This document shows, piece after piece, positions 1 to 64,000 of a stretch of 64,000 nucleotides of DNA. Source of the stretch: Kastovskya adunca ATA6-11-RM4 (GTDB taxonomy: Bacteria > Cyanobacteriota > Cyanobacteriia > Cyanobacteriales > Coleofasciculaceae); NCBI GenBank assembly GCA_019359445.1, contig JAHHHJ010000002.1, positions 124,001 to 188,000 of the forward strand. Direction: 5' to 3'. Position numbers and translations under genes: made by a program. The notes under the pieces were generated by a model. The model did no database searches. It saw nothing but the letters and a program-made list of their open reading frames with translations, and was not told where the DNA came from. Position 1 is the first letter of the stretch, and each line of letters starts with the position of its first letter.

Positions 1-533
1 TGGTAGAGGGTTTGACCGAGAATAGGCGATCGCACAATTCCTCTGACTGCACCAGCCACCTGCTGATTAGCCCCCATCGTTGGCAAGGGGCCGCGCCAGG
101 TTGGTGCTGACAAGACAATCCGGCTCACGGCTTGCGGCATTTTGTGGGCTAGTTGCATGACGTACCCCGCCCCATGACCTGCCGCCATGATGGCAATCGG
201 GCGGTGGAAGATATCGCCAACAAAATCTTCTAAAAACTGCTGGTACAACTCCCCGCGATACTCCAGAGGCGGACGATCCGATTCTCCAAAACCGGGCCAA
301 TCTAGAGCCACGACCTGAAATTGAGACGATAGGCGTTTGGCGATATCGCGCATTTCGCCTCTTGTGGAGACGCTACTCAAAGCTGGCAGTAGTAATACGG
401 GGTTTCCTTCCCCTAGAGTTTCGTAAGCAACGGCTAACGGTTTTCCTTGCCAATTCCAAAGGTATTTTTGTACAATGCCCCCGATATTAAGCTGCGTCGG
501 GGTGGAGTTTGTAGAAGTTGATTGAGCAATCAT
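1..533 (-). CDS. Alpha/beta hydrolase fold protein, partial (C-terminus outside window)
   Basis: This minus-strand frame opens with ATG at 531-533 and runs off the left edge, leaving about 177 codons. The translation has the start of an alpha/beta hydrolase fold: a strand VLLLPALSS, the turn LDWPGFGESDRP typical of the oxyanion/cap region, and a nucleophile-elbow position reading AAGHGAGYVM. In active members the elbow is G-x-S-x-G. Here the expected serine is glycine, so either the enzyme is a non-catalytic or lipid-binding relative or the nucleophile lies elsewhere. The substrate cannot be told. The gene is divergent from the porin at 831, with about 300 bases between them. I am sure that it is coding and of the fold, not of its function. 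Confidence 0.8.
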   Translation of the reverse strand, partial: MIAQSTSTNSTPTQLNIGGIVQKYLWNWQGKPLAVAYETLGEGNPVLLLPALSSVSTRGEMRDIAKRLSSQFQVVALDWPGFGESDRPPLEYRGELYQQFLEDFVGDIFHRPIAIMAAGHGAGYVMQLAHKMPQAVSRIVLSAPTWRGPLPTMGANQQVAGAVRGIVRSPILGQTLY

Positions 534-748
534 CTATTTTCGTTTGAATAAAAATCGTTATGCTTCTATATTCTCTCGGTCACGTCTGAAGGGAGAACCA
601 TTAGAGCCGCCTGTTGTAGATGCGATCGCTGTCTTTCAGTAATCTGCCTAACTACAGTTGCGGCTTGACTTGCTGTAAGCTAGACGCGACAAAGTTTTTG
701 CATCTGAGTCGGATTTTTGTTGACTCAGAGCAAATCTAAATCGTATTT

Positions 749-767
749 TAGAATGATTCTCGTTTTC
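749..767 (+). promoter_or_regulatory. Fur-box-like operator upstream of the porin
   Basis: The stretch contains AGAATGATTCT, a dyad of AGAAT and ATTCT arms around one base, followed by CGTTTTC. It resembles the A/T-rich GATAAT/ATTATC-type hexamers bound by FurA. It lies about 65 bases upstream of the start of a porin of the iron-uptake type, where iron-dependent repression would be expected. The site is seen in the sequence; its use by Fur is inferred. Confidence 0.45.
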
Positions 768-830
768 AAAAACGTTTAAAGAATTTAACGCTCTTTAAAC
801 CTTAATTAATGGGTGTGAGGAAATTTAAGC

Positions 831-2753
831 ATGTCTAGAACCATGAGATTTAGGCTGATTAGCCCAACTGTTTTGGGTACAACGCTCTTGTTCGGTGCCA
901 GTGCGATCGCGACAGAAACCACCTCGATTCCCCAAGCAAATCAGCTTTCAACGGCAACAATTTCTGCTACTAATACAAGCGTTGAGGCAGTCCGATCAAA
1001 TCCGATTGAGCACACTCCAGCTGTGGCACCCCTCCGGGTGGACTTAGAAAGAATGGGGGATAAGGATGGACAATTCTCCAGACTTGATATCACTGAGGTC
1101 GCACTGCCAGAAAGCCAGGATGAGCCAGTCGCGTCTAACCCCATTGAAGAGTCTGCACCCTTGACGGATGATGCCAGCGTATTAGAGCAAATCAACCGCT
1201 ATAACAGTGAAGATAACGCTCTTGACCAAGTTACCAACGTCTCTCAACTACGGGATGTTTCTCCCGGAGACTGGGCGTTTGAAGCCCTGCGGGAACTCGT
1301 AGAACGCTACGGCTGTATTGTTGGTTATCCCGATGGCACCTTCCGAGGTAATCGCGCTACGACCCGGTTTGAGTTTGCGGCGGGTTTGAATGCTTGCTTA
1401 AACCAGATTGAGCGTTTGATTGCTGCTTCTACGGCTGATTTTGTTACTCGTGATGATTTAGAAACCCTGCAACGGCTGGTACAAGAGTTTGAAGTGGAGT
1501 TGGCAACTCTAGGAACTCGCGTTGATAACTTGGATGGTCGGGTGGCGTTTTTAGAAGACAATCAGTTTTCTACCACTACTAAGCTCGCAGGTGAAGTCAT
1601 CTTTGGAGTGGCAAGTATCTTCACGGGAGAGAGTGCCGATGGTGGTGAGATTCAAGAAACAACAGTACTGGGCAACCGAACCCGTTTGAATTTGGAAACG
1701 AGCTTTACAGGTCAAGATTTACTCCGCACGCGACTAGCAACGGGTAACTTTCCTGAGTTTGCCGGGGTTACGGGAACGCGGGAAGGGGAGTTTGCCTTTG
1801 CCCAACCGGAAGATAATGATCTCGGTTTAGAAGTTTTGTTGTATAGCTTTCCAATTAGCGATCGCACGCAGGTTGTAGTGGCTGCCCAGGGCGGGGCTTT
1901 CGATGACTTTGCCAGCACAGTTAACTTCCTCGATGGAGACGGAGCTAGTGGTGCATTGTCTGCCTTTGGTACGCGCAACCCGATTTATTACTTAGGTGAT
2001 GGTGCGGGAATTGGCATTAGAAGTGAAATCAGTGACGCTTTGGAACTTAGCTTGGGCTATTTAGCAGGTGAAGCCAACAACCCTTCCCCTGGAACAGGCT
2101 TGTTTGATGGCCCCTACAGTGCCTTAGCGCAATTGGTGATTAAGCCGACCGAACGCTTGAATCTTGGTTTAACTTACATCAACTCCTACAACGCTGATGA
2201 TACGGGGACAGGGAGTAGTCGTTCCAGTTTTTCCATTTTTGATGACGCTTTCTTCCAGAGTTTGAGTTTGCCAACCCAGGACGTTCCCACCAGCAGTAAT
2301 TCCTACGGCGTAGAACTCTCCTGGCAACTCAGTGACAGGTTTGTCGTCGGTGGTTGGGCAGGCTACACCACGACGCGCTTGCTCTCCACCTTGGGGGGAC
2401 TAGTTAACCGGGGTGACACTAGCACCTTTAACTATGCGGTGACACTGGCATTCCCAGATTTAGGTAAAGAAGGAAATCTGGCAGGGATTGTCTTTGGGGT
2501 GGAGCCGAAACTCACTGACACTGATATCACCGTGCCAGCCTCTACTATTGCCCAGTTAGCGGCTCAAGGCGTTACCCCACCAAATATCAGTGCAAATGAC
2601 GATACTTCCTTCCACATCGAAGCGTTTTACCAGTATCGGCTCACCGATAACATCTTGATTACGCCTGGGGTAATTTGGATTACCGCACCGGGGTTCAATA
2701 ATCAAAACGATGACATTGTGATTGGTGCGATTCGCACAACATTTAGTTTCTAG
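831..2753 (+). CDS. Iron uptake porin, SLH-OprB family outer-membrane protein
   Basis: A 640 aa outer-membrane protein. Residues 1-27 look like a signal peptide (basic start, hydrophobic core, A-x-A site). About 110 low-complexity residues follow, then one SLH domain at about 140-200 (LRDVSPGDWAFEALREL, GYPDGTFRG, ATTRFEFAAGLNACL). A short coiled coil comes at about 205-250 and then a beta-barrel of the carbohydrate-selective OprB type ending in aromatic F-S-F, the usual C-terminal barrel signal. In cyanobacteria these proteins anchor to peptidoglycan-linked polymer through SLH and conduct small solutes; several are needed for iron uptake. ATG 831 is preceded by GAGGAA at 8-base spacing. A Fur-like box lies upstream. 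The protein length is normal for the family. Confidence 0.9.
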   Translation: MSRTMRFRLISPTVLGTTLLFGASAIATETTSIPQANQLSTATISATNTSVEAVRSNPIEHTPAVAPLRVDLERMGDKDGQFSRLDITEVALPESQDEPVASNPIEESAPLTDDASVLEQINRYNSEDNALDQVTNVSQLRDVSPGDWAFEALRELVERYGCIVGYPDGTFRGNRATTRFEFAAGLNACLNQIERLIAASTADFVTRDDLETLQRLVQEFEVELATLGTRVDNLDGRVAFLEDNQFSTTTKLAGEVIFGVASIFTGESADGGEIQETTVLGNRTRLNLETSFTGQDLLRTRLATGNFPEFAGVTGTREGEFAFAQPEDNDLGLEVLLYSFPISDRTQVVVAAQGGAFDDFASTVNFLDGDGASGALSAFGTRNPIYYLGDGAGIGIRSEISDALELSLGYLAGEANNPSPGTGLFDGPYSALAQLVIKPTERLNLGLTYINSYNADDTGTGSSRSSFSIFDDAFFQSLSLPTQDVPTSSNSYGVELSWQLSDRFVVGGWAGYTTTRLLSTLGGLVNRGDTSTFNYAVTLAFPDLGKEGNLAGIVFGVEPKLTDTDITVPASTIAQLAAQGVTPPNISANDDTSFHIEAFYQYRLTDNILITPGVIWITAPGFNNQNDDIVIGAIRTTFSF

Positions 2754-3309
2754 AAACTAAATAAATAGGTGGGAATAAATCAAACTGTGTGAAGCAATGT
2801 AAGAAGATTAAAGTGTTTCGTAGTAAGGGCTTCAGCCCTCAGACCTTTAATTTTTTACGCTGATGTCTGGTGGACAGACACTGTTAATGCCCTACGAGCC
2901 TTCTGTTGAGCTGGCTTACTCTGTCTGGTTGCTGCCTGACGGATAAAGTCGAGCTGAGAGAGTAGAATCAATCTCATTACAAGTTAGCCTGCAAGGTTAT
3001 CGGTGGGGGCTGTTCACCTGACTCATCTATTGAGACTCAAAGTAAAACCTACTGCAAAGTTATCTATAGAGGTCACGTAGCTTCAATAGCTGTTAATAAT
3101 GAGGAGATATGGGCATTTTATGTATAGGTGAGACCTAATAAAATTCTATTAAAAATTAGTGCAATCGCCGCTCTTATTAAGGTAAGTTTCTGCAAACCAA
3201 TTCACCATTTTATTGGGCATCCTAAATTAATATCTATTTAGGATAATGCTGCTTGCCTAATTGCAGAGTGGGGATTGCAGAGGACATCTGATCGTGACAA
3301 CATAAAGTA
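2754..3309. other. Intergenic region before the methyltransferase gene
   Basis: This gene-free stretch of about 555 bases carries one dispersed repeat (2773-2845) just after the porin stop. The rest is A/T-rich with frequent stops in all frames. No convincing terminator, tRNA or small RNA was recognised. It contains no HIP1 octamer, like the two genes that follow. Confidence 0.5.
2773..2845 (+). repeat. Dispersed non-coding repeat, copy A
   Basis: The stretch starts GAATAAATCAAAC and ends TTTCGTAGTAAGGGCTTCAG followed by CCCT. The same ordered blocks recur at 15567-15635 with scattered mismatches, also in a non-coding gap. The end contains a small dyad (AGGGCTTCAGCCCT). It is probably a degenerate mobile or REP-like element. 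Confidence 0.55.
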
Positions 3310-4335
3310 ATGACATTATTAACATCTATCGACCTTTTTGCTGGTGCAGGGGGACTTAGCTGCGGACTTACGGCAGAGGGATTCCAGGTGAATGCTGCGG
3401 TAGAGATTGATCCGGTATCAGCGAAAAGTTATAGCCTCAACCATCAAAGTACGAATGTCATAGTCGATGATATTCGGCGCGTAACTGATTCTCAGCTGCT
3501 TAAGCAAGCAGGACTTGCTCCTGGTGAATTGGACTTGTTAACTGGTTGCCCACCATGTCAGGCTTTTTCCACACTTCGTACGCGGCGTCGGAAGCAACAG
3601 TTAAACGATCCGAGCAAAGAACTCATTATTGAGATGCTACGACTGGTAAGATCGATACGCCCTCGCGCAGTCATCGTAGAAAATGTTCCTGGTTTAGCAG
3701 ATGATCAGCACTTTACTAACTTCCGACTTGGTTTGAAAAAAGCAGGGTATCAATCTACATATGCAGTTCTCAATGCATCTGACTTTGGTGTACCACAGCG
3801 GCGTAAGCGGTTAATCCTTGTTGCATTGAAGGGGAGCGAAATTCCCTCAAGTTGGTCAAGCTATCACTGCGAACGTAGGACTGTTAGAGACGCTATCGGT
3901 CATCTTGCACCAGCGGGAATTAGTGGAGATATACTTCACGACATTCCTGAAAAGCGAACACCAGCTATGATGACGAGAATCAAAGCGACACCTAAAAATG
4001 GTGGTAGTCGCCTTGATATCTCACCCGAATTACAATGCGCCTGCCATACACGCATTGACGGGTTTAAGGATGTTTATGGTCGAATGGCATGGGATGATGT
4101 CTCACCGACTATTACTAGTGGGTGTAATAATCCGTCCAGGGGTCGGTTTCTTCATCCCGAAGAGAATAGAGCTATAACACTTCGAGAAGCTGCACTGTTA
4201 CAGACATTTCCCCTAGCCTATCAGTTCTGCCTTGATCGAGGTAAAGAGCATGTTGCATCCCAAATTGGGAATGCTTTCCCCCCAGATATGATTAGACCAA
4301 TTGCAAGAATCATCAGCCGTGAGTTGTCAGGATGA
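3310..4335 (+). CDS. DNA (cytosine-5)-methyltransferase, Dcm/C5 family
   Basis: A 341 aa enzyme that would transfer a methyl group from S-adenosylmethionine to C5 of cytosine within a specific DNA sequence. The family motifs are in order: motif I DLFAGAGGLSCG (residues 8-19), motif IV GCPPCQAFS with catalytic Cys83, motif VI ENVP (124-127), motif VIII QRRKR (163-167), a target-recognition region at about 195-275, and motifs IX-X with RAITLREAALLQTFP and IGNAFPP near the C-terminus. The length is at the lower normal end and no motif is missing. The stop overlaps the start of the next gene in ATGA, so the two are probably translationally coupled. No restriction endonuclease of a known type is adjacent, so the downstream ATPase-TOPRIM protein may be its partner. 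The absence of HIP1 suggests recent acquisition. The recognition site cannot be read from sequence. Confidence 0.95.
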   Translation: MTLLTSIDLFAGAGGLSCGLTAEGFQVNAAVEIDPVSAKSYSLNHQSTNVIVDDIRRVTDSQLLKQAGLAPGELDLLTGCPPCQAFSTLRTRRRKQQLNDPSKELIIEMLRLVRSIRPRAVIVENVPGLADDQHFTNFRLGLKKAGYQSTYAVLNASDFGVPQRRKRLILVALKGSEIPSSWSSYHCERRTVRDAIGHLAPAGISGDILHDIPEKRTPAMMTRIKATPKNGGSRLDISPELQCACHTRIDGFKDVYGRMAWDDVSPTITSGCNNPSRGRFLHPEENRAITLREAALLQTFPLAYQFCLDRGKEHVASQIGNAFPPDMIRPIARIISRELSG

Positions 4336-6065
4336 GTAAGAAAAAACCGGTAGATGATCTCCAAAAGAGTGTTAGGGCACTTGAAAGTAAAACCTCCTAT
4401 ATTTGCAGCCTTCGCTTCCCCAACTATCGGAATCTTCGGTGTGACAGCGAGCTACCATTTGACTTTCCAATCACAGTTCTGCTTGGTCGTAATGGGACGA
4501 ACAAGAGTTCCATTCTTCATGCTCTGTACGGTAGCCCAAGCGGTCAAACTATTGCAGATTTCTGGTTTGAGACAGAGCTTGATGCAATTCCCTCGGAACG
4601 TAATGGACTTAAACAGAGCGTTGTTCACCGATATCGTAAAGATAATGGCGATATTGTTGAGTGTATTAAGGCTCGCGCTCCACGCGGACCTAAAGACCCC
4701 GATTATTGGGAGGCTGTTAAACAGAGCCAAGTATATGGGTTCTCTGATAGTGGCACTCGAATTAGTCCTATTAAAATCAAAGTTACACACTTGGACTTCC
4801 GGGGCGAGTTGCCCGCTTTTGATAAATACTTCTACTTTCCTGATCCAAAGCATCTTGCGGTTCTTGTCCGTTCTGCAAAAGGCCGAGGAAAGCTACGCAG
4901 AGAGTATCGCAAGCAGGACTATCTTAGACAACGTTCAAGACGGTTAAGAAAGGCAATTGAGGAGGAGGGTATTGCACTAACTACCGAAGAGTTGGAAGTC
5001 CTGAAATACATTCTTGAGCGGGATTACGTTAGTGGAAGGGTGCTGAAACACTCACTATTTCACGGACATGAAGGCTGGACAATACTGTTCGAGACAAATC
5101 AGTTTAATGGGTATTCGGACGCATTTGCTGGCAGTGGTGAGTCAGCTGCTGCGCTGCTTGTACATAATATATTGCAGGCTCCAGAAAGATCTTTGATGCT
5201 CCTAGATGAGCCTGAAACGTCGCTTCATCCCCGTGCCCAACAACGAATGCTAGAATTTATCGCACATCAGGCTGTGCGGAAGTCCCTTCAGGTTGTGATG
5301 GCAACACATTCTATCTATCTCGCAAAAAATCTCCCTCAGAAAGCAATCCGAGTACTAGTTCGTGAACCAGATGGCTCTGTGACAGTGAGAACCGATCTCT
5401 CAGCAGACGAGGCATTACATGAAATTGGTACTCTCCCACCTGGAAAAACTATTCTGGTTGAAGATGAGCGAGCAAAACACATCGTTGTTTCAGCTTTAAA
5501 GCTAGCGTCGAGTCATGCTTTAAGTGAGTTTAAGGTTTTGGTTCGAGAAGGCGGAACTTCACGCATATATCGTGATATTCAAAGCTATGCAAACTGCGAG
5601 AGGAAAGACGTATTTGTTATTTTTGATGGAGACCATGAACCTAAAAAGCCTATTCCTAAAGAGGGGGAACTTCCCCAAGGAGAAAGTGACCTAAAGAAAC
5701 TGATTCAGGAGCTTACACGGGGAAATAATCAAAAAGGTCCTGATCTTGATTTGGTAAATGCAGACGAGATGACACGCTACATTCGTTTCTTAAGAGAATC
5801 TGTCTATTTTTTACCTGAGCTAACTCCTGAGACCCTCGTTTGGGAAGAAGATGCAGCCAAAGAACTTTTAGGTAAAGAGCTACCTGACGAAGTTTCACAA
5901 GAGCAGAACCTCAAACAGCGCCTTCACCTACTTGCAGAGGAGATTCCCGGTTTTGATGCTGATACAGTTTTCAAGAGTCTCTTGGCTCAACTACTGAGAG
6001 GCGAAAGCCAGCGTAAAAAAGATCTTATAGAAGTTATTCGGCAGATTCGATCTGCCACCGTTTAA
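4332..6065 (+). CDS. OLD-like AAA/ABC ATPase with C-terminal TOPRIM-like domain
   Basis: A 577 aa protein. The N-terminal part is an SMC/ABC-like ATPase: LRFPNYRNL strand, P-loop GRNGTNKSS at 52-60, Walker B LMLLDEPETSLHP with D292-E293, and switch histidine MATHS. The C-terminal part (about 370-475) looks like a TOPRIM nuclease domain: ILVEDERAKHIV with E377, then VIFDGDHE with D432 and D434. This order is that of OLD (overcoming lysogenization defect) family nucleases, many of which serve in phage defence. The P-loop is odd, with asparagine where the glycine before the lysine should be. ATGA overlap with the methyltransferase indicates coupling. Inference: the methylase marks self DNA and this protein acts as the ATP-dependent effector. 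Alternatively, it may be an independent OLD gene. Confidence 0.85.
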   Translation: MSKKKPVDDLQKSVRALESKTSYICSLRFPNYRNLRCDSELPFDFPITVLLGRNGTNKSSILHALYGSPSGQTIADFWFETELDAIPSERNGLKQSVVHRYRKDNGDIVECIKARAPRGPKDPDYWEAVKQSQVYGFSDSGTRISPIKIKVTHLDFRGELPAFDKYFYFPDPKHLAVLVRSAKGRGKLRREYRKQDYLRQRSRRLRKAIEEEGIALTTEELEVLKYILERDYVSGRVLKHSLFHGHEGWTILFETNQFNGYSDAFAGSGESAAALLVHNILQAPERSLMLLDEPETSLHPRAQQRMLEFIAHQAVRKSLQVVMATHSIYLAKNLPQKAIRVLVREPDGSVTVRTDLSADEALHEIGTLPPGKTILVEDERAKHIVVSALKLASSHALSEFKVLVREGGTSRIYRDIQSYANCERKDVFVIFDGDHEPKKPIPKEGELPQGESDLKKLIQELTRGNNQKGPDLDLVNADEMTRYIRFLRESVYFLPELTPETLVWEEDAAKELLGKELPDEVSQEQNLKQRLHLLAEEIPGFDADTVFKSLLAQLLRGESQRKKDLIEVIRQIRSATV

Positions 6066-6181
6066 GGGAGATCTCCCCTAACCCACTCTCAGTACGTTAT
6101 ACCAGCACTGCTCACCCGACATTAATTATCTATACGTTAAAGTTGAATACGGTTCATTAAATTTCCCAGTTCCAAACAATA

Positions 6182-8155
6182 TCATCGCAGCAGTCGTAAA
6201 CCGCTGAGTATCACTAAAACCGTAGACCCTTCATGTCCAATTACGGCTAAAGGCATGTTGATGTTGCCTGTAAAGTTGGCGATGAGCAATAGGAATATGA
6301 AGCTTAGGGCAAAGGCGATGTTTTGCTTAACGATGCGTTGAGAACGGCGTCCTAAGCGAATGGCTTGTTCGAGTTTTTCCAAACGGTCTGCCATTAACAC
6401 AATATCAGCCGTTTCCAGAGCAACATCGCTCCCGGCGATTCCCATGGCAATGCCGACAGAGGCTTGAGCAAGGGCAGGGGCGTCATTGATGCCGTCTCCC
6501 ACCATGGCGACGTTTTTGTATTGTTGCTGCAAGCGACGGATGGCGCTGACTTTATCTTCGGGCAGCAGCTCGGCATAAACGCGATCCACTCCCAAGGATT
6601 GGGCAATGCTATGGGCAGTACGCTGGTTATCCCCAGTTAGTAGAACAATTTCTTTGATGCCGAGCTGTTTTAAGCGCTCAATTGCGGGGATAGCACTAGG
6701 GCGAATGGTGTCAGCGATCGCTATAATTCCCAAAATTTCTCCCGCTTGCGCTACCCAAATTACGGTTTTTCCCTCTGCTTCTAACTCTTGGGCTTGAGCC
6801 TGTAGTGGTAGGGGTACAGCATCATAGCCGGAAGCAGTGTTCTGGCGCTGGGTAGTGAGTACGGGGGATTTCTGGATGGAAGTAGCAACGAAGGCAGCTT
6901 TGCCGACTAAGGTAAATTTCTGCTCGACTTCGCCGCTGATGCCTTGACCTACTTCGGCTTTAACGCGATCTACTGGGGAAAGTAGGAGTTGCTGACGTTG
7001 GGCAGCTTGAGCGATCGCCTCTCCAATGGGATGCTCGGAGTAGGCTTCTAGGGCAGCGGCAATTTGTAATACCTGATTTTCCGTTTGTCCAGGGGTGGGG
7101 ATAATTTTGACGACTTGGGGTTTACCTGTGGTGAGGGTGCCTGTTTTGTCAAAGGCGATCGCTTTTACTCTCCCGATCATCTCCAACTGCGCCCCCGTCT
7201 TAAACAAAATTCCTTCTCTTGCCCCATGAGCAATCCCCGATAGCAACGTCGGCATAATTGCGGCTACCAAGGCACAAGGCGAGGCAACAACGAGAAAAAT
7301 TAACGCTCGATAAATCGTTGTTTCCCAATCCCAAGCCAACAAGATCGGGGGCAATACGGCAAGTAATATCCCGACAACAACGATAACTTGGGCGTAGCCT
7401 CGCTCAAAGCGTTCGATAAATAATTGGGAAGGAGGCGCTTCGGTTTGAGCTTGTTTCACCAACTGAATGACGCGCTGAATCAAGCTACTTTCCGGCGGTT
7501 GATGCACCTTGAGGGTTAATACCCCATTGCCATTAATCGTGCCAGCAAAAACTTCCTCCCCCGCCGTTTTCTCAACAGGCATCGATTCACCTGTGATTGA
7601 CGCTTCATTCAGGGTGCTGCTACCAGAAACGATCAGCGCATCGGTAGGAATCAGCTCTCCCGGCTTAACGACAACCTTGTCCCCAACTTGCAGTTGACTT
7701 ATAGAAATTTCCTCTTCCTGATCTTGGCGGATTACTCGTGCTGTATCGGGGGCTAAGTCCATCAAGCTGCGGATATTGCGTTCCGTCCGCTGCATGGCGT
7801 AGCCTTCGAGGGCACCGCTAATTGCAAAAATCAAAATCAAAACTGCCCCATCCACCATCAGGAAATAGTCCTGCTGCCACAATCCCAAACCCGCCGCACC
7901 CAAAGCAGCAACAATCATCAATAAGTCAACATCAAGTTGTTTTTCTTCAAATAGGGTAGTTAGTCCTTCACGAGTGCTTTCGTAACCGCCAATTACATAG
8001 GCAGCGACTAAAATCAGCACGCCCAAGCCCACCCAGTTGAGGTAGAGGGCTAACCATCCCAAAATTACTAAAATGCCGCAAGTCACGGCGGCGACAGCAT
8101 CGGGATGGTCTTTGAGGAGGCTAGGGGTTGAGAAGGTTTGGGATTGGGGAGTCAT
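6182..8155 (-). CDS. coaT: Cobalt-transporting P1B-4-type ATPase CoaT
   Basis: A 657 aa metal-efflux P-type ATPase of the inner membrane. It has the actuator motif TGES, the phosphorylation site DKTGT with Asp336, the GDGINDAPAL hinge, and several membrane segments, with no N-terminal metal-binding domain. The metal-selecting motif in the membrane is S292-P-C294 rather than CPC, and the last helix carries H641-E-G-S-T. SPC plus HEG(G/S)T is the signature of the P1B-4 group, which exports cobalt and sometimes zinc, nickel or iron. The cobalt assignment is strengthened by a perfect MerR-type operator upstream (8189-8214) and a CoaR gene 2 kb away. It is convergent with the ATPase gene ending at 6065. 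Confidence 0.9.
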   Translation of the reverse strand: MTPQSQTFSTPSLLKDHPDAVAAVTCGILVILGWLALYLNWVGLGVLILVAAYVIGGYESTREGLTTLFEEKQLDVDLLMIVAALGAAGLGLWQQDYFLMVDGAVLILIFAISGALEGYAMQRTERNIRSLMDLAPDTARVIRQDQEEEISISQLQVGDKVVVKPGELIPTDALIVSGSSTLNEASITGESMPVEKTAGEEVFAGTINGNGVLTLKVHQPPESSLIQRVIQLVKQAQTEAPPSQLFIERFERGYAQVIVVVGILLAVLPPILLAWDWETTIYRALIFLVVASPCALVAAIMPTLLSGIAHGAREGILFKTGAQLEMIGRVKAIAFDKTGTLTTGKPQVVKIIPTPGQTENQVLQIAAALEAYSEHPIGEAIAQAAQRQQLLLSPVDRVKAEVGQGISGEVEQKFTLVGKAAFVATSIQKSPVLTTQRQNTASGYDAVPLPLQAQAQELEAEGKTVIWVAQAGEILGIIAIADTIRPSAIPAIERLKQLGIKEIVLLTGDNQRTAHSIAQSLGVDRVYAELLPEDKVSAIRRLQQQYKNVAMVGDGINDAPALAQASVGIAMGIAGSDVALETADIVLMADRLEKLEQAIRLGRRSQRIVKQNIAFALSFIFLLLIANFTGNINMPLAVIGHEGSTVLVILSGLRLLR

Positions 8156-8180
8156 GATCGCTCAAGGAGGAGACTCCCTC

Positions 8181-8214
8181 ACCCTAAACCTTGACATTAG
8201 TGTCAATGTCAAGG
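8181..8214 (-). promoter_or_regulatory. coaT promoter with MerR-type (CoaR) operator
   Basis: On the minus strand, a perfect 10-base inverted repeat (CCTTGACATT and AATGTCAAGG, 6-base gap, 8189-8214) contains the -35 element TTGACA (8207-8212). A -10 element TAGGGT lies at 8181-8186 with 20 bases between the two. Overlong spacing with a dyad between the elements is the hallmark of MerR-family activated promoters, where the regulator twists the DNA to align them. CoaR of this window is the natural ligand. The promoter lies about 25 bases upstream of the coaT start codon. Confidence 0.8.
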
Positions 8215-8234
8215 CGAAGTATTCAAGTTTTAAA

Positions 8235-8280
8235 TGAACCGCACGCGACGCAAAGAACGCGAAGGAAGAAAGAAGAGAGA
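8235..8280 (+). repeat. Dispersed purine-rich repeat, copy 1
   Basis: This sequence (GAACCGCACGCGACGCAAAG, then AACGCGAAGGAAGAAAG) aligns with the reverse complement of 20405-20455 and with 48736-48780. All three share the block order GAACCACAGAGGCACAGAG, then a CG-rich step, then GGAAGAGAG. Copies sit only between genes. It is probably a short interspersed repeat; nothing shows a function. Confidence 0.5.
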
Positions 8281-8353
8281 ATAAGCGATCGCTGCTCTGT
8301 GGTAGGAAGTGAGTAAGAAGCTTAGGTTGAATGGCACTGGAAACTTGTGGCTC

Positions 8354-8386
8354 AGATCCCCGACTTCTTGAAGAAGTCGGGGATCT
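8354..8386. repeat. Perfect 16-bp palindrome (REP-like hairpin)
   Basis: AGATCCCCGACTTCTT and its exact reverse complement are separated by one base, giving a very stable hairpin just downstream of the DUF2834 stop and upstream of the coaT promoter. No T-run follows on either strand, so it is more likely a dispersed REP-type palindrome than a classical terminator, though it could block read-through into coaT. Confidence 0.75.
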
Positions 8387-8417
8387 AGATTCAGCTTAGG
8401 TTGGTGGGCATTACCAC

Positions 8418-8783
8418 CTAGCCTGCACGCTCAAGCAGATACTCTCGACGATATAGAAAGAACGGTAGAGAGCAGGAAAGCCCAACACCAAAGGTTAAGC
8501 CAATATACAAAATGAGCCAGGAGCCAGAAGTATTCAATCGCCTCAATTCAATCCAAACAAAGCAAAAGAAAGCGATCGCCGAAATCAACAAATCTGTTGT
8601 TAATGCAGTTGCAATATTATTAGCAAATGCGTGTTGTAGAAATAATGTGGGAGAAAGCAAAGCTGATGGAGCTTGAAGTAGCCAGAACCAGGGAGCAATC
8701 GAGCCAGCGATCGTGAGCAGTAGGTATAAAGGCTTCATTGAGCCAAATGGAACTGTTGTTGATACTTGAGTTGATTTCAGCAT
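8418..8783 (-). CDS. DUF2834 family small membrane protein
   Basis: A 121 aa protein with three hydrophobic segments (about residues 17-38, 63-80 and 90-110) and the DUF2834 pattern: a first helix beginning MKPLYLLLTIAGS, FANNIATALTTDLLISAIAF in the middle, and a final LPFFLYRREYLLE. The function of the family is unknown; it is an integral membrane protein. The Met at residue 16 (8738) matches the usual family start and may be the true one. It runs in the same direction as coaT but is separated by the coaT promoter and a strong palindrome. Upstream lies a broken hydrolase and then a divergent XRE regulator. Confidence 0.75.
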   Translation of the reverse strand: MLKSTQVSTTVPFGSMKPLYLLLTIAGSIAPWFWLLQAPSALLSPTLFLQHAFANNIATALTTDLLISAIAFFCFVWIELRRLNTSGSWLILYIGLTFGVGLSCSLPFFLYRREYLLERAG

Positions 8784-8866
8784 GGTTGCTCGTTGTTAAT
8801 GGGTTGAATGGGAGCAATGAGTAGAAGTTTTATTCGCCTTGAATAAAGGTCAACAGATCTCGATTG

Positions 8867-8983
8867 AGTCATCTGGTACTCCCACATCTCAGCGCCTAAT
8901 ACCCAACCGTGGACAAAGACGATAGGTTTACCTCTATCCCAGTCCTAGAGGAACAAAGTCGTGCCATCTTGGGTTTCGATCAT
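8867..8983 (-). pseudogene. Alpha/beta hydrolase (chloroperoxidase-like) N-terminal remnant
   Basis: From ATG at 8981-8983 the minus strand reads MIETQDGTTLFL, an in-frame TAG (8945-8947), then DWDRGKPIVFVHGWVLGAEM and WEYQMT. This is the exact opening of small alpha/beta hydrolases of the non-haem haloperoxidase type (strand, HGW turn, MWEYQM helix). Homology then stops; the nucleophile, Asp and His parts are absent. It carries both a nonsense codon and a truncation, so it is a pseudogene. Genes of this kind often sit divergently next to an MmyB-like XRE regulator such as the one at 9145, which probably once controlled it. Confidence 0.75.
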
Positions 8984-9144
8984 TGATCGCCGAGATAAAC
9001 ACTGTGCAGGTGATGTTCTAGGAGACTGGATTGACTTCAACGTCATTCTTACTCTCAATCGGTATGCATCTATGATGTGGAAAGGAGATAGTTGAAGCAA
9101 TTACCTCTCAGGTAATCAAGGCTATTGTTTTCGTCAGTCTTGCT

Positions 9145-10011
9145 ATGCAACAACGTACCCGTACCACAGATCGTGAATTCGACTCGTTTGGAGTGCTCCT
9201 CAAACAATGGCGCAGCCAACGCGGCTTCAGCCAGCTTGATCTCGCCGTGACTAGTCAAGTGTCTCAGCGTCACATCAGTTTTCTTGAATCGGGACGGGCA
9301 AAACCCAGTCGAGAGATGGTGCTGCAATTGGCAGAAGTCCTGGAAATTCCGCTGAGACAGCAAAATCTGATGCTGACTGCTGCTGGATTTGCTCCCATTC
9401 ATGCACAGACCGATCTCTCGGCTCCTGAAATGGCTTCCATTCGCAGAGCATTGGACTTCATGCTGCGACAACAAGAACCCTACCCGGCAATTGTGATTGA
9501 TCGCTACTGGAATCTTCTTCTGCCCAACAACGCCGCGACTCAACTATTGACTGCTTTTATTGCTCCAGAGCAACTGCAAACTCACTTCTATCAAGATGGA
9601 AAAGTCAATCTCATGCGAGCGATGTTTCATCCTCAGGGGTTGCGTCCATTTGTCGTAAACTGGAAAGATTTTTCAGGACATTTGCTGCAACGATTGCACC
9701 GAGAAGCGATCGCAGACGGGGAAAGTGAACAATCCAAGGCATTGCTGAATGAGTTGATGAGTTATCCCGGCATTTCTGAGGTTTGGCATACGTCTGATCG
9801 AGCTGCCCAAAATACCATGCTGCTCACCGTTCACCTCAAGCGAGCGGATCTGGAGTTACAATTTTTCTCGACGATTGCCACCTTAGGCACACCCTACGAT
9901 ATTACCCTACAAGAATTGCGGATTGAATGTTTGTTTCCAGCTAATGAAATAACCGAACATCACTGGAAACAAATAAATCTCACCAGCGATAACAGCCGCT
10001 TTTCTGAATGA
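9145..10011 (+). CDS. XRE-family regulator with MmyB-like ligand-binding domain
   Basis: A 288 aa transcription regulator. Residues about 15-75 form an XRE helix-turn-helix (LLKQWRSQRGFSQLDLA, SQRHISFLESGRAKPSREM). Residues about 100-270 match the MmyB-type ligand-binding domain (PAIVIDRYWNLLLPNNAA, LMRAMFHPQGLRPFVVNW, then LELQFFSTIATLGTPYDITL). Members usually repress or activate a divergent oxidoreductase or hydrolase gene in response to a small, often lipid-like ligand. Here the divergent neighbour is a broken hydrolase plus the DUF2834 gene, so the target may be partly lost. It is codirectional with coaR but 150 bases apart, and coupling is not evident. Confidence 0.88.
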   Translation: MQQRTRTTDREFDSFGVLLKQWRSQRGFSQLDLAVTSQVSQRHISFLESGRAKPSREMVLQLAEVLEIPLRQQNLMLTAAGFAPIHAQTDLSAPEMASIRRALDFMLRQQEPYPAIVIDRYWNLLLPNNAATQLLTAFIAPEQLQTHFYQDGKVNLMRAMFHPQGLRPFVVNWKDFSGHLLQRLHREAIADGESEQSKALLNELMSYPGISEVWHTSDRAAQNTMLLTVHLKRADLELQFFSTIATLGTPYDITLQELRIECLFPANEITEHHWKQINLTSDNSRFSE

Positions 10012-10164
10012 GTTGTTGCCGAAGAGTTTTATTCTCTTTAACTACGAGCTGTAAAAAGTCTGCACGTCAAAACTCTAGAAAAAAGTTGCGAATGTTTGGG
10101 ATATTATTGCGATCTTTGGAGCTTGGTAAAGACAATCATAGAGCCTTGTTAGAAACTGAATAAT

Positions 10165-11274
10165 ATGACAAAAAACTATCTAACAATTAAAGAACTAACA
10201 GAGGCAGTGGGCAATGGTTTAACGCCTCGGATGGTGCGGCATTATCACGCCTCAGGACTCTTACCCCGTGCCTTGCGAAGCGAGAGTAATTACCGCCTGT
10301 ATACCCAGAATGATGTGCAGCGTCTACAGCGGATTGTGGCACTCAAACAGCAGGGATTTCAGCTTTCCCACATTCGCAAGCTGCTAGAAACCGATGCCCC
10401 GATGCCCGAAGTTGATACCCTCAGACCATTGCTTCAGCAGCAATACCAGTCGGTGCTGCAACAGTTGGGACGACTGCGAAGAACTGCCTCAGCCTTGGAA
10501 GGATTGCTCGGACGCGATCGCCACTGTCAAAGGGTGCAAGCCGAAGCGATCACCCAACTGCGACATCTAGACGTCGAAACCGCCGACGAATTAGATCTAC
10601 TCGAACAGCTTTGGGATAGTTGGGATGCGGCGACAGACAACCACCCGGAAGCCTTCAGCGAATCTTTGCAGCAACTGCTACCTGACTTATCGGATCGCTC
10701 AGAAATTGAGGTGGATTTGCTGAAAAAACTGGTGTTGGCTAGTGGTGATGTGAGTTTGGTGAACTTTGTGCGGTTGGGGAAATGTGCGATCGCCGCCGCC
10801 CGCGATCGCCTCAAAGCTGGGTGTCAAGTTGTCTGCGATGTTCCCGCTGTCAGGGGAGCTATTGACCAAACCCGCTTGGCACACCTGAGGTGTTCTGTGG
10901 AAACCTTAATTGCTAACCCCCACATCACCAGTGCAGCAGATGCGGAAGCCAGCTTTTGGCAGCACCACCGACAAGAGCAATGGCAACTGGCTGAGGGTTG
11001 TATTTTAGTCATTGGCTATGCCCCTAGCGTGTTGCTCTTAGCCCTCGAAGCCATTGAAAGCGGTCAACTCCAACCTGCACTGATCGTTGGAATGCCGATT
11101 GGCTTTAGTCACGCACCTGCTGCCAAACGTCGCTTGATGCGTTCTGGCGTTCCCTACATTACCCTTGAAGGAATAGGAGGTGGTTTATTAGCCGCCGTTG
11201 CTTTGAATGCTCTGGCTGAGTCGTTAATTGAGAAACCCGACTGTCATTGTTATTTGCAAGATTTGAACCGATAA
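10165..11274 (+). CDS. coaR: Cobalt-responsive MerR-family activator CoaR (MerR-CbiC fusion)
   Basis: A 369 aa regulator. Residues about 5-75 are a MerR winged helix (LTPRMVRHYHASGLLP, NYRLYTQNDVQRLQRIVAL), and 80-115 a dimerisation helix. Residues about 175-355 are homologous to precorrin-8X methylmutase CbiC/CobH (KCAIAAARDRLKAGC, CDVPAVRGAI, VIGYAPSVLLLALE, PALIVGMPIGF). The protein ends with C360-H361-C362, the metal-binding CHC motif described for Synechocystis CoaR. The segment LVLASGD has leucine where mutases have the catalytic histidine of the H-A-T-G-D motif, in keeping with sensing, not catalysis. It should activate coaT through the operator at 8189-8214. In Synechocystis coaR and coaT are adjacent and divergent; here about 2 kb lies between them. 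Confidence 0.93.
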   Translation: MTKNYLTIKELTEAVGNGLTPRMVRHYHASGLLPRALRSESNYRLYTQNDVQRLQRIVALKQQGFQLSHIRKLLETDAPMPEVDTLRPLLQQQYQSVLQQLGRLRRTASALEGLLGRDRHCQRVQAEAITQLRHLDVETADELDLLEQLWDSWDAATDNHPEAFSESLQQLLPDLSDRSEIEVDLLKKLVLASGDVSLVNFVRLGKCAIAAARDRLKAGCQVVCDVPAVRGAIDQTRLAHLRCSVETLIANPHITSAADAEASFWQHHRQEQWQLAEGCILVIGYAPSVLLLALEAIESGQLQPALIVGMPIGFSHAPAAKRRLMRSGVPYITLEGIGGGLLAAVALNALAESLIEKPDCHCYLQDLNR

Positions 11275-11372
11275 GGGTGGGGAACCAAGAGAGTAAGACT
11301 CTCTGGCTTCTGGCGTCCTACTAACACGTCTTTTGAGGTGAGTCCCAAACGCCGTCTAGTAGGCTATCGATC

Positions 11373-12812
11373 TTATTTCACGTACTGGATGATACCGCGA
11401 GCGATCGCCTCTGCCATCTGAGTCTGAAAAGCTGGACTTGCCAGTTTTGGGGCATCCTCTCGCCCAGTGACAAATCCTACTTCTACCAAAACAGAAGGCA
11501 TTGAGGTGTTGCGAAGGACATAAAATCTGGCTTGGCGTACTCCGCGATCGCGCATATTCACGCTTTGCAACATACTATTGTGAATCGAGCGAGCAAGACC
11601 AGCGCCACTGGAGTAGTAGTAGGTTTCCAATCCATTGACATCCGGACGGCTCATACTAATGGCATTGGCATGGATGCTGACAAACACCGTCGCCCGCGCC
11701 TGTTGTGCCATCTGCACTCGTTGTTGCAAGGTAATAAAGCGGTCATCATTACGCGTGATCACTGCCGTAATTCCCTGTCGCTCTAAGATAGCGGCGATTT
11801 GTTTGGAAATGGGAAAAATCACATTTTTTTCCTGCAAACCACCAATCCCAACGGCACCAGGGTCTTTACCGCCGTGTCCGGGGTCGATCATCACGACAAT
11901 GCGACTATTGGGTGTGCGGGTTGGGGGCGGCGGCGTCGTGGCTCTTTCTGGTGCGGGTACCGGAATGGAGATGGGCGAGGGAGCTTGGCTGACCGGAGAA
12001 TCCGGGAAATTTCCCACGTTTGTCGCTGTGGTTCCCTCAGGCAAAAGCACCAAACCGCCAAGACCGATGTCGTTATAACTCACATTCCAATCAGGGCTAG
12101 TGGCTGCCACGCTTAAGGTGATACGAGCTACCGCTGGCTGTACTTGTGAAAATCGGACTTGGTTGACACCAAACTGATTGGCAGAGATGGCTTGTCTGGA
12201 AAGACTCGATGAGAAGGTTGTACCTTCTAGGTCAATATCGATGGTGCGGCGATCGCGGCTACGTTTAACTTTGATGTTTTTTGGTTCTCCGCCGCTTGTC
12301 CGCAGAAAAAAACCATCCCGCGTCGTCTGAAAATTTTGGAGTACAGCCGCCCCCGATCCTGTCGATCTTCTTGGGGGAGTTGTGGGGGCTGGGCGAGAAG
12401 ACTGAGTGATCCGTTGCGGTGTTGGCAGTTGTACCGACCACTGCGTCGGCGAAGCACCGCGAAACTTGACTTGTTGCGGGTCGAGGGTATAACCGGGTGC
12501 CAACTCAACCACAATCCGCGTTGTCCGGTTTTCAAACTGACCGACGCGGATTTGTCGAATCGCTCCCACATTGGCAACAGGCTGATTGACCGTTGGGCGT
12601 CCGAAGGTTGCTCCAGGTAAATCGATCACCAGCCGTGTGGGGTCAGCAATTAGCTGGGCGGTGGGTTGTACCCCCTCGTCTGTGGAAAAAGTTAGTTGAT
12701 TTTGCTGGGCATTAAACCGCCAGTTAAGCAGCTTTCCGGCATTAGCAGGAGAAGAAAGAAGAAAAACGCTCAGTACACTGGGAAGTAGCAGTAGCCACCG
12801 AAATTTCATCAT
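11373..12812 (-). CDS. amiC: N-acetylmuramoyl-L-alanine amidase with AMIN domains (AmiC-type)
   Basis: A 479 aa periplasmic enzyme that cleaves the amide between muramic acid and L-alanine of peptidoglycan. It has a signal peptide (residues 1-25, SPANA), a first AMIN domain at about 27-135 (RLVIDLPGATF, RIVVELAPGY), a second divergent AMIN at about 155-262, a proline-rich linker at about 268-300, and an Amidase_3 catalytic domain at about 304-478. Zinc ligands and catalytic residues are visible as DPGHGG, LQEKNV, SIHANA and VLVEVGF. In filamentous cyanobacteria AmiC-type enzymes act in cell separation and in drilling the septal nanopores between cells. ATG at 12812 is followed directly by a second ATG. 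The gene is convergent with coaR. Confidence 0.93.
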   Translation of the reverse strand: MMKFRWLLLLPSVLSVFLLSSPANAGKLLNWRFNAQQNQLTFSTDEGVQPTAQLIADPTRLVIDLPGATFGRPTVNQPVANVGAIRQIRVGQFENRTTRIVVELAPGYTLDPQQVKFRGASPTQWSVQLPTPQRITQSSRPAPTTPPRRSTGSGAAVLQNFQTTRDGFFLRTSGGEPKNIKVKRSRDRRTIDIDLEGTTFSSSLSRQAISANQFGVNQVRFSQVQPAVARITLSVAATSPDWNVSYNDIGLGGLVLLPEGTTATNVGNFPDSPVSQAPSPISIPVPAPERATTPPPPTRTPNSRIVVMIDPGHGGKDPGAVGIGGLQEKNVIFPISKQIAAILERQGITAVITRNDDRFITLQQRVQMAQQARATVFVSIHANAISMSRPDVNGLETYYYSSGAGLARSIHNSMLQSVNMRDRGVRQARFYVLRNTSMPSVLVEVGFVTGREDAPKLASPAFQTQMAEAIARGIIQYVK

Positions 12813-13171
12813 TATTACGCTTAATTAAAAACTTGGTGTCGCTTCATCCAAATGCAAAAGAAGCAACGACGATCCTGTCATGGTAGATGGCAAACACCGA
12901 CGAGAGTGTTAGTGCTGTAAGCCGATACGTAGTCTGGCTTTCAGCCAAGAATCACCCCCAAACTAGTCTTTCCCTTTTGACACCCCTGTTAATAATAAGT
13001 TCCTGAATAAAAACATTTTCTCTTATTCGAGAGAATGCTCAACCATCAGGATTTTTATATTGCAGTCCTGATGGAGGTCAAGAACAGCAGGATGTCCTCA
13101 CGGCGATCGCCACAAAAACAAAGCACAATTACTTGAGCCAAGCTATCGGGCATTATCTACTGAAGTTGACC
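12813..13171. other. Intergenic region with one hairpin
   Basis: This is about 360 bases between amiC (reading away to the left) and the 3' end of rnc. The only structure noticed is the inverted repeat CCATCAGGA (13043-13051) and TCCTGATGG (13066-13074) with a 14-base loop, followed on the minus strand by no T-run. The rest has no open frame or motif that I recognise. It should hold the amiC promoter. Confidence 0.5.
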
Positions 13172-13861
13172 CTACTCGTCAATCCCTCCAGCCTTCCTCA
13201 ATGCGGCTTCGGCAGCACGTTTTTCTGCATCTTGTTTGCGACGACCTTTCCCAACACCGTATACCATGCCGTTTACATGCACCTCGGCGGTGAACTCTTT
13301 GGCATGATCGGGGCCAGAAGCATCAATGATGAAATACTCAGGATTTTGGACAAACTCAGCCAACGCCCATTGCTGAAACCGCCCTTTGGCATCTACAAGG
13401 TTGATCGGAGCAGCATCAGACGGAGGAAACACAATGCTATCCGCTACTGCAATAAACAGCGGTTGGACAAATTCGCGAACCGCTTCCAGATTTGAATCCA
13501 ACAGTAACGCCCCAATATAGGCTTCCAAGGCATCGCTAAGTAAGGATGGATTTTCACTTCCTCCTTCTTTAATTGCTCCTTTGCCAAGTCGCATCAAGTC
13601 ACCCATGCCAAGCTGGGTAGCAAACTTTGCCAATTGCCTCTCATCCACTAACGCCGAGCGCAGGCGAGTGAGTTGCGCTTCGCTCATATCAGGGTAGCGT
13701 TTGTAGAGCAGTTCCCCCACTAAAAAACCCAGCACCGCATCCCCTAAAAACTCTAAACGCTCGTTATTTTCCCCCTCATGGGGATTTTCATTAGCATAGG
13801 AGCGATGAGTAAGGGCTTGACGTAGGAGCTTTTCATCTTTGAGAGGCGGAAGTTTGGGCAT
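13172..13861 (-). CDS. rnc: Ribonuclease III
   Basis: An endonuclease for double-stranded RNA, used in rRNA processing and RNA turnover. Counting from ATG 13861, the catalytic domain covers residues 1-135, with QALTHRSY, the signature NERLEFLGDAVLGF, and DALEAYIGALLLD that provides the second acidic pair. A dsRNA-binding domain follows at about 155-228 (GRFQQWALAEF, KEFTAEVHVNGMVYGVGKG, RRKQDAEKRAAEAAL). The frame is open upstream to another ATG at 13921, but that extension lies in a HIP1-containing, repeat-like sequence and lacks family similarity, so 13861 is preferred. The length from it (229 aa) is normal. Upstream (13922-14040) is repeat-like intergenic DNA. Confidence 0.92.
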   Translation of the reverse strand: MPKLPPLKDEKLLRQALTHRSYANENPHEGENNERLEFLGDAVLGFLVGELLYKRYPDMSEAQLTRLRSALVDERQLAKFATQLGMGDLMRLGKGAIKEGGSENPSLLSDALEAYIGALLLDSNLEAVREFVQPLFIAVADSIVFPPSDAAPINLVDAKGRFQQWALAEFVQNPEYFIIDASGPDHAKEFTAEVHVNGMVYGVGKGRRKQDAEKRAAEAALRKAGGIDE

Positions 13862-14052
13862 TTTTATGGGTTTATTCACATTTGGCAGATATCTCAGCCG
13901 AGGGGGCGATCGCTGTAGCATGAGTTACGGCTGCGCGTAACCCATGCTGTCTAAGGAGTCGATGCGTAGCGGCTACACCTCACAACACCTCCGAGAAATA
14001 ATGAGGCGACCCTACGCGAGTTGCGGCTCCGGATTTGCCTACTTCGCCAATC

Positions 14053-15096
14053 CTAGTCCGTAATTCGGACGCCTTCAACGACGCTGACATCCGACTGTGT
14101 CGGTACGATACGCGTGAGATTGAAACCCGCCGCTTGAAACAAGTCGCGATACTCCTCTGCGGTGCGCTCTCGTCCGCCGGGTGTCGCGACTAACATATTT
14201 AAATCTAGAAACTTTCCTGGGAATGGCTGATTTCCGGGAGGAATGACTTGCTCAATCACCAAGAGCCGTCCTTGTTCTGACATCGCTTGATGGCAGCGCT
14301 GAAGAATCGCGATCGCGCGATCGTCATCCCAATCATGGACAATATGCTTGAGCATGTACGCGTCGCCTCCTGGAAATATCTCCTCAAAGAAATCTCCTCC
14401 CACAAACTTACAGCGATCCTGCACCTGTTCTTTCTCCAGCAACTGCTGGGCGTTTTCCTTCAAGTAGGGTTGATCGAATACCACTCCCTGCATCGTCGGA
14501 TTTTTTTGAAGAATCGCCGCCACTAAACTGCCTTGTCCTCCACCAACATCCACGACCTGATTAATTCCAGAAAAATCATAAGCCTCTACGACAGCCGCCT
14601 TCGCTACCACAGAAAACTCTGTCATTGCGTCTTCAAAGATTTTTCCCGGCTCAGGGTTTTGGCGGTAGTACTCAAATAGATCCATCCCGTACTGCTGCTC
14701 AAACGCCGCCTCCCCCGTCTGCACGCTGTGGATCAAATTGTTCCAGGGTAGAAGATGTTCCTGTCCCATCATGAGCGTAAACGCCCGCAGTGAGCCAGGA
14801 ACATCGCTTTGCAGATAAGTCCCTAGATGAGTGAGTTGAAAACAACGCGACTGAGTTTCCTCAAAAAGGCCGACACTCGCCAAAGCTCGTAACACCCGAT
14901 ACAGCGATTGACTGTGGGTGCCTGTTTTTGTGGCTAGCTCGTCGCAATGGCGGGAACCCTGCTTCAACAAATCGGGAATCCCCAGCTTGGTGACAACATA
15001 AACAGACTGGGAAACCCAGAAGCCCGTTATCATTTGCAACAAGATCGCTTGGGGAGGAACTTGACTAGTAGTGGGTAGATTCTCAGATTGATTCAT
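14053..15096 (-). CDS. SAM-dependent O-methyltransferase, COMT/hydroxyneurosporene family
   Basis: A 347 aa class I methyltransferase of the dimerising type. The N-terminal helical domain (about 15-100) is the plant-COMT-like dimerisation/winged-helix part (GFWVSQSVYVVTKLGIPDLL). The catalytic domain (about 170-330) has the SAM site VVDVGGGQGSL, acidic VVFDQP, GDFFEEIFPGGDAYMLKHI, and the general-base histidine in H-D-W-D-D. Substrates of the family are phenolic or polyketide-like hydroxyls, so it may belong to secondary metabolism, but no partner biosynthetic gene is adjacent. ATG at 15096 is preferred over the upstream TTG at 15099. Upstream lies a 690-base repeat-rich gap. Confidence 0.88.
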   Translation of the reverse strand: MNQSENLPTTSQVPPQAILLQMITGFWVSQSVYVVTKLGIPDLLKQGSRHCDELATKTGTHSQSLYRVLRALASVGLFEETQSRCFQLTHLGTYLQSDVPGSLRAFTLMMGQEHLLPWNNLIHSVQTGEAAFEQQYGMDLFEYYRQNPEPGKIFEDAMTEFSVVAKAAVVEAYDFSGINQVVDVGGGQGSLVAAILQKNPTMQGVVFDQPYLKENAQQLLEKEQVQDRCKFVGGDFFEEIFPGGDAYMLKHIVHDWDDDRAIAILQRCHQAMSEQGRLLVIEQVIPPGNQPFPGKFLDLNMLVATPGGRERTAEEYRDLFQAAGFNLTRIVPTQSDVSVVEGVRITD

Positions 15097-15218
15097 CAAA
15101 ACTCCTGGGTCTGAAACCCCGTACTTCTAGAACGGCTTTTTATTTAAGAAGGGTTGTGGAGGGGTATGGTTGCCCCTCCGATGAGGATAGGGTTGTCCCC
15201 AAACTCCCTTTCGGGGTA

Positions 15219-15258
15219 ACGTTAGCTGTGCGCTAAGAGCGCCCCGCTTCGCTAACGC
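15219..15258. repeat. REP-like imperfect palindrome
   Basis: CGTTAGC at 15220-15226 and GCTAACG at 15251-15257 are inverted repeats with a G/C-rich centre (GCGCTAAGAGCGCCCCGC) that can fold on itself. It resembles the small dispersed palindromes common in cyanobacterial gaps. Confidence 0.45.
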
Positions 15259-15566
15259 CAAAGTTTTAAGAGCTTGTTAGGCTAAAAGCACTGTTCCAGT
15301 GACCTTGGAACTGTTTAACTTTCAGCGATAGAGCGGAAAACTAGCTACGCATTCTCCGGTATCGTGACTCAAAAAACGTAGTCTGCCAGAGACTTAGGCT
15401 GGTCAGAACGGCTTGTTAGAGATCTCCCTTCGGCAAGCTCAGGGTAAAACTTTCAAGCCTCATGCCTTTAGGCTGAGGTTCCTGACATCAGTTCTATACT
15501 CAGTGGTATCCTTAAACCCTATATTCTTCGTCATGATGATAATAATCTAGTTGAGTAAGTGAGCGA

Positions 15567-15635
15567 GAATAAATCAAACAATGTGTATTGCAATATAAAA
15601 TTTTTAAATCGTTTCGTAGTCAGGACTTCAGACCT
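15567..15635 (+). repeat. Dispersed non-coding repeat, copy B
   Basis: It matches copy A at 2773-2845: GAATAAATCAAACA, TGTGT, GCAAT, then TCGTTTCGTAGT and AGGACTTCAGACCT in the same order and orientation. Both copies lie within about 250-550 bases upstream of a possible defence operon. Confidence 0.55.
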
Positions 15636-15782
15636 AGTTTGAGGAATTTAGCCTTGACTACAAACCAATAATATTTACATGCCCTAGTTCAGGGAAGCAT
15701 GGCTAATCACCAGTGCCGATCATTAACTTCACCCTTCACCCTTCACCCTTTATACTTTTTTCCTAGCCCCTAATACAGGCGT

Positions 15783-17111
15783 ATGGTTATGCAAAAAATC
15801 CCCAAACGAATCTCCACGGCTCTGATTAATGCCTTGAGTGCGGGAGTTGTTCCGCGAGTGGGATTAGAACAGATTGCCGTTGGGCGAGAAAAGGAAACTT
15901 CGGCTTTAGCCCAAGATTTAGAGAATATTGCTGAGGGTGGTGCCGCTTTTCGGTTCATCGTTGGGCGTTTTGGCTCAGGAAAAAGCTTTATGCTGCAATT
16001 CCTTCGCAATCTGGCGATGGAACAAGGATTTGTGGTGGCGGATGCGGATTTGTCTCCGGAACGGCGGTTAGCAGGTAGCAGCAGTCAAGGCGTAGCAACC
16101 TATCGAGAGTTGATGGGTAATATTGCTACCAAAACCAATCCTAATGGGGGAGCGATCGCGCTAATTTTAGAAAAATGGTTAAGCGGTATCCTCAGCCAAG
16201 TTGCCCAAGAAACAGGCAAACGCCTCGGTGAGGATGATTTTGACGATCAAGTTGAGGTAAAAATCCGCGCTGTTGTGGATGATTTGGAAAACTTAGTCCA
16301 CGGCTTTGACTTTGGTAGCGTGATCATTGCCTACTGGCGAGGCTACCGTGAAGATAACCCCGACAAGCAAGATGCCGCCCTGCGTTGGCTGCGGGGAGAA
16401 TTTAATACTAAAACTGAAGCCAAGTCTGCCCTAGGCGTGCGCGTCATTATTGACGACGATACCTGGTACGACTACATCAAACTCTTTGCCAAGTTTGTTT
16501 CTGATATTGGCTACAAAGGGCTGATTGTTTTGCTCGATGAGGCGGTGCATTTGTACAAAATTACCCACACAGCTTCCCGCCACAGCAACTACGACAAGCT
16601 GCTAGCGATGTTCAACGACACCATGCAGGGTAAAGCCGAAAACCTAGGAATAGTCGTCGGGGGAACGCCAGAATTTCTCGAAGATTCCCGCCGGGGACTG
16701 CATAGCGAAGAAGCTTGGCGATCGCGACTGGCAAAAAGCCGTTTTCTCAAAGATGACTTTCAGGATACCTCCGCCCCCGTTATTGGGCTAGAACCCCTAA
16801 CATCAAAAGACATCTCTCAACTTTTGCAGCGGTTAGCCGAGGTTCATGGGATGCACTACAGCTACAAAAAGGTGATCTCAAGCCGTGAATTAGAGGAATT
16901 TAAGCAAGAAATCATGAATCGCTTAGGGGCAGAAAAACTCTTAACTCCCCGCGAAGTGGTTCGCGACTTAATCAGCGTTTTGAATATTTTGCACCAAAAT
17001 CCCCAAGTTACCTTTAAGCAAATCATTAATGGCGATCGCGTTTTGCCAACGGCAAATGGCAAGAAACAGGACGGCGATAAAACGGGTAACTTTGCAGAAT
17101 TTACGTTATAA
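15783..17111 (+). CDS. P-loop ATPase of the BREX BrxD / DUF2791 type
   Basis: A 442 aa protein with an AAA+-like NTPase core: an N-terminal region containing RISTALINALSAGVVPRVGL, Walker A GRFGSGKS at 61-68, Walker B GLIVLLDEAVHL with Asp252-Glu253, and a likely sensor segment LGIVVGGTPEFLEDSRRGLH. This pattern is that of the DUF2791 ATPases, which occur as BrxD in type 2 BREX phage-defence systems and in Ter-associated gene clusters beside an Lhr-like helicase. The helicase is present two genes downstream, but PglX, PglZ, PglW and PglY are not in the window. It contains HIP1 sites, so it is well adapted to the host. ATG 15783 and ATG 15789 are both possible. It probably forms one operon with the next two genes. 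Confidence 0.85.
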   Translation: MVMQKIPKRISTALINALSAGVVPRVGLEQIAVGREKETSALAQDLENIAEGGAAFRFIVGRFGSGKSFMLQFLRNLAMEQGFVVADADLSPERRLAGSSSQGVATYRELMGNIATKTNPNGGAIALILEKWLSGILSQVAQETGKRLGEDDFDDQVEVKIRAVVDDLENLVHGFDFGSVIIAYWRGYREDNPDKQDAALRWLRGEFNTKTEAKSALGVRVIIDDDTWYDYIKLFAKFVSDIGYKGLIVLLDEAVHLYKITHTASRHSNYDKLLAMFNDTMQGKAENLGIVVGGTPEFLEDSRRGLHSEEAWRSRLAKSRFLKDDFQDTSAPVIGLEPLTSKDISQLLQRLAEVHGMHYSYKKVISSRELEEFKQEIMNRLGAEKLLTPREVVRDLISVLNILHQNPQVTFKQIINGDRVLPTANGKKQDGDKTGNFAEFTL

Positions 17112-17185
17112 GTCCAATATTCCTTTAATTATCACCTTGGTAAAGAATTGAAATAACATCTAAGTCTGAGCTAACTTTCTTGACT

Positions 17186-17902
17186 ATGGGACATAAGAAA
17201 TCTCTCAACAAAAAGCGCCTGACTCGGAAACAAGTTCAAGAGTTAATTGAGGCTGAAGGAAAACTGCATGAGGAGTTTACAAAATTCTTTGAGGAAACTT
17301 ACTCAACTGGGTATAAAAACCAACCTTTAGTTTATGAATTACCTAATGATAGATTCCTATACGTTTTCGATCCAAAAGAGATTGGAAGTCCTGGTAAAGG
17401 TGACATTTATCCAAAAGACTACTTTCTACGGCGCGTCCAATGGACACAAAGGGTAAGAGATGATTCTGCAAATAATCGTGGTAGTTCTATCCGCCATTGG
17501 AGATACTACTCAAAAAATAAAGCAGAACTGATTAGCAAAATTGAGCAGCTAATTGACGAACTTGCAGAAAAATTAGCAATTCCCCGCCCTCAACTTGATT
17601 TTTCCTACGCGAGCCTAGATATTGTCTCCAGCAAAGCTGAAGATTACGAACTCGATGAAGTGCAGGCTGAACTCTATGATAATTTGGTGGCTTATGTCGG
17701 CGAGGTTTTAAAACGTAGAGTAAACGGGCAATGGGCTATTGAAACTTTACATGGGGATGAAAAATACCCATATATTAGTGCAGATACTAAAGGAGTTCTG
17801 ATGCCGATCAATGTGGTTTGGACAGAACTAAATGGTCTTGAACCGATGAATTTGCGAAAAGAAACTGCCAACGAGGTGCGGCGTTTTTCCTTGCGGAGAT
17901 AA
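17186..17902 (+). CDS. Uncharacterised protein between BrxD-like ATPase and helicase
   Basis: A 238 aa soluble protein that I do not recognise. The N-terminus is very basic (KKSLNKKRLTRKQ), followed by a helix rich in acidic residues (EAEGKLHEEFTKFFEETY), an aromatic beta-looking part with YELPNDRFLYVFDP and RRVQWTQRV, and a C-terminal half containing LVAYVGEVLKRRVNGQWAIE. That last pattern is reminiscent of small immunity-like or DUF3806-like domains, but I cannot assign it. There is no signal peptide or membrane segment. ATG 17186 is chosen over the in-frame TTG at 17180. It lies 74 bases after the ATPase and 72 before the helicase, so it is probably cotranscribed with both. Confidence 0.7.
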   Translation: MGHKKSLNKKRLTRKQVQELIEAEGKLHEEFTKFFEETYSTGYKNQPLVYELPNDRFLYVFDPKEIGSPGKGDIYPKDYFLRRVQWTQRVRDDSANNRGSSIRHWRYYSKNKAELISKIEQLIDELAEKLAIPRPQLDFSYASLDIVSSKAEDYELDEVQAELYDNLVAYVGEVLKRRVNGQWAIETLHGDEKYPYISADTKGVLMPINVVWTELNGLEPMNLRKETANEVRRFSLRR

Positions 17903-17974
17903 TTTTGATTTAAGGCGCGATCGCGTTTACTTCTTCCCAGACGCTACAATGCTTGGGGACTATGAAATTTCCCC

Positions 17975-20356
17975 ATGAGCGAACAGTCTTTTAAGAAACT
18001 TGCCCCCTTCCTCCAGGACTACATCTACAAACACCGCTGGAGCGAACTGCGGCAAGTACAACAACAAGCCTGTCAGGTAATCTTTGAGACAGATGCTCAC
18101 TTATTGCTGGCGGCGGGTACGGCGGCGGGAAAAACAGAAGCAGCGTTTCTCCCCGTTCTCACCCTCCTGCATCAGCAGCCTTCTAAAAGTATTGGCGTCT
18201 TATATATTGGCCCCCTCAAAGCATTAATTAATGACCAATTCGACCGCTTGGATGGCTTATTAAAAGCGGCGGATATTCCCGTTTGTCCCTGGCATGGCGA
18301 TATTCCCCAAAGTTACAAAGCAAGGCTGCTAAAAGAACCAAAGGGGGTGTTGCAAATTACGCCGGAATCCTTAGAAAGCTTGTTAATTAATAAGCACAGC
18401 GAACTAGAACGGCTGTTTGGGGATTTGCGATTCGTCATTATTGATGAAATCCATGCCTTTATGGGTTCAGAACGAGGTGGGCAGATTCTTTGTCAGTTAG
18501 CACGACTATCGCCAGTAATGCAGACTTCCCCACGTCGCATTGGCTTATCGGCAACCTTGGGAGATTACTCCCAGGCGGAGGAGTGGCTGCGTTCTGGTAC
18601 AGATAGAGCGGTAGTGACGCCAGAAATTGCCGGGGGCGATCGCCAAGTTCGTCTGGCGCTAGAGCATTTTGAGATTCCCCGTGAAGTGGAACCTCCCCCC
18701 CAACCCCCGGATAACAAAAAGCGCAAGCAACATCTGGCTTCCCCCTTTTTAAGGGGGACAGGAGGGGGATCTGTAAGGGGGGAGAATTTAGGCAAAGTCC
18801 CCCGCAATATTCAAAGCGCAGCAACATCTAGCTTCCCCCTTTTTAAGGGGGACGGGAGGGGGATCTCCGAGGGAGATTTAGGGGGTTCTCAAGATTTGAA
18901 AACACGCCCTAGAAGTCCCTATTACCAATACATTTTCGATTGCAGCAAAGCGAGAAAGTGCCTGATTTTTGCCAACAGTCGCAGCCAGACAGAATCAGTG
19001 ATTGCCAACCTACGGCAAATTGCGGCGGCGGAGGGGATGCCGGATATTTACCACGTCCATCACGGTAGCATTGCGCCTCGCTTGCGGGAGGCGGCGGAGG
19101 CGGCGATGCGAAATTCAACCACTCCTGCGGTGACAGCCGCAACGCTGACGCTGGAATTGGGAATTGATATTGGGCAGTTAGAGCGGGTAATTCAGCTCAA
19201 TGCTCCCTTATCAGTGGCGAGTTTTTTGCAGCGACTGGGGAGAACGGGAAGGCGGGGAGAGCCTGCGGATATGCGCTTTGTCTGTACAGAAGAGGAGGGA
19301 AACGCCGAGAAGCCTTTACCAGAGCAACTTCCTTGGCAACTGCTACAGGCGATCGCGATTATCCAACTCTACATCGAAGAGCGCTGGATTGAACCCATCC
19401 CAGCAGTACAGTACCCCTTCAGCCTGCTGTACCACCAGACGATGAGCATTCTAACCGCTAAGGGCGAACTTTCTCCCGCCGCCTTAGCCGAGCAAGTCCT
19501 CACCCTGCCAAGCTTTGCCGCCATCTTCCCAGATGATTTTCGGCAACTGCTACATCACCTCATCGCCATCGATCATCTACAACCCACCGCTAACGGCAGC
19601 TTAATTATCGGTTTAGCGGGAGAAAAAGTCGTTAATCGCTTTCAGTTTTACGCCGTCTTTCAAGACAACCCCGAATACTCCGTTCGTGATGACACGATGG
19701 AAATTGGCAGCATCGTTATGCCCTTACCTGCCGAAAATCGCTTTGCTCTAGCAGGTAGAACTTGGGAAGTCATCGACATCGATACCAAAGCCAGGATTGT
19801 CTACGTCAAGCAAGTAGAAGGCATTGCCCGTATTTCTTGGCGGGGAGGTAGCGGCACCATTCACGCCAAAGTGCTGCAACGAATGCGTCAAGTGTTGCTT
19901 GAAGATGTGCAGTATCCCTACTTACAACCCACCGCTCAATCTCGCCTGCAAGCCGCCCGTCACTTAGCTCAAAATGCAGAGTTAGAGTATAAAAACATCC
20001 TCCCTCTTAAGCACAATACTTACTGCATTTTTCCTTGGATGGGCACAGTAGCTTATCACACTTTAGAGCGGTATTTGAGCCTCTTTTGTCGAGAAACGTT
20101 GGAGATTAAAAACTTGAGAGGTTTAGCTCCCTACTTTCTCACGATTCGACTCGGAAAAGATAAACTATCACTACTTCATGAAGAACTTGCCTGTTTTGGC
20201 GATCGAGGAATTACCGAGGAAGATTTAGTTACCGCAGAGGATGTTTTGAATCAACAAAAATATGACCGCTTTATTCCTCCAACCTTGCTTAAAAAAGCAT
20301 TTGCTGTTGATTCCTTAAACGTTGAGGAGATGGAAAAAATTATTAACAACTGGTAG
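17975..20356 (+). CDS. DEAD/DEAH-box SF2 helicase, Lhr/BrxHI-like
   Basis: A 793 aa ATP-dependent helicase. Visible motifs: Walker A GTAAGKT ending at residue 54, DEIH at 157-160, SAT within GLSATLG near 192, a second RecA domain beginning near YQYIFDCSKARKCLIFANS, ATLTLELGIDIG, and motif VI Q419-R-L-G-R-T-G-R-R. A long C-terminal region (about 450-793) resembles the Lhr-type winged helix and beta-barrel part. Residues about 240-305 are encoded by a dispersed G/C-rich repeat (18689-18889) inserted in frame between the RecA lobes. It is 201 bases long and has no stop. Neighbours suggest a BREX-like or Ter-type defence or DNA-processing role with the ATPase at 15783. The order ATPase, unknown, helicase is complete, with no frameshift. 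Confidence 0.9.
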   Translation: MSEQSFKKLAPFLQDYIYKHRWSELRQVQQQACQVIFETDAHLLLAAGTAAGKTEAAFLPVLTLLHQQPSKSIGVLYIGPLKALINDQFDRLDGLLKAADIPVCPWHGDIPQSYKARLLKEPKGVLQITPESLESLLINKHSELERLFGDLRFVIIDEIHAFMGSERGGQILCQLARLSPVMQTSPRRIGLSATLGDYSQAEEWLRSGTDRAVVTPEIAGGDRQVRLALEHFEIPREVEPPPQPPDNKKRKQHLASPFLRGTGGGSVRGENLGKVPRNIQSAATSSFPLFKGDGRGISEGDLGGSQDLKTRPRSPYYQYIFDCSKARKCLIFANSRSQTESVIANLRQIAAAEGMPDIYHVHHGSIAPRLREAAEAAMRNSTTPAVTAATLTLELGIDIGQLERVIQLNAPLSVASFLQRLGRTGRRGEPADMRFVCTEEEGNAEKPLPEQLPWQLLQAIAIIQLYIEERWIEPIPAVQYPFSLLYHQTMSILTAKGELSPAALAEQVLTLPSFAAIFPDDFRQLLHHLIAIDHLQPTANGSLIIGLAGEKVVNRFQFYAVFQDNPEYSVRDDTMEIGSIVMPLPAENRFALAGRTWEVIDIDTKARIVYVKQVEGIARISWRGGSGTIHAKVLQRMRQVLLEDVQYPYLQPTAQSRLQAARHLAQNAELEYKNILPLKHNTYCIFPWMGTVAYHTLERYLSLFCRETLEIKNLRGLAPYFLTIRLGKDKLSLLHEELACFGDRGITEEDLVTAEDVLNQQKYDRFIPPTLLKKAFAVDSLNVEEMEKIINNW
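18689..18889 (+). repeat. Dispersed G/C-rich palindromic repeat inserted in frame in the helicase gene
   Basis: The stretch begins GAACCTCCC, ends GGGGGTTC, and holds two similar units, each with AGCAACATCT, GGCTTCCCCC or AGCTTCCCCC, TTTTTAAGGGGGAC and GGAGGGGGATCT. The same sequence, nearly identical, occurs between genes at 40586-40727. The length of 201 bases keeps the helicase frame and adds about 67 Pro/Gly/Arg-rich residues. It is a repeat captured as coding sequence. Confidence 0.85.
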
Positions 20357-20404
20357 CACAGAAAATAACCTCGACGTATAGCCATCCTAAGTTATCGGTA
20401 AAAA

Positions 20405-20455
20405 ACTCATACTCTCTTCTCTCTTCCTCCGCGTTCTCTGTGCCTCTGTGGTTCG
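20405..20455 (-). repeat. Dispersed purine-rich repeat, copy 2 (inverted)
   Basis: Read on the minus strand it gives GAACCACAGAGGCACAGAG, AACGCGGAGGAAGAGAG. It matches 48736-48780 closely and 8235-8280 more loosely. It lies just before the DUF4385 gene and its reading creates the spurious 5' extension of that frame. Confidence 0.5.
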
Positions 20456-20508
20456 TTAATAATTTAACAAATCAAATAGAATTGTTACATTTATATACAA
20501 TTATCAGT

Positions 20509-20964
20509 ATGAAATTTGACTACTCCCTCGATTTTGACAAAATAGACTTTAGAAAAAATCCAGAACTCTACCGCATTGGCAAAGGCGAGCAAGGCGTTCT
20601 CATGGTAGAGCCTTATAAAAGTGAAATCCTTCCTCACTGGAAATTTAAAACGCCAGAAATTGCTCGTCAATCATCAGACAAAATCTACGAAATGTTTCTT
20701 GACTACAAAGCTAAAGAAGACTTTGTAGGAATGGATATGGCTCGCAAATTCCTGCAAATGGGCTATACGCGATCGCGTCGCTACGCCAATCACAAATCGG
20801 GAAGAAAGTACGCCAAAGATAGCAAAGAAGTATTACCGATTGAGGAAGATAAACTTAAGGCAGAATCAGCTAACATATTTTATGAAAAATGGCGGTTAGC
20901 TAGAGAGGATAAGCAATATCTGGAACTTAAGAAAAAACATCGCGATCGCTACGAGCAGCAATAA
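20509..20964 (+). CDS. DUF4385 family protein
   Basis: A 151 aa cytoplasmic protein with the DUF4385 pattern: opening MKFDYSLDFDKIDFRKNPEL, then YRIGKGEQGVLMVEPYKSEI, FVGMDMARKFLQMGYTRSRR and YANHKSGRKY. The family is found in bacteria and phages and has no proven function. The frame is open further upstream, but that part is a dispersed repeat; ATG 20509 starts exactly at the family N-terminus. The lysine/arginine-rich C-terminus may bind nucleic acid, which is only a guess. It is a stand-alone gene in a region of small unrelated genes. Confidence 0.88.
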   Translation: MKFDYSLDFDKIDFRKNPELYRIGKGEQGVLMVEPYKSEILPHWKFKTPEIARQSSDKIYEMFLDYKAKEDFVGMDMARKFLQMGYTRSRRYANHKSGRKYAKDSKEVLPIEEDKLKAESANIFYEKWRLAREDKQYLELKKKHRDRYEQQ

Positions 20965-21040
20965 TGAGATTACTCTTTAAATAGTGAGTGAAAACACCTT
21001 GTTATTATCTCTAAGAAACTGACATAAAAGTTAAATTGCC

Positions 21041-21670
21041 ATGTATAGACAAACTGATTTTCAAGAAGACAAAGTTGACAAGCTGTTTGATTTTATGAAA
21101 GCAAACAGTTTTGCCACTCTGGTATCAATTGTAGACGGTGTGCCTTGTGCTTCGCATATTCCTCTTGTTGCCGTACTGCAAGGAAATGACATTAAATTAA
21201 TCGGTCATCTTGCGAAGCAAAATTCTCAATGGCAAGCCTTTGAAGCCTATGAGTCACTGGCTATCTTCACCGGAGCGCACGCTTACATTTCCCCTACTTT
21301 ATACGAAAAACACGAGAGCGTACCGACGTGGAATTATATTGCGGTTCATGCGTATGGTGTTCCCAAAATCATCACGCTCAATGACTCACCCGAATCAATG
21401 GACAAGATGATTGACGAAATGATAGACACTTACGAAGCTGACTACAAATCACATTGGCACAGTTTATCTAATAAATTCCGCGACGGGATGATGAATGGCA
21501 TTGTAGGATTTGAGATGACTGTTACTCGTTTAGAAGGTAAGTACAAACTCAGTCAAAACCGAAGCCAAGTTGATCGGCAAAATGTGTCAAACACACTGCT
21601 ACAAAGTTCAGATCCGGCTGCTCGTGCTGTTGGTGCGGAGATGAAACAGAACCTAGAGGTGAATGAGTAG
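21041..21670 (+). CDS. FMN-binding PaiB-like protein
   Basis: A 209 aa protein of the PaiB family, a split-barrel FMN-binding fold. Supporting features are MYRQTDFQEDKVDKLFDFM, ATLVSIVDGVPCASHIPLV, KLIGHLAKQNSQWQAF, the conserved FTGAHAYISPTLY, and PTWNYIAVHAYGVPK. In Bacillus PaiB is linked to repression of protease and sporulation genes, hence the name transcriptional regulator, but a direct DNA-binding role is not visible here and a flavin-linked redox role is equally possible. The length is normal. ATG 21041 begins the family-matching part. No operon partner is evident. Confidence 0.9.
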   Translation: MYRQTDFQEDKVDKLFDFMKANSFATLVSIVDGVPCASHIPLVAVLQGNDIKLIGHLAKQNSQWQAFEAYESLAIFTGAHAYISPTLYEKHESVPTWNYIAVHAYGVPKIITLNDSPESMDKMIDEMIDTYEADYKSHWHSLSNKFRDGMMNGIVGFEMTVTRLEGKYKLSQNRSQVDRQNVSNTLLQSSDPAARAVGAEMKQNLEVNE

Positions 21671-21731
21671 CAATTGTCAAGGTTCTGCTAAACGGCGAGT
21701 TTGTAGGTAGAGCGATCGCGTGAGAGTAAAA

Positions 21732-22568
21732 TTAATTATTGACAGCTGCGTAATCTTCTAAAGCAGCTTTTGCACCAGCTTCTATAATTAAGCTCAAATC
21801 GCATCCGTACTCGCCAGCACAGCTATAGGAACCAAGCTCTAGTACGTAAAGCTCTCCTTCTGACTCGCAGATGTCTACTGTGTAAAGAGCTTCTGGATAC
21901 CAGCTCATAGCCTTTAACACATCACTAAGATAACTTACTAGATAACCGCCTTTAATCTCTTCATCAATCCTTTCTTCTCCAACCAGATAGAGCGAACCCG
22001 TGATAACTTGATCTTTATAAACAAAGAACCTCCATTCTTTAGCGATCGCTCGCTTACCACTGACTAGAACTAAAGTTGTCTCATCTCTTTTCAGTTCGCT
22101 TTCTAGAGACTGCATTGTATTTAAGACATTAAGGTTAAAAACTCCGGCATGGAATGGCTTTATGTTGCTATCAGGCTTTACAAATAGATCCCCCTCCGAC
22201 TTAAAATACTCAAGAATCTCTTCCCTCCTTCTAATTAGCTCACCTAAAGAAAGAATAAAATACTTATTATTAAGCAAATACTGACCAAAATAGGTGTAGT
22301 AGGTAGAGCAACGAAGATTCTTTTCATCCATATAGGCTCCAGGAATCCAAGAAGTTCTCAAAATGTCCCGACCTAAATTGAAAGTTCCTCTAAATAAAAC
22401 ACAATCATGATCGGGAAAATATTTATTTGCTTCTCTAGGATGAAATTTAAGATAACTTGTCTCCTTATAGGTGTATCCTTGGCTTTTCAACTCTTCTATA
22501 AATTGCTCATGGGAGTCAGAGACATCTTTTTCAAGTAACCAATTAACTTTGTTCATGAATCGTCTCAT
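21732..22568 (-). CDS. ATP-grasp domain protein (R2K/DUF4343-like)
   Basis: A 278 aa protein. The second half looks like an ATP-grasp fold: DLFVKPDSNIKPFHAGVF, ALYTVDICESEGELYVLELGS, and EWRFFVYKDQVITGSLYLV, with the EL(G/N) metal-binding element. The first half has CVLFRGTFNLGRDILR and a segment with CSTYYTYFGQYLLNNKYF. This order fits the R2K clade of ATP-grasp proteins, some of which occur in phages and bacterial conflict clusters as possible peptide or nucleotide ligases. The reaction cannot be assigned. An ATG at residue 5 (22556) is an alternative start. It is divergent from the thioesterase at 22658. Confidence 0.75.
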   Translation of the reverse strand: MRRFMNKVNWLLEKDVSDSHEQFIEELKSQGYTYKETSYLKFHPREANKYFPDHDCVLFRGTFNLGRDILRTSWIPGAYMDEKNLRCSTYYTYFGQYLLNNKYFILSLGELIRRREEILEYFKSEGDLFVKPDSNIKPFHAGVFNLNVLNTMQSLESELKRDETTLVLVSGKRAIAKEWRFFVYKDQVITGSLYLVGEERIDEEIKGGYLVSYLSDVLKAMSWYPEALYTVDICESEGELYVLELGSYSCAGEYGCDLSLIIEAGAKAALEDYAAVNN

Positions 22569-22657
22569 TTTTGACAGATTTAAGGATTGGCTGCGTCTGA
22601 AAAATTCGTTATTAACGAGTTCAGTTGTTAGTCTGCGAGAGAGGAGAGAAGCCGATC

Positions 22658-23059
22658 ATGCCCTTTAGTCATTTTCGAATTGTTCGTTTTCAAGATACCG
22701 ATGCGGCGGGTGTAGTTTATTTTGCCAATATTCTTTCAATATGCCATGAAGCCTATGAAGCCTCACTTATGGCATCAGGAATAGACCTTAAAGCCTTCTT
22801 TACACAACCGAAAATTGCAATTCCTTTAACTCATGCTAGTGCTGATTTTCGTCGCCCAATCTATTGTGGAGATGAGTTAGTTATTCACGTCATGCCTCAG
22901 CAATTGAGTGAGGAGGAATTTGAGATTAATTATCAAGTGATGACAACAACACAACAGCTAGCAGCGAAGGCAATTACTCGGCATGTTTGTATTCATCCAG
23001 AGATGAGAAAAAGAGCGCCACTACCGAAGGAAATCAGGGATTGGCTAATCGCTAATTAG
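22658..23059 (+). CDS. Hotdog acyl-CoA thioesterase, probable 1,4-dihydroxy-2-naphthoyl-CoA hydrolase
   Basis: A 133 aa hotdog-fold enzyme of the 4-hydroxybenzoyl-CoA thioesterase group. The active-site segment is RFQDTDAAGVVYFANIL with the catalytic aspartate, followed by a CHEAYEASL helix, RPIYCGDELVIHV and a C-terminal strand. In cyanobacteria proteins of this kind hydrolyse 1,4-dihydroxy-2-naphthoyl-CoA in phylloquinone synthesis for photosystem I. The assignment rests on overall pattern and host. ATG 22658 has GAGGAG upstream and starts at the family N-terminus; the TTG at 22625 is rejected. The gene is followed by a block of short tandem repeats. Confidence 0.85.
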   Translation: MPFSHFRIVRFQDTDAAGVVYFANILSICHEAYEASLMASGIDLKAFFTQPKIAIPLTHASADFRRPIYCGDELVIHVMPQQLSEEEFEINYQVMTTTQQLAAKAITRHVCIHPEMRKRAPLPKEIRDWLIAN

Positions 23060-23091
23060 CTAATCACCAGTTTCCTCTCTGGAAGGGATGG

Positions 23092-23240
23092 GGAGATGGG
23101 GAGCGGAGGAGAAGGGGAGCAGGGGAGCGGGGGAGCAGGGGAGCAGGGGAGCAGGGGAGCAGGGGAGCGGGGGAGAACCCCTTACCCTTCATACTTCATA
23201 CTTCACACTTCACACTTCATACTTCATACTTCACCAAGCG
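23092..23240 (+). repeat. Short tandem repeats: GGGGAGC heptamers then CTTCATA heptamers
   Basis: The block 23092-23175 is built from GGGGAGC with A or G joining units, about ten times. The block 23180-23240 is built from CTTCATA and CTTCACA. These are the degenerate heptameric STRR arrays of filamentous cyanobacteria. The G4-N3 rhythm could fold as a G-quadruplex. It lies between two converging genes. Confidence 0.85.
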
Positions 23241-23278
23241 CCTCGGCAACGGCTTCGCGAACATACTTTCTTCCCCAC

Positions 23279-25408
23279 TCAGGACTCAGGACTCACCGAC
23301 TCAGGACTACCGACCTTCGCTGTCAGTTGAGTAATTACTTCGATTAAGTTGTTTGGCTCGAAGGGTTTAGACATGTGCCGTTGGAAGCCTGCTTCGAGGA
23401 CGCGGCGGCGTTCTTCGGCTCGGGCGTAGGCGGTAAGGGCGATCGCGGGTAGGTTTCCTCCCTGTTGGGCTTCGGTGGCTCTAATTTTGCGGATTAAGCT
23501 ATAGCCATCTTCTCCGGGCATCCCAATATCGCTGACTAAAAGATCGGGTTGTACCTGTTGCAGTACGGATAGGGCTTCAGGAACGCAGGAAACGGCAGTA
23601 ACCTTTACCTGCTGCTGTTCGAGAATGGTGGTGATAAATTCTCTGCTGTCTGGATCGTCTTCTACTACCAGCACATGTAAGCCTGATAGGGCAGCATGTT
23701 GAGCGTTCAGGGCGGTCGTAGCGGATGCTTCTTGTATCTCCAGCAGGGAACGCTCTGGACTCGGCTGGAATGGCAGCCTTACTGTAAATGTTGTTCCCGG
23801 TTGTGTAGAGTTATTCTCTGCCTCGACAGTCCCGTTGTGCAGTTCTACCAGATGACGGACAATTGCCAACCCCAATCCTAAGCCGCCATAGGAGCGAGTG
23901 GTAGAGCTATCTGCCTGACGGAAACGATCGAATACATGGGGGAGAAAGTCTGGACTAATACCAATCCCTGTGTCTATGACTTGAAGTTTGATCGTGTCAC
24001 CTATTAGCTCTATTCGTACCTCGATCTTTCCCTCTTCGGGTGTGAACTTGACGGCATTTGTGAGCAAGTTACAGAAGACTTGCTGCAAGCGTTCCGCATC
24101 CCCCGAAATCAGTAGGGCCGTATTCTTGAGGAGGTGGGGTGCCACAGAGGTGAGGAGTTGAGAGGCTGAGGCAGCGGGAGAAAACTCGCGTCCCTCCAGG
24201 TCTTGGCTTTCTGTGGCGGCAGGTGTAATTAGCGCCAGTTGAATCTTCTTTGCCTCCACGGTGGGACGAACAGAATCGATCGCTGCCTCCACGATGGGAA
24301 TGAGATTAATCAAACGTTGATTAAGTTGCAGCTTGCCTCGCAGGATGCGGGAGACATCGAGGATATCTTCAATTAGTTGGGCTTGGGACTTGGCGTTTCG
24401 CTCAATCGTTTCCAGTGCCCGTGCCATTGTATTTTCATCAAAAGAGCGGGTGCGAAGCAAGCGCGACCATCCCAAAATGGAGTTGAGGGGAGTGCGAAGT
24501 TCGTGAGAAAGCAGGGCGATGAATTCATCTTTCATCTGGTTAGCGGCTTCTGCTTGTAACCTTGCTTCCTGCTCCCGGATAAATTGCTCCCGCGCGGCTT
24601 CTGCCTGCTTGCGTTCGGTGATGTCTTCTACGGTGCCGACATGACCGAGCAATGTCCCTTGATCGCTGGACATGGGAGACATCTGGACGCGCACCCACCG
24701 CACAATGCCGTCCCGCGTCTGGCAGCGAAATTCGTTGATGTATTCCTGGCGGCGTTCTGTCCAAGCTGCCCAGTCTGACAAAACGCGATCGCGGTCTTCT
24801 GGATGCATCACCCGCAACCATCCCTCGTCTAAATTCTCTTGGGCCTCAATGTCACAAATCGTCTGACACCGGGGGTTGAGGTAGGTAGATTTTCCTTCAG
24901 TATCCGTTAAAAAAATCCCTACGGGAGAGCAGGCACTCAACGAGCGGAAGCGTTCTTCACTTGCTCTAAGTTCTGTATTGACGGCGGCTAGTTGCGCGGC
25001 TTGGCGTTTAATTTCAGCGGTTTTTTGAAATAACTCTACAAATGCCGTGACTTTCGAGAGTAAGATTTCCGGCTGAATCGGTTTGAGCAGGTAATCTACC
25101 GCTCCTAAGGAGTAGCCTTTCGCCATTGACGTATCGCTGCTACTATATCCCGTGAGAAAAATAATTGGGGTAGAGCGCGATCGCTGCCGAGAGCGAATTA
25201 GCATGGCGGTTTCAAAGCCATCCATCCCTGGCATCTGGATATCGAGCAAAATCACGGCAAAATCTTGACGGAGCAAACATTTCAACGCTTCCTCCCCAGA
25301 ATTGGCTCTGACCAAATTCTGACCCAAACTTTCTAAAATTGCCTCCAGTGCTAGCAGATTTTCTACCCGATCATCCACTAGGAGGACATTTACTTTTTCA
25401 GGCTGCAT
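23279..25408 (-). CDS. Hybrid histidine kinase: REC-PAS-HisKA-HATPase-REC
   Basis: A 709 aa cytoplasmic signalling protein. An N-terminal receiver (about 5-125) has DD12-13 and phospho-acceptor Asp56 in LLDIQMPGMDG. A short coiled coil follows, then a PAS/PAC sensor at about 155-275 (SACSPVGIFLTDTEGKSTYL, FRCQTRDGIVRWVRVQMSP). HisKA follows with His302 in [12 protein letters not shown], then the ATP domain (FCNLLTNAVKFTPEEG, DTGIGI, GLGLGLAIVRHLVELH). A C-terminal receiver has Asp627 in LVSDIGMPGEDG. There are no membrane segments. It lies 4 bases downstream of cheB and is in one transcription unit with cheB and cheR. The last residues (SPESVSPES) are written by ACTCAGG-type heptamers, so the C-terminus has run into a tandem-repeat array. 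Confidence 0.93.
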   Translation of the reverse strand: MQPEKVNVLLVDDRVENLLALEAILESLGQNLVRANSGEEALKCLLRQDFAVILLDIQMPGMDGFETAMLIRSRQRSRSTPIIFLTGYSSSDTSMAKGYSLGAVDYLLKPIQPEILLSKVTAFVELFQKTAEIKRQAAQLAAVNTELRASEERFRSLSACSPVGIFLTDTEGKSTYLNPRCQTICDIEAQENLDEGWLRVMHPEDRDRVLSDWAAWTERRQEYINEFRCQTRDGIVRWVRVQMSPMSSDQGTLLGHVGTVEDITERKQAEAAREQFIREQEARLQAEAANQMKDEFIALLSHELRTPLNSILGWSRLLRTRSFDENTMARALETIERNAKSQAQLIEDILDVSRILRGKLQLNQRLINLIPIVEAAIDSVRPTVEAKKIQLALITPAATESQDLEGREFSPAASASQLLTSVAPHLLKNTALLISGDAERLQQVFCNLLTNAVKFTPEEGKIEVRIELIGDTIKLQVIDTGIGISPDFLPHVFDRFRQADSSTTRSYGGLGLGLAIVRHLVELHNGTVEAENNSTQPGTTFTVRLPFQPSPERSLLEIQEASATTALNAQHAALSGLHVLVVEDDPDSREFITTILEQQQVKVTAVSCVPEALSVLQQVQPDLLVSDIGMPGEDGYSLIRKIRATEAQQGGNLPAIALTAYARAEERRRVLEAGFQRHMSKPFEPNNLIEVITQLTAKVGSPESVSPES

Positions 25409-25412
25409 ATCT

Positions 25413-25985
25413 TCACGTCAGCACAGGGCAACAAAGGTTGACTAAGCAGGGCGCAATCTCCGGTAGAGACAAAATCCTGTCGGCTTTGACCGCCGCGATC
25501 GCTGCTGTGGGCATTGTCCGACTATAGGCTGTTGTCGGTTCTTGTACCACAGTAACTCCCCCGGCAGCAGCGATCGCGGCTAACCCCTGTGCGCCATCAT
25601 TACTTGCTCCCGTCAAAATCACCCCAATCGCTTTAGCAGCGTAAGCATCAGCCGCCGACTCAAATAGCACGTCAATCGACGGGCGAGCATAGGAGACGGG
25701 AGCTTCTGTAGAAAGAGAAAAACTGCTATTTTCTACCAACAAATGATAGTCAGCCGGAGCCAAGTAAACATACCCCGGCACAATCTCTTCTTTATCCTCC
25801 GCTTCTTTGAGCGGTAGAACGCACACCTGCTGTAAAAAGTCGCTGAGGGAGTTGTCAGAGTCCTTATGACGGTGTTGCGCGATCGCTACAGGTACAGAGA
25901 AACCTGCGGGTAAACCGGAGAGTAACACTTCTAACGCCTGCAATCCTCCCATTGATGTACCGACAACAATAATTTCGTACGTCAT
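25413..25985 (-). CDS. CheB-type methylesterase domain protein
   Basis: A 190 aa protein made only of the CheB catalytic domain, without the usual N-terminal receiver. The triad positions are visible: Ser11 in VGTSMGGLQAL, the histidine in AIAQHRHKD, and the aspartate in LTGASNDGAQGL. CheB removes methyl groups from glutamate methyl esters and deamidates glutamines in chemoreceptors. No methyl-accepting receptor is in the window, so it may act on the coiled coils of the neighbouring kinases or on a distant receptor. Its start overlaps the cheR stop by one base (TGATG), showing tight coupling. Loss of the receiver domain means regulation must come from another protein, perhaps the hybrid kinases on either side. 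Confidence 0.9.
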   Translation of the reverse strand: MTYEIIVVGTSMGGLQALEVLLSGLPAGFSVPVAIAQHRHKDSDNSLSDFLQQVCVLPLKEAEDKEEIVPGYVYLAPADYHLLVENSSFSLSTEAPVSYARPSIDVLFESAADAYAAKAIGVILTGASNDGAQGLAAIAAAGGVTVVQEPTTAYSRTMPTAAIAAVKADRILSLPEIAPCLVNLCCPVLT

Positions 25986-26821
25986 CAGCGAATCCTCCGG
26001 TAGAGTTTTTCCCGTGCCGCGATCGCTTCATAATCTTCACAGTGGGGCGTGAACTTTAGCGATTCCTGGCGTCCTAGCCCTAAGATGCCAAACATGCCGA
26101 GACTTTCATACAACAGCTTGTGGACTCGTGCCTGAAGTGTCTGATTGAAATAGATTAGGACGTTGCGACACAAAATCACATTAAATTCATTAAACGAACT
26201 ATCCGTTGCCAGGTTGTGGGGCGAAAAGACTAAATTCTCCCGTAACGATGACCGAAAGATCGCACTTTCATAGGCTGCTGTGTAGTACTCAGAAAACGAC
26301 CGCTTCCCACCCGCGTGCAGATAATCCTGAGTATATTGCTGCATCAATTTCAAAGGAAAAATTCCTGCTTTTGCCTGTTTTAACACGGTTTCATCCATGT
26401 CCGTTGCATAAATTCGACAGCGGTGATACAGCCCTTCTTCTTGTAACAAAATTGCCAAAGAATAGACTTCTTCCCCCGTCGAACACCCCGCATGCCAGAT
26501 GCGAATGAACGGATACGTCCGCAACAACGGCACCACTTTCTGACGAAAAGCCAGGTAAAACCCCGGATCTCGATACATGGCTGTGACGTTCACCGATAGC
26601 CCCAGCAACAAGCGTTCCAGACAGGCCGGATCGTGCAGCACCTTCTCTTGCAAACCGGAAATGCTGCTTAAATTTTCGGCGCGGATTGTATTCCAGATAC
26701 GGCGTTTGAGAGACGCCAAGGCATAATTGCGAAAATCATAGCCGTAGTAACGGTACAACCCCTCTAAGAGCAATTGAATTTCAATTACTTCTAGTTCTTG
26801 CTGATGTTTAGATATCGTCAT
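25985..26821 (-). CDS. CheR-type protein-glutamate O-methyltransferase
   Basis: A 278 aa enzyme that would methylate glutamates of chemoreceptors with S-adenosylmethionine. An N-terminal helical CheR_N domain (about 10-70, YYGYDFRNYALASLKRRIW) is followed by the methyltransferase domain, with the SAM site RIWHAGCSTGEEVYSLAIL, an acidic IYATDMDETVL, and NVILCRNVLIYF. The length is typical for a stand-alone CheR. It is upstream of and overlapping cheB. The cluster of poly-HAMP kinase, CheR, CheB and hybrid kinase is a known cyanobacterial arrangement outside flagellar chemotaxis. Its output is unknown. Confidence 0.93.
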   Translation of the reverse strand: MTISKHQQELEVIEIQLLLEGLYRYYGYDFRNYALASLKRRIWNTIRAENLSSISGLQEKVLHDPACLERLLLGLSVNVTAMYRDPGFYLAFRQKVVPLLRTYPFIRIWHAGCSTGEEVYSLAILLQEEGLYHRCRIYATDMDETVLKQAKAGIFPLKLMQQYTQDYLHAGGKRSFSEYYTAAYESAIFRSSLRENLVFSPHNLATDSSFNEFNVILCRNVLIYFNQTLQARVHKLLYESLGMFGILGLGRQESLKFTPHCEDYEAIAAREKLYRRIR

Positions 26822-26825
26822 TTAG

Positions 26826-26882
26826 GGGCGAGGGGAAGAGAAGGGTGAAGGATGAAGGATGAAGGATGAAGGATGAAGGAAA
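26826..26882 (-). repeat. Short tandem repeat GAAGGAT
   Basis: At least five consecutive GAAGGAT heptamers lie between cheR and the poly-HAMP kinase stop. They are the complement of the CTTCATC type arrays elsewhere in the window. Confidence 0.8.
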
Positions 26883-29800
26883 TTACCGATACAGCCAGAC
26901 TCGCAGCAGGGAGAGTAACTGTTCGGTATCGACAGGTTTGGTGATGTAGTCGGATGCGCCAGCTTCGATGCACTTTTCGCGATCGCCTTTCATGGCTTTG
27001 GCGGTGAGGGCAATAATTGGCAAAGCCCGGAATTTCTCTAGCTTGCGAATCGCCTGCATGGTTTCGTAGCCGTCCATTTCCGGCATCATCACATCCATCA
27101 AGACAACATGGCTATCGGGGTTATTTTGCAACACCTCAATCCCATCTTTGCCATTTTCCGCATAAATTATTTCCATTTGGTGGCGTTCTAGCATACTAGT
27201 GAGGGCAAAGATATTGCGGACATCATCATCGACAATCAGCACTTTTTTTCCTGCCAGGATGGAATCGGTTTGATGCAGTTGTTCGAGGATTTGCTGTTTA
27301 GATTCTGGTAAGTTTGCCTGGACGCGGTGGAGGAATAAGGCAGTTTCATCTAAAAGGCGTTCTGGCGATCGCACATCTTTAATAATGATTGTTTTCGCCA
27401 TCCGCTTGAGTTCTGTTTCTTCTGCCTTCGTCAGTTCCTTCCCGGTGTAAACAATAATCGGCAGCGTTTTTAGACTTTCTTCTTGCTTGATCAGTTCGAT
27501 CAACTCAAAGCCCGTCATATCTGGTAGCCCTAAGTCGAGGACAACACAATCAAAGTGTCCGGCTTTTAGGGCAGCAAGAGCCGCCGTTCCCGTCCCCACC
27601 GCCGTGGTTAACACATCACCATTGCCAATCAACTCAACAATGCTCTGGCGTTGTGTCTCATCATCTTCTACCACCAGCAAGTTCTTCACCTGTCGCTCGA
27701 TGAAGCCCTTGATATTCGTCAAGGCGCTAGTCAAGGCTTCGCTATCAACGGGTTTTTGTAGATAGGCGATCGCGCCTTGTTGCAAACTCCGCTGTTGTCC
27801 TTCCTCCACGGAGAGGATATGTACCGGGATGTGTCGCGTGTTCGGGTCATGCTTCAACCGATCTAGCACCGTCCACCCATCCATCACAGGTAATTGGATA
27901 TCAAGGGTAATCGCATCCGGCTTCAGTTGTCGCGCAATTTCCAGCCCAACATCGCTCCGCGTGGCGACAATACCCTTAAAGCCTTGTTCCCGTGCCATAT
28001 CCAACAAAATCCGCGCAAAATTGATGTCATCTTCCACGATTAACAAAACGCGATCGCCCGGTTGAATCTGCTCCCGGTCATCATTGATCGCCAAGCTAGG
28101 TGCTAGCGGCGTCGAGACTAGGGCCGCCGCTGACGGTGATGGCGGTAGACTGACAACAGCATTTTCCTGCCCCGCCTGTGGCGTAAGCGTCTCCGGATAG
28201 TGCTGCGGCAAGTATAGGGTAAACGTACTTCCTCGACCTGGGGCACTAATTAACTGAATCTCCCCACCCAGCAAGCGGGCAATTTCCCGACTAATCGACA
28301 AACCTAACCCCGTACCGCCATATTTGCGGCTGGTGGTGCCATCCGCTTGCTGAAAGGCTTCAAAAATCACCCGCTGCTTATCCGGTGAAATGCCGATTCC
28401 CGTATCGCTGACCGCAAACGCCACCACCATATCCGCCTGATTTAAGTATTTTTGCTCACGGCTCCAGCCCTGCTGTACGGGAGTCACCTGCAGCGTCACC
28501 CGTCCTTTGTCGGTGAACTTGAAGGCGTTGGAGAGCAGGTTCTTCAACACTTGTTGCAAGCGTTTGGGGTCAGTGTAGATCGTGCTGGGTAAGCTTGACT
28601 CAAACTCCTGAACAAACTCTAGTTTTTTGTCTTGGGCGATCTGCCGGAAGGTGCGTTCCATTTGCCCGCCTAAGTCGGTAAATAGCGTCTGGCTGATATC
28701 CACAGACATCGTTCCCGACTCAATCTTGGCAAGATCCAAAATGTCATTGATTAGCCCCAGCAAATCCGTCCCGGAGGAATGAATAGTGCGGGTGTATTCC
28801 ACTTGCTTATCACTCAAGTTACCTTCGGGATTATCTGAGAGCAGTTTTGCCAGGATTAACAAACTGTTGAGCGGTGTCCGCAACTCGTGGGACATATTCG
28901 CCAAAAATTCGGACTTATATTTAGAACTTAAGGCTAATTGCTCGGCTTTCTCTTCCAGAGCTTGTCTAGCTTGTTCAATCTCCCGATTCTTCCGTTCAAC
29001 TTCTTTTTTTTGCAGCGCGAACAACTCCGCTTTTTCTTCTAGCTCCTCATTGGTTTGCTGCAACTCTTCCTGCTGATTTTTTAGCAGTTCTTCCGAGGCG
29101 CGGAGGGACTTGGCTTGCTGTTCTAAGCGTTGATTGGTTTCTCTGAGTTCGTCTTGTTGGCTTTGTAACTCTTCTGCCAAAGACTGGGACTGCTTGAGCA
29201 ATTCCTCCGTCCGCGTATTGACCGCGATCGTATTTAAGACGATGCCGATGCTTTCTGTGAGCTGGTCAAAGAACGTTAGATCAATTTCCCGAAAGCGCTG
29301 GAAGGAGGCAAGTTCAATAACGGCGGTTACCTGCTCCTCAAACAAAACGGGTAAAACAACCACATTTAAGGGAGCCGCCTCTCCTAAACCAGAGCTGATT
29401 TTGATGTAATCATCCGGCACGTCTACCAGCAAAATCCGCTCTTTTTCCAAGGCGCATTGCCCCACCAAGCCTTCACCTAAGCGGAAGCGGTTGGCAAGGG
29501 ACTTGCGCTCCCGATAGGCGTAGGCGCTAAACAGCTTCAGCAGGGGTTGCGGCTCTAGTGTTTCCATCAGGTAAAACACCCCGTGCTGCGCCCCTACTAA
29601 GGGAGCTAGTTCCGAAAGAATCAGGCGAGACACGGTTTCCAAGTCTCGCTGTCCCTGAAGCATCCGGCTAAACTTCGCCAAGTTGGTTTTCAACCAGTCT
29701 TGCTCAGTACTCTTCTGGGTTGTCTCCCGGAGGTTGGCAATCATCTGGTTAATGTTGTCTTTGAGTCCGGCGACTTCGCCTTGGGCAATAACAGAAATTG

Positions 29801-31571
29801 AGCGGGTCAAATCGCCCTTGGTAACTGCCGTTGCCACTTCCGCGATCGCTCGTACCTGCGTCGTTAGATTTGCCGCCAGTTCGTTGACGTTATCGGTTAA
29901 ATCTCGCCAGGTTCCTGAAGCTCCCGGAACACTCGCCTGTCCCCCCAGTTTTCCTTCAATGCCAACTTCTCGCGCTACTGTGGTGACTTGCTCAGCGAAG
30001 GTGGCAAGGGTATTGATCATCTCATTGATCGTATCGGCTAAGGTTTCGATTTCCCCTTTGGCATCCAGTGCCAATTTGCGCTTCAAATCCCCATTGGCAA
30101 CGGCAGTTACTACTCTGGCAATGCCTCGCACTTGGGCTGTTAAATTCCCTGCCATTGAGTTGACGTTATCGGTTAAGTCCTTCCAAGTTCCGGCGACGCC
30201 TTTAACTTCCGCTTGCCCCCCTAGCTTGCCCTCCGTGCCAACTTCCCGCGCTACCCGCGTTACTTCTGAGGCGAAGGAGTTGAGCTGATCCACCATCGTG
30301 TTGATCGTGTTTTTCAGCTCTAAGATTTCCCCTTTCACATCGACGGTAATCTTTTTGGAAAGGTCGCCATTAGCAACGGCTTTTGTAACGGCGGCAATGT
30401 TTCGTACCTGACTCGTCAGGTTCCCCGCCATTGAGTTGACGTTATCGGTTAAGTCCTTCCAAGTTCCGGCAACGCCTTTAACTTCTGCTTGACCTCCTAA
30501 CTTACCTTCTGTGCCAACTTCCCGCGCCACCCGCGTTACTTCTGAGGCAAAGGAACTGAGCTGATCTACCATGATGTTGATCGTATTTTTCAGCTCCAGG
30601 ATTTCTCCATTTACCGGAACGGTAATTTTCTTCGAGAGGTCGCCACTAGCGATCGCCGTTGCCACTTCCGCAATATTCCGCACTTGGGCAGTTAAATTCC
30701 CTGCCATCAGGTTTACAGACTCAGTTAAATCCTTCCAAGTACCCGCTACCCCCTTAACTTCTGCCTGCACCCCCAGTTTGCCTTCCGTGCCAACTTCTCG
30801 CGCTACCCGCGTCACTTCTGAGGCAAAGGAGTTGAGCTGATCCACCATGATGTTGATCGTGTTCTTCAGCTCCAAGATTTCCCCTTTCACATCAACGGTG
30901 ATTTTCTTGGACAAATCCCCCTTAGCAACCGCCGTCGTCACTTCCGCAATATTCCGCACCTGAGCCGTTAAATTCCCCGCCATGGAGTTAACGCTGTCCG
31001 TCAAATCTTTCCATGTTCCCGCTACTCCCTTAACTTCCGCTTGCACCCCCAGCTTGCCTTCCGTACCAACTTCTCGCGCTACCCGCGTCACTTCTGAGCC
31101 AAAGGAGTTGAGCTGATCCACCATCGTATTGACGACTCGGGCAGTTTGGAGAAACTCCCCTTTTAAAGGTCTGCCATCAATTTCCAGGTCAATCGTTTGG
31201 GACAAGTCCCCATTCGCCACCGCCCGAATCACCCGCGCGGTTTCAGCGTTGGGCTGCACCAAATCAGTAATCAAGATATTCACGGAATCAATGCAGTCTG
31301 CCCAAGAGCCTTTCGCCGTCGCAATTGAGGCGCGTTGGGTAATTTTGCCTTCTTTACCGACAACGGTACTGATACGCTCTAGCTCATTCGCCATGCTTTG
31401 ATTCATCTCAATGATGTCATTGAGCGTGTCGGCAATTTTCCCGGCAATACCTGTTTGATCGATGGGCATTCGTACAGAAAAATCTCCTTTCTGTACCGCG
31501 ACAAGGGTTCTCAGAAGCTGTTTCGGGTCAAAATTATCTGTACGCTCTTGGGTTACCGAGGCAGTGGGCAT
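26883..31571 (-). CDS. Poly-HAMP hybrid histidine kinase with GAF and three receivers
   Basis: A 1562 aa cytoplasmic hybrid kinase, counting from ATG 31571. Residues about 20-690 are a chain of HAMP repeats of about 92 residues. Each has a canonical HAMP ([36 protein letters not shown]) followed by a divergent one ([20 protein letters not shown]). There are seven canonical copies, and the central ones are nearly identical. A GAF domain follows (about 730-860), then a long coiled coil, HisKA with His895, an ATP domain, and three receivers with Asp1224, Asp1346 and Asp1493. This resembles fungal group III osmosensor kinases and related cyanobacterial proteins. The frame continues upstream through a tandem-repeat array; that part ([11 protein letters not shown]) is not credible protein, so 31571 is the start. 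Confidence 0.93.
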
Positions 31572-31582
31572 ATCTTTTTTTA

Positions 31583-31750
31583 GTCCTGAGTTCTGAGTGC
31601 TGAGTGCTGAGTAGGGAGCGGGGGAGCAGGGGAGCGGGGGAGCAGGGGAGCAGGGGAGCAGGGGAGCGCTCAGTCGAACGCTGAGCTCACGGCCGAAGCC
31701 TTCATACTTCACCCTTCACCCTTCATCCTTCACACTTCATCCTTCATTTT
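31583..31750 (+). repeat. Short tandem repeat arrays (CTGAGTG, GGGGAGC, CTTCATC types)
   Basis: Three adjoining arrays: TGAGTGC-type at 31583-31614, GGGGAGC/GGGGGAGC at 31617-31668, and CTTCACC/CTTCATC at 31697-31746. They occupy the whole space between the poly-HAMP kinase and the DUF3288 gene, the place where the kinase promoter should be. Confidence 0.85.
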
Positions 31751-32053
31751 TTAGCTCCAATCGTCTTGTCCTTGAGAGCTACCGTTACGGGGTTTGTAGC
31801 CTTGAGCGTTGGCATGAAGCTGACGCGTCTGCTCAAACAAAATTTCTTCTGTGAGGTTCCAGCGCTGGAGGACAGTATCGAGGCTTTGCTGCACGTCTCT
31901 TGCGCCGGGAAAGCCTCGATAGCGAATGCGGAGGCGAGCTAGTTCTGCTAGGTGAAAATTACTAGGAGAATTCTCTTGTAGCAGACGGTCTACGAGTTGG
32001 CGATCGCGATCTTCTTGAGGATGCTGCTGGTCTTTATTTTCTGTTGTAGTCAT
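31751..32053 (-). CDS. DUF3288 family small protein
   Basis: A 100 aa soluble protein restricted to cyanobacteria as far as I know. It has the conserved features DRDRQLVDRLLQ, NFHLAELARLRIRYRGFPG and ARDVQQSLDTVLQRWNLTEE that I associate with DUF3288. The function is unknown. ATG 32053 is preferred to the in-frame TTG at 32062. It sits upstream of the poly-HAMP kinase, separated by tandem repeats, and is divergent from the gene at 32130. Confidence 0.75.
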   Translation of the reverse strand: MTTTENKDQQHPQEDRDRQLVDRLLQENSPSNFHLAELARLRIRYRGFPGARDVQQSLDTVLQRWNLTEEILFEQTRQLHANAQGYKPRNGSSQGQDDWS

Positions 32054-32129
32054 TTTGTTCAAACACTTAAGATTAAATTATTCTTTAGTACATATAAAAA
32101 ATATTAGCTATTTCCGGGGTTGTATCTGA

Positions 32130-32717
32130 ATGATTACAACTATAGAATTACGTTGGTTTTGCCAGGGGATGATTCCGGCGGTAGTCGAACACTGGTTTGA
32201 CAATGACTGTCCTGGTGAATGGCTAGGACAACCAGAAGAACGAGAAGATCTGTACCTGCACATAACCCCTAAGTGTGACTATCTCAACCTCAAACTCAGG
32301 CAAGGGCGTTTAGAAGTGAAGTGGCGCAAAGCTGAACTGGGGATTCGGCGTTTTGGCAACGCTTGGGAAGGTCACATAGAGCAATGGGGAAAGTGGATGT
32401 GCGAAGATCCAGAGCAACAAAGCTTTTTGCCCCACACCATTATTGAGCAAGAACCGTGGATTAGTGTCTACAAAAAGCGACGCCAGCGCCTCTATCAGCT
32501 CCCCTCAACTTCTCAATCCTGTAGCGTAGAACTGACTCAGCTAAAAGTGGCAGAAAATTTGTGGTGGAGCCTAGCTTTTGAAGTCGCAGAGATACCGCCA
32601 GACTTAATAGATAGTCTGCAAAATACAATTCATGCGGCGAGTCAAACTTACCAAGGGTCAGAGTTGAAAGCACAAAATTCCTATGCTTATCCTCACTGGC
32701 TCGCCCTGACGGTCTAA
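32130..32717 (+). CDS. Conserved hypothetical protein, CYTH-like pattern possible
   Basis: A 195 aa protein with no signal peptide or membrane helix. The opening TIELRWFCQGMIP, then DLYLHITPKCDYLNLKLRQG and RLEVKWRKAE, has alternating charged strands like a CYTH (triphosphate tunnel) beta barrel, but the diagnostic ExExK at the very start is not present. The later part is rich in tryptophan and aromatic residues (WGKWMCEDP, NLWWSLAFEV). I would call it a conserved cyanobacterial hypothetical protein. ATG 32130 is the first start and gives a complete-looking fold. It is convergent with the kinase ending at 32805. Confidence 0.65.
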   Translation: MITTIELRWFCQGMIPAVVEHWFDNDCPGEWLGQPEEREDLYLHITPKCDYLNLKLRQGRLEVKWRKAELGIRRFGNAWEGHIEQWGKWMCEDPEQQSFLPHTIIEQEPWISVYKKRRQRLYQLPSTSQSCSVELTQLKVAENLWWSLAFEVAEIPPDLIDSLQNTIHAASQTYQGSELKAQNSYAYPHWLALTV

Positions 32718-32804
32718 ATTGAAGGAAACATTCAAGAATCGTCGTTGCCTCACTTGATGTTTGGGATGCTGCTTTCTAAAGGAACCAAGGTGTGAGGCAT
32801 CAGC

Positions 32805-35648
32805 TTAAACAGTGGGATGAGGAGTTAGCCCCGATGAAACTGTTTTGGAGTCTCCCACTTCACTAAGACCGTTTTTGTATAAATTAATACCATTTTCAGG
32901 AACAGCGTTCTCTGTCGAAGCATAAGTAAGAGGATCGCGATCGCCAACAGCAGAGGTGAGCGATCGCCCCAAATTCTCGTCCAGTTCTTGCAGCGGAATT
33001 TCCACCACAAACTCTGTTCCTTGTCCCATCTCGGAGTTGCAGCGCAACTGTCCGCCATGCTTTTCAATGATCTGGTAGCTAATCGTCAATCCCAAACCCG
33101 TACCGGAGCCAACCGGTTTTGTCGTAAAAAACGGATCAAAAATTTGTTGCTTCACCGCTTCAGGAATACCAGAACCGTTGTCAGCAATGCGGATGACTAC
33201 TTTGTCCGTTGTTTCGCTACTGCTAACGACCTCGGTGCGAATCCAAATTGTCGGGATTGACGATTGGGAAGAGAGTTTTGAGTTTTGTCTCCCCAGTTCC
33301 TCAGACTCCTCTTCCAACGCATCAACGGCATTGTTCAGGAGATTCATAAACACCTGGTTGAGCTGTCCGGCAAAACACTCCACTTTGGGCAAGTTACCGT
33401 ACTCCTTAATCAACTGAACTCCCCCCGCTTCTGGTCTAAGCCGATGCTGCAAAATCATCAGCGTGTTATCAATACCCTGATGAATATCAACGGGTTTGCG
33501 ATCCGCTTCATCGAGGCGCGAGAAGCTCCGCAAGCTCAGGACGATTTGGCGGATACGATCTGTCCCCACCTTCATCGAATTCAGTAAGCGAGGAAAATCT
33601 TCAATCAAAAACTCACAGTCGATCGCCTCTGCTTGCGATTGAATTTCGGCAACAGGCTGCGGGTAATACTTTTGATAAAGTTGCATCAAATCCAGCAAAT
33701 CCTGGGCATAGGTCGAGGCGTGACTAATATTGCCGCAGATAAAGGACACGGGGTTATTAATTTCATGGGCAATTCCGGCTACCAGTTGCCCCAAGCTAGA
33801 CATTTTTTCTGTCTGAATGAGTTGTACTTGGGTTTGCTTGAGTTCGTGAAGGGTAGACTCTAGTTGCGCGCGTTGCTCCAAAAGCCGTGCTTGTGACTGC
33901 CGTAGTGCGGCTTCTGCTGCCTTGCGTTCTGCCAGTTCCGCAGCCAATTGCTCAAACAAAGCCGCCCGTTGAATTGCCACGCCCAATTGGGCACTGAGCT
34001 GTTTGAGTAGCTCGACTTCCGAGTTTTGCCAATGCCGGATGCCGGAACACTGATGAACAATCAACAATCCCCAAAGCTTCTCCCCAAGCAAAATTGGCAC
34101 AACCAGGTTAGCTCGCACTTGGAAGCGCTCAAGCAACTCAACATGACACGGCGTTAAGCTCGCATTGTAAATATCATTAATTACTCGTATCCGACCCTGT
34201 TGGTAAAGTAGACCATGAGTGTCCTGAAAGCAATTGTCCTGGATATTGGTTCCTAAAGCAGAAGTCCAACCCCAACTCACCGACTCAACAGCGACAACAC
34301 CACTCCAATCTGGCTCAAAGCGATAGATCACTGCTCGATCGGTGTGGAGAAATTGCCGCACTTCCGCAACAGCGGTGTTGAGGACTTCCTCTAAGTTTAA
34401 AGACTGACGAATGCGCCGGGAAATCATTTCAACCAAACGCTCTCGTTGCACTTGTTGTCGCAGAGCTTCCTCTGTGTACTTACGCTCGGTGATGTCGCGA
34501 AATGACCAAATTCTGCCGTAGTATTCTTTTTCTGGAGATAAAACAGGCGCGGAGTAGCGGTCAAAGACTTGCCCATCCCTCAAGTGAATTTCATCCCGAC
34601 TGCTGATGGTGGGATGGTCGTACAAGTACGTCACTTTTTCTAGAAATTCTTGCGGTTGCAGCAGACGCGGCAGGATATAGTTGAGGAGCGATTCATCTCT
34701 TCGTTCGCTGATTATTTCAGAGGGGATATCCCACATCTGGCAGAAGCGGTAGTTATAACTAGCGACGGCTCCTGTCTCATCCAAAACCAAAATCCCATCA
34801 AGAGCCGCTTCGTGTTGGGCTTTTAGTAGGGCATTACTGCGCTGTAAGGCGGCTTGAGTGCGTTGGCGATCGCTAATATCGCGAGCAAAGGCACAGTTAT
34901 ACTCCTTGTCGTCAAACTCCAAATAATTAAACGTCACTTCTACCGGAATCACTTGCCCATCACGACTTCGATACTGGGTTTCCACCGTCCCCGAACCCTT
35001 TTCCTTACTTTGCTGCCAATTAGACACCCAAGCCTGTAGTGATAATTCGGGGTCAATATCCCCAACGCTCAGCTTCAGCAGTTCCTCACGGGAATACCCC
35101 AACAACTTACAAGCTGCCTCGTTGACATAGAAAAAACGACCATCCGGGGTAATCCAGAAGGCTGCATCCGCTGTGCAGTCAATAGAAAATTGCATCAACC
35201 GTCGTTTATCTTCTGCCAGCTTGCGCTGAGTAATGTCCGTTTGGATACCCACAAAGTGCGTCAGCTTACCGTCCGCATCGTGTACGGGTGACAGCTTCAG
35301 GTCATTCCAAAACGGTGTACCGTCTTTACGGTAATTTTTGAGCGTCACCTCACATTCTTGCCCCCCCCGGATCGCTTGACGGAGTTTGTCGAGTTCTTCT
35401 GGATCGGTGTCTACTCCCTGTAAAAACTTACAATTGCGCCCTAAGACTTCTACTTGCGAGTAACCGGTAATACTCTCAAAGGCAGGATTGCAGTAGAGCA
35501 GGGGATTGTTTGGCACTGTGGCATCGGCAATGACAATGCCACAACTCGTTGCTGACATCGCCCGCTCATAAAGCCGTAGTATCTCTAGCTCCCCTTTCTT
35601 GCCCTTAAGGAGATCCAACGCCTCATCTCTTACTGGTCGGCTTGCCAT
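32805..35648 (-). CDS. Photosensory histidine kinase: LOV-PAS-PAS-cyanobacteriochrome GAF-HisKA-HATPase
   Basis: A 947 aa soluble kinase, counting from ATG 35648 (an upstream TTG at 35726 would add 26 residues). The first sensor domain has the flavin-adduct motif GRNCKFLQG with Cys73 and the PAC part [10 protein letters not shown], so it is a LOV blue-light domain. Two PAS domains follow at about 155-270 and 280-395. The GAF domain at about 410-570 has both cyanobacteriochrome cysteines: D-N-C473-F (DXCF type) and C501-H502 in [11 protein letters not shown], plus [18 protein letters not shown]. HisKA has His628 in GIAHEINNP, and the ATP domain ends near residue 905 ([20 protein letters not shown]). 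There is no receiver, so the partner is elsewhere. It is divergent from rbp. The chromophores are inferred, not shown. Confidence 0.92.
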
Positions 35649-35726
35649 AGAACTATAAGGTTCAACAATTTGGTTAATAACGGTAGATAACCCGGATTGA
35701 GCTGATCTTAAATTAACCAATCTCAA

Positions 35727-36097
35727 TCTTAGAAAATTATCAAGAAAGATTAAACGCTTACAAGGATACCTAGAGAAAAACTAAGTATTTGTACCCGCTA
35801 TGTACGGCACTCAACTGAATGATCTAGCGTGGATTTTGCCAAAGATGCCCCTTATAAACATTATTGTAACGTTTAGTTATGTAAAGAGTTCTTGTATCCA
35901 CGTAACGTTCCTGTATTTTCCTGAAATGTATCACCGTAGTTTCCCCCTTCACAGAATTTGCCGTGCTAAGATAGTACTTGAGAATAAATTCGGTTGCAGT
36001 GTTTGTTTCTAGTATTGATAGGGGTTTTCCTTTTGGTCTTGACAGGCTTCCTCCGAAATCTAAATCTCTACACACCTAATGATTTTGGAGTCCATCT
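35727..36097 (+). promoter_or_regulatory. rbp promoter and long 5' leader
   Basis: The gap between the divergent photosensory kinase and rbp. On the plus strand an extended -10 element, TG-C-TAAGAT, lies at 35965-35973, predicting a transcript start near 35980 and a leader of about 115 bases. RNA-binding protein genes of this family in cyanobacteria often have long leaders involved in cold induction. GGAG at 36087-36090 is the likely ribosome-binding site. No other gene is seen here. Confidence 0.45.
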
Positions 36098-36400
36098 ATG
36101 TCTATTTATGTAGGCAACTTATCCTACGAGGTCACTCAAGAAGACCTCAACGCCGTTTTTGCAGAATATGGTTCTGTAAAACGGGTTCAGCTACCCACAG
36201 ATCGTGAAACCGGACGCCTACGTGGCTTTGGTTTTGTAGAAATGGGTTCAGAAGCTGAAGAAACGGCTGCTATTGAAGCACTTGATGGTGCTGAATGGAT
36301 GGGCCGTGACTTGAAAGTCAACAAAGCCAAGCCTCGCGAAGACAGAGGTGGCGGTGGCGGTGGTGGACGAGGAAACAACAACTTCTCTCGTCGCTACTAA
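36098..36400 (+). CDS. Glycine-rich RRM RNA-binding protein (cold-regulated Rbp type)
   Basis: A 100 aa protein with a single RNA recognition motif covering residues 1-80: RNP2 IYVGNL (3-8) and RNP1 RGFGFVEM (42-49), with the aromatic residues Tyr4, Phe44 and Phe46 needed for RNA stacking. The C-terminal tail is glycine-rich (GGGGGGG) and basic. In cyanobacteria these proteins rise in the cold and bind mRNAs, some helping to place photosystem mRNAs at thylakoids. The gene is monocistronic: a clear Rho-independent terminator follows at 36505-36539. Confidence 0.95.
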   Translation: MSIYVGNLSYEVTQEDLNAVFAEYGSVKRVQLPTDRETGRLRGFGFVEMGSEAEETAAIEALDGAEWMGRDLKVNKAKPREDRGGGGGGGRGNNNFSRRY

Positions 36401-36504
36401 ACTAAAACGGTTAAATCTTTTTAGCCTGTCCGTAAGTGACTGAGAGTTAGATGGCTAGCTTCCGAAGTTAATTCATTCGTCTTTAGTTACTTACGGCTCA
36501 ATAG

Positions 36505-36539
36505 AAAAAGGCTTAGGCAATTATGCTTGAGCCTTTTTC
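36505..36539 (+). terminator. Rho-independent terminator after rbp
   Basis: AAAAAGGCT pairs with AGCCTTTTT (9 bp), the loop can add further pairs, and the T-run is part of the stem. It lies 105 bases after the rbp stop and just before the convergent topoisomerase gene ends, so it may serve both strands. Confidence 0.8.
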
Positions 36540-36564
36540 TTGTTTTCTCCGCTTCGCCAACTCC

Positions 36565-37659
36565 TTACTGAGTGAGGGCTTGCTCCAGAATAGCGACAAC
36601 CGCGAGTTCTTCTAGATTTAGACTATGGGGTGATTCATCCACCTCTGACGGTGGCGATTTTGACGGCGTAGCGTCCAGATCCCCTTCCAGGTAAGCCTCA
36701 ATGATCGCGGGATGTACATAATACTTCCGACAGGTAGCCGGACGATTACCCAACTGCTTTGCTACCGCTTTAATAGCTTGGGTAACGTTCTTCTTCGCCT
36801 GAGTCTGAGACTCAAAAGGTTCTAACTGCTTTAACTCTCGCGCGGCTAGCATAGTCCCCGCCCAAGTGCGGAAGTCTTTGGCTGTAAAGTCATCACCAGC
36901 AATGTTTCGTACATAGGTGTTGACATCTTCTGAGTCAATAGTCTGGCGTTGGTCTTGATCGTCAAAATACTGAAATAGTTCGTAGCCGGGGATGTCCCGA
37001 CAGCGCTTAACGATTTTGGCAAGGCGTCTGTCACTGACAGCAATATCGTGCTTGACGCCACTTTTGCCTTTGAAGTGAAAATGCACCGTCGAACCGGAAA
37101 ATTCTACGTGGCGATCGCGTAAGGTAGTTAAACCATAGGAGTTATTTTCTTGGGCGTACTCTGCATTACCCACCCGGATAAAGGTCGTTTCCAACAGACG
37201 CACCACTACCGCCAACACCTTTTCTCGTGGTAGCCCCCGTAACGCTAAATCACGTTCAGTTTGTTCCCGAATCAACGGCAGTGCCGCACAAAAGGGAATC
37301 ATGCGGTTAAACTTTGTCTGGCTGCGGATTTTGCACCAACGGGGATGATAGCGATACTGCTTGCGCCCCTTAGCATCCCGTCCCGTTGCTTGCAGATGTC
37401 CGTTAGGCATTGGGCAAATCCAGACATCCTCGAACGCTGGGGGAATCGCCAGAGATTTCAGGCGTTCGAGTTCTGATGAGTCGGTGATGCGCTCTCCATC
37501 AACGTCAATGTAGCTAAACCCTCTTCCCCGACGCTGGCGACGAATGCCAGGACTATCATCCGTGACGTAGCGCAGTCCTGCTATTTTTGCTGATTCAATC
37601 GGATCGGTGATCAGTTTAAGTTTTTTCGGAAGAGAGCGCTTTTGCAACGTGGCTGACAT
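36565..37659 (-). CDS. DNA topoisomerase IB (poxvirus-like)
   Basis: A 364 aa type IB topoisomerase, which relaxes supercoils through a 3'-phosphotyrosyl intermediate. The N-terminal domain (GLRYVTDDSPGIRRQRRGRG, FSYIDVDGERI, IPPAFEDVWICPMPNGHLQA) and catalytic core are complete. Visible catalytic elements are RVGNAEYA, the KGKSGVKH lysine region, DFRTWAGTMLAARELK, and the tyrosine in CRKYYVHPAI. The size is that of bacterial and poxviral enzymes, much smaller than eukaryotic topo I. ATG 37659 begins about 25 residues before the conserved part. Bacterial topo IB has a patchy distribution, so it is an accessory enzyme. Confidence 0.93.
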   Translation of the reverse strand: MSATLQKRSLPKKLKLITDPIESAKIAGLRYVTDDSPGIRRQRRGRGFSYIDVDGERITDSSELERLKSLAIPPAFEDVWICPMPNGHLQATGRDAKGRKQYRYHPRWCKIRSQTKFNRMIPFCAALPLIREQTERDLALRGLPREKVLAVVVRLLETTFIRVGNAEYAQENNSYGLTTLRDRHVEFSGSTVHFHFKGKSGVKHDIAVSDRRLAKIVKRCRDIPGYELFQYFDDQDQRQTIDSEDVNTYVRNIAGDDFTAKDFRTWAGTMLAARELKQLEPFESQTQAKKNVTQAIKAVAKQLGNRPATCRKYYVHPAIIEAYLEGDLDATPSKSPPSEVDESPHSLNLEELAVVAILEQALTQ

Positions 37660-38019
37660 GGGAGGAGGGGAGAGTACTGGGAAATACCTGACTACCCTTG
37701 CAATCTAACGAATTTATCTAAGTCAAGAACTCCTCACAAAAGCTGATGAGTCGTCAGCCATTAGTCATAGTAGCCGTTGACATCCTCTCCCGTTACACCC
37801 GTACACCTACGCCAGAAAGTGCGATCGCATCTTTATTGGATTTCGATCTCTCAATTCTGCCTAGCGATCGCCTCCTTCATTTAAACTTCCGAATACTGAC
37901 TACTGAGTCTCAACCTTTCAGCTCATCGAATCACTATCAGAGGATAGATGATACTAAGTTTTTATGCTTCTAAAGTGAGGTAAAAGAAAATTTAACAGTA
38001 ATATAAATCAACTAAAACT
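37660..38019. other. Intergenic region, nothing clear
   Basis: This is about 360 bases between divergent genes. An open frame at 37746-37973 has no ribosome-binding site, starts in sequence with two HIP1-like sites, and shows no recognisable pattern; I treat it as chance. No RNA gene is seen. Confidence 0.4.
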
Positions 38020-38814
38020 ATGGCAGTACAAAGCAAAGAAGATTCCGGCACAGAGAAAATGAACGATGCGTTCACCACCGTAATGCGCCTGAGTGCCTAT
38101 GCAGCTAAGACAGCTTCTGAGGCTGTTCAATCTACTACAGAAAACTTTACTAGTACAGCTACTGCCGTAGGAGAAACAATTGGCTCTGTAGCTCACCAAC
38201 TAACAGAGCATGGGACAAAAACTGTAGGCGAAATCGCTACTCCCATTGCGGAAAATCCGATGGTGAAATATGCGGCAAAAGTTCCAGGAATTAACGTATT
38301 AATGGCAGCCCTTGGTGAGGTTGATGTAGACAAAGCTCAGAAGGAAGTAGACCAACTCCGACAGGAATACCCACTGGAAACCCCTGAGCAGATTGCTCAC
38401 CGGATTATGGTTGACACTGCCATGAAAGCCGGAGGAGTGGGATTACTCACCAACTTTGTACCTCCCTTAGCGCTGACTTTGTTTGCTGTCGATCTGGCGG
38501 CGGTGACAGCCCTGCAAGCGGAGATGGTTTATCGCATTGCTGCTGCTTACGGATTTCCGCTAAAAGACCCCACTCGACGGGGCGAAGTCTTAGCAATTTT
38601 TGGTCTATCTGTGGGAGGTGCTGGCCCTTTGAAGGTGGGAATGAGCTTTATAGAACTCATTCCTGTAGTGGGTGCTGTGGCGGGAGCATCAAACAACGCT
38701 GCGTTGATTTACTCACTGGGATATGTAACTTCCCGATATTACGAAAAGAAAATCAGCTCCGCTGCTCAAGCTAATGCAACGGGAAGTAGCAATATTAATC
38801 ACGCCCAGAATTGA
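38020..38814 (+). CDS. EcsC/DUF697-like membrane-associated protein
   Basis: A 264 aa protein. Residues 1-100 are polar and helical. From about 130 there are hydrophobic helices with the pattern GGVGLLTNFVPPLALTLFAV, DLAAVTALQAEMVYRIAAAY, then SFIELIPVVGAVAGASNNA and ALIYSLGYVTSRYYE. This helical hairpin order is shared by EcsC and by the DUF697 domain attached to some GTPases; no GTPase domain is present. It probably inserts in or binds a membrane. The function is unknown. It stands alone, downstream of a divergent gap. Confidence 0.7.
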   Translation: MAVQSKEDSGTEKMNDAFTTVMRLSAYAAKTASEAVQSTTENFTSTATAVGETIGSVAHQLTEHGTKTVGEIATPIAENPMVKYAAKVPGINVLMAALGEVDVDKAQKEVDQLRQEYPLETPEQIAHRIMVDTAMKAGGVGLLTNFVPPLALTLFAVDLAAVTALQAEMVYRIAAAYGFPLKDPTRRGEVLAIFGLSVGGAGPLKVGMSFIELIPVVGAVAGASNNAALIYSLGYVTSRYYEKKISSAAQANATGSSNINHAQN

Positions 38815-38892
38815 GCCGGGGATATCAGGGCTATTAGGTGAAGGTATTCTTCACATTGCTGTAGTAGTTGTCTGACTTCATTGACAGCATAG

Positions 38893-39042
38893 TCACTTAG
38901 AAATCACAGCGATCGCCCCTTAGATCTAATCCAATTGTTCCGGCGCGGAGGGGCATCCCGTGTCGTTAATAAAGCTCATCGAGTATCCGAGGCAATAGCT
39001 GGAGTTGGTGAGAAGCCTACACCATATCTGTATTCAGATTGA
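38893..39042 (+). pseudogene. Orphan reading-frame remnant, possibly a transposase tail
   Basis: An open stretch of 49 codons ends with TGA at 39040-39042 and has no start codon or ribosome-binding site. It includes RRGGASRVVNKAHRVSEAIA and GVGEKPTPYLYSD, which looks like real protein sequence. An imperfect hairpin spans its end (39016-39048, CCTACA and TGTAGG arms, inner ATCTG and CAGAT). A coding end merged with a hairpin is what the right end of an IS200/IS605-type element looks like. I cannot confirm the family. Confidence 0.3.
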
Positions 39043-39166
39043 TGTAGGAGTATGTCACATAGGATAGTTATATATCTGCGATCGCCATTAAATTTTCCCA
39101 ATCCGGAAGTTAGGCAAAATTTGTGATCAGCAATATTAAGTTGTGTTCTTTTTAGGAGGACTTATT

Positions 39167-39487
39167 ATGTCTCGTTTAAGGCAAATTATTCAGAACACGT
39201 TCATTCGGTTTGTTGGTTTTCTTCAGCAGATATTTAACGGCTTTAAGAATATTTTTGGCTATTTAGGTCAGCTATTAGGGCGATTTGTCCGATTGCTTGG
39301 ATTTACAACCGATGGCACTTTCTTAGAGCCTGAAGATGCCCAGGGTACTACACGAGCTGAACCCAAACAAGTATCTGAACCGGAAGAAACAAAGCCGCCC
39401 GTTGCGGTAAATCCCGTTCGCCGTAGTGCCAATTCTAATATGGACTACTACCGCAACCTAGCTCGACAAATCAAGACTTCGGACTAG
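39167..39487 (+). CDS. Small conserved hypothetical protein with amphipathic N-terminus
   Basis: A 106 aa protein. AGGAGGA at 39154-39160 and ATG 39167 form a strong initiation site; the upstream in-frame start at 39143 has none. Residues 3-50 are rich in Phe, Leu, Gly and evenly spaced Arg (FIRFVGFLQQIFNGFKNIFG), suggesting an amphipathic or membrane-surface helix. The middle is acidic and Pro/Glu-rich, and the end is NMDYYRNLARQI. I know similar small cyanobacterial proteins without an established function. It may be followed in the same direction by the tiny membrane frame at 39554. Confidence 0.75.
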   Translation: MSRLRQIIQNTFIRFVGFLQQIFNGFKNIFGYLGQLLGRFVRLLGFTTDGTFLEPEDAQGTTRAEPKQVSEPEETKPPVAVNPVRRSANSNMDYYRNLARQIKTSD

Positions 39488-39553
39488 GATACAGTTGTGT
39501 TGGGTGGTGCAAGTCACCCGACTTAACTCACAAAAAGATTTTGAGAATTGCCG

Positions 39554-39670
39554 ATGGACGACGCCGTGGTGATGGTTGCCAATAGTTGGCAGGATTGGGT
39601 AACTGTGTTGGGCTTTGTGGGCTTCACTACCTTTATTATCTGGCGCGTGTACATGACAACACAGAACTGA
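39554..39670 (+). CDS. Possible 38 aa single-span membrane peptide
   Basis: ATG 39554 to TGA 39668-39670 encodes MDDAVVMVANSW followed by QDWVTVLGFVGFTTFIIWRV and a polar end. One membrane segment of about 20 residues with flanking tryptophans and a positively charged end is typical of small thylakoid or plasma-membrane subunits. It is too short for automatic calling. The ribosome-binding site is weak (GAG at 10 bases), which lowers confidence. It lies 66 bases after the previous gene. Confidence 0.45.
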   Translation: MDDAVVMVANSWQDWVTVLGFVGFTTFIIWRVYMTTQN

Positions 39671-39941
39671 AGAGCGATCGCCCCGCTTCATTATTATTTG
39701 AGAAGGGGTGATTTTTTGTTGAGTAACACTACGCGATCGCAGGCTTTTCCTTAACTTAATTCATAACTAGGCGCTCGTACTACGTGTACTACCTCTGGGC
39801 GATCGCCTCCTTAGTATGATCGTATCGTCGCTCCTGCAAATGACTTAATTCAAGACTCACTAGCTCTGGTTATGTTTGTGTGACTGTTGTTGGTTTGGAG
39901 CAGTGAGCTTACTGAATTGCGCTGTAACCACGCACATAGTT

Positions 39942-40394
39942 TTATATTTGCCCTATCGTCTGGCTTTGGTTTATATTCATATTCACCACTTTGAATTTTT
40001 TCTCGAAATATGTGTGCACAAGTATGACTGACACTGAATTTGGAGATAGATAGAAGTGTTCAGGATGATATTCAATATGCATGTGTTCGCCTGTACCCCA
40101 GTCCTTTGCGAATGATAAGACCACATTAGACAGAATGGACAATTTTTGGCGATCGCCTCGGAGCAAAACTCTGCCATCTTGAGTAACTTGAAACTCCACC
40201 AATTGCCCAGATGAGATACTTACCTGTATTCCCGATAAAAATCTACAATAAGGTGCAGCATTTAGATCCTCTCCCAAAGCTTTAGCATTAATTTCAACAT
40301 CATTTTCTGTTAGTTTCTTAGACAAATCCAGTAGTTCCTCTTCATTTGCTGCTATTTCAATTTCGCGAACTGAATCAGAATATCGAATAAGCAT
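39942..40394 (-). CDS. Hypothetical protein, immunity-protein-like pattern
   Basis: A 150 aa soluble protein. The C-terminal half reads GDRQKLSILSNVVLSFAKDW, GTGEHMHIEYHPEHFYLSP, NSVSVILVH. The H-x-H-x-E-Y-x-P-x-H-F-Y-L-S-P pattern recalls small bacterial immunity proteins of the Imm32 kind, but I am not sure. No toxin gene is adjacent. ATG 40394 is the only good start. The first 60 residues are acidic and helical. It is a monocistronic gene flanked by non-coding DNA on both sides. Confidence 0.65.
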   Translation of the reverse strand: MLIRYSDSVREIEIAANEEELLDLSKKLTENDVEINAKALGEDLNAAPYCRFLSGIQVSISSGQLVEFQVTQDGRVLLRGDRQKLSILSNVVLSFAKDWGTGEHMHIEYHPEHFYLSPNSVSVILVHTYFEKKFKVVNMNINQSQTIGQI

Positions 40395-40852
40395 AGCTAC
40401 CCTGCTTGACTGACAAAACTAAGAAGCTGGAAAACGACTGAGGACGGTAAATTCACGCTTAAAGGAATCATTCTGTTGCGGATGTCTGTACCCTTTGAAG
40501 TAACCTTGAGTTACGCTGAATATCAAGAGATTCAGAGACGGCTTCTAAAGTAATATTAACTGGCTAGGTTGCATAACGATTGGATAGATCCCCCCTAGCC
40601 CCCCTTCAAAAGGGGGGAACAAGATCTCTTGAAAGTCCCCCGTGATATCAAAGGCGAAGCAACATCTGGCTTCCCCCTTTTTAAGGGGGACGGGAGGGGG
40701 ATCTCCGAGGGGGATTTAGGGGGATCTCTAGGAATTTACAACTCTTTAGAGACAGCCTCTCAGATCATGGTGAACATTGCCCACCATAACCGTTGAACTA
40801 ATAGATTGAGTTTAACGAAGGCAGCAGAAACTGCCGCTCAAAAGCGATCGCT
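40395..40852. other. Intergenic region with a dispersed repeat
   Basis: This gap contains the G/C-rich dispersed repeat 40586-40727, which shares sequence with the insert in the helicase gene. Outside it nothing was recognised. Confidence 0.5.
40586..40727. repeat. Dispersed G/C-rich palindromic repeat (MITE-like), intergenic copy
   Basis: The ends are inverted repeats (AGATCCCCC at the left, GGGGGATCT at the right). Inside are AAGGCGAAGCAACATCTGGC, then TTCCCCCTTTTTAAGGGGGA and CGGGAGGGGGATCTCCGAGG. The right half is nearly identical to the second unit in 18689-18889. No transposase frame is present, so it is a non-autonomous element. Confidence 0.8.
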
Positions 40853-42088
40853 CTACACCTTAAACTTCTCCGTAATCCGCTTCATCGCTTCCTCTACATT
40901 CTCCCGACTATTGAATGCTGAAAGGCGGAAGTAACCTTCCCCTGCGGCACCAAAACCCGAACCTGGCGTTCCTACAACATTGCAGGTTTGCAGCAGCTTA
41001 TCGAAGAAATCCCAACTCGATAGATTATTGGGTGTTTGCACCCAGACATAGGGCGCATTCACGCCACCATACACTGATAATCCGGCGGCGGTTAGTTGTT
41101 CGCGAATAATTTTGGCGTTTTCCAGATAGAAGCTAACCAGTTGCTGAGTTTGCGCCTGTCCTTCCTCCGAGTAAACCGCCTCGGCTCCGCGTTGCACGAG
41201 GTAGGATACCCCATTGAACTTGGTAGACTGACGGCGATTCCATAGCTTCCACAGTTCCACATCCGAACCATCGGCGGCTTTCGCTGTCAGCGTCTTTGGT
41301 AAGACTGTGAACGCACAGCGAGTTCCGGTGAATCCGGCATTTTTGGAGAAGGAGCGGAACTCAATCGCGCAATCCCGCGCTCCTTCAATTTCGTAGATGG
41401 AATGGGGAAGATCTGCATCGGTGATGAAGGCTTCGTAAGCGGCATCAAAGAAAATGATCGAGTCATTGGCTTTGGCATAGTCTACCCACGCCTTCAGGTG
41501 TTCCTTAGTGGCAGTTGATCCGGTGGGATTGTTGGGGAAGCAGAGATAAATTAGGTCAACTTTCTCGCTAGGAATCTCGGCGGTGAAGTTGTTTTCCGCC
41601 GTAATCGGCAGGTACACCAAGCCCTTAAATTCACCCTTATCGTTGGCAGCGCCAGTATGCCCCGCCATGACGTTAGTGTCTACATACACAGGATAGACGG
41701 GGTCGGTGACGGCGATTTTGTTGTTTTTGCCAAAAATGTCGAGAATGTTGCCTGTATCGCACTTAGAGCCGTCGGAGATGAAGATTTCACCCGGATCAAC
41801 CTCGCATCCGCGAGATTGGAAGTCATGAGCCGCAATTTTCTCGCGTAACCAGCCATAGCCTTGTTCTGGGCCATAGCCTTTAAATGTAGCGCGATCGCCC
41901 ATATCTTCAACCGCTTTGATCATAGCGGTGCGGCAGGCTTCTGGTAAGGGTTCCGTGACATCACCAATACCGAGTTTGATAATTTTCGCGTCAGGATTTG
42001 CCTCTGCGAAGGTATTGACTCGTCGAGCAATTTCGGGAAACAGGTAGCCCGCTTTGAGCTTGAGGTAGTTATCGTTAATGGTTGCCAT
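40853..42088 (-). CDS. dapL: LL-diaminopimelate aminotransferase
   Basis: A 411 aa PLP enzyme that converts tetrahydrodipicolinate and glutamate directly to LL-diaminopimelate, the route to lysine and peptidoglycan used by cyanobacteria and plants. Diagnostic segments: [20 protein letters not shown] at the start, [60 protein letters not shown], and the PLP lysine near residue 249 in [15 protein letters not shown]. The length and all motifs are normal. It appears monocistronic; the gap of about 330 bases to the upstream gene contains that gene's terminator (42293-42322). Confidence 0.97.
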
Positions 42089-42292
42089 AGTAGATTGTTA
42101 CGAGCGCCGTAAAACAGCTTACTGCCAACCGTTGCCTTAGGAGTCCTATCGTCTCCATTGCCAGCCCTTCGATTCCCAACAGCACTCCAGAGATATTTAC
42201 CCAAGACGGAAGGTGATTTTCTCGCAGGTACTTTCAGGAATTGAGGAGGCGTTTGCCTACCTGCTGAAGATTTTAGAGCGAGGGATGACCCT

Positions 42293-42322
42293 AAAAAACC
42301 CCTCCCCGCACAGGGGAAGGGG
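42293..42322 (-). terminator. Rho-independent terminator after the DUF4383 gene
   Basis: Read on the minus strand, CCCCTTCCCC, a 5-base loop, and GGGGAGGGG, then TTTTTT. It lies about 100 bases downstream of the DUF4383 stop and separates it from dapL. Confidence 0.8.
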
Positions 42323-42419
42323 TACTTGGGAGAGGTGTTCAGAACTTGTTGTTGCTAGTGCTAGCTAAAAAAGCTTGAGTTGACACGCTGTAGGGCTGTT
42401 AGCCCCTGCTCAATTGCTT

Positions 42420-42869
42420 TTAGCTACCCTTGTTAGCGGTGTATTCAGAAGCTTCCACTAGTTCGGGGGAAGCGATAAAGCCGAAGTAAAAACCGATTGC
42501 AGCGAAAATTGCATGCAGCCAAACATCATTTCCAAAGATGGGAACGAAGCCAAACATGAGGTTGGTAAACGGAAACAGCCCCATTACAGCTAGCACGCCA
42601 TAAAAGATTGCTAGCCCTCGACCGAAGATGCGGGGGCCAACTGGCGAGACGGATGCGGCGATTCCTAAAATTCCCACGGACAGGTGAACAACATTGTGAA
42701 AGAGATTGATGGGGAATAGTCCCATCAGGTAACCGTATCCCAAGGGATAAACACTAACTGCCTCGGCTGCCGTTGGAGCGCCTTTGACAAAGGCTGGAAT
42801 AAATCCAAGAACACCGACGATCAGAAAGAAAACGCCAGTAATTAAGGCGAAGGATTGTCCTGGTTTCAT
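42420..42869 (-). CDS. DUF4383 family membrane protein
   Basis: A 149 aa integral membrane protein with four hydrophobic helices (about 8-28, 45-75, 85-108 and 115-133). It carries the DUF4383 features LFPINLFHNVVHLSVGILGI (an N-x-x-H in the second helix) and ALITGVFFLIVGVLGFIP at the start. The function is unknown; relatives occur in cyanobacteria and actinobacteria and are often stress-linked. ATG 42869 begins the first helix correctly. It is monocistronic with its own terminator. A clean mobile repeat lies upstream. Confidence 0.8.
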   Translation of the reverse strand: MKPGQSFALITGVFFLIVGVLGFIPAFVKGAPTAAEAVSVYPLGYGYLMGLFPINLFHNVVHLSVGILGIAASVSPVGPRIFGRGLAIFYGVLAVMGLFPFTNLMFGFVPIFGNDVWLHAIFAAIGFYFGFIASPELVEASEYTANKGS

Positions 42870-43255
42870 AGTTAGATTCCTTAAAGTAGTAGAAAATTTT
42901 TAAATTTCAATTGCGATTTAAGATTAATCGCCTGAATTATAAAATTCTTCCACTCAAGGAATAGATACTTCTGTACCTAAAGATTGATCTGAATTTCACA
43001 GGATCAAAGAGGAAGAAATTCATCCAAAAGGGTGACGCAAATATTAGACCTCTTGCAAAAATGTACCAGACCCCTCCCCAACCCTCCCCTTACTAAGGGG
43101 AGGGGGCAAGATTTCAAGTCTCCCCCCTTACTAAGGGGGGATTAAGGGGGGTCTATTCGACTTATGCAAGAGGTCTATTATTACCAGAGGCGAATTAAAA
43201 GACGTGCGATCGCCTCCGGCACCACCCAAGGAGCGATCGCTAACTTGTTGATCTT
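42870..43255. other. Intergenic region containing a MITE
   Basis: This is about 385 bases. The element at 43047-43175 with its target duplication takes up the centre. The rest is A/T-rich and holds the presumed DUF4383 promoter; two HIP1 sites lie just after the P450 stop. Confidence 0.5.
43047..43175. mobile_element. 129-bp MITE with 11-bp terminal inverted repeats and 5-bp target duplication
   Basis: The left end GACCTCTTGCA (43047-43057) is the exact reverse complement of the right end TGCAAGAGGTC (43165-43175). Both are flanked by TATTA (43042-43046 and 43176-43180). The interior is G/C-rich with internal palindromes (TCCCCTTACTAAGGGGAG and CCCCCTTACTAAGGGGGG). There is no coding capacity. 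This is a complete non-autonomous transposon copy. Confidence 0.88.
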
Positions 43256-44731
43256 CTAAGCTGGCAGCCTAACCATCTCTCGCACATTTCCTTGGACGCC
43301 ACCGACCCCTTGAGTAAACTGGTAATCTTGCTGGCATACTTGCATGGGCATCCCAGACTTGGGAGCCATCACAATCGTCCCGCGACGGTCAATCTTGACC
43401 TGGGGAATAAATTGCAGGCGGTATCGCTGTAACAACATCGCTAAGACGAGCTTGATCTCCATCATCGCAAACCCTGCACCGATACACACACGGGGGCCAG
43501 CACTGAAGGGATTGTATTCATAGCTGGTGGGATTGATCGTTTCCCAACGCTGGGGTTTAAAGACCTCCGGTTCTGGGTAAAGTTCGGGCATCTGGTGAGT
43601 TTGGTAGATGTTGACAAAAACTTCTGTACCCTGGGGCAAAGTATAACCGCCTAGTTCCGTAGGTTGTGATGTCACCCGTGCATTCCAAGGGACAGGGGAT
43701 AATACCCGCATACTTTCCTTGATCGTTCGCTCTAAAAGCGGGAGTTGGGGGAGTTGCGCTACCGTTGGCGCTTCACCGTGCAGCACGCTATCTAGTTCGT
43801 CTAGCAAGTCGGCGGCGACTTGCGGATGCTGCGACAGCAAAAACAACGTCCATGTCAAAGCATTAGAGCTGGTTTCGTGTCCTGCTGCAAAGATTACCCC
43901 GGCGTGACCTAACAGCTCATCTTCACTTAAGCCAACTCGATGCTCTTCATCCCGCGCTTGGATGAGCATCGACAGGACATCCCGGTCTTCACACCCCGCC
44001 GCTCGTTTATGGGCAATCATCTCGCGCATCTTGTCATCGAGTTGGGAAATCTGATTGAGAAAGCGATGGTAAGGCAATCCGGGAATATCAAACGCCATCA
44101 GGGACATCATCGGCGAACCCATGATGGCTAAAACGTCCTGAAGTAGTTGCCCGGTGCTGTTACCACTCTCGCCAATGTCTTCACCGAATAGGGTTTTGGT
44201 GGCAACGCGCATGGTTAGCAACCGCATCACTTCGGCAATGTCATAGGAGTTGCCAACTTGCAGTTGATCAAGAGCAGATTGGGTAATCGTGACGATATCG
44301 TCCCGGTAGGACTCAATTTGCTGCTTGTGGAAGGCGGGCATCATTAGTTGACGATGCTGACGGTGGCGATCGCTATTTACCCCAAACAGCCCGACAACAA
44401 AGTGCTTTAGCGGCTCAGTCCGAGCTGAATCGTTTTGGCGTCGATAGAGTCTCCCCGATAAGGGATGTTTGTAGTAAACCTCATGCTGGGTAGCGACTTG
44501 ACGGACAAATTCTGGCCCATAGGCAAACACGGTACCCGGACAGTTGGGTAATGAGGAGTAGACATTAGTGCCGCCGCCATATCTGAGAGAAACAATTGGG
44601 CCATAAGTTTCAAAGAGTTGTCGCGTGTAGCCAATCGAGTCACTGCCAAAGTTTAAAAGATTGGTAATGCGCCCAAACAGGGTTTTGGGATTCGGGCCAG
44701 GAACTGTCAAAACGGAGGAGGTCTTTATCAT
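43256..44731 (-). CDS. Cytochrome P450, possibly CYP110-like
   Basis: A 491 aa haem monooxygenase without membrane anchor. The haem ligand is Cys416 in FSAGPRVCIGAGFAMMEIK. The oxygen-binding I-helix motif is AGHETSSNALTW, the K-helix ESMRVL, and the PERF-like part FKPQRWE. It starts with PGPNPKTLFGRITNLLNF and contains LFGVNSDRHRQHRQLMMPAF, the C-helix WxxxR-like region. Filamentous cyanobacteria carry CYP110 enzymes that hydroxylate fatty acids and related lipids, and this sequence is compatible with that group. No ferredoxin partner is adjacent. ATG 44731 is chosen over an in-frame TTG at 44743. Confidence 0.9.
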   Translation of the reverse strand: MIKTSSVLTVPGPNPKTLFGRITNLLNFGSDSIGYTRQLFETYGPIVSLRYGGGTNVYSSLPNCPGTVFAYGPEFVRQVATQHEVYYKHPLSGRLYRRQNDSARTEPLKHFVVGLFGVNSDRHRQHRQLMMPAFHKQQIESYRDDIVTITQSALDQLQVGNSYDIAEVMRLLTMRVATKTLFGEDIGESGNSTGQLLQDVLAIMGSPMMSLMAFDIPGLPYHRFLNQISQLDDKMREMIAHKRAAGCEDRDVLSMLIQARDEEHRVGLSEDELLGHAGVIFAAGHETSSNALTWTLFLLSQHPQVAADLLDELDSVLHGEAPTVAQLPQLPLLERTIKESMRVLSPVPWNARVTSQPTELGGYTLPQGTEVFVNIYQTHQMPELYPEPEVFKPQRWETINPTSYEYNPFSAGPRVCIGAGFAMMEIKLVLAMLLQRYRLQFIPQVKIDRRGTIVMAPKSGMPMQVCQQDYQFTQGVGGVQGNVREMVRLPA

Positions 44732-44945
44732 CGAACTATTCAAGAAAGGTCTTAGGAATGGGCAATCTACTCACTCCCACAGGCTGAAGCTTGGGGCTAG
44801 ATAAACTTAGCCCGCGTGGGTGGTAGCGGCATTTGTCTAACCGCGACTTTGGTCGTCGGGTACTGTGGCTTGGGTACTTTGGTAGAAGCTGAAGGTCACT
44901 AAACTAGATGAAGATAGGTAACAGGATCTCCACTATCTATTATCG

Positions 44946-46037
44946 ATGAGCCATCTTTCTTACAGTCCACCTCTGGGACTCAAAAACGGTCTAGCTATGA
45001 CTTTTTATACGGCTTTAGCCGCTGGTCGTAATTGGGAGAAGACTATCCCTGAGCCGGAACCGAGTTACCAAGAGCAAATTTTTGTGGGTGCCAAAGGAGT
45101 GCCTATTTTTGGGATCGTTGCCATCCCCGAAAATCCGCGAGGCACGATTGTGGGGACTTATGGGATTACAGGTAGCCTGGAGAATCAATGGTTTTTGAGA
45201 CTTTTAGGACGCAAAGCCTTTGCTCAAGGTTATGCGATCGCGTTTTTTGATTGGCGTGCTCATGGCAAAACAGCCGAATTATCCCCCACCTTAACCGCTG
45301 ATGGCTTGTACGAAGGGGAAGACTTTGTGCGGATTGCGGCTCAAGCTAAGGCGCTGGGATGTCCCGCCCCTTTTTGGTTTACGGGGTATTCTTTGGGAGG
45401 ACAACTGGCGCTTTGGGCAGTGAAATCAGCGACAGCGATCGCGTCTTGGGGGGCGGATTTAGGGCTGCAAGATTCTGAAATTGGCGGTGGGGCGGTTATT
45501 TGCCCTACGTTGGAGTCTACGCGTTCTCTGAAGTACTTAGTCAAAGATCAATGGGGTAGATACTTAGAAAAAGCGATCGCGCGGCAATTGAAAAAACTGG
45601 CATTGCAAATCCATCAGTATCACCCAGAATCTATCGATCCGGCTGCCATTGAGCGAGCCAACAGTATTTGGACATTCGATCAGGAATTGGTAATTGAACG
45701 ATTAGGTTTCGCCTCGGTGGAAGAATACTATCAGGCAAGCAGCGCTCTTTATCAGTTGCCTCACCTGCAAAAACCGACGCTGATTTTATACGCTGTCGAT
45801 GACCCGATGTTTGACCCCACCCTTGTGCCTGACTTGCAGGCGGCCTGTGCAAAAAATTCCGCAATTGACTTAGTTTTGACGGCTCACGGGGGTCATGTGG
45901 GCTATATCAGTAGCAAAGCCTGTCAGCGTCAAGTCAAAGATACTGACCCTTGGTGGGCATGGAACCGCGTTTTAGAGTGGATCGCTCAACGCCATTGTCA
46001 GATGCAAGCGGAACATCAGCCCCTTTATAGGCATTGA
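44946..46037 (+). CDS. Alpha/beta hydrolase of the YheT type
   Basis: A 363 aa hydrolase. The fold elements are GTIVGTYGITGSLENQWFL, an oxyanion segment FFDWRAHGKT, the nucleophile elbow GYSLGGQ with serine, the acid in VDDPMFDP, and the histidine in TAHGGHVGYI, so the catalytic triad is complete. Proteins of this size and pattern are grouped with YheT/EMB8-like esterases, whose natural substrates are unknown. ATG 44946 gives the normal N-terminal extension of about 75 residues. It is divergent from the P450 gene. Confidence 0.87.
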   Translation: MSHLSYSPPLGLKNGLAMTFYTALAAGRNWEKTIPEPEPSYQEQIFVGAKGVPIFGIVAIPENPRGTIVGTYGITGSLENQWFLRLLGRKAFAQGYAIAFFDWRAHGKTAELSPTLTADGLYEGEDFVRIAAQAKALGCPAPFWFTGYSLGGQLALWAVKSATAIASWGADLGLQDSEIGGGAVICPTLESTRSLKYLVKDQWGRYLEKAIARQLKKLALQIHQYHPESIDPAAIERANSIWTFDQELVIERLGFASVEEYYQASSALYQLPHLQKPTLILYAVDDPMFDPTLVPDLQAACAKNSAIDLVLTAHGGHVGYISSKACQRQVKDTDPWWAWNRVLEWIAQRHCQMQAEHQPLYRH

Positions 46038-46081
46038 TCAGGAGGCGAGCCAATCCCACTCCAGAAGTGGATCGCCTCAGC

Positions 46082-46564
46082 CTATCGCCCAAACAGATTC
46101 TGTCCCCGGACTCTCAGGTGCGTACCAACAGAAACCTGATAAAACTCCAGCACTAGCCAGACAACCAAAGCTAGATGAGAGACAAACGCCAATCCTGTCC
46201 ATACCTGGGGGAACCAGGACAACGGACTGCCAGGAAGTGGCGGGAAGGCATAGGCAGAGAGTCCTACCAAAGTAGTTGGGAGCAGTACAAAGACAGCCGC
46301 AACTAACCAGTAACCACTGTTCCACTCCAACCCCTGCACCTGCGCCTTTGTCCAAGCTTTACCATTCCAGCGCCACATTAGAGGCGGCTGGCGGTCTGCC
46401 ATTTGCAACTGCTGTTTTTCCAGATTGGCGGTGAAGATGTGATGGCAAAGCTGACAACTCATCGCGTCCATCAGTGTCATGGGTTCGATTTGACCCAGAC
46501 GACAGACCGGACAGGGATAAGTACCGTAGTAGCTTAAGTCTCCTACTGAATCGTTTGAATTCAT
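46082..46564 (-). CDS. Zinc-ribbon membrane protein, uncharacterised
   Basis: A 160 aa protein. The N-terminus has two C-x-x-C knuckles (C18-P-V-C21 and C37-Q-L-C40), a zinc ribbon. Two membrane helices follow at about 88-108 and 123-143, then a short basic tail (HLRVRGQNLFGR). Between ribbon and membrane is a WRWNGKAWTKAQVQGLEWN segment. Such zinc-ribbon plus two-helix proteins are common in cyanobacteria and unassigned. ATG 46564 starts just before the first knuckle. It is convergent with the hydrolase gene and divergent from acs. Confidence 0.75.
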   Translation of the reverse strand: MNSNDSVGDLSYYGTYPCPVCRLGQIEPMTLMDAMSCQLCHHIFTANLEKQQLQMADRQPPLMWRWNGKAWTKAQVQGLEWNSGYWLVAAVFVLLPTTLVGLSAYAFPPLPGSPLSWFPQVWTGLAFVSHLALVVWLVLEFYQVSVGTHLRVRGQNLFGR

Positions 46565-46739
46565 TTAAACAGCACCTCTCCTATCAGGTTTCGCTTTTTT
46601 CCCTCAGTCACGGGTGTTGTAACTGAGAGATATCATCTTGACTTTCTTTCATTGTGAATGAACCTCAATGAATCTTTCTTATCGGGGCACTCTCCGCTAC
46701 AAATAGAAAGTACGAGAAAAGAAGCAGTTATTCTAAACA

Positions 46740-48710
46740 ATGTCCCAGCCCACCATAGAATCTATCCTTCAAGAAAAACGCTTATTTCATCCCCCGGCGG
46801 AATTTTCCCAAAACGCCCACATCACCAGTCGCGATCAATACCAGCAACTCTATGACAAAGCCCAGGCAGATCCAGAGGCGTTTTGGGCAGAACTGGCAGC
46901 GCAAGAGCTGCACTGGTTTGATCAGTGGGACAAGGTGCTAGATTGGCAGCCGCCCTTTGCAAAGTGGTTTGTGGGCGGAAAGACTAATATTTCTTACAAC
47001 TGCCTTGACAGACATCTGACAACGTGGAGAAAAAATAAAGCCGCGTTGATTTGGGAAGGAGAACCAGGGGACTCTCGCACCCTCACCTATGCCCAACTAC
47101 ATCGGGAAGTGTGTCAGTTCGCCAATGCGCTGAAACAATTGGGCGTAGAAAAAGGCGACAAGGTGGGGATTTACATGCCGATGATTCCGGAAGCGGCGAT
47201 CGCCATGCTTGCCTGTGCGAGAATCGGTGCCCCCCATACCGTAGTTTTTGGCGGATTTAGTGCCGAAGCCTTGAAAGATCGGCTTGTAGATGCCGAAGCC
47301 AAGGTTGTCGTGACGGCAGATGGGGGTTGGCGCAAAGAGGCGATCGTCCCCCTCAAAGAGCAGGTAGATAAAGCGATCGCCAACAATGCTGCCCCCAGTG
47401 TGCAAAACGTTCTAGTCGTGAAGCGCACAGGTCAAGAGATTGAAATGCAAGCTGGACGTGACCATTGGTGGCACGAGATGCAAGCCGATGTCTCTGCCAA
47501 TTGCCCTGCCGAACCGATGGACAGCGAAGACATGCTGTTTATCCTCTACACCTCCGGCACTACAGGTAAGCCAAAAGGCGTCGTTCACACCACAGGCGGC
47601 TACAACCTCTACACCCACATGACGTTGAAGTGGGCATTTGACCTCAAAGACACCGATGTTTACTGGTGTACAGCGGATGTCGGCTGGATTACCGGACACA
47701 GTTATATCGTGTACGGGCCGCTTTCCAATGGCGCAACAACCGTGATGTATGAGGGTGCGCCCCGTGCTTCTAATCCTGGCTGTTTCTGGGATGTGATCGA
47801 AAAATACGGCGTCACGATCTTCTACACTGCCCCCACAGCGATTCGTGCCTTTATGAAGATGGGTGACGAACACCCCAACGCCCGCGACTTGTCTTCCCTA
47901 CGCCTACTAGGAACGGTGGGCGAACCGATTAACCCCAGAGCTTGGATATGGTATCAGCAAATTATTGGAGGCGATCGCTGCCCAATTATTGATACTTGGT
48001 GGCAAACGGAAACAGGTGGCTTCATGATTACGCCCCTACCTGGAGCCATTCCCACCAAACCCGGTTCTGCCACGTTGCCCTTCCCAGGCATTCAAGCCGA
48101 TATCGTTGATGCAGAGGGCAATCCCGTTGAGGGGAACAATGGCGGTTATCTCGTCGTTCGCCATCCTTGGCCCGGAATGATGCGGACAGTGTACGGCGAC
48201 CCCGATCGCTTCCGCCGCACCTACTGGGAACATATCCCCCCGAAAGATGGGCAGTACATCTACTTTGCTGGAGACGGTGCCCATCGGGATGAGGACGGTT
48301 ACTTCTGGGTGATGGGGCGCGTTGATGACGTGATTAACGTCTCCGGTCACCGCTTAGGGACGATGGAAATCGAGTCTGCGTTGGTATCTCACCCCGCTGT
48401 GGCTGAAGCAGCGGTAGTTGGGAAACCGGACGAACTCAAAGGAGAAGAGGTTGTTGCCTTTGTCACCTTAGAGGGGAATCAACAGGCGACGGAAGAACTC
48501 AACAAGACCCTAAAACAGCATGTTGTGAATGAAATCGGCGCGATCGCTCGTCCAGGTGAAATCCGTTTTACCGACGCCTTGCCCAAAACCCGCTCTGGTA
48601 AAATCATGCGCCGCTTGTTACGAAATCTCGCCTCCGGTCAAGAGGTTGCAGGTGACACCTCTACCCTCGAAGACCGCAGTGTGTTAGAGAAACTGCGCGG
48701 CGGATCGTAA
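46740..48710 (+). CDS. acs: Acetyl-CoA synthetase
   Basis: A 656 aa enzyme that activates acetate with ATP and coenzyme A through acetyl-adenylate. Motifs: an N-terminal ACAS_N domain ([30 protein letters not shown]), the AMP-binding signature [37 protein letters not shown], and the C-terminal regulatory lysine in [10 protein letters not shown], the residue acetylated in homologues. The length and motifs are canonical. It is monocistronic. Upstream is a short gap shared with a divergent gene; downstream are a dispersed repeat and heptamer arrays. Confidence 0.97.
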
Positions 48711-48735
48711 ATTAGAAGCAGGGGGCTGGTTTTTT

Positions 48736-48780
48736 AATAAACCACAGAGGCACAGAGGGCACGGAGGGAAGAGAAGGAGA
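48736..48780 (+). repeat. Dispersed purine-rich repeat, copy 3
   Basis: ACCACAGAGGCACAGAGGGC followed by ACGGAGGGAAGAG. It matches the inverted copy at 20405-20455 and the looser copy at 8235-8280. Confidence 0.5.
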
Positions 48781-48824
48781 GGGGTAATGAGGGGATGAGG
48801 AGAGGAGGAAATTGAGAGGCAATA

Positions 48825-48950
48825 ACCCTTCACCCCTAAACTCCAACCTCTTACCCTTCACCCTTCATACTTTCTCACCGACTCACCGACTCTCTTCATC
48901 CTTCACACTTCATCCTTCATCCTTCACACTTCATCCTTCATACTTCACCC
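48825..48950 (+). repeat. Short tandem repeat arrays (CTTCACC, CTTCATC, CACCGACT types)
   Basis: About 15 degenerate heptamers (CTTCATC, CTTCACA, CTTCATA, with ACCGACTC inserted) lie immediately upstream of the trmD start codon, leaving no room for a normal promoter or ribosome-binding site. Confidence 0.8.
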
Positions 48951-48956
48951 TGACTC

Positions 48957-49658
48957 GTGCGAATCGACGTTATCACCCTATTTCCCGACTTCTTTACCTC
49001 CCCCCTCAGTTCTGGGTTGTTAGGTAAGGCTTTGGCAAAGGAAATTGCTGAAGTGCATTTAACCAATCCCCGCGACTTCGCCACTGATAAACATCGACGC
49101 GTCGATGATGAACCCTATGGCGGTGGTGTGGGGATGCTGATGAAGCCAGAGCCAATTTTTTCTGCTGTCGAGTCACTACCTGTTTTGCCCAAGCGGGACA
49201 TTATCCTCATGACTCCTCAAGGACAGCCGATGAATCAAAAACTTTTGGGAGAACTGGCAACCAATTACGATCAGCTTGTCCTAATTTGTGGGCATTACGA
49301 AGGCGTTGACGATCGCGTCCTCAATTTAGTCACCCGCGAAGTTTCTTTGGGAGACTTTGTTTTAACCTGTGGAGAAATCCCAGCCCTAGCATTAATTAAC
49401 GGCGTTGTCCGGCTGCGTCCCGGAACTGTCGGTAAAGTTGAATCCCTCAAAGCCGAAAGTTTTGAAGCGGGGCTGCTGGACTATCCCCAATACACCCGTC
49501 CGGCTGAGTTTCGGGGTTGGGAGGTTCCTGAGGTTCTGCGTTCTGGCAACCATGGCGAAATCGAGCGCTGGCGCAAAGAACAGCAAATTGAACGCACACG
49601 CGATCGCCGTCCTGATTTGTACGCCGCTTGGCTAAAAGATTCTGACAAGGAATCCTAA
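48957..49658 (+). CDS. trmD: tRNA (guanine37-N1)-methyltransferase
   Basis: A 233 aa SPOUT methyltransferase that makes m1G37 next to the anticodon and so prevents frameshifting. It starts with GTG 48957 (MRIDVITLFPDFF). Conserved segments: DEPYGGGVGMLMKPEPIF, the knot elements LICGHYEGVDDRV and SLGDFVLTCGEIPALALING, LLDYPQYTRP and VLRSGNHGEIERWR. The length is normal. The GTG start directly follows a heptamer repeat array and there is no clear ribosome-binding site, which is unusual for an essential gene. Confidence 0.97.
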   Translation: MRIDVITLFPDFFTSPLSSGLLGKALAKEIAEVHLTNPRDFATDKHRRVDDEPYGGGVGMLMKPEPIFSAVESLPVLPKRDIILMTPQGQPMNQKLLGELATNYDQLVLICGHYEGVDDRVLNLVTREVSLGDFVLTCGEIPALALINGVVRLRPGTVGKVESLKAESFEAGLLDYPQYTRPAEFRGWEVPEVLRSGNHGEIERWRKEQQIERTRDRRPDLYAAWLKDSDKES

Positions 49659-49692
49659 GCGGTTAATAACCTGTAACTCCTACCCCAAATTT

Positions 49693-50727
<1,035 letters not shown>

Positions 50728-51822
50728 ATGTTAAGGAAAATTAACTACAAATTTCTCTTCGCCACAGCCTTATCGTTTACTATCTTGAACGGCATTGACT
50801 TGCCACCGTCTTTCAGCAGTTTGGAAAGTTTGACAGGTATTAGTACTAAAACGGCTGCCAAAAGTAGCGGCGGACGCAGTGGTGGTGGTTCCTTTAGTAG
50901 ACCTTCGAGCAGCGGTTCCCGTTCTTCTGGCTCTAGCTCCGGTAGCCGTAGCAGTGGCTCTAGTTCTTCTGGCTCTAGTTCCGGTAGCCGTAGCAGTGGT
51001 TCTTCCAGCGGCTCATCTGGTTCTAGCTACCGCAGCAGTCCTCGTTATGGGGGCGGAGGTAATACCGTTATTATTGCTCCCGGTGGTGGGACTACCTACA
51101 GTGAAGGCTACAGCGACGGCGGCGGGACATTGGTGATGTTCCTGGTGCTAGGCTTTTTTGGTTTGATTGCTTTAATCTTGGTGGCAAGTTGGCTGCTATC
51201 GTCAGGAAGTGGGAGTACGGATGGTGCGATCGCTACTTCTGCTGATGAGCTAGAAAATGATACTGTCACCGTCAGTAAATTGCAGGTAGCTCTACTTGCT
51301 CAAACCAAAGGACTGCAATCTGAGCTATCGCAACTCAGCCTTAACGTCGATACCGATACTCCTGAAGGGTTGTCAGAACTACTACAAGAATCTGCCTTAA
51401 TCCTGCTTCGCAATTCGGAAAGCTGGAGCCACGTTTTAGCAAGTTCCGAAAGCATCCACATTGACAACGCCGAAGCCGCTTTTAATCAGCTCTCCATGAA
51501 AGAGCGCAGCAAATTTAGTGCTGAAACCCTCACCAACGTTCGTGGCTCTATCCGGCGCAAAGCCGCAGTCATTCCAGGCTTAGAAGAAGATCCCGGTGCT
51601 TATATTGTCGTTACCTTACTAGTCGGAGCCGCAAACGATAACCCGCTTTTTGAGGATGTTCGCTCCGCAGACGCCTTAAAAGAAGCATTAGAGAAAGTTG
51701 CTTCCCTTCCGGCTGATTATTTAATGAAATTTGAGCTGATGTGGAGTCCACAGGTAGAGGAAGATAGTCTCACCTATGAGGAATTATTGACGGAGTACAC
51801 CGATATGGTTCAAATGGCATGA
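50728..51822 (+). CDS. DUF1517 membrane protein with Ser/Gly-rich linker
   Basis: A 364 aa protein. Residues 1-35 form a hydrophobic signal or anchor. Residues 45-110 are an extreme Ser/Gly/Arg repeat (SGSRSSG units). A membrane helix lies at about 132-155 (LVMFLVLGFFGLIALILVAS). The DUF1517 domain follows at about 170-360 (ENDTVTVSKLQVALLAQTKG, YIVVTLLVGAANDNP). The family occurs in cyanobacteria and plastids, and its role is unknown. ATG 50728 precedes the hydrophobic stretch. A second copy of the C-terminal domain is encoded by the next, overlapping gene. Confidence 0.85.
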   Translation: MLRKINYKFLFATALSFTILNGIDLPPSFSSLESLTGISTKTAAKSSGGRSGGGSFSRPSSSGSRSSGSSSGSRSSGSSSSGSSSGSRSSGSSSGSSGSSYRSSPRYGGGGNTVIIAPGGGTTYSEGYSDGGGTLVMFLVLGFFGLIALILVASWLLSSGSGSTDGAIATSADELENDTVTVSKLQVALLAQTKGLQSELSQLSLNVDTDTPEGLSELLQESALILLRNSESWSHVLASSESIHIDNAEAAFNQLSMKERSKFSAETLTNVRGSIRRKAAVIPGLEEDPGAYIVVTLLVGAANDNPLFEDVRSADALKEALEKVASLPADYLMKFELMWSPQVEEDSLTYEELLTEYTDMVQMA

Positions 51823-52409
51823 TTCAAAGCAGCGAACTAGAAAACGACATTGTCACCGTCAGCAAATTACAGGTTGCTCTGCGAAGTGAGGCTCGTTCTC
51901 TGCAATCTGAGCTGTCTGAACTCACCCTAGAAGCCGATACAGAAACGACAGAGGGGCTAAAGAATCTCTTAGAAGACGCCGCTTTAGTCCTTTTGAGAAA
52001 TTCGGAACACTGGACTCATGTTTTAGGCAATTCCCAAACCATTAACGAGCGGGAAAAAGCCGAAAACGTTTTTAATCGCTTCTCCATTGAGGAACGAAGC
52101 AAGTTTAGTGCCGAAACCCTCACTAATGTGGATGGCAAAATCCGGCAGAAACCTGTAAAAATTGACCCCAATGAAGGTTCAGGCGCGTACATTGTCGTCA
52201 CCCTGTTAATTGGAACAGCTGACGACAAGCCCTTGTTTTCCCAAATCGCCTCCGCTGAAGCCATGCAGGAAGCCCTGAAGCAGGTTTCCTCGATTGCGAC
52301 TGATTACTTGATGGTGTTTGAGCTGCTGTGGAGTCCGCAGGTGGAAGCTGACACCCTCACCGAAGCTGAGTTAGCAACAGAATATAGCGATTTAGTTGCG
52401 ATCGCCTAA
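51819..52409 (+). CDS. DUF1517 domain duplicate, soluble
   Basis: A 196 aa protein that is a near copy of residues 170-364 of the preceding one. It has ENDIVTVSKLQVALRSEARS, AALVLLRNSEHWTHVLGNSQ, RFSIEERSKFSAETLTNV and GAYIVVTLLIGTADDKPLF in the same order, but no signal peptide, Ser/Gly linker or membrane helix. The start ATG overlaps the previous stop (ATGA), so the two are translationally coupled. It is a tandem domain duplication giving a soluble partner, possibly a dimerisation partner for the membrane-bound form. Confidence 0.85.
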   Translation: MIQSSELENDIVTVSKLQVALRSEARSLQSELSELTLEADTETTEGLKNLLEDAALVLLRNSEHWTHVLGNSQTINEREKAENVFNRFSIEERSKFSAETLTNVDGKIRQKPVKIDPNEGSGAYIVVTLLIGTADDKPLFSQIASAEAMQEALKQVSSIATDYLMVFELLWSPQVEADTLTEAELATEYSDLVAIA

Positions 52410-52411
52410 AC

Positions 52412-52449
52412 TCTTAGCGATCGCCTGATAATAGACAACGAACAAAAAG
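52412..52449 (+). repeat. 38-bp perfect direct repeat, left copy
   Basis: It starts TCTTAGCGATCGCCTGATAA and ends ACGAACAAAAAG. The identical 38 bases recur at 52794-52831. The two copies bracket one gene (52458-52778). The repeat includes a HIP1 site. Confidence 0.95.
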
Positions 52450-52457
52450 CAAAAATT

Positions 52458-52778
52458 ATGAGTATATGGAAAGTCGTTGCTAGTCTAGTCTTGGCACTAA
52501 CAACTAGCTGTGACGTACCAGAACGAGTTGCCTTTTGGTGTAATAAGTTTCCGGATGTTGCATCCGTCGAAAAAACTTTATCTGAGCAGGCTCAAGTTGT
52601 TAATCAAATCAAAAGTGTTCATCCAGGTTTCGTTGATATCAAGGTCGATGAAGCTGAAGATTGCCCAGGAAAAGCAAGAATAGAGATTTTGCATGCAACT
52701 GAACAGGATCGTAAAAAGATCGAGCAGATCATCGGTGATACTTTTTTTGGGGTTCCATATCGGATGCAAAATATTTAG
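52458..52778 (+). CDS. Small putative lipoprotein between direct repeats
   Basis: A 106 aa protein with a short hydrophobic N-terminus ending in LTTSC (Cys18), which looks like a lipoprotein signal although the -3 residue is threonine. The mature part has two more cysteines (FWCNKFP and EDCPG), which could form a disulfide, and a mixed alpha-beta pattern (ASVEKTLSEQAQVVNQIKSV). No family is recognised. It is flanked on both sides by a perfect 38-bp direct repeat, so it looks like an inserted or excisable single-gene cassette in front of ispF. Confidence 0.7.
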   Translation: MSIWKVVASLVLALTTSCDVPERVAFWCNKFPDVASVEKTLSEQAQVVNQIKSVHPGFVDIKVDEAEDCPGKARIEILHATEQDRKKIEQIIGDTFFGVPYRMQNI

Positions 52779-52793
52779 TAAGAACAGTTAAAA

Positions 52794-52831
52794 TCTTAGC
52801 GATCGCCTGATAATAGACAACGAACAAAAAG
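52794..52831 (+). repeat. 38-bp perfect direct repeat, right copy
   Basis: Identical to 52412-52449. It lies just upstream of ispF, where the promoter or leader of that gene is expected, so the left copy is probably the duplicate or the original leader. Confidence 0.95.
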
Positions 52832-52847
52832 TGCGATCGCTACAATC

Positions 52848-53327
52848 ATGAACACCCGCATCGGTAACGGTTACGATATCCACCAGCTTAGCGCTGGACG
52901 CCCTCTGATCCTGGGAGGAGTCAATATTCCCCACGAACTCGGATTGCTCGGACATAGCGATGCGGATGTACTGACTCACGCCATTATGGATGCAATGCTA
53001 GGGGCGTTGAGTCTCGGCGATATTGGTCACTACTTTCCCCCCACTGATGAGAAATGGGCAGGTGCTGATAGTTTAATGCTCCTGAAACAGGTCAACGAGT
53101 TAGTGCAAGAAAAAGGCTGGAAAGTAAGTAATATTGACTCCGTAATTGTGGCAGAACGTCCAAAACTCAAGCCGCATATCGAAACCATGCGCTCCAAAAT
53201 CTCCTCAACCCTAAACCTCAATCCCGATCAAGTTGGTATCAAAGCGACTACCAATGAAAAGTTAGATGCCGTGGGACGAGAAGAGGGAATTTCTGCTTAC
53301 GCCGTCGCTTTGCTAATGGCTGACTAA
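52848..53327 (+). CDS. ispF: 2-C-methyl-D-erythritol 2,4-cyclodiphosphate synthase
   Basis: A 159 aa enzyme of the MEP isoprenoid pathway that cyclises CDP-methylerythritol phosphate with release of CMP. The start [20 protein letters not shown] supplies the zinc-binding Asp and His; [19 protein letters not shown] supplies the third zinc ligand and active-site residues; the end has [20 protein letters not shown]. The length is normal. Its upstream leader is one copy of the 38-bp direct repeat. Confidence 0.97.
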
Positions 53328-53375
53328 TTACCCAGCATTTTGCATCATGCACATTTACAACCGAGGGAAACTCAG

Positions 53376-53483
53376 GTGTTTCTCAGCGGTAATACCAAAG
53401 ATTTTGGCAAGTTAGAAGTTCAGGAAACTTTACGTAATGCGGGTGTAGATCGGTACTTTATTCCGCACGCAAACTTTGCTTAA
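53376..53483 (+). pseudogene. C-terminal remnant of a PIN-domain (VapC-like) protein
   Basis: The frame reads VFLSGNTKDFGKLEVQETLR, NAGVDRYFIPHANFA, then stop at 53481-53483. This matches the last strand and helix of PIN ribonucleases of the kind used as VapC-like toxins (FLSGNTKDFG is the final acidic motif region). The coding similarity continues a few codons upstream (ETQ) and then ends. No start codon or antitoxin is present. It is a decayed toxin gene between ispF and the transporter gene. Confidence 0.6.
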
Positions 53484-53529
53484 TTGGTTAGAGTCAAGAA
53501 GCTAGGCGTGTTATTGACGATTAGACAAC

Positions 53530-55317
53530 ATGATCAGGCTTTTTACTCGGTTTTCCAGATTCTGGCGTCGTTGGTTAGCATTCTTTCTTGCCTGCATTAG
53601 CGCGATCGCGTTTCATGGCTGTAGTCTTTCACAATTTGAAACTGAAGCGGCACAAGTCCCTCAGGTAGTTATCAGTTCTCTGAGCGACCCCAAAACCTTC
53701 AACTATGCCGTTAACCAAGAGGTAAATGACTTCTTTGGCTACGCCTATGAGGGTTTAGTGACTACCAACGGCATAACAGGTGAGATTGAACCCGCTCTTG
53801 CCGAATCTTGGGAAATTTCTGACAACCAGCAGCAGATTGTTTTTACCCTACGAGAGGGGCTGAAGTGGTCAGATGGAAAGCCGCTGACGGTAGATGATGT
53901 GATCTTTACGTACAACGAGATCTACCTCAACGAAGCGATTCCTACCGATGCTCGCGATATCCTGCGGATTGGCGACAGCGGTGCTTTGCCCACCGTGAAA
54001 AAACTCGATGAGCGGCGAGTTGAATTTGTCACGCCAGAACCGTTTGCTCCCTTCCTCCGCAATACAGCGATACCAATTTTACCCGCCCATGCCCTGCGGG
54101 AATCAGTGCAAACAAAAGACCGAGATGGGAATCCTAAATTTCTTAGCACTTGGGGAGTCAATACTCCACCTGACCAAATCATTACGAATGGCCCTTATCG
54201 CCTCGAAGGATACGCCACCAGTCAGCGTGTAGTGTACGGGCGTAACCCCTATTACTGGGGCAAGAGTCCTCAAGGCGAGGCGCAGCCTTTTATCGAGCGC
54301 ATCATTTCGCAAATTGTAGAATCAACAGACACCTCCATGATTCAATTCCGTTCTGGAGGGTTGGATGCTGTCGGCATCTCGCCAGAATACTTTTCTTTGC
54401 TCAAGCGAGAAGAGGATCGGAGTAACTTTACAATCTATGAGGGTGGCCCGACACTCAGCTCTAGTTTTCTGACTTTTAACCTCAACAAAGGTCAGCGTAA
54501 CGGACGCCCATTAGTCGATCCGGTTAAGTCTCGCTGGTTCAATACGCTGGAATTTAGACAAGCCGTTGCCTATGCCATCGATAGGCAAACGATGATCAAT
54601 AATTTGTTTCGGGGACTAGGTGCGCCGCAATATTCCAATCTCCCCGTACAAAGTCCTTACTATCTTTCTCCAGAAGATGGTCTAACCGTTTACGACCACA
54701 ATCTTCAAAAAGCTAAGGAATTACTGTTAGGAGCAGGCTTCAAATACAATAGCCAAGGACAACTGCTCGACTCCGAAGGCAATCGAGTTCGTTTTGCCTT
54801 AATCACGAATGCCGGAAATAAATTGCGGGAGGCAATGGGAGCGCAGATTAAGGCAGATCTGAGCAAAATTGGCATTCAAGTGGATTTTAATCCCATTGGT
54901 TTCAATACCCTTGTAGACAAACTCAGCAACACCCTCGATTGGGAAAGTCATCTCCTCGGCTTTAGTGGTGGCGGCTTAGAGCCAAATGCTAGTGCGAATG
55001 TTTGGTTAGTTGATGGCGGATTACATGCCTTCAATCAGAAACCACAAGTCGGTCAACCTCCTATTGAAGGTCGAGAAGTGGCGGATTGGGAGCAGAAAAT
55101 TAACGATCTCTATATCCAAGGCGCACAGGAGTTAGATGAGGAAAAGCGCAAAGCGATCTATCAGGAAGCACAACGCCTGATCAAAGAGTACTTACCGTTT
55201 ACTTACCTGGTTAGCCCATTATCGATAACGGCAGTACGCGATCGCGTCGATGGCATCCAATACTCCGCACTGGGAGGAGCCTTCTGGAACATTCAAGAAC
55301 TCAAAATTGAAGAATAA
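53530..55317 (+). CDS. ABC transporter substrate-binding lipoprotein, family 5 (peptide/nickel type)
   Basis: A 595 aa extracytoplasmic binding protein. The signal ends at FHGC with Cys31 as the lipid-modified residue. The SBP_bac_5 pattern is full: LSDPKTFNYAVNQEVNDFFG, YEGLVTTNGITGEIEPALAE, SWEISDNQQQIVFTLREGLK, WSDGKPLTVDDVIFTYNEI, RQAVAYAIDRQTMINNLF. Substrates of the family are oligopeptides, nickel chelates or glutathione. No permease or ATPase gene is adjacent, so the rest of the transporter is elsewhere. ATG 53530 precedes a basic, then hydrophobic N-terminus. A 33-codon lipoprotein-like frame follows immediately. Confidence 0.93.
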   Translation: MIRLFTRFSRFWRRWLAFFLACISAIAFHGCSLSQFETEAAQVPQVVISSLSDPKTFNYAVNQEVNDFFGYAYEGLVTTNGITGEIEPALAESWEISDNQQQIVFTLREGLKWSDGKPLTVDDVIFTYNEIYLNEAIPTDARDILRIGDSGALPTVKKLDERRVEFVTPEPFAPFLRNTAIPILPAHALRESVQTKDRDGNPKFLSTWGVNTPPDQIITNGPYRLEGYATSQRVVYGRNPYYWGKSPQGEAQPFIERIISQIVESTDTSMIQFRSGGLDAVGISPEYFSLLKREEDRSNFTIYEGGPTLSSSFLTFNLNKGQRNGRPLVDPVKSRWFNTLEFRQAVAYAIDRQTMINNLFRGLGAPQYSNLPVQSPYYLSPEDGLTVYDHNLQKAKELLLGAGFKYNSQGQLLDSEGNRVRFALITNAGNKLREAMGAQIKADLSKIGIQVDFNPIGFNTLVDKLSNTLDWESHLLGFSGGGLEPNASANVWLVDGGLHAFNQKPQVGQPPIEGREVADWEQKINDLYIQGAQELDEEKRKAIYQEAQRLIKEYLPFTYLVSPLSITAVRDRVDGIQYSALGGAFWNIQELKIEE

Positions 55318-55325
55318 CAACTGAG

Positions 55326-55427
55326 GTGTCTGTCCTCTTCGCCCTCAGCCTTGTGCTGGGGGTGACTCTTTTTATGGGCGGCTGCAACCCAACGGTATGG
55401 GACTATCTACGAGTTGAAGGTGATTGA
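55326..55427 (+). CDS. Possible 33 aa mini-lipoprotein
   Basis: GTG 55326 to TGA 55425-55427 encodes MSVLFALSLVLGVTLFMGGC then NPTVWDYLRVEGD. This is a hydrophobic signal with a good lipobox (F-M-G-G-C) and a 13-residue mature peptide. It begins 8 bases after the transporter stop. GTG start and a poor ribosome-binding site make it uncertain. It may also be the remnant of a longer lipoprotein. Confidence 0.4.
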   Translation: MSVLFALSLVLGVTLFMGGCNPTVWDYLRVEGD

Positions 55428-55557
55428 TTAATTTATTGATAAAGTCTACGCCAATGTGTTTTTAGCAGAGGGGCAAGAGAGTTTTTTCGGTCACGGTTTG
55501 AGGAAATGTATCCTAGAACGCTAGGATCGAATTTCCTTTGCTCTTCGCTTGTATCTC

Positions 55558-56343
55558 GTGACTCAACCTGAAGCCCTGCAATCTTTACTCGAATCTGTTG
55601 CCGCTGGTGACATTAGCCCGATTGTTGCTCTGGATAAATTAAAGAATTTTGCCTTTGAGTCAGTGGGAGATTTTGCCAAAATTGACCATCATCGCCGCTT
55701 ACGGACTGGCTTTCCTGAGGTGATTTGGGGACAAGGAAAAACCCCGGAGCAAATTGCTCAGATTATGGAAGTGATGCGCGATCGCGCTGATGATATCGTA
55801 ATGGCGACTCGCATCGAACCACAGGTATACACCCAACTGCAAATCAAAGTTCCCAATCTCAAGTATTATCCGGTTGCCCGCATTTGTGCCGTTGCTCCCA
55901 ACACCCCAACACCCCAACACCCCGGCATCATTAGCCTGATTTCTGCGGGAACCGCCGATCTTCCTGTAGCAGAAGAAGCCGCCGTGACAGCCGAATTGTG
56001 TGGTTTCCAGGTGCGGCGTCTTTGGGATGTAGGGGTGGCGGGTATCCATCGCTTACTGAACAATCAGCAAGTAATCACCGAAGCCGATGTTTTGATTGTG
56101 GTGGCGGGGATGGAAGGGGCTTTGGCGAGTGTTGTTGCCGGACTTGCTGATTGCCCTGTCGTTGCTGTTCCTACCAGTGTTGGCTATGGGGCAAATTTTG
56201 GCGGACTGGCTCCTCTATTGACAATGCTCAACTCTTGTGCAGTTGGCGTAGGAGTCGTGAATATTGATAATGGCTTTGGTGGGGCAATGTTAGCCGGACA
56301 GATTCTTAGAACAGCGAACAAGTTGCAGCGATCGCTACCCTAA
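55558..56343 (+). CDS. larB: Nickel pincer cofactor biosynthesis protein LarB
   Basis: A 261 aa enzyme of the NCAIR-mutase (PurE-like) fold that carboxylates and hydrolyses nicotinic acid adenine dinucleotide in synthesis of the nickel pincer cofactor of lactate racemase. Conserved parts: LKNFAFESVGDFAKIDHHRR, GFPEVIWGQGKTPEQIAQIM, ISAGTADLPVAEEAAVTAEL, VVAGMEGALASVVAGLADCP, VVAVPTSVGYGANFGG. LarC and LarE are not in the window. The coding sequence contains three AACACCCC repeats (NTPTPQHP), a small expansion. GTG 55558 is preferred over TTG 55549; neither has a good ribosome-binding site. Confidence 0.9.
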   Translation: MTQPEALQSLLESVAAGDISPIVALDKLKNFAFESVGDFAKIDHHRRLRTGFPEVIWGQGKTPEQIAQIMEVMRDRADDIVMATRIEPQVYTQLQIKVPNLKYYPVARICAVAPNTPTPQHPGIISLISAGTADLPVAEEAAVTAELCGFQVRRLWDVGVAGIHRLLNNQQVITEADVLIVVAGMEGALASVVAGLADCPVVAVPTSVGYGANFGGLAPLLTMLNSCAVGVGVVNIDNGFGGAMLAGQILRTANKLQRSLP

Positions 56344-56389
56344 AAGTTACATCTTTTATACTAAACTTGCGGTTTCAGAAAATTTTTGT

Positions 56390-56776
56390 ATGACTTCCCC
56401 TACACCCTCAATTCAATTTTTTGAAGGTCTTTTTGAAGAACTGAGTAACGTTAGCCTGCGACGCAACCGCAATTCCGGTCTCCGGACTGTCGTGATGATG
56501 TTCGATAAGCTAAAAGCAATAGAACGATTTAATAGTTTTACCAAACGCTCCACTAATTCCCTGCTGCTGACAGATTCTGAAGGAGAAATTCGCGTCGAAC
56601 CTTCTTCCGTGAAATTCCGTTTTACAGGCCCAGAAGGGGATGATTTAGCACGAGTTGACTGCGCCTTTGAGATTGATCGGGAAGACCACTGGGAAAGATT
56701 CATGCGGTTTATGAATCGCTACGCTGAAGCCAATGGGATGGAGTATAGCGAACCGGGGGAGAAAGGTGAAGGGTGA
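56390..56776 (+). CDS. Photosystem II assembly protein Psb28 family (paralogue, Psb28-2-like)
   Basis: A 128 aa soluble thylakoid-associated protein. The family pattern is visible: IQFFEGLFEELSNVSLRRNR at the start, SEGEIRVEPSSVKFRFTG in the middle and HWERFMRFMNRYAEANGMEY at the end. Psb28 binds the cytoplasmic face of CP47 and cytochrome b559 during photosystem II assembly and repair. The sequence departs from the main Psb28 (for example SLLLTDSEGE in place of the usual MYMIDEEGE), so it is more likely the second paralogue. It lies 46 bases after larB. Confidence 0.85.
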   Translation: MTSPTPSIQFFEGLFEELSNVSLRRNRNSGLRTVVMMFDKLKAIERFNSFTKRSTNSLLLTDSEGEIRVEPSSVKFRFTGPEGDDLARVDCAFEIDREDHWERFMRFMNRYAEANGMEYSEPGEKGEG

Positions 56777-56928
56777 GGCGCAGCCCAGGAGAAAATTGAT
56801 AATTAGGGCTGGCGAGAACGCAGCTAGCTACGAAATATCAGCAGATTAGCAAGTTAGCAAAACTTGAACTTGTATAACAATTGGAGAGGAATGAGAACTC
56901 ATTCTAAGTTGAGCATGAAAAATTCAAG

Positions 56929-57834
56929 ATGAAAATAGCAATTACAGGGGCGACAGGCTTTGTCGGTAGCCGTTTAGTGGAACGGCTCCAGGCAGAGGGG
57001 CATCAAATATTGGTTTTGACGCGCAACTTGGCATCTGCCCAGAAAAAGTTTTCCAATGTACAGGTAGTGACCTATACCCCGACAGAATCGGGCCCTTGGC
57101 AAGGGGCAATCTCAGGCTGTGATGCAGTGGTGAACTTGGCAGGCGAACCGATTGCAGAGAATCGCTGGACACCAGAGCGCAAGCAGGAAATCCTCAATAG
57201 TCGGAAGCTAGGGACACAGAAAATTGTAGAAGCGATCGCCACATCAGAGCAAAAGCCTACCGTGTTAGTCAATGCGTCGGCAATTGGCTACTACGGAACG
57301 AGTGAAACGGCTACTTTTGAGGAAAGTAGTGCGGCGGGTGATGATTTTCTTGCGGAAGTTTGTCAAGCATGGGAAGCCGAAGCCCGCCAAGTGAAGGATG
57401 CAGGCGTGCGGTTAGTTATTTTGCGTCTTGGCATTGTCTTGGGAGAAGGAGGAGCGCTGGCTAAAATGATTCCCCCCTTCAAACTTTTTGCGGGAGGCCC
57501 CTTAGGAACTGGGAATCAATGGTTCTCCTGGATTCACCGGGATGACTTGGTGAGTTTGATGATCGAAGCGATTAAACGCCCAGACATGGAGGGAGTTTTA
57601 AACGCAACGGCACCCAACCCCGTGCGAATGTCAGAATTTTGTCAAACCCTTGGGGACGTTCTCCATCGTCCCTCCTGGCTCCCCGTTCCCGGCTTTGCCC
57701 TCGAAGCTTTGTTAGGAGATGGCTCAAAATTGGTGCTGGAAGGTCAACAAGTTTTACCTAAAAAGACCCAGTCCTACAGTTTTGACTTTCAATATCCCAC
57801 AGTTAAACAAGCGATCGCGGACATTTTGAGCTAA
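56929..57834 (+). CDS. TIGR01777 family NAD(P)-binding epimerase-like protein
   Basis: A 301 aa extended short-chain dehydrogenase fold. The dinucleotide site is [15 protein letters not shown]. Other family marks are [20 protein letters not shown], the active-site region [10 protein letters not shown] with tyrosine and serine, [20 protein letters not shown], and a C-terminal [15 protein letters not shown] (DUF1731). Related proteins are sometimes named SulA by transfer from early annotation, and plant homologues act at the chloroplast envelope or in plastid division. The substrate is unknown. GAGAGGAATGAG lies upstream, and ATG 56929 starts at the Rossmann strand. Confidence 0.9.
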
Positions 57835-57841
57835 ACCTTGC

Positions 57842-57865
57842 AGAGACGTTGCAGGCAACGTCTCT
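57842..57865. repeat. Palindromic repeat, 11-bp arms
   Basis: AGAGACGTTGC and GCAACGTCTCT are separated by two bases. Palindromes with this core are widespread in filamentous cyanobacterial genomes. It lies between converging genes and may double as a terminator, though no T-run follows. Confidence 0.75.
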
Positions 57866-57930
57866 ACAACTTGTCACCCCCTGAGGGCGGGCGTACTGAT
57901 TAGGGGAGCGATCGCCTCAACCAACCGCTT

Positions 57931-59307
57931 CTAAGCCCCAGCCTCTACCTCAGTTGGAGCCTCAGAATCATCCTTGACCCGATGAATATTTGCGCCCAAC
58001 TGTCGCAACTTCAGCTCTAGCCTGTCGTATCCCCGATCTAGGTGATGCAATCCCTGGATAGTGGTTTTTCCTTCTGCGGCAAGGGCAGCGATTACTAGTG
58101 CAGCAGAAGCCCGTAAGTCTGTCGCCACCACAGGGGCACCAGAGAGCATCGACACACCTCGGATAATGGCGTTGTTGCCTTTGACCCGAATATCTGCGCC
58201 CATGCGACTCAATTCTGCAACGTGACGCAGGCGATTTTCAAAAACCGTTTCGGTGATAATGCTGTCTCCTTCACTCAGCGTCAGCAGTGCCATGAATTGC
58301 GCCTGCATATCGGTGGGGAAGCCGGGATAGGGCAGGGTTTCAATATCAGTGGCTTTCAGGGAACCAGGAATAAGCCGCACAGAATTGGGCCCCTCAGTTA
58401 CTACTTTCACCCCTACATCTCGCAGCTTGGCAATGACAGCCGTGAGATGGTCGGGGATGACTGGGGAGAGGCTAATTTCTGAGTGAGTAATTGCCCCAGC
58501 AACTAAGAAAGTTCCTGCTTCAACGCGATCGGGAATGATCGAATAATCAACGGAGTGCAAGCGCTCAACACCAGAAATTACGATGGTGTTGGTGCCAGCA
58601 CCGCGAATCTTTGCTCCCATAGCGCGGCAGAAGTTTGCCAAATCAGTCACTTCTGGCTCTTGGGCAGCATTTTCAATAATCGTTTCCCCATCTGCCAACG
58701 TCGCTGCCATCATCAGAGTTTCTGTGGCACCGACACTGGGATAATCTAGGTAAATTCTTGCCCCTTTTAAGCGTTTGCGACCGCCACCTGTCACATAGGC
58801 ATTTACCATGCCGCGATCGATCTGCACCTCTGCACCCATGAGTTGCAAACCCCGGACATGCAAATCGACGGGTCTAGCACCGATGGCACAACCACCAGGA
58901 AGCGGCACCCGTGCTACGCCTAAACGAGCTAAGACAGGGCCAATGATGAAGAAACTGGCGCGGAGTTGACTAACTAGCTCATAGGGGGCTTTTGACTGTC
59001 CAATGTGGCTAGCATCAATGTTCAAATCGTCGCCATCGCGTTCAAGCTTGACGCCCAAAGACGACAAAATTTGACCCATCCGCTGAACGTCCATAAGCAA
59101 AGGAACGTTGCGAAGTCGGCAGTCTTGCGGACAAAGCAAGGCTCCCGCCATGATTGCCAAGGCTGAGTTTTTGGCTCCGCTGATTTTGACATGTCCTTGT
59201 AGGGAGGCTTTGCCCCAGACATGTAAAACTGACTTGTCGCCTTCGGGCAAAGACTGGGTGTCTGGCAGGCTCAGAGAGTGAGTGATGGGTCTATCCTCCG
59301 GAATCAA
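57931..59307 (-). CDS. murA: UDP-N-acetylglucosamine 1-carboxyvinyltransferase
   Basis: A 458 aa enzyme that adds enolpyruvate from PEP to UDP-GlcNAc, the first committed step of peptidoglycan synthesis. Conserved parts: [20 protein letters not shown], the catalytic loop [15 protein letters not shown] with the cysteine that fosfomycin alkylates, [45 protein letters not shown], and [13 protein letters not shown]. The start is uncertain: TTG 59307 is the best codon in range (an ATT lies two codons before it), and no ATG occurs before the fold begins. An extension of 20 residues at the C-terminus is acidic. Confidence 0.95.
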
Positions 59308-59502
59308 CGAAATACGTTTGGTTTTTTTAAAATTTGGTTTCGATTCTACCTGAAAGATGGCAAATGTCCAGAATTGCGAATTGACTTTTTACTGGTAGGT
59401 GTTGAATTTTACCTTGTTTCCTCAAAAAAATCCGGTCAAAACAGTTGACAAATTACAAAGATTGCTGCAACGTAGAAGATCGCAATGCAATTGATCCAGT
59501 TT

Positions 59503-59586
59503 GCGGAACTGGCGGAATTGGTAGACGCGCTAGATTCAGGTTCTAGTGTCCGCAAGGACTTCCGGGTTCAAGTCCCGGGTTCCGCA
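59503..59586 (+). tRNA. tRNA-Leu (anticodon CAG)
   Basis: A class II tRNA of 84 bases. The acceptor GCGGAAC pairs with GTTCCGC before the discriminator A; the anticodon stem CTAGA/TCTAG encloses the loop TTCAGGT, anticodon CAG, reading CUG. A long variable arm (GTCCGCAAGGAC) and the T-arm CCGGG/CCCGG with GGTTCAAGT are intact. CCA is not encoded. A terminator follows at 59639. Confidence 0.97.
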
Positions 59587-59638
59587 TCTTTCTTAGGTAA
59601 TGAGTCGGTGAGTAGAAGGCAAAAAGGAGTCAGTTAAG

Positions 59639-59670
59639 ATTAGCAACTTAATTCGTTGCTAATTTTTTTT
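59639..59670 (+). terminator. Rho-independent terminator after tRNA-Leu
   Basis: ATTAGCAAC (59639-59647) pairs with GTTGCTAAT (59655-59663) around a 7-base loop and is followed by a run of eight T. It ends the tRNA transcript about 50 bases after the tRNA. Confidence 0.88.
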
Positions 59671-59815
59671 CTGAAAATTCAGCTCAAGGACTCAGAACTT
59701 AAAGATATTTGGTCAAACCCAGCGAGAAAACTTTTCACCTCACCACTCAAAAACTTTACTAACCGACTCACTACTGTTCCCCTATACTCAGCACTCAGCA
59801 CTCAGGACTTAAAAA

Positions 59816-60592
59816 ATGCTGACTAGTCTTCAAAATCCTTTGGTGAAGCAGATGCGGAAGCTGACAAAGGCGAAAGCGCGTCGGGAGCAAGGTCTGTTTT
59901 TGCTAGAGGGAACGCACTTGTTAGAAGAAGCCTGTGCGGTCGGTTACCCCTTAGAAACGCTTTGCTGTACCTCCGAGTGGCAGGAGCGTCATCTACAGCT
60001 CTGGAGGGCAGCAGGGGAGCGGTGTCAGCGTATGGAATTGGTGAGTGAAGAGGTATTGAAGGCGATCGCCACTACAGTACAACCCGACGGAGTGGTCGTC
60101 ACAGCCCCCAAAATCACCCCTCCTGCCTCTCTACCCATAAAAACCTTGGGATTAGCCGTAGAGACGCTACAAGACCCCGGAAATCTAGGAACAATCATCC
60201 GGACGGCAGCAGCAGTTGGGGCGGAGGGACTGTGGCTGAGTGCAGATAGCGTGGAAATAGATAACCCGAAGGTGTTGCGCTCATCAGCAGGGCAATGGTT
60301 TCGTCTACCAATGGCAGTTAGCCCCGATTTGAAAGCGACAGTACGCGATTATCAAGCGCAGGGAATACAGGTTGTAGCGACAACCCTGCAAGGGAACGTG
60401 ACATTTTGGGACGTTGATTGGCAGCGTCCCAGTTTGATTTTGCTAGGTAATGAAGGCGCAGGCTTATCTGCTGAGTTGGCAGCATCAGCAGACCAGTCGG
60501 TAAAAATTCCCCTAGTTTCTGGAATAGAATCCCTCAACGTCTCAGTAGCAGCCGCTTTGCTGTTGTACGAAGCACAGCGACAGCGGCGATGA
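59816..60592 (+). CDS. TrmH/SpoU family RNA 2'-O-methyltransferase
   Basis: A 258 aa SPOUT methyltransferase acting on rRNA or tRNA. An N-terminal substrate-binding domain (about 1-95; NPLVKQMRKLTKAKARREQG, LLEGTHLLEEA) is followed by the SpoU core with motif 1 LQDPGNLGTIIRTA, motif 2 ILLGNEGAGLS and motif 3 IESLNVSVAAALLLYE, the AdoMet knot. The exact modified base cannot be told. ATG 59816 comes straight after a CTCAGCA heptamer array and a run of six A. There is no clear ribosome-binding site. Confidence 0.9.
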   Translation: MLTSLQNPLVKQMRKLTKAKARREQGLFLLEGTHLLEEACAVGYPLETLCCTSEWQERHLQLWRAAGERCQRMELVSEEVLKAIATTVQPDGVVVTAPKITPPASLPIKTLGLAVETLQDPGNLGTIIRTAAAVGAEGLWLSADSVEIDNPKVLRSSAGQWFRLPMAVSPDLKATVRDYQAQGIQVVATTLQGNVTFWDVDWQRPSLILLGNEGAGLSAELAASADQSVKIPLVSGIESLNVSVAAALLLYEAQRQRR

Positions 60593-60798
60593 AGTATGAA
60601 GGGTGAAGGATGAAGTATGAAGGGTGAAGGCTTCGACGTGAGACTTCGGCGTGAGCGCGGTTCCTGAGCCTGCCGAAGGGCAGTCGAACGCTCAGCCGAA
60701 CGTATGAAGTATGAAAGAGGTTATTCGTTCTCTTCCTCTCCCCTGCACCTCTGCACCCCTGCACCCCTGCACCCCTGCACCCCTGCACCCCTGCTCTC
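60593..60798 (-). repeat. Short tandem repeat arrays (GAAGTAT, GAAGGGT, TGCACCCC)
   Basis: GAAGGGT/GAAGTAT heptamers (60590-60630) are followed by a repeat-derived segment and then TGCACCCC octamers, six in a row, at 60747-60794. These fill the space between the two converging genes. Confidence 0.8.
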
Positions 60799-61008
60799 TC
60801 ACGCATCACCAAAGTACTGATCCAGGTCAGCGGCGGCGTCTTCTAAAGCTTGGGCGTCAAGCCAGGTTTGGCTGTGGCGATCGCTTTTGATTCGGTTGGA
60901 GTTGGGTTGCTTGTCGCTGAGTTCCAACATATTTTGCAGTTGTTCTAGCGACTCCGAGAATGCTCTGTTGGCAGCACTACGATTATTTGGCTGATGATTG
61001 TCACTCAT
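60799..61008 (-). CDS. Small conserved hypothetical protein
   Basis: A 69 aa soluble, acidic protein: MSDNHQPNNRSAANRAFSES, then LEQLQNMLELSDKQPNSN and WLDAQALEDAAADLDQYFG. Two amphipathic helices are likely. I do not recognise a family, but the composition and clear start (ATG 61008 with a good upstream gap) support a real gene. It is divergent from lpdA. Confidence 0.6.
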   Translation of the reverse strand: MSDNHQPNNRSAANRAFSESLEQLQNMLELSDKQPNSNRIKSDRHSQTWLDAQALEDAAADLDQYFGDA

Positions 61009-61333
61009 GCTTAATTTCCTAAAAACTGTTTTTAACTGCAGACGACGACCCTGTTAAAACTGGTACGGATAAAAGCATTCTCAGTGTTTTAGTGTTGTAG
61101 AAGCGTTGCTCACTGGGGGGCGAGCTTGCCAACTGAGGTGTCAAGCATCTACGATACAACACGGTCTTTGGAGATTATGCTGTTGCTATTGCTGGTATTT
61201 TCTTTCTTCAAAGCCGCTTCTCTCAGTGATTTTAACGAGAAACTTGCGCTCGTTAAGGAATCGCGTTGAGAATAAAAAGAGCGTGCGTTGCGACGCGCAC
61301 ATAGCATCATAATGACGCACCAGGAGAGCAACC
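61009..61333. other. Intergenic region with hairpins before lpdA
   Basis: This is about 325 bases between divergent genes. TTAACGAG (61232-61239) and CTCGTTAA (61249-61256) form an 8-bp inverted repeat. A second imperfect one (GTGCG and CGCAC) lies at about 61284-61301 in the lpdA leader. GAGAG just before GTG 61334 is the likely ribosome-binding site. An open frame at 61106-61312 has no support. Confidence 0.45.
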
Positions 61334-62776
61334 GTGAGTCAGGGATTTGATTACGATTTGGCGATAATTGGCGCAGGTGTAGGCGGGCATGGTGCTGCCT
61401 TACATGCGGCGAGCTGTGGATTGAAAACCGCCATCATTGAAGCGTCAGACATGGGTGGGACTTGTGTGAATCGCGGCTGTATTCCTTCTAAAGCTCTACT
61501 CGCCGCATCAGGGCGAGTTAGGGAGCTACGCAACACCCACCATCTCAAGTCATTAGGTATTCAAGTCGGTGCTGTGGACTTCGACCGTCAAGGTATCGCC
61601 GACCATGCTCACAACCTCGTCAGCAAAATTCGCGGCGACCTGACCAACAGCCTCAAGCGCCTCGGTGTCGATATTATTAAAGGCTGGGGCAAAATTGCTG
61701 GCTCCCAAAAAGTCACAATCGCGACAGACGATGGGGAACGCACCATTACAGCCAAAGACATTATCTTGTCTACGGGTTCCGTTCCGTTTGTTCCACCGGG
61801 TATTCAGTTAGATGGCAAAACCGTTTTTACCAGTGACGACGCCTTGAAGCTGGACTGGATTCCTCAGTGGGTGGCAATTATTGGCAGCGGTTACATTGGT
61901 CTGGAGTTTTCTGATATCTATACAGCGCTTGGCTCGGAAATCACGATGATTGAAGCGCTGGATCAATTGATGCCAACTTTTGACCCAGATATTGCCAAGC
62001 TAGCAACACGGGTACTGATTAACCCCCGCGATGTTGAAACCCATGTGGGTGTTTTGGCAACGAAAGTTACCCCTGGTTCTCCGGTAGTGATTGAGCTGTC
62101 GGATGTAAAAACGAAAGAAGTTGTGGATGTCTTGGAAGTCGATGCTTGTTTAGTAGCAACGGGTCGCATCCCTGTATCAAAAGACCTCGGATTGGAGGCT
62201 GTGGGCGTTGAGACAGACCGCCGGGGCTTTATTCCCGTCAATGACCAAATGGCAGTCCTATCGGGCGGAGAACCCGTCCCCAACCTCTGGGGGATTGGCG
62301 ATGCGACTGGGCAACTGATGCTGGCTCACGCGGCTTCGGCTCAAGGGGTTGCGGCGGTGGAAAATATCTGTGGGCGCGATCGCCGTATGGACTATCGCAG
62401 CATTCCGGCTGCCGCCTTTACCCATCCAGAAATTAGCTATGTGGGATTAAACGAACCAGCGGCGAAGGAGTTGGGCAAAGCAGAAGGCTTTGAAGTCGCG
62501 TCTGTGCGCTCGTATTTTAAGGGGAATTCCAAAGCGATCGCCGAAGGCGAAGCGGATGGACTGGCTAAGGTGATTTACCGTAAAGATACGGGAGAAGTGT
62601 TAGGCGTTCATATTCTCGGCATCCATGCTTCGGATTTGATTCATGAAGCTTCCAACGCGATCGCCCAGCGCCAATCTGTCAACACCCTCGCCTTTTTGGT
62701 TCACGCTCACCCGACGTTATCAGAAGTTCTGGATGAAGCTTATAAACGGGCGGCGGAAGCAGAAGTCAAAGCTTAA
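61334..62776 (+). CDS. lpdA: Dihydrolipoyl dehydrogenase
   Basis: A 480 aa flavoprotein that reoxidises dihydrolipoamide in pyruvate dehydrogenase or glycine decarboxylase. Features: FAD site [20 protein letters not shown], the redox disulfide [18 protein letters not shown] site [18 protein letters not shown], the second FAD segment [18 protein letters not shown], and the C-terminal dimer interface with the base His in [13 protein letters not shown]. It starts with GTG 61334. The last four codons are the first part of a 41-bp unit repeated three times downstream. Confidence 0.96.
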
Positions 62777-62886
62777 TGACTAGTTGCGCTCTCCCTAATT
62801 CCCCAGTCAAAGCTTAATGACTAGTTGCGCTCTCCCTAATTCCCCAGTCAAAGCTTAATGACTAGTTGCGCTCTCCCTAATTCCCC
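62764..62886 (+). repeat. Three perfect tandem copies of a 41-bp unit spanning the lpdA stop
   Basis: Each unit begins AGTCAAAGCTTAATGACTAG and ends with CTCCCTAATTCCCC. Unit 1 contains the last codons and stop of lpdA; units 2 and 3 repeat them as non-coding DNA (62805-62845 and 62846-62886). Identity is complete, so the expansion is recent. Confidence 0.95.
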
Positions 62887-62913
62887 AATTCTCTAATCCC
62901 TAATTGCCAATCA

Positions 62914-63798
62914 ATGCAGATTCGTCGCCGTCCCCCTAACCCAGCCATTAACGTCAGCATCTTGCGCTATCAAGTTGCTTTACCGGATGCTGAACCGCTT
63001 CATATTTTAGAAGAAATCGTCTGGCAGAAAGAGGCGGAAGTTGAAAAATTGCGCGATCGCCTTCCCCTAAGAGAATTGCAGAGACAGGTGCAGATGCTAC
63101 CCCCGCCTCGCAATTTTTTAGAGGCGCTGCGTTCTGGAAAAACACATCCGGCGTTGATTGCAGAGGTAAAAAAGGCATCTCCCAGCAAAGGCGTGATTCG
63201 TGAGGATTTCGATCCGGTAGCGATCGCGCAGCTTTACAGCCAAGGCGGTGCCAGCGCCATCTCGGTATTAACTGACCAAAAGTTTTTTCAAGGTAGCTTT
63301 GAGAACCTGAGGGCGGTTCGTGAGGTGGTAGAGTTGCCGCTGTTGTGTAAGGATTTCGTCATTTATCCTTACCAAATTTACTTAGCCCGCACCCACGGGG
63401 CTGATGCGGTTTTGCTAATTGCGGCGATTCTTTCCGACCAAGACCTGCAATATTTTGTCAAAATTGCCAATGCGCTACAGATGACGCCCCTAATCGAAGT
63501 GCATACCCAAGCAGAGCTAGACCGCGTATTAGCGCTCTCAGGCGTTACCCTAGTGGGTATCAACAATCGTAACTTGGAAGACTTTTCGGTCGATCTGCAA
63601 ACGACCTGCCAAATTCTAGCAACAAGTCACCGCCAATTACAGGAACGTGGCATTTTGGTCATCAGCGAATCAGGGCTGCATACTCCAGACGATCTAAGGC
63701 TCGTGGCATCGGCGGGTGCTGATGCCGTTCTCATTGGGGAGTCCATTGTGAAACAACCTGATCCCGCTGAGGCGATCGCCGCTTTGTTTCTAAGTTAA
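62914..63798 (+). CDS. trpC: Indole-3-glycerol phosphate synthase
   Basis: A 294 aa TIM-barrel enzyme of tryptophan synthesis that closes the indole ring. Conserved parts: [20 protein letters not shown] with the catalytic lysine, [89 protein letters not shown] and [12 protein letters not shown]. The N-terminus is about 35 residues longer than in many bacteria, as is usual in cyanobacteria. ATG 62914 follows the tandem repeat after lpdA. Confidence 0.97.
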
Positions 63799-63882
63799 TG
63801 AGACACGGCGCTACCCCCTTGGGTAATCGCTCTTCACACTACCCCCTGGGGTAATCAGCAGTTTTGAGGTAGATCAGGTTTC

Positions 63883-64000
63883 ATGAAGCCAATTCCCATT
63901 CCGTCTTATATCCACTATGAGATGCTTCTACAGCTGTTAGAACGCCAAACTGCATTTGCGGCAAATCAACAACCCGCCATTCGAGAGCAAGTGCATCAGC
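63883..64000 (+). CDS. Hypothetical protein, partial (N-terminus only)
   Basis: ATG 63883 with GAGGT about 14 bases upstream opens a frame that runs off the window: MKPIPIPSYIHYEMLLQLLE, RQTAFAANQQPAIREQVHQ. It looks like real coding sequence with a helical N-terminus. The family is not recognised from 39 residues. Between trpC and this gene are two short palindromes with TACCCCC and GGGGTA arms (63811-63854). Confidence 0.6.
   Translation, partial: MKPIPIPSYIHYEMLLQLLERQTAFAANQQPAIREQVHQ

What the first reader, a model, noticed from the sequence alone, without database searches (positions are those of the whole stretch)
15783..20356. Orphan BREX-like or Ter-type trio: DUF2791 ATPase, unknown protein, Lhr-like helicase
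Known: DUF2791/BrxD ATPases and BrxHI/Lhr helicases occur together in type 2 BREX and in TerB-linked clusters. Here both are present without PglX, PglZ, PglW, PglY or TerB, and a 238 aa unknown protein sits between them. Either this is a minimal, separate system whose specificity factor is the unknown protein, or a BREX remnant that kept its helicase.
Basis: partly seen in the sequence, partly recalled or inferred. Interest (0 to 1): 0.68.

Follow-up and report, generated by a model that had tools for sequence, protein, structure and literature searches.

The report
Scattered Shango-like set with septal protein
These genes encode the motor and helicase of a known phage-defence machine (Shango), which in filamentous cyanobacteria seems to work with a cell-to-cell wall protein (SepT) encoded elsewhere in the genome, linking a defence-type machine to bacterial multicellularity.

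Summary
The gene calls are right, but this is neither orphan BREX nor a new trio. The ATPase and helicase are SngB and SngC of Shango (PADLOC E 1e-177 and 2e-250), well above their BrxD and BrxHI matches. The 238-aa protein between them looks like a passenger: it was found in none of 80 named SngB loci, and none of six other genomes carrying it or its remnants has SngB.

The "missing" TerB part exists in trans. On another contig the same genome encodes a TerB_C protein that is the apparent homologue of SepT, the Anabaena septal protein, in the block Tmemb_14–DUF815–SepT. In two genomes of its family, and in 17 of 17 Nostocaceae loci first compared, sngB follows sepT. In 217 Nostocaceae genomes SngB and SngC are both present or both missing in 210, though unlinked in 11 of 21 genomes examined; all 190 SngB genomes have SepT. 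A published SepT pull-down recovered the ATPase All2459 (SngB by synteny).

Most likely a dispersed, vertically inherited Shango variant: SepT holds SngB at the membrane or septum, and SngB loads SngC on DNA. Phage defence or septum-linked DNA handling remains open.

The parts
15783..17111 (+). sngB-type AAA+ ATPase (BrxC/BrxD family, 442 aa), putative orthologue of Anabaena All2459
   Evidence: PADLOC SngB E 1.2e-177 against BrxD 4.9e-58; PF10923 E 1.5e-167; Walker A and B residues among the invariant columns of a 14-row alignment; nests in a cyanobacterial SngB clade
17975..20356 (+). sngC-type SF2 helicase (Lhr/BrxHI-like, 793 aa)
   Evidence: PADLOC SngC E 1.9e-250, residues 1-791 on model 1-718 of 720; motifs DExH, SAT and QxxGRxGR in 42 of 42 rows and TAxGKT in 41 of 42 rows of this SngC type
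17186..17902 (+). 238-aa protein of unknown function, judged a passenger and not part of the system
   Evidence: no family over cut-off (best Pfam DUF3806 E 0.039); 9 of 291 genomes of the order have a match, five full-length with the window's own; found in 0 of 80 named SngB loci; 0 of 6 other carriers of a copy or remnant have SngB
18689..18898 (+). 70 codons inserted in frame in sngC (residues 239-308), holding two copies of a 54-nt repeat
   Evidence: absent from over 80% of 41 other SngC rows; repeat copies 18726-18779 and 18820-18873, 91% identical

Best explanation
The window carries two of three parts of a dispersed, chromosomal Shango variant. SngB (AAA+ ATPase) and SngC (helicase) are here; the TerB_C-bearing third part, which stands in for SngA, is the SepT homologue on contig C14 of the same genome. 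[quoted passage not shown] Its C-terminal TerB_C domain, predicted to be a winged helix, holds SngB. SngB, taken to be an ORC/Cdc6-like ATPase without a DNA-binding domain of its own (as published for BrxD), loads or switches SngC, which moves on and unwinds DNA arriving at or lying against the membrane. Shown here: families, intact motifs, linkage of SepT and SngB in relatives, co-retention of SngB with SngC, SngB found only with SepT in one family, homology of the SepT and SngA C-termini. Shown in print: SepT septal location and co-precipitation of All2459. Inferred: All2459 = SngB (synteny and domain description), TerB_C as the docking part, helicase loading, action on DNA. Biological job undecided: surveillance of incoming phage or foreign DNA at the membrane (about 0.5 of the weight) or handling of DNA at the growing septum (about 0.35). 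The 238-aa gene is a passenger.
For: (1) Family: SngB 589 and SngC 832 bits, against BrxD 195 and BrxHI 445. (2) Third part in trans: alignment A1 of the SngB neighbour hits C14:114660-115889 at 3.3e-74; TerB_C in its C-terminus 28.1 bits, cut-off 26.3; it lies in the block Tmemb_14-DUF815-c1. In two of five other SngB-bearing genomes of the window's family, DUF815, SepT and SngB stand in that order, SngB 80% and SepT 54-55% identical to the window genome's. (3) Linkage: in 71 of 80 named loci a match to the SepT-like family lies within 2.5 kb upstream of SngB; two of the 71 (L127, L147) are canonical SngA sharing the TerB_C end. (4) Co-retention: in 217 Nostocaceae genomes both 185, SngB only 5, SngC only 2, neither 25, at E 1e-100 and 1e-150 (Fisher p 1.2e-25, not corrected for kinship); all 190 SngB genomes have SepT at 1e-40. 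In a 194-genome phylum sample 24 of 25 strong SngB genomes have strong SngC and 24 of 24 the reverse, SngC being on another contig or 54 kb or more away in 11 of the 21 of this type. Of 63 named loci with 9 kb or more downstream, 43 hold no SngC. In genus g177 the genes lie over 1 Mb apart in G506 and G508, yet G509 (one contig) has neither and keeps the SepT block. (5) Ancestry: SepT and SngA C-termini align at hhalign probability 97, E 2e-11, against 0.1 for the coiled coil; the nearest SngB outside cyanobacteria (Paenibacillus, a Chloroflexi MAG, a Terriglobia MAG) stand in contiguous operons with TerB_N + TerB_C SngA. (6) In print: the SepT-GFP pull-down recovered All2459 (PMC10653889, section 7). 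(7) TerB_C model mean pLDDT 85.5; the VIA-align rows are mostly proteins known to me as winged-helix proteins, Z up to 6.7.
Against: No experiment ties SngC to SepT or SngB. SepT is kept in 21 of the 25 Nostocaceae genomes without SngB and SngC, so its septal role does not need them and the linkage could be partly historical. Five genomes have SngB without SngC; two of these (72% complete, or 1300 contigs) may be assembly gaps, the other three not obviously. Absence there means no match at the strict cut-offs named; decayed copies would count as absent. In the window's family SngB is patchy, 6 of 20 genomes, and in three of the five others no SepT lies in the 3 to 10 kb held upstream of SngB. 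Where SngC lies in those five was not searched. Mirror-tree correlation SngB-SngC (0.90) beats that with DUF815 (0.82) only modestly on the same 16 genomes. All2459 = SngB was not tested on its sequence. A 2025 paper models SepT coiled coils in the periplasm (PMC12096826, passages), which could put TerB_C out of SngB's reach. The winged-helix matches have Z below 8, and no Foldseek match reached E 0.001.
Confidence: 0.7

Rival explanations
1. Housekeeping domestication: SepT-SngB-SngC is no longer a defence system but a septum or nucleoid machine, clearing or processing DNA at the division septum of filaments.
For: Near-core and vertically inherited in Nostocaceae (190 of 217; SngB tree largely follows taxonomy); genes scattered, no other defence system recognised among the ten near neighbours scanned; SepT interacts with divisome and elongasome proteins and its mutants alter septal peptidoglycan and nanopores (PMC10653889).
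Against: SngB and SngC are both missing in 25 of 217 Nostocaceae genomes while SepT stays in 21 of them, so cell division does not need them; the closest kin are canonical Shango operons, two of them on plasmids.
Confidence: 0.35
2. Plain anti-phage Shango in which SepT simply took the place of SngA as membrane sensor.
For: SngB and SngC families as in Shango, which reduced plating 10-100 fold for many phages in P. aeruginosa (PMC10250203, passages); joint absence of the pair in a minority of Nostocaceae.
Against: No sign of mobility in the cyanobacterial copies; genes unlinked in 11 of 21 genomes; I found no anti-phage test of any cyanobacterial copy in the listings.
Confidence: 0.4
3. Remnant of BREX type 2 that kept BrxD and BrxHI.
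For: Weaker but real BrxD (E 4.9e-58) and BrxHI (E 1.2e-133) matches.
Against: SngB and SngC models score far higher; BrxD equivalog cut-off missed, 197 against 350; kin form SngABC operons; only one PF10923 gene in the genome.
Confidence: 0.03
4. Minimal three-gene system whose specificity factor is the 238-aa protein.
For: Same strand, gaps of about 70 bp.
Against: Found in 0 of 80 named SngB loci; none of six other genomes with the gene or its remnants has SngB; two of these copies are remnants.
Confidence: 0.03

Closest known systems
Shango (SngA-SngB-SngC; P. aeruginosa PA14 PA14_RS11735-11745, and E. coli)
   Same: SngB and SngC families, order SngB then SngC in the window, a TerB_C-bearing partner in the genome.
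   Different: No TerB_N/TerB SngA found; the partner is a membrane coiled-coil protein encoded on another contig; genes dispersed and vertically inherited; a passenger gene lies between sngB and sngC here.
SepT (All2460)-All2459-All2461 synteny block of Anabaena sp. PCC 7120
   Same: Same domain layout and length class (N-terminal TM pair, coiled coil, TerB-C; 426 aa) flanked by two P-loop NTPase genes, here DUF815 and SngB.
   Different: In the window genome SngB is no longer in the block but beside SngC; in the parts read the paper calls the ATPases P-loop NTPases and does not mention Shango, BREX or the helicase.
BREX type 2 BrxD-BrxHI dyad
   Same: ATPase-helicase pair; helicase-loader proposal (PMC12839542, passage of section 24).
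   Different: Sequence subfamily and partners differ; no methyltransferase of BREX type or PglZ found near.

Membership tests
Shango | SngB ATPase | tested here: met
   PDLC03959 E 1.2e-177, 589 bits, residues 3-440
Shango | SngC helicase | tested here: met
   PDLC03960 E 1.9e-250, model 1-718 of 720
Shango | SngA with TerB_N and TerB_C domains | tested here: not met
   PDLC03958 0 matches in the genome (the model rang in no control genome either, so weak alone); the only TerB_C match over cut-off in the genome is the SepT homologue, whereas 6 of 6 canonical SngA scanned carry TerB_N and TerB_C. TerB_N was not searched genome-wide
Shango | three genes in one operon, order A-B-C | tested here: not met
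   TerB_C gene on contig C14, sngB and sngC on C16 with a gene between
Shango | anti-phage activity | not testable with these tools
   needs phage assays
SepT synteny block | N-terminal membrane hairpin, coiled coil, TerB_C | tested here: met
   C14 protein: TerB_C 28.1 bits on its C-terminal part (a scan of the whole protein did not report it), sub-threshold coiled-coil match APG6_N, hydrophobic N-terminus read from the sequence; no TM or coiled-coil predictor was run
SepT synteny block | flanked by DUF815 ATPase and SngB-type ATPase | tested here: inconclusive
   DUF815 upstream present; DUF4230 instead of SngB downstream in the window genome, but SngB in two others of its family
BREX type 2 | BrxD equivalog | tested here: not met
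   NF033438 197 bits, cut-off 350
BREX type 2 | PglX, PglZ, PglW, BrxC present | tested here: inconclusive
   none in the printed rows for 25 of 64 window ORFs of 100 aa or more; single PF10923 gene genome-wide; PglX, PglZ and PglW not searched genome-wide

The most novel reading that the evidence does not exclude
A Shango-type ATPase-helicase has been wired to the cell-cell junction of multicellular cyanobacteria: SepT is an SngA derivative, and SepT-SngB-SngC patrols DNA at the septum, guarding against DNA or phage passage along the filament or clearing chromosomes from the closing septum.
Probability: 0.35. Interest if true: 0.87.

Novelty: new variant of a known kind. Interest (0 to 1): 0.7.

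Why it matters
Two literatures meet here: Shango, a phage-defence system whose mechanism I did not find described in what I read, and SepT, a septal protein of multicellular cyanobacteria with an unexplained TerB-C domain and ATPase partner. If the link holds, SepT mutants and pull-downs become a ready handle on Shango's mechanism, and the helicase becomes a predicted third partner that can be tested at once. It also shows that a defence-type machine can be split over the chromosome and still be kept or lost together, which operon-based defence finders would miss. None of the titles and abstract openings listed by the searches (openly licensed PMC only), nor the passages opened, joins SepT or All2459 to Shango or BREX; most of those papers were not opened.

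Tried and rejected
BREX remnant and 238-aa specificity factor: set aside as given under rivals. Structure of the 238-aa protein: single-sequence model, mean pLDDT 38, not interpretable, so no fold search was made with it. It has no relative in plasmids, phages or viral contigs by the searches made. Neighbours of SngC in 12 fetched loci where it is not beside SngB: no partner common to all; a calcineurin-like phosphoesterase recurs and is listed as a lead, not a finding. SngB and the SepT TerB_C profile have no PDB relative by sequence; SngC matches Lhr and other SF2 helicases. PADLOC matches of ten other genes near SngB were partial (HTH_VI, capH, SduA and the like) and are not counted as defence. 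A third Fisher test printed (SepT against SngB) used a wrong table; the counts in the report replace it. The tally first printed lost SngB in four loci through a one-base overlap rule; one search replaces it. The names given to f1 (Coleofasciculaceae) and f6 (Nostocaceae) are inferred: contigs of equal length to named records or identical SngB. Loci from unnamed and named sets overlap in part (for example L043 and L154).
Full report
What is there. Three same-strand ORFs stand at the stated coordinates. The first is a PF10923 ATPase and the third a DEAD/DEAH helicase with a weak Lhr winged-helix match. Against PADLOC they match SngB (589 bits) and SngC (832 bits), well above BrxD (195) and BrxHI (445).

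The protein in the middle. It matches no family over cut-off. Of 291 genomes of the order, 9 have any match: five full-length including the window's own, two remnants of 52 and 66 codons, two distant. None of the six other genomes with a full copy or remnant has SngB. It was found in none of 80 named SngB loci, of 4 to 21 kb each, nor in the 25 unnamed SngB loci fetched. I judge it a passenger. Its single-sequence model is too poor to use.

Where the Ter part is. In 19 of the 26 loci first compared (25 fetched loci with SngB-family genes plus the window) a protein of about 436 aa stands upstream of SngB, next to it in 18 and with one ORF between in L060; a DUF815 ATPase is in 16. All 17 loci of family f6 (Nostocaceae) among these that carry a strong SngB have it. 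The protein ends in TerB_C (E 3.3e-19 in L043). An alignment of 15 of the 19 (A1) finds one strong match in the window's genome, on contig C14 (3.3e-74). Its C-terminal part scores 28.1 bits against TerB_C, cut-off 26.3; scanned whole, TerB_C was not reported, while the genome search gave 27.3 bits. On C14 it sits after the Tmemb_14-like gene and DUF815, as in Nostocaceae, but DUF4230 takes the place of SngB. In two of five other SngB-bearing genomes of the family, SngB (80% identical) follows SepT; in the other three no SepT lies in the 3 to 10 kb held upstream. The simplest reading is that in the window genome sngB has left the block and now stands beside sngC.

The link to SepT. Anabaena SepT (All2460, 426 aa; table in PMC12421839, passage) has two N-terminal TM segments, coiled coils and TerB-C, and a conserved block with all2459 and all2461, both P-loop NTPases. 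SepT-GFP is at the periphery and septa and co-precipitates All2459; two sepT mutants have altered septal nanopores. Of PMC10653889 I read the abstract, the interaction section, the discussion and passages of the rest. The 436-aa family fits in layout, length, neighbours and phyletic range. That it is SepT and that All2459 is SngB are inferences from description and synteny; the Anabaena sequences were not at hand.

Co-occurrence. In a 194-genome sample of the phylum, strong SngB (E below 1e-150) occurs in 25 and strong SngC (E below 1e-200) in 24, all 24 shared; the exception is a 73%-complete genome with SngB at a contig edge. Four of the 25 (G016, G018, G038, G122) are only 38-42% identical to the window's SngB; for two of them a canonical SngA was checked. 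In the other 21, SngC lies within about 10 kb in 10 and on another contig or 54 kb or more away in 11, and all 21 have a SepT-like match (four of these matches run over one stop codon, although ORFs of 411-447 aa are open there). In 217 Nostocaceae genomes: both 185, SngB only 5, SngC only 2, neither 25 (counted from the printed lists, at E 1e-100 and 1e-150). SepT is in 212, in all 190 with SngB, and in 21 of the 25 with neither (E 1e-40). Genomes without both occur in at least seven genera (g10, g11, g37, g177, g183, g213, g221), counted by genus and not on a tree. In g177 the two genes are over 1 Mb apart in G506 and G508, yet G509 has neither and keeps the block up to SepT. SngB in two genomes of g219 scores lower and SngC is missing there.

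Ancestry. In a 66-row SngB tree the cyanobacterial rows group largely by cyanobacterial family; the nearest outsiders are Paenibacillus and two MAGs (Chloroflexi, Terriglobia), with weakly supported order among them. These have contiguous operons with TerB_N + TerB_C SngA. SepT and SngA C-termini align at probability 97, the coiled coil at 0.1. SepT's C-terminus may derive from, or share origin with, that SngA branch. Distances of SngB, SngC and SepT correlate (rho 0.89-0.90 on 16 shared genomes; DUF815 with the three 0.80-0.86), a modest excess. SngB-SngC reaches 0.95 in the 11 genomes where they are unlinked, which fits vertical descent.

How it may work. TerB_C of SepT is modelled well (pLDDT 85.5), and the VIA-align rows are mostly proteins I know as winged-helix proteins, ORC subunits among them, at Z 5-6.7, below the level that would be decisive. 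Published analysis classes BrxD with ORC/Cdc6 ATPases without added DNA-binding domains and suggests that it loads BrxHI (PMC12839542, passage). I therefore propose that SepT supplies the winged helix and the address, SngB the switch, and SngC the work on DNA. Shango itself is anti-phage (PMC10250203, passages). Nothing here decides between defence and a septal task.

Verdict. Not BREX, not a new trio, but a dispersed Shango variant with an unexpected partner. Several links are inference, above all SngC-SepT.

Noticed in passing
L078:3940-4764 (window genome C14) and L043, L056, L057, L131, L150, L163, L165, L167: A calcineurin-like phosphoesterase gene (PF00149 E 2.2e-12) lies within 8 kb of SngC in 9 of 46 loci with SngC (L043 and L154 being the same genome) against 1 of 87 loci without, and about 3.5 kb before the DUF815-SepT block in the window genome. 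Possible further partner; kinship not corrected.
   Followed up: partly
window 18689-18898: A 70-residue in-frame insert in SngC between the two helicase halves, made of two copies of a 54-nt repeat with a CCCCCTTTTTAAGGGGG core; the reading frame survives.
   Followed up: partly
window 3310-6065: C5 DNA methyltransferase gene overlapping an AAA/OLD-like ATPase gene (PADLOC MTase_II E 2e-85; HEC-04 E 8e-31): a possible separate two-gene defence pair about 10 kb upstream.
   Followed up: no
window about 15735-15765: Short tandem TTCACCC heptamers just upstream of sngB (read).
   Followed up: no
L043:10423-11814 and L057:10905-12302: A Ser/Thr protein kinase gene sits on the other strand between sngB and sngC in some Nostocaceae.
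   Followed up: partly
L145: Record titled as a Tatlockia (Legionellaceae) MAG is very close in SngB to Chlorogloea: probably a misbinned cyanobacterial contig.
   Followed up: no
L171 (G005): SepT-DUF815-Tmemb_14 block in a genome without SngB or strong SngC: SepT stands alone outside Nostocaceae too.
   Followed up: partly
literature: Two papers disagree on SepT topology: cytoplasmic C-terminus (PMC10653889) against periplasmic coiled coils in an AlphaFold 3 model with SepJ (PMC12096826); passages seen.
   Followed up: partly
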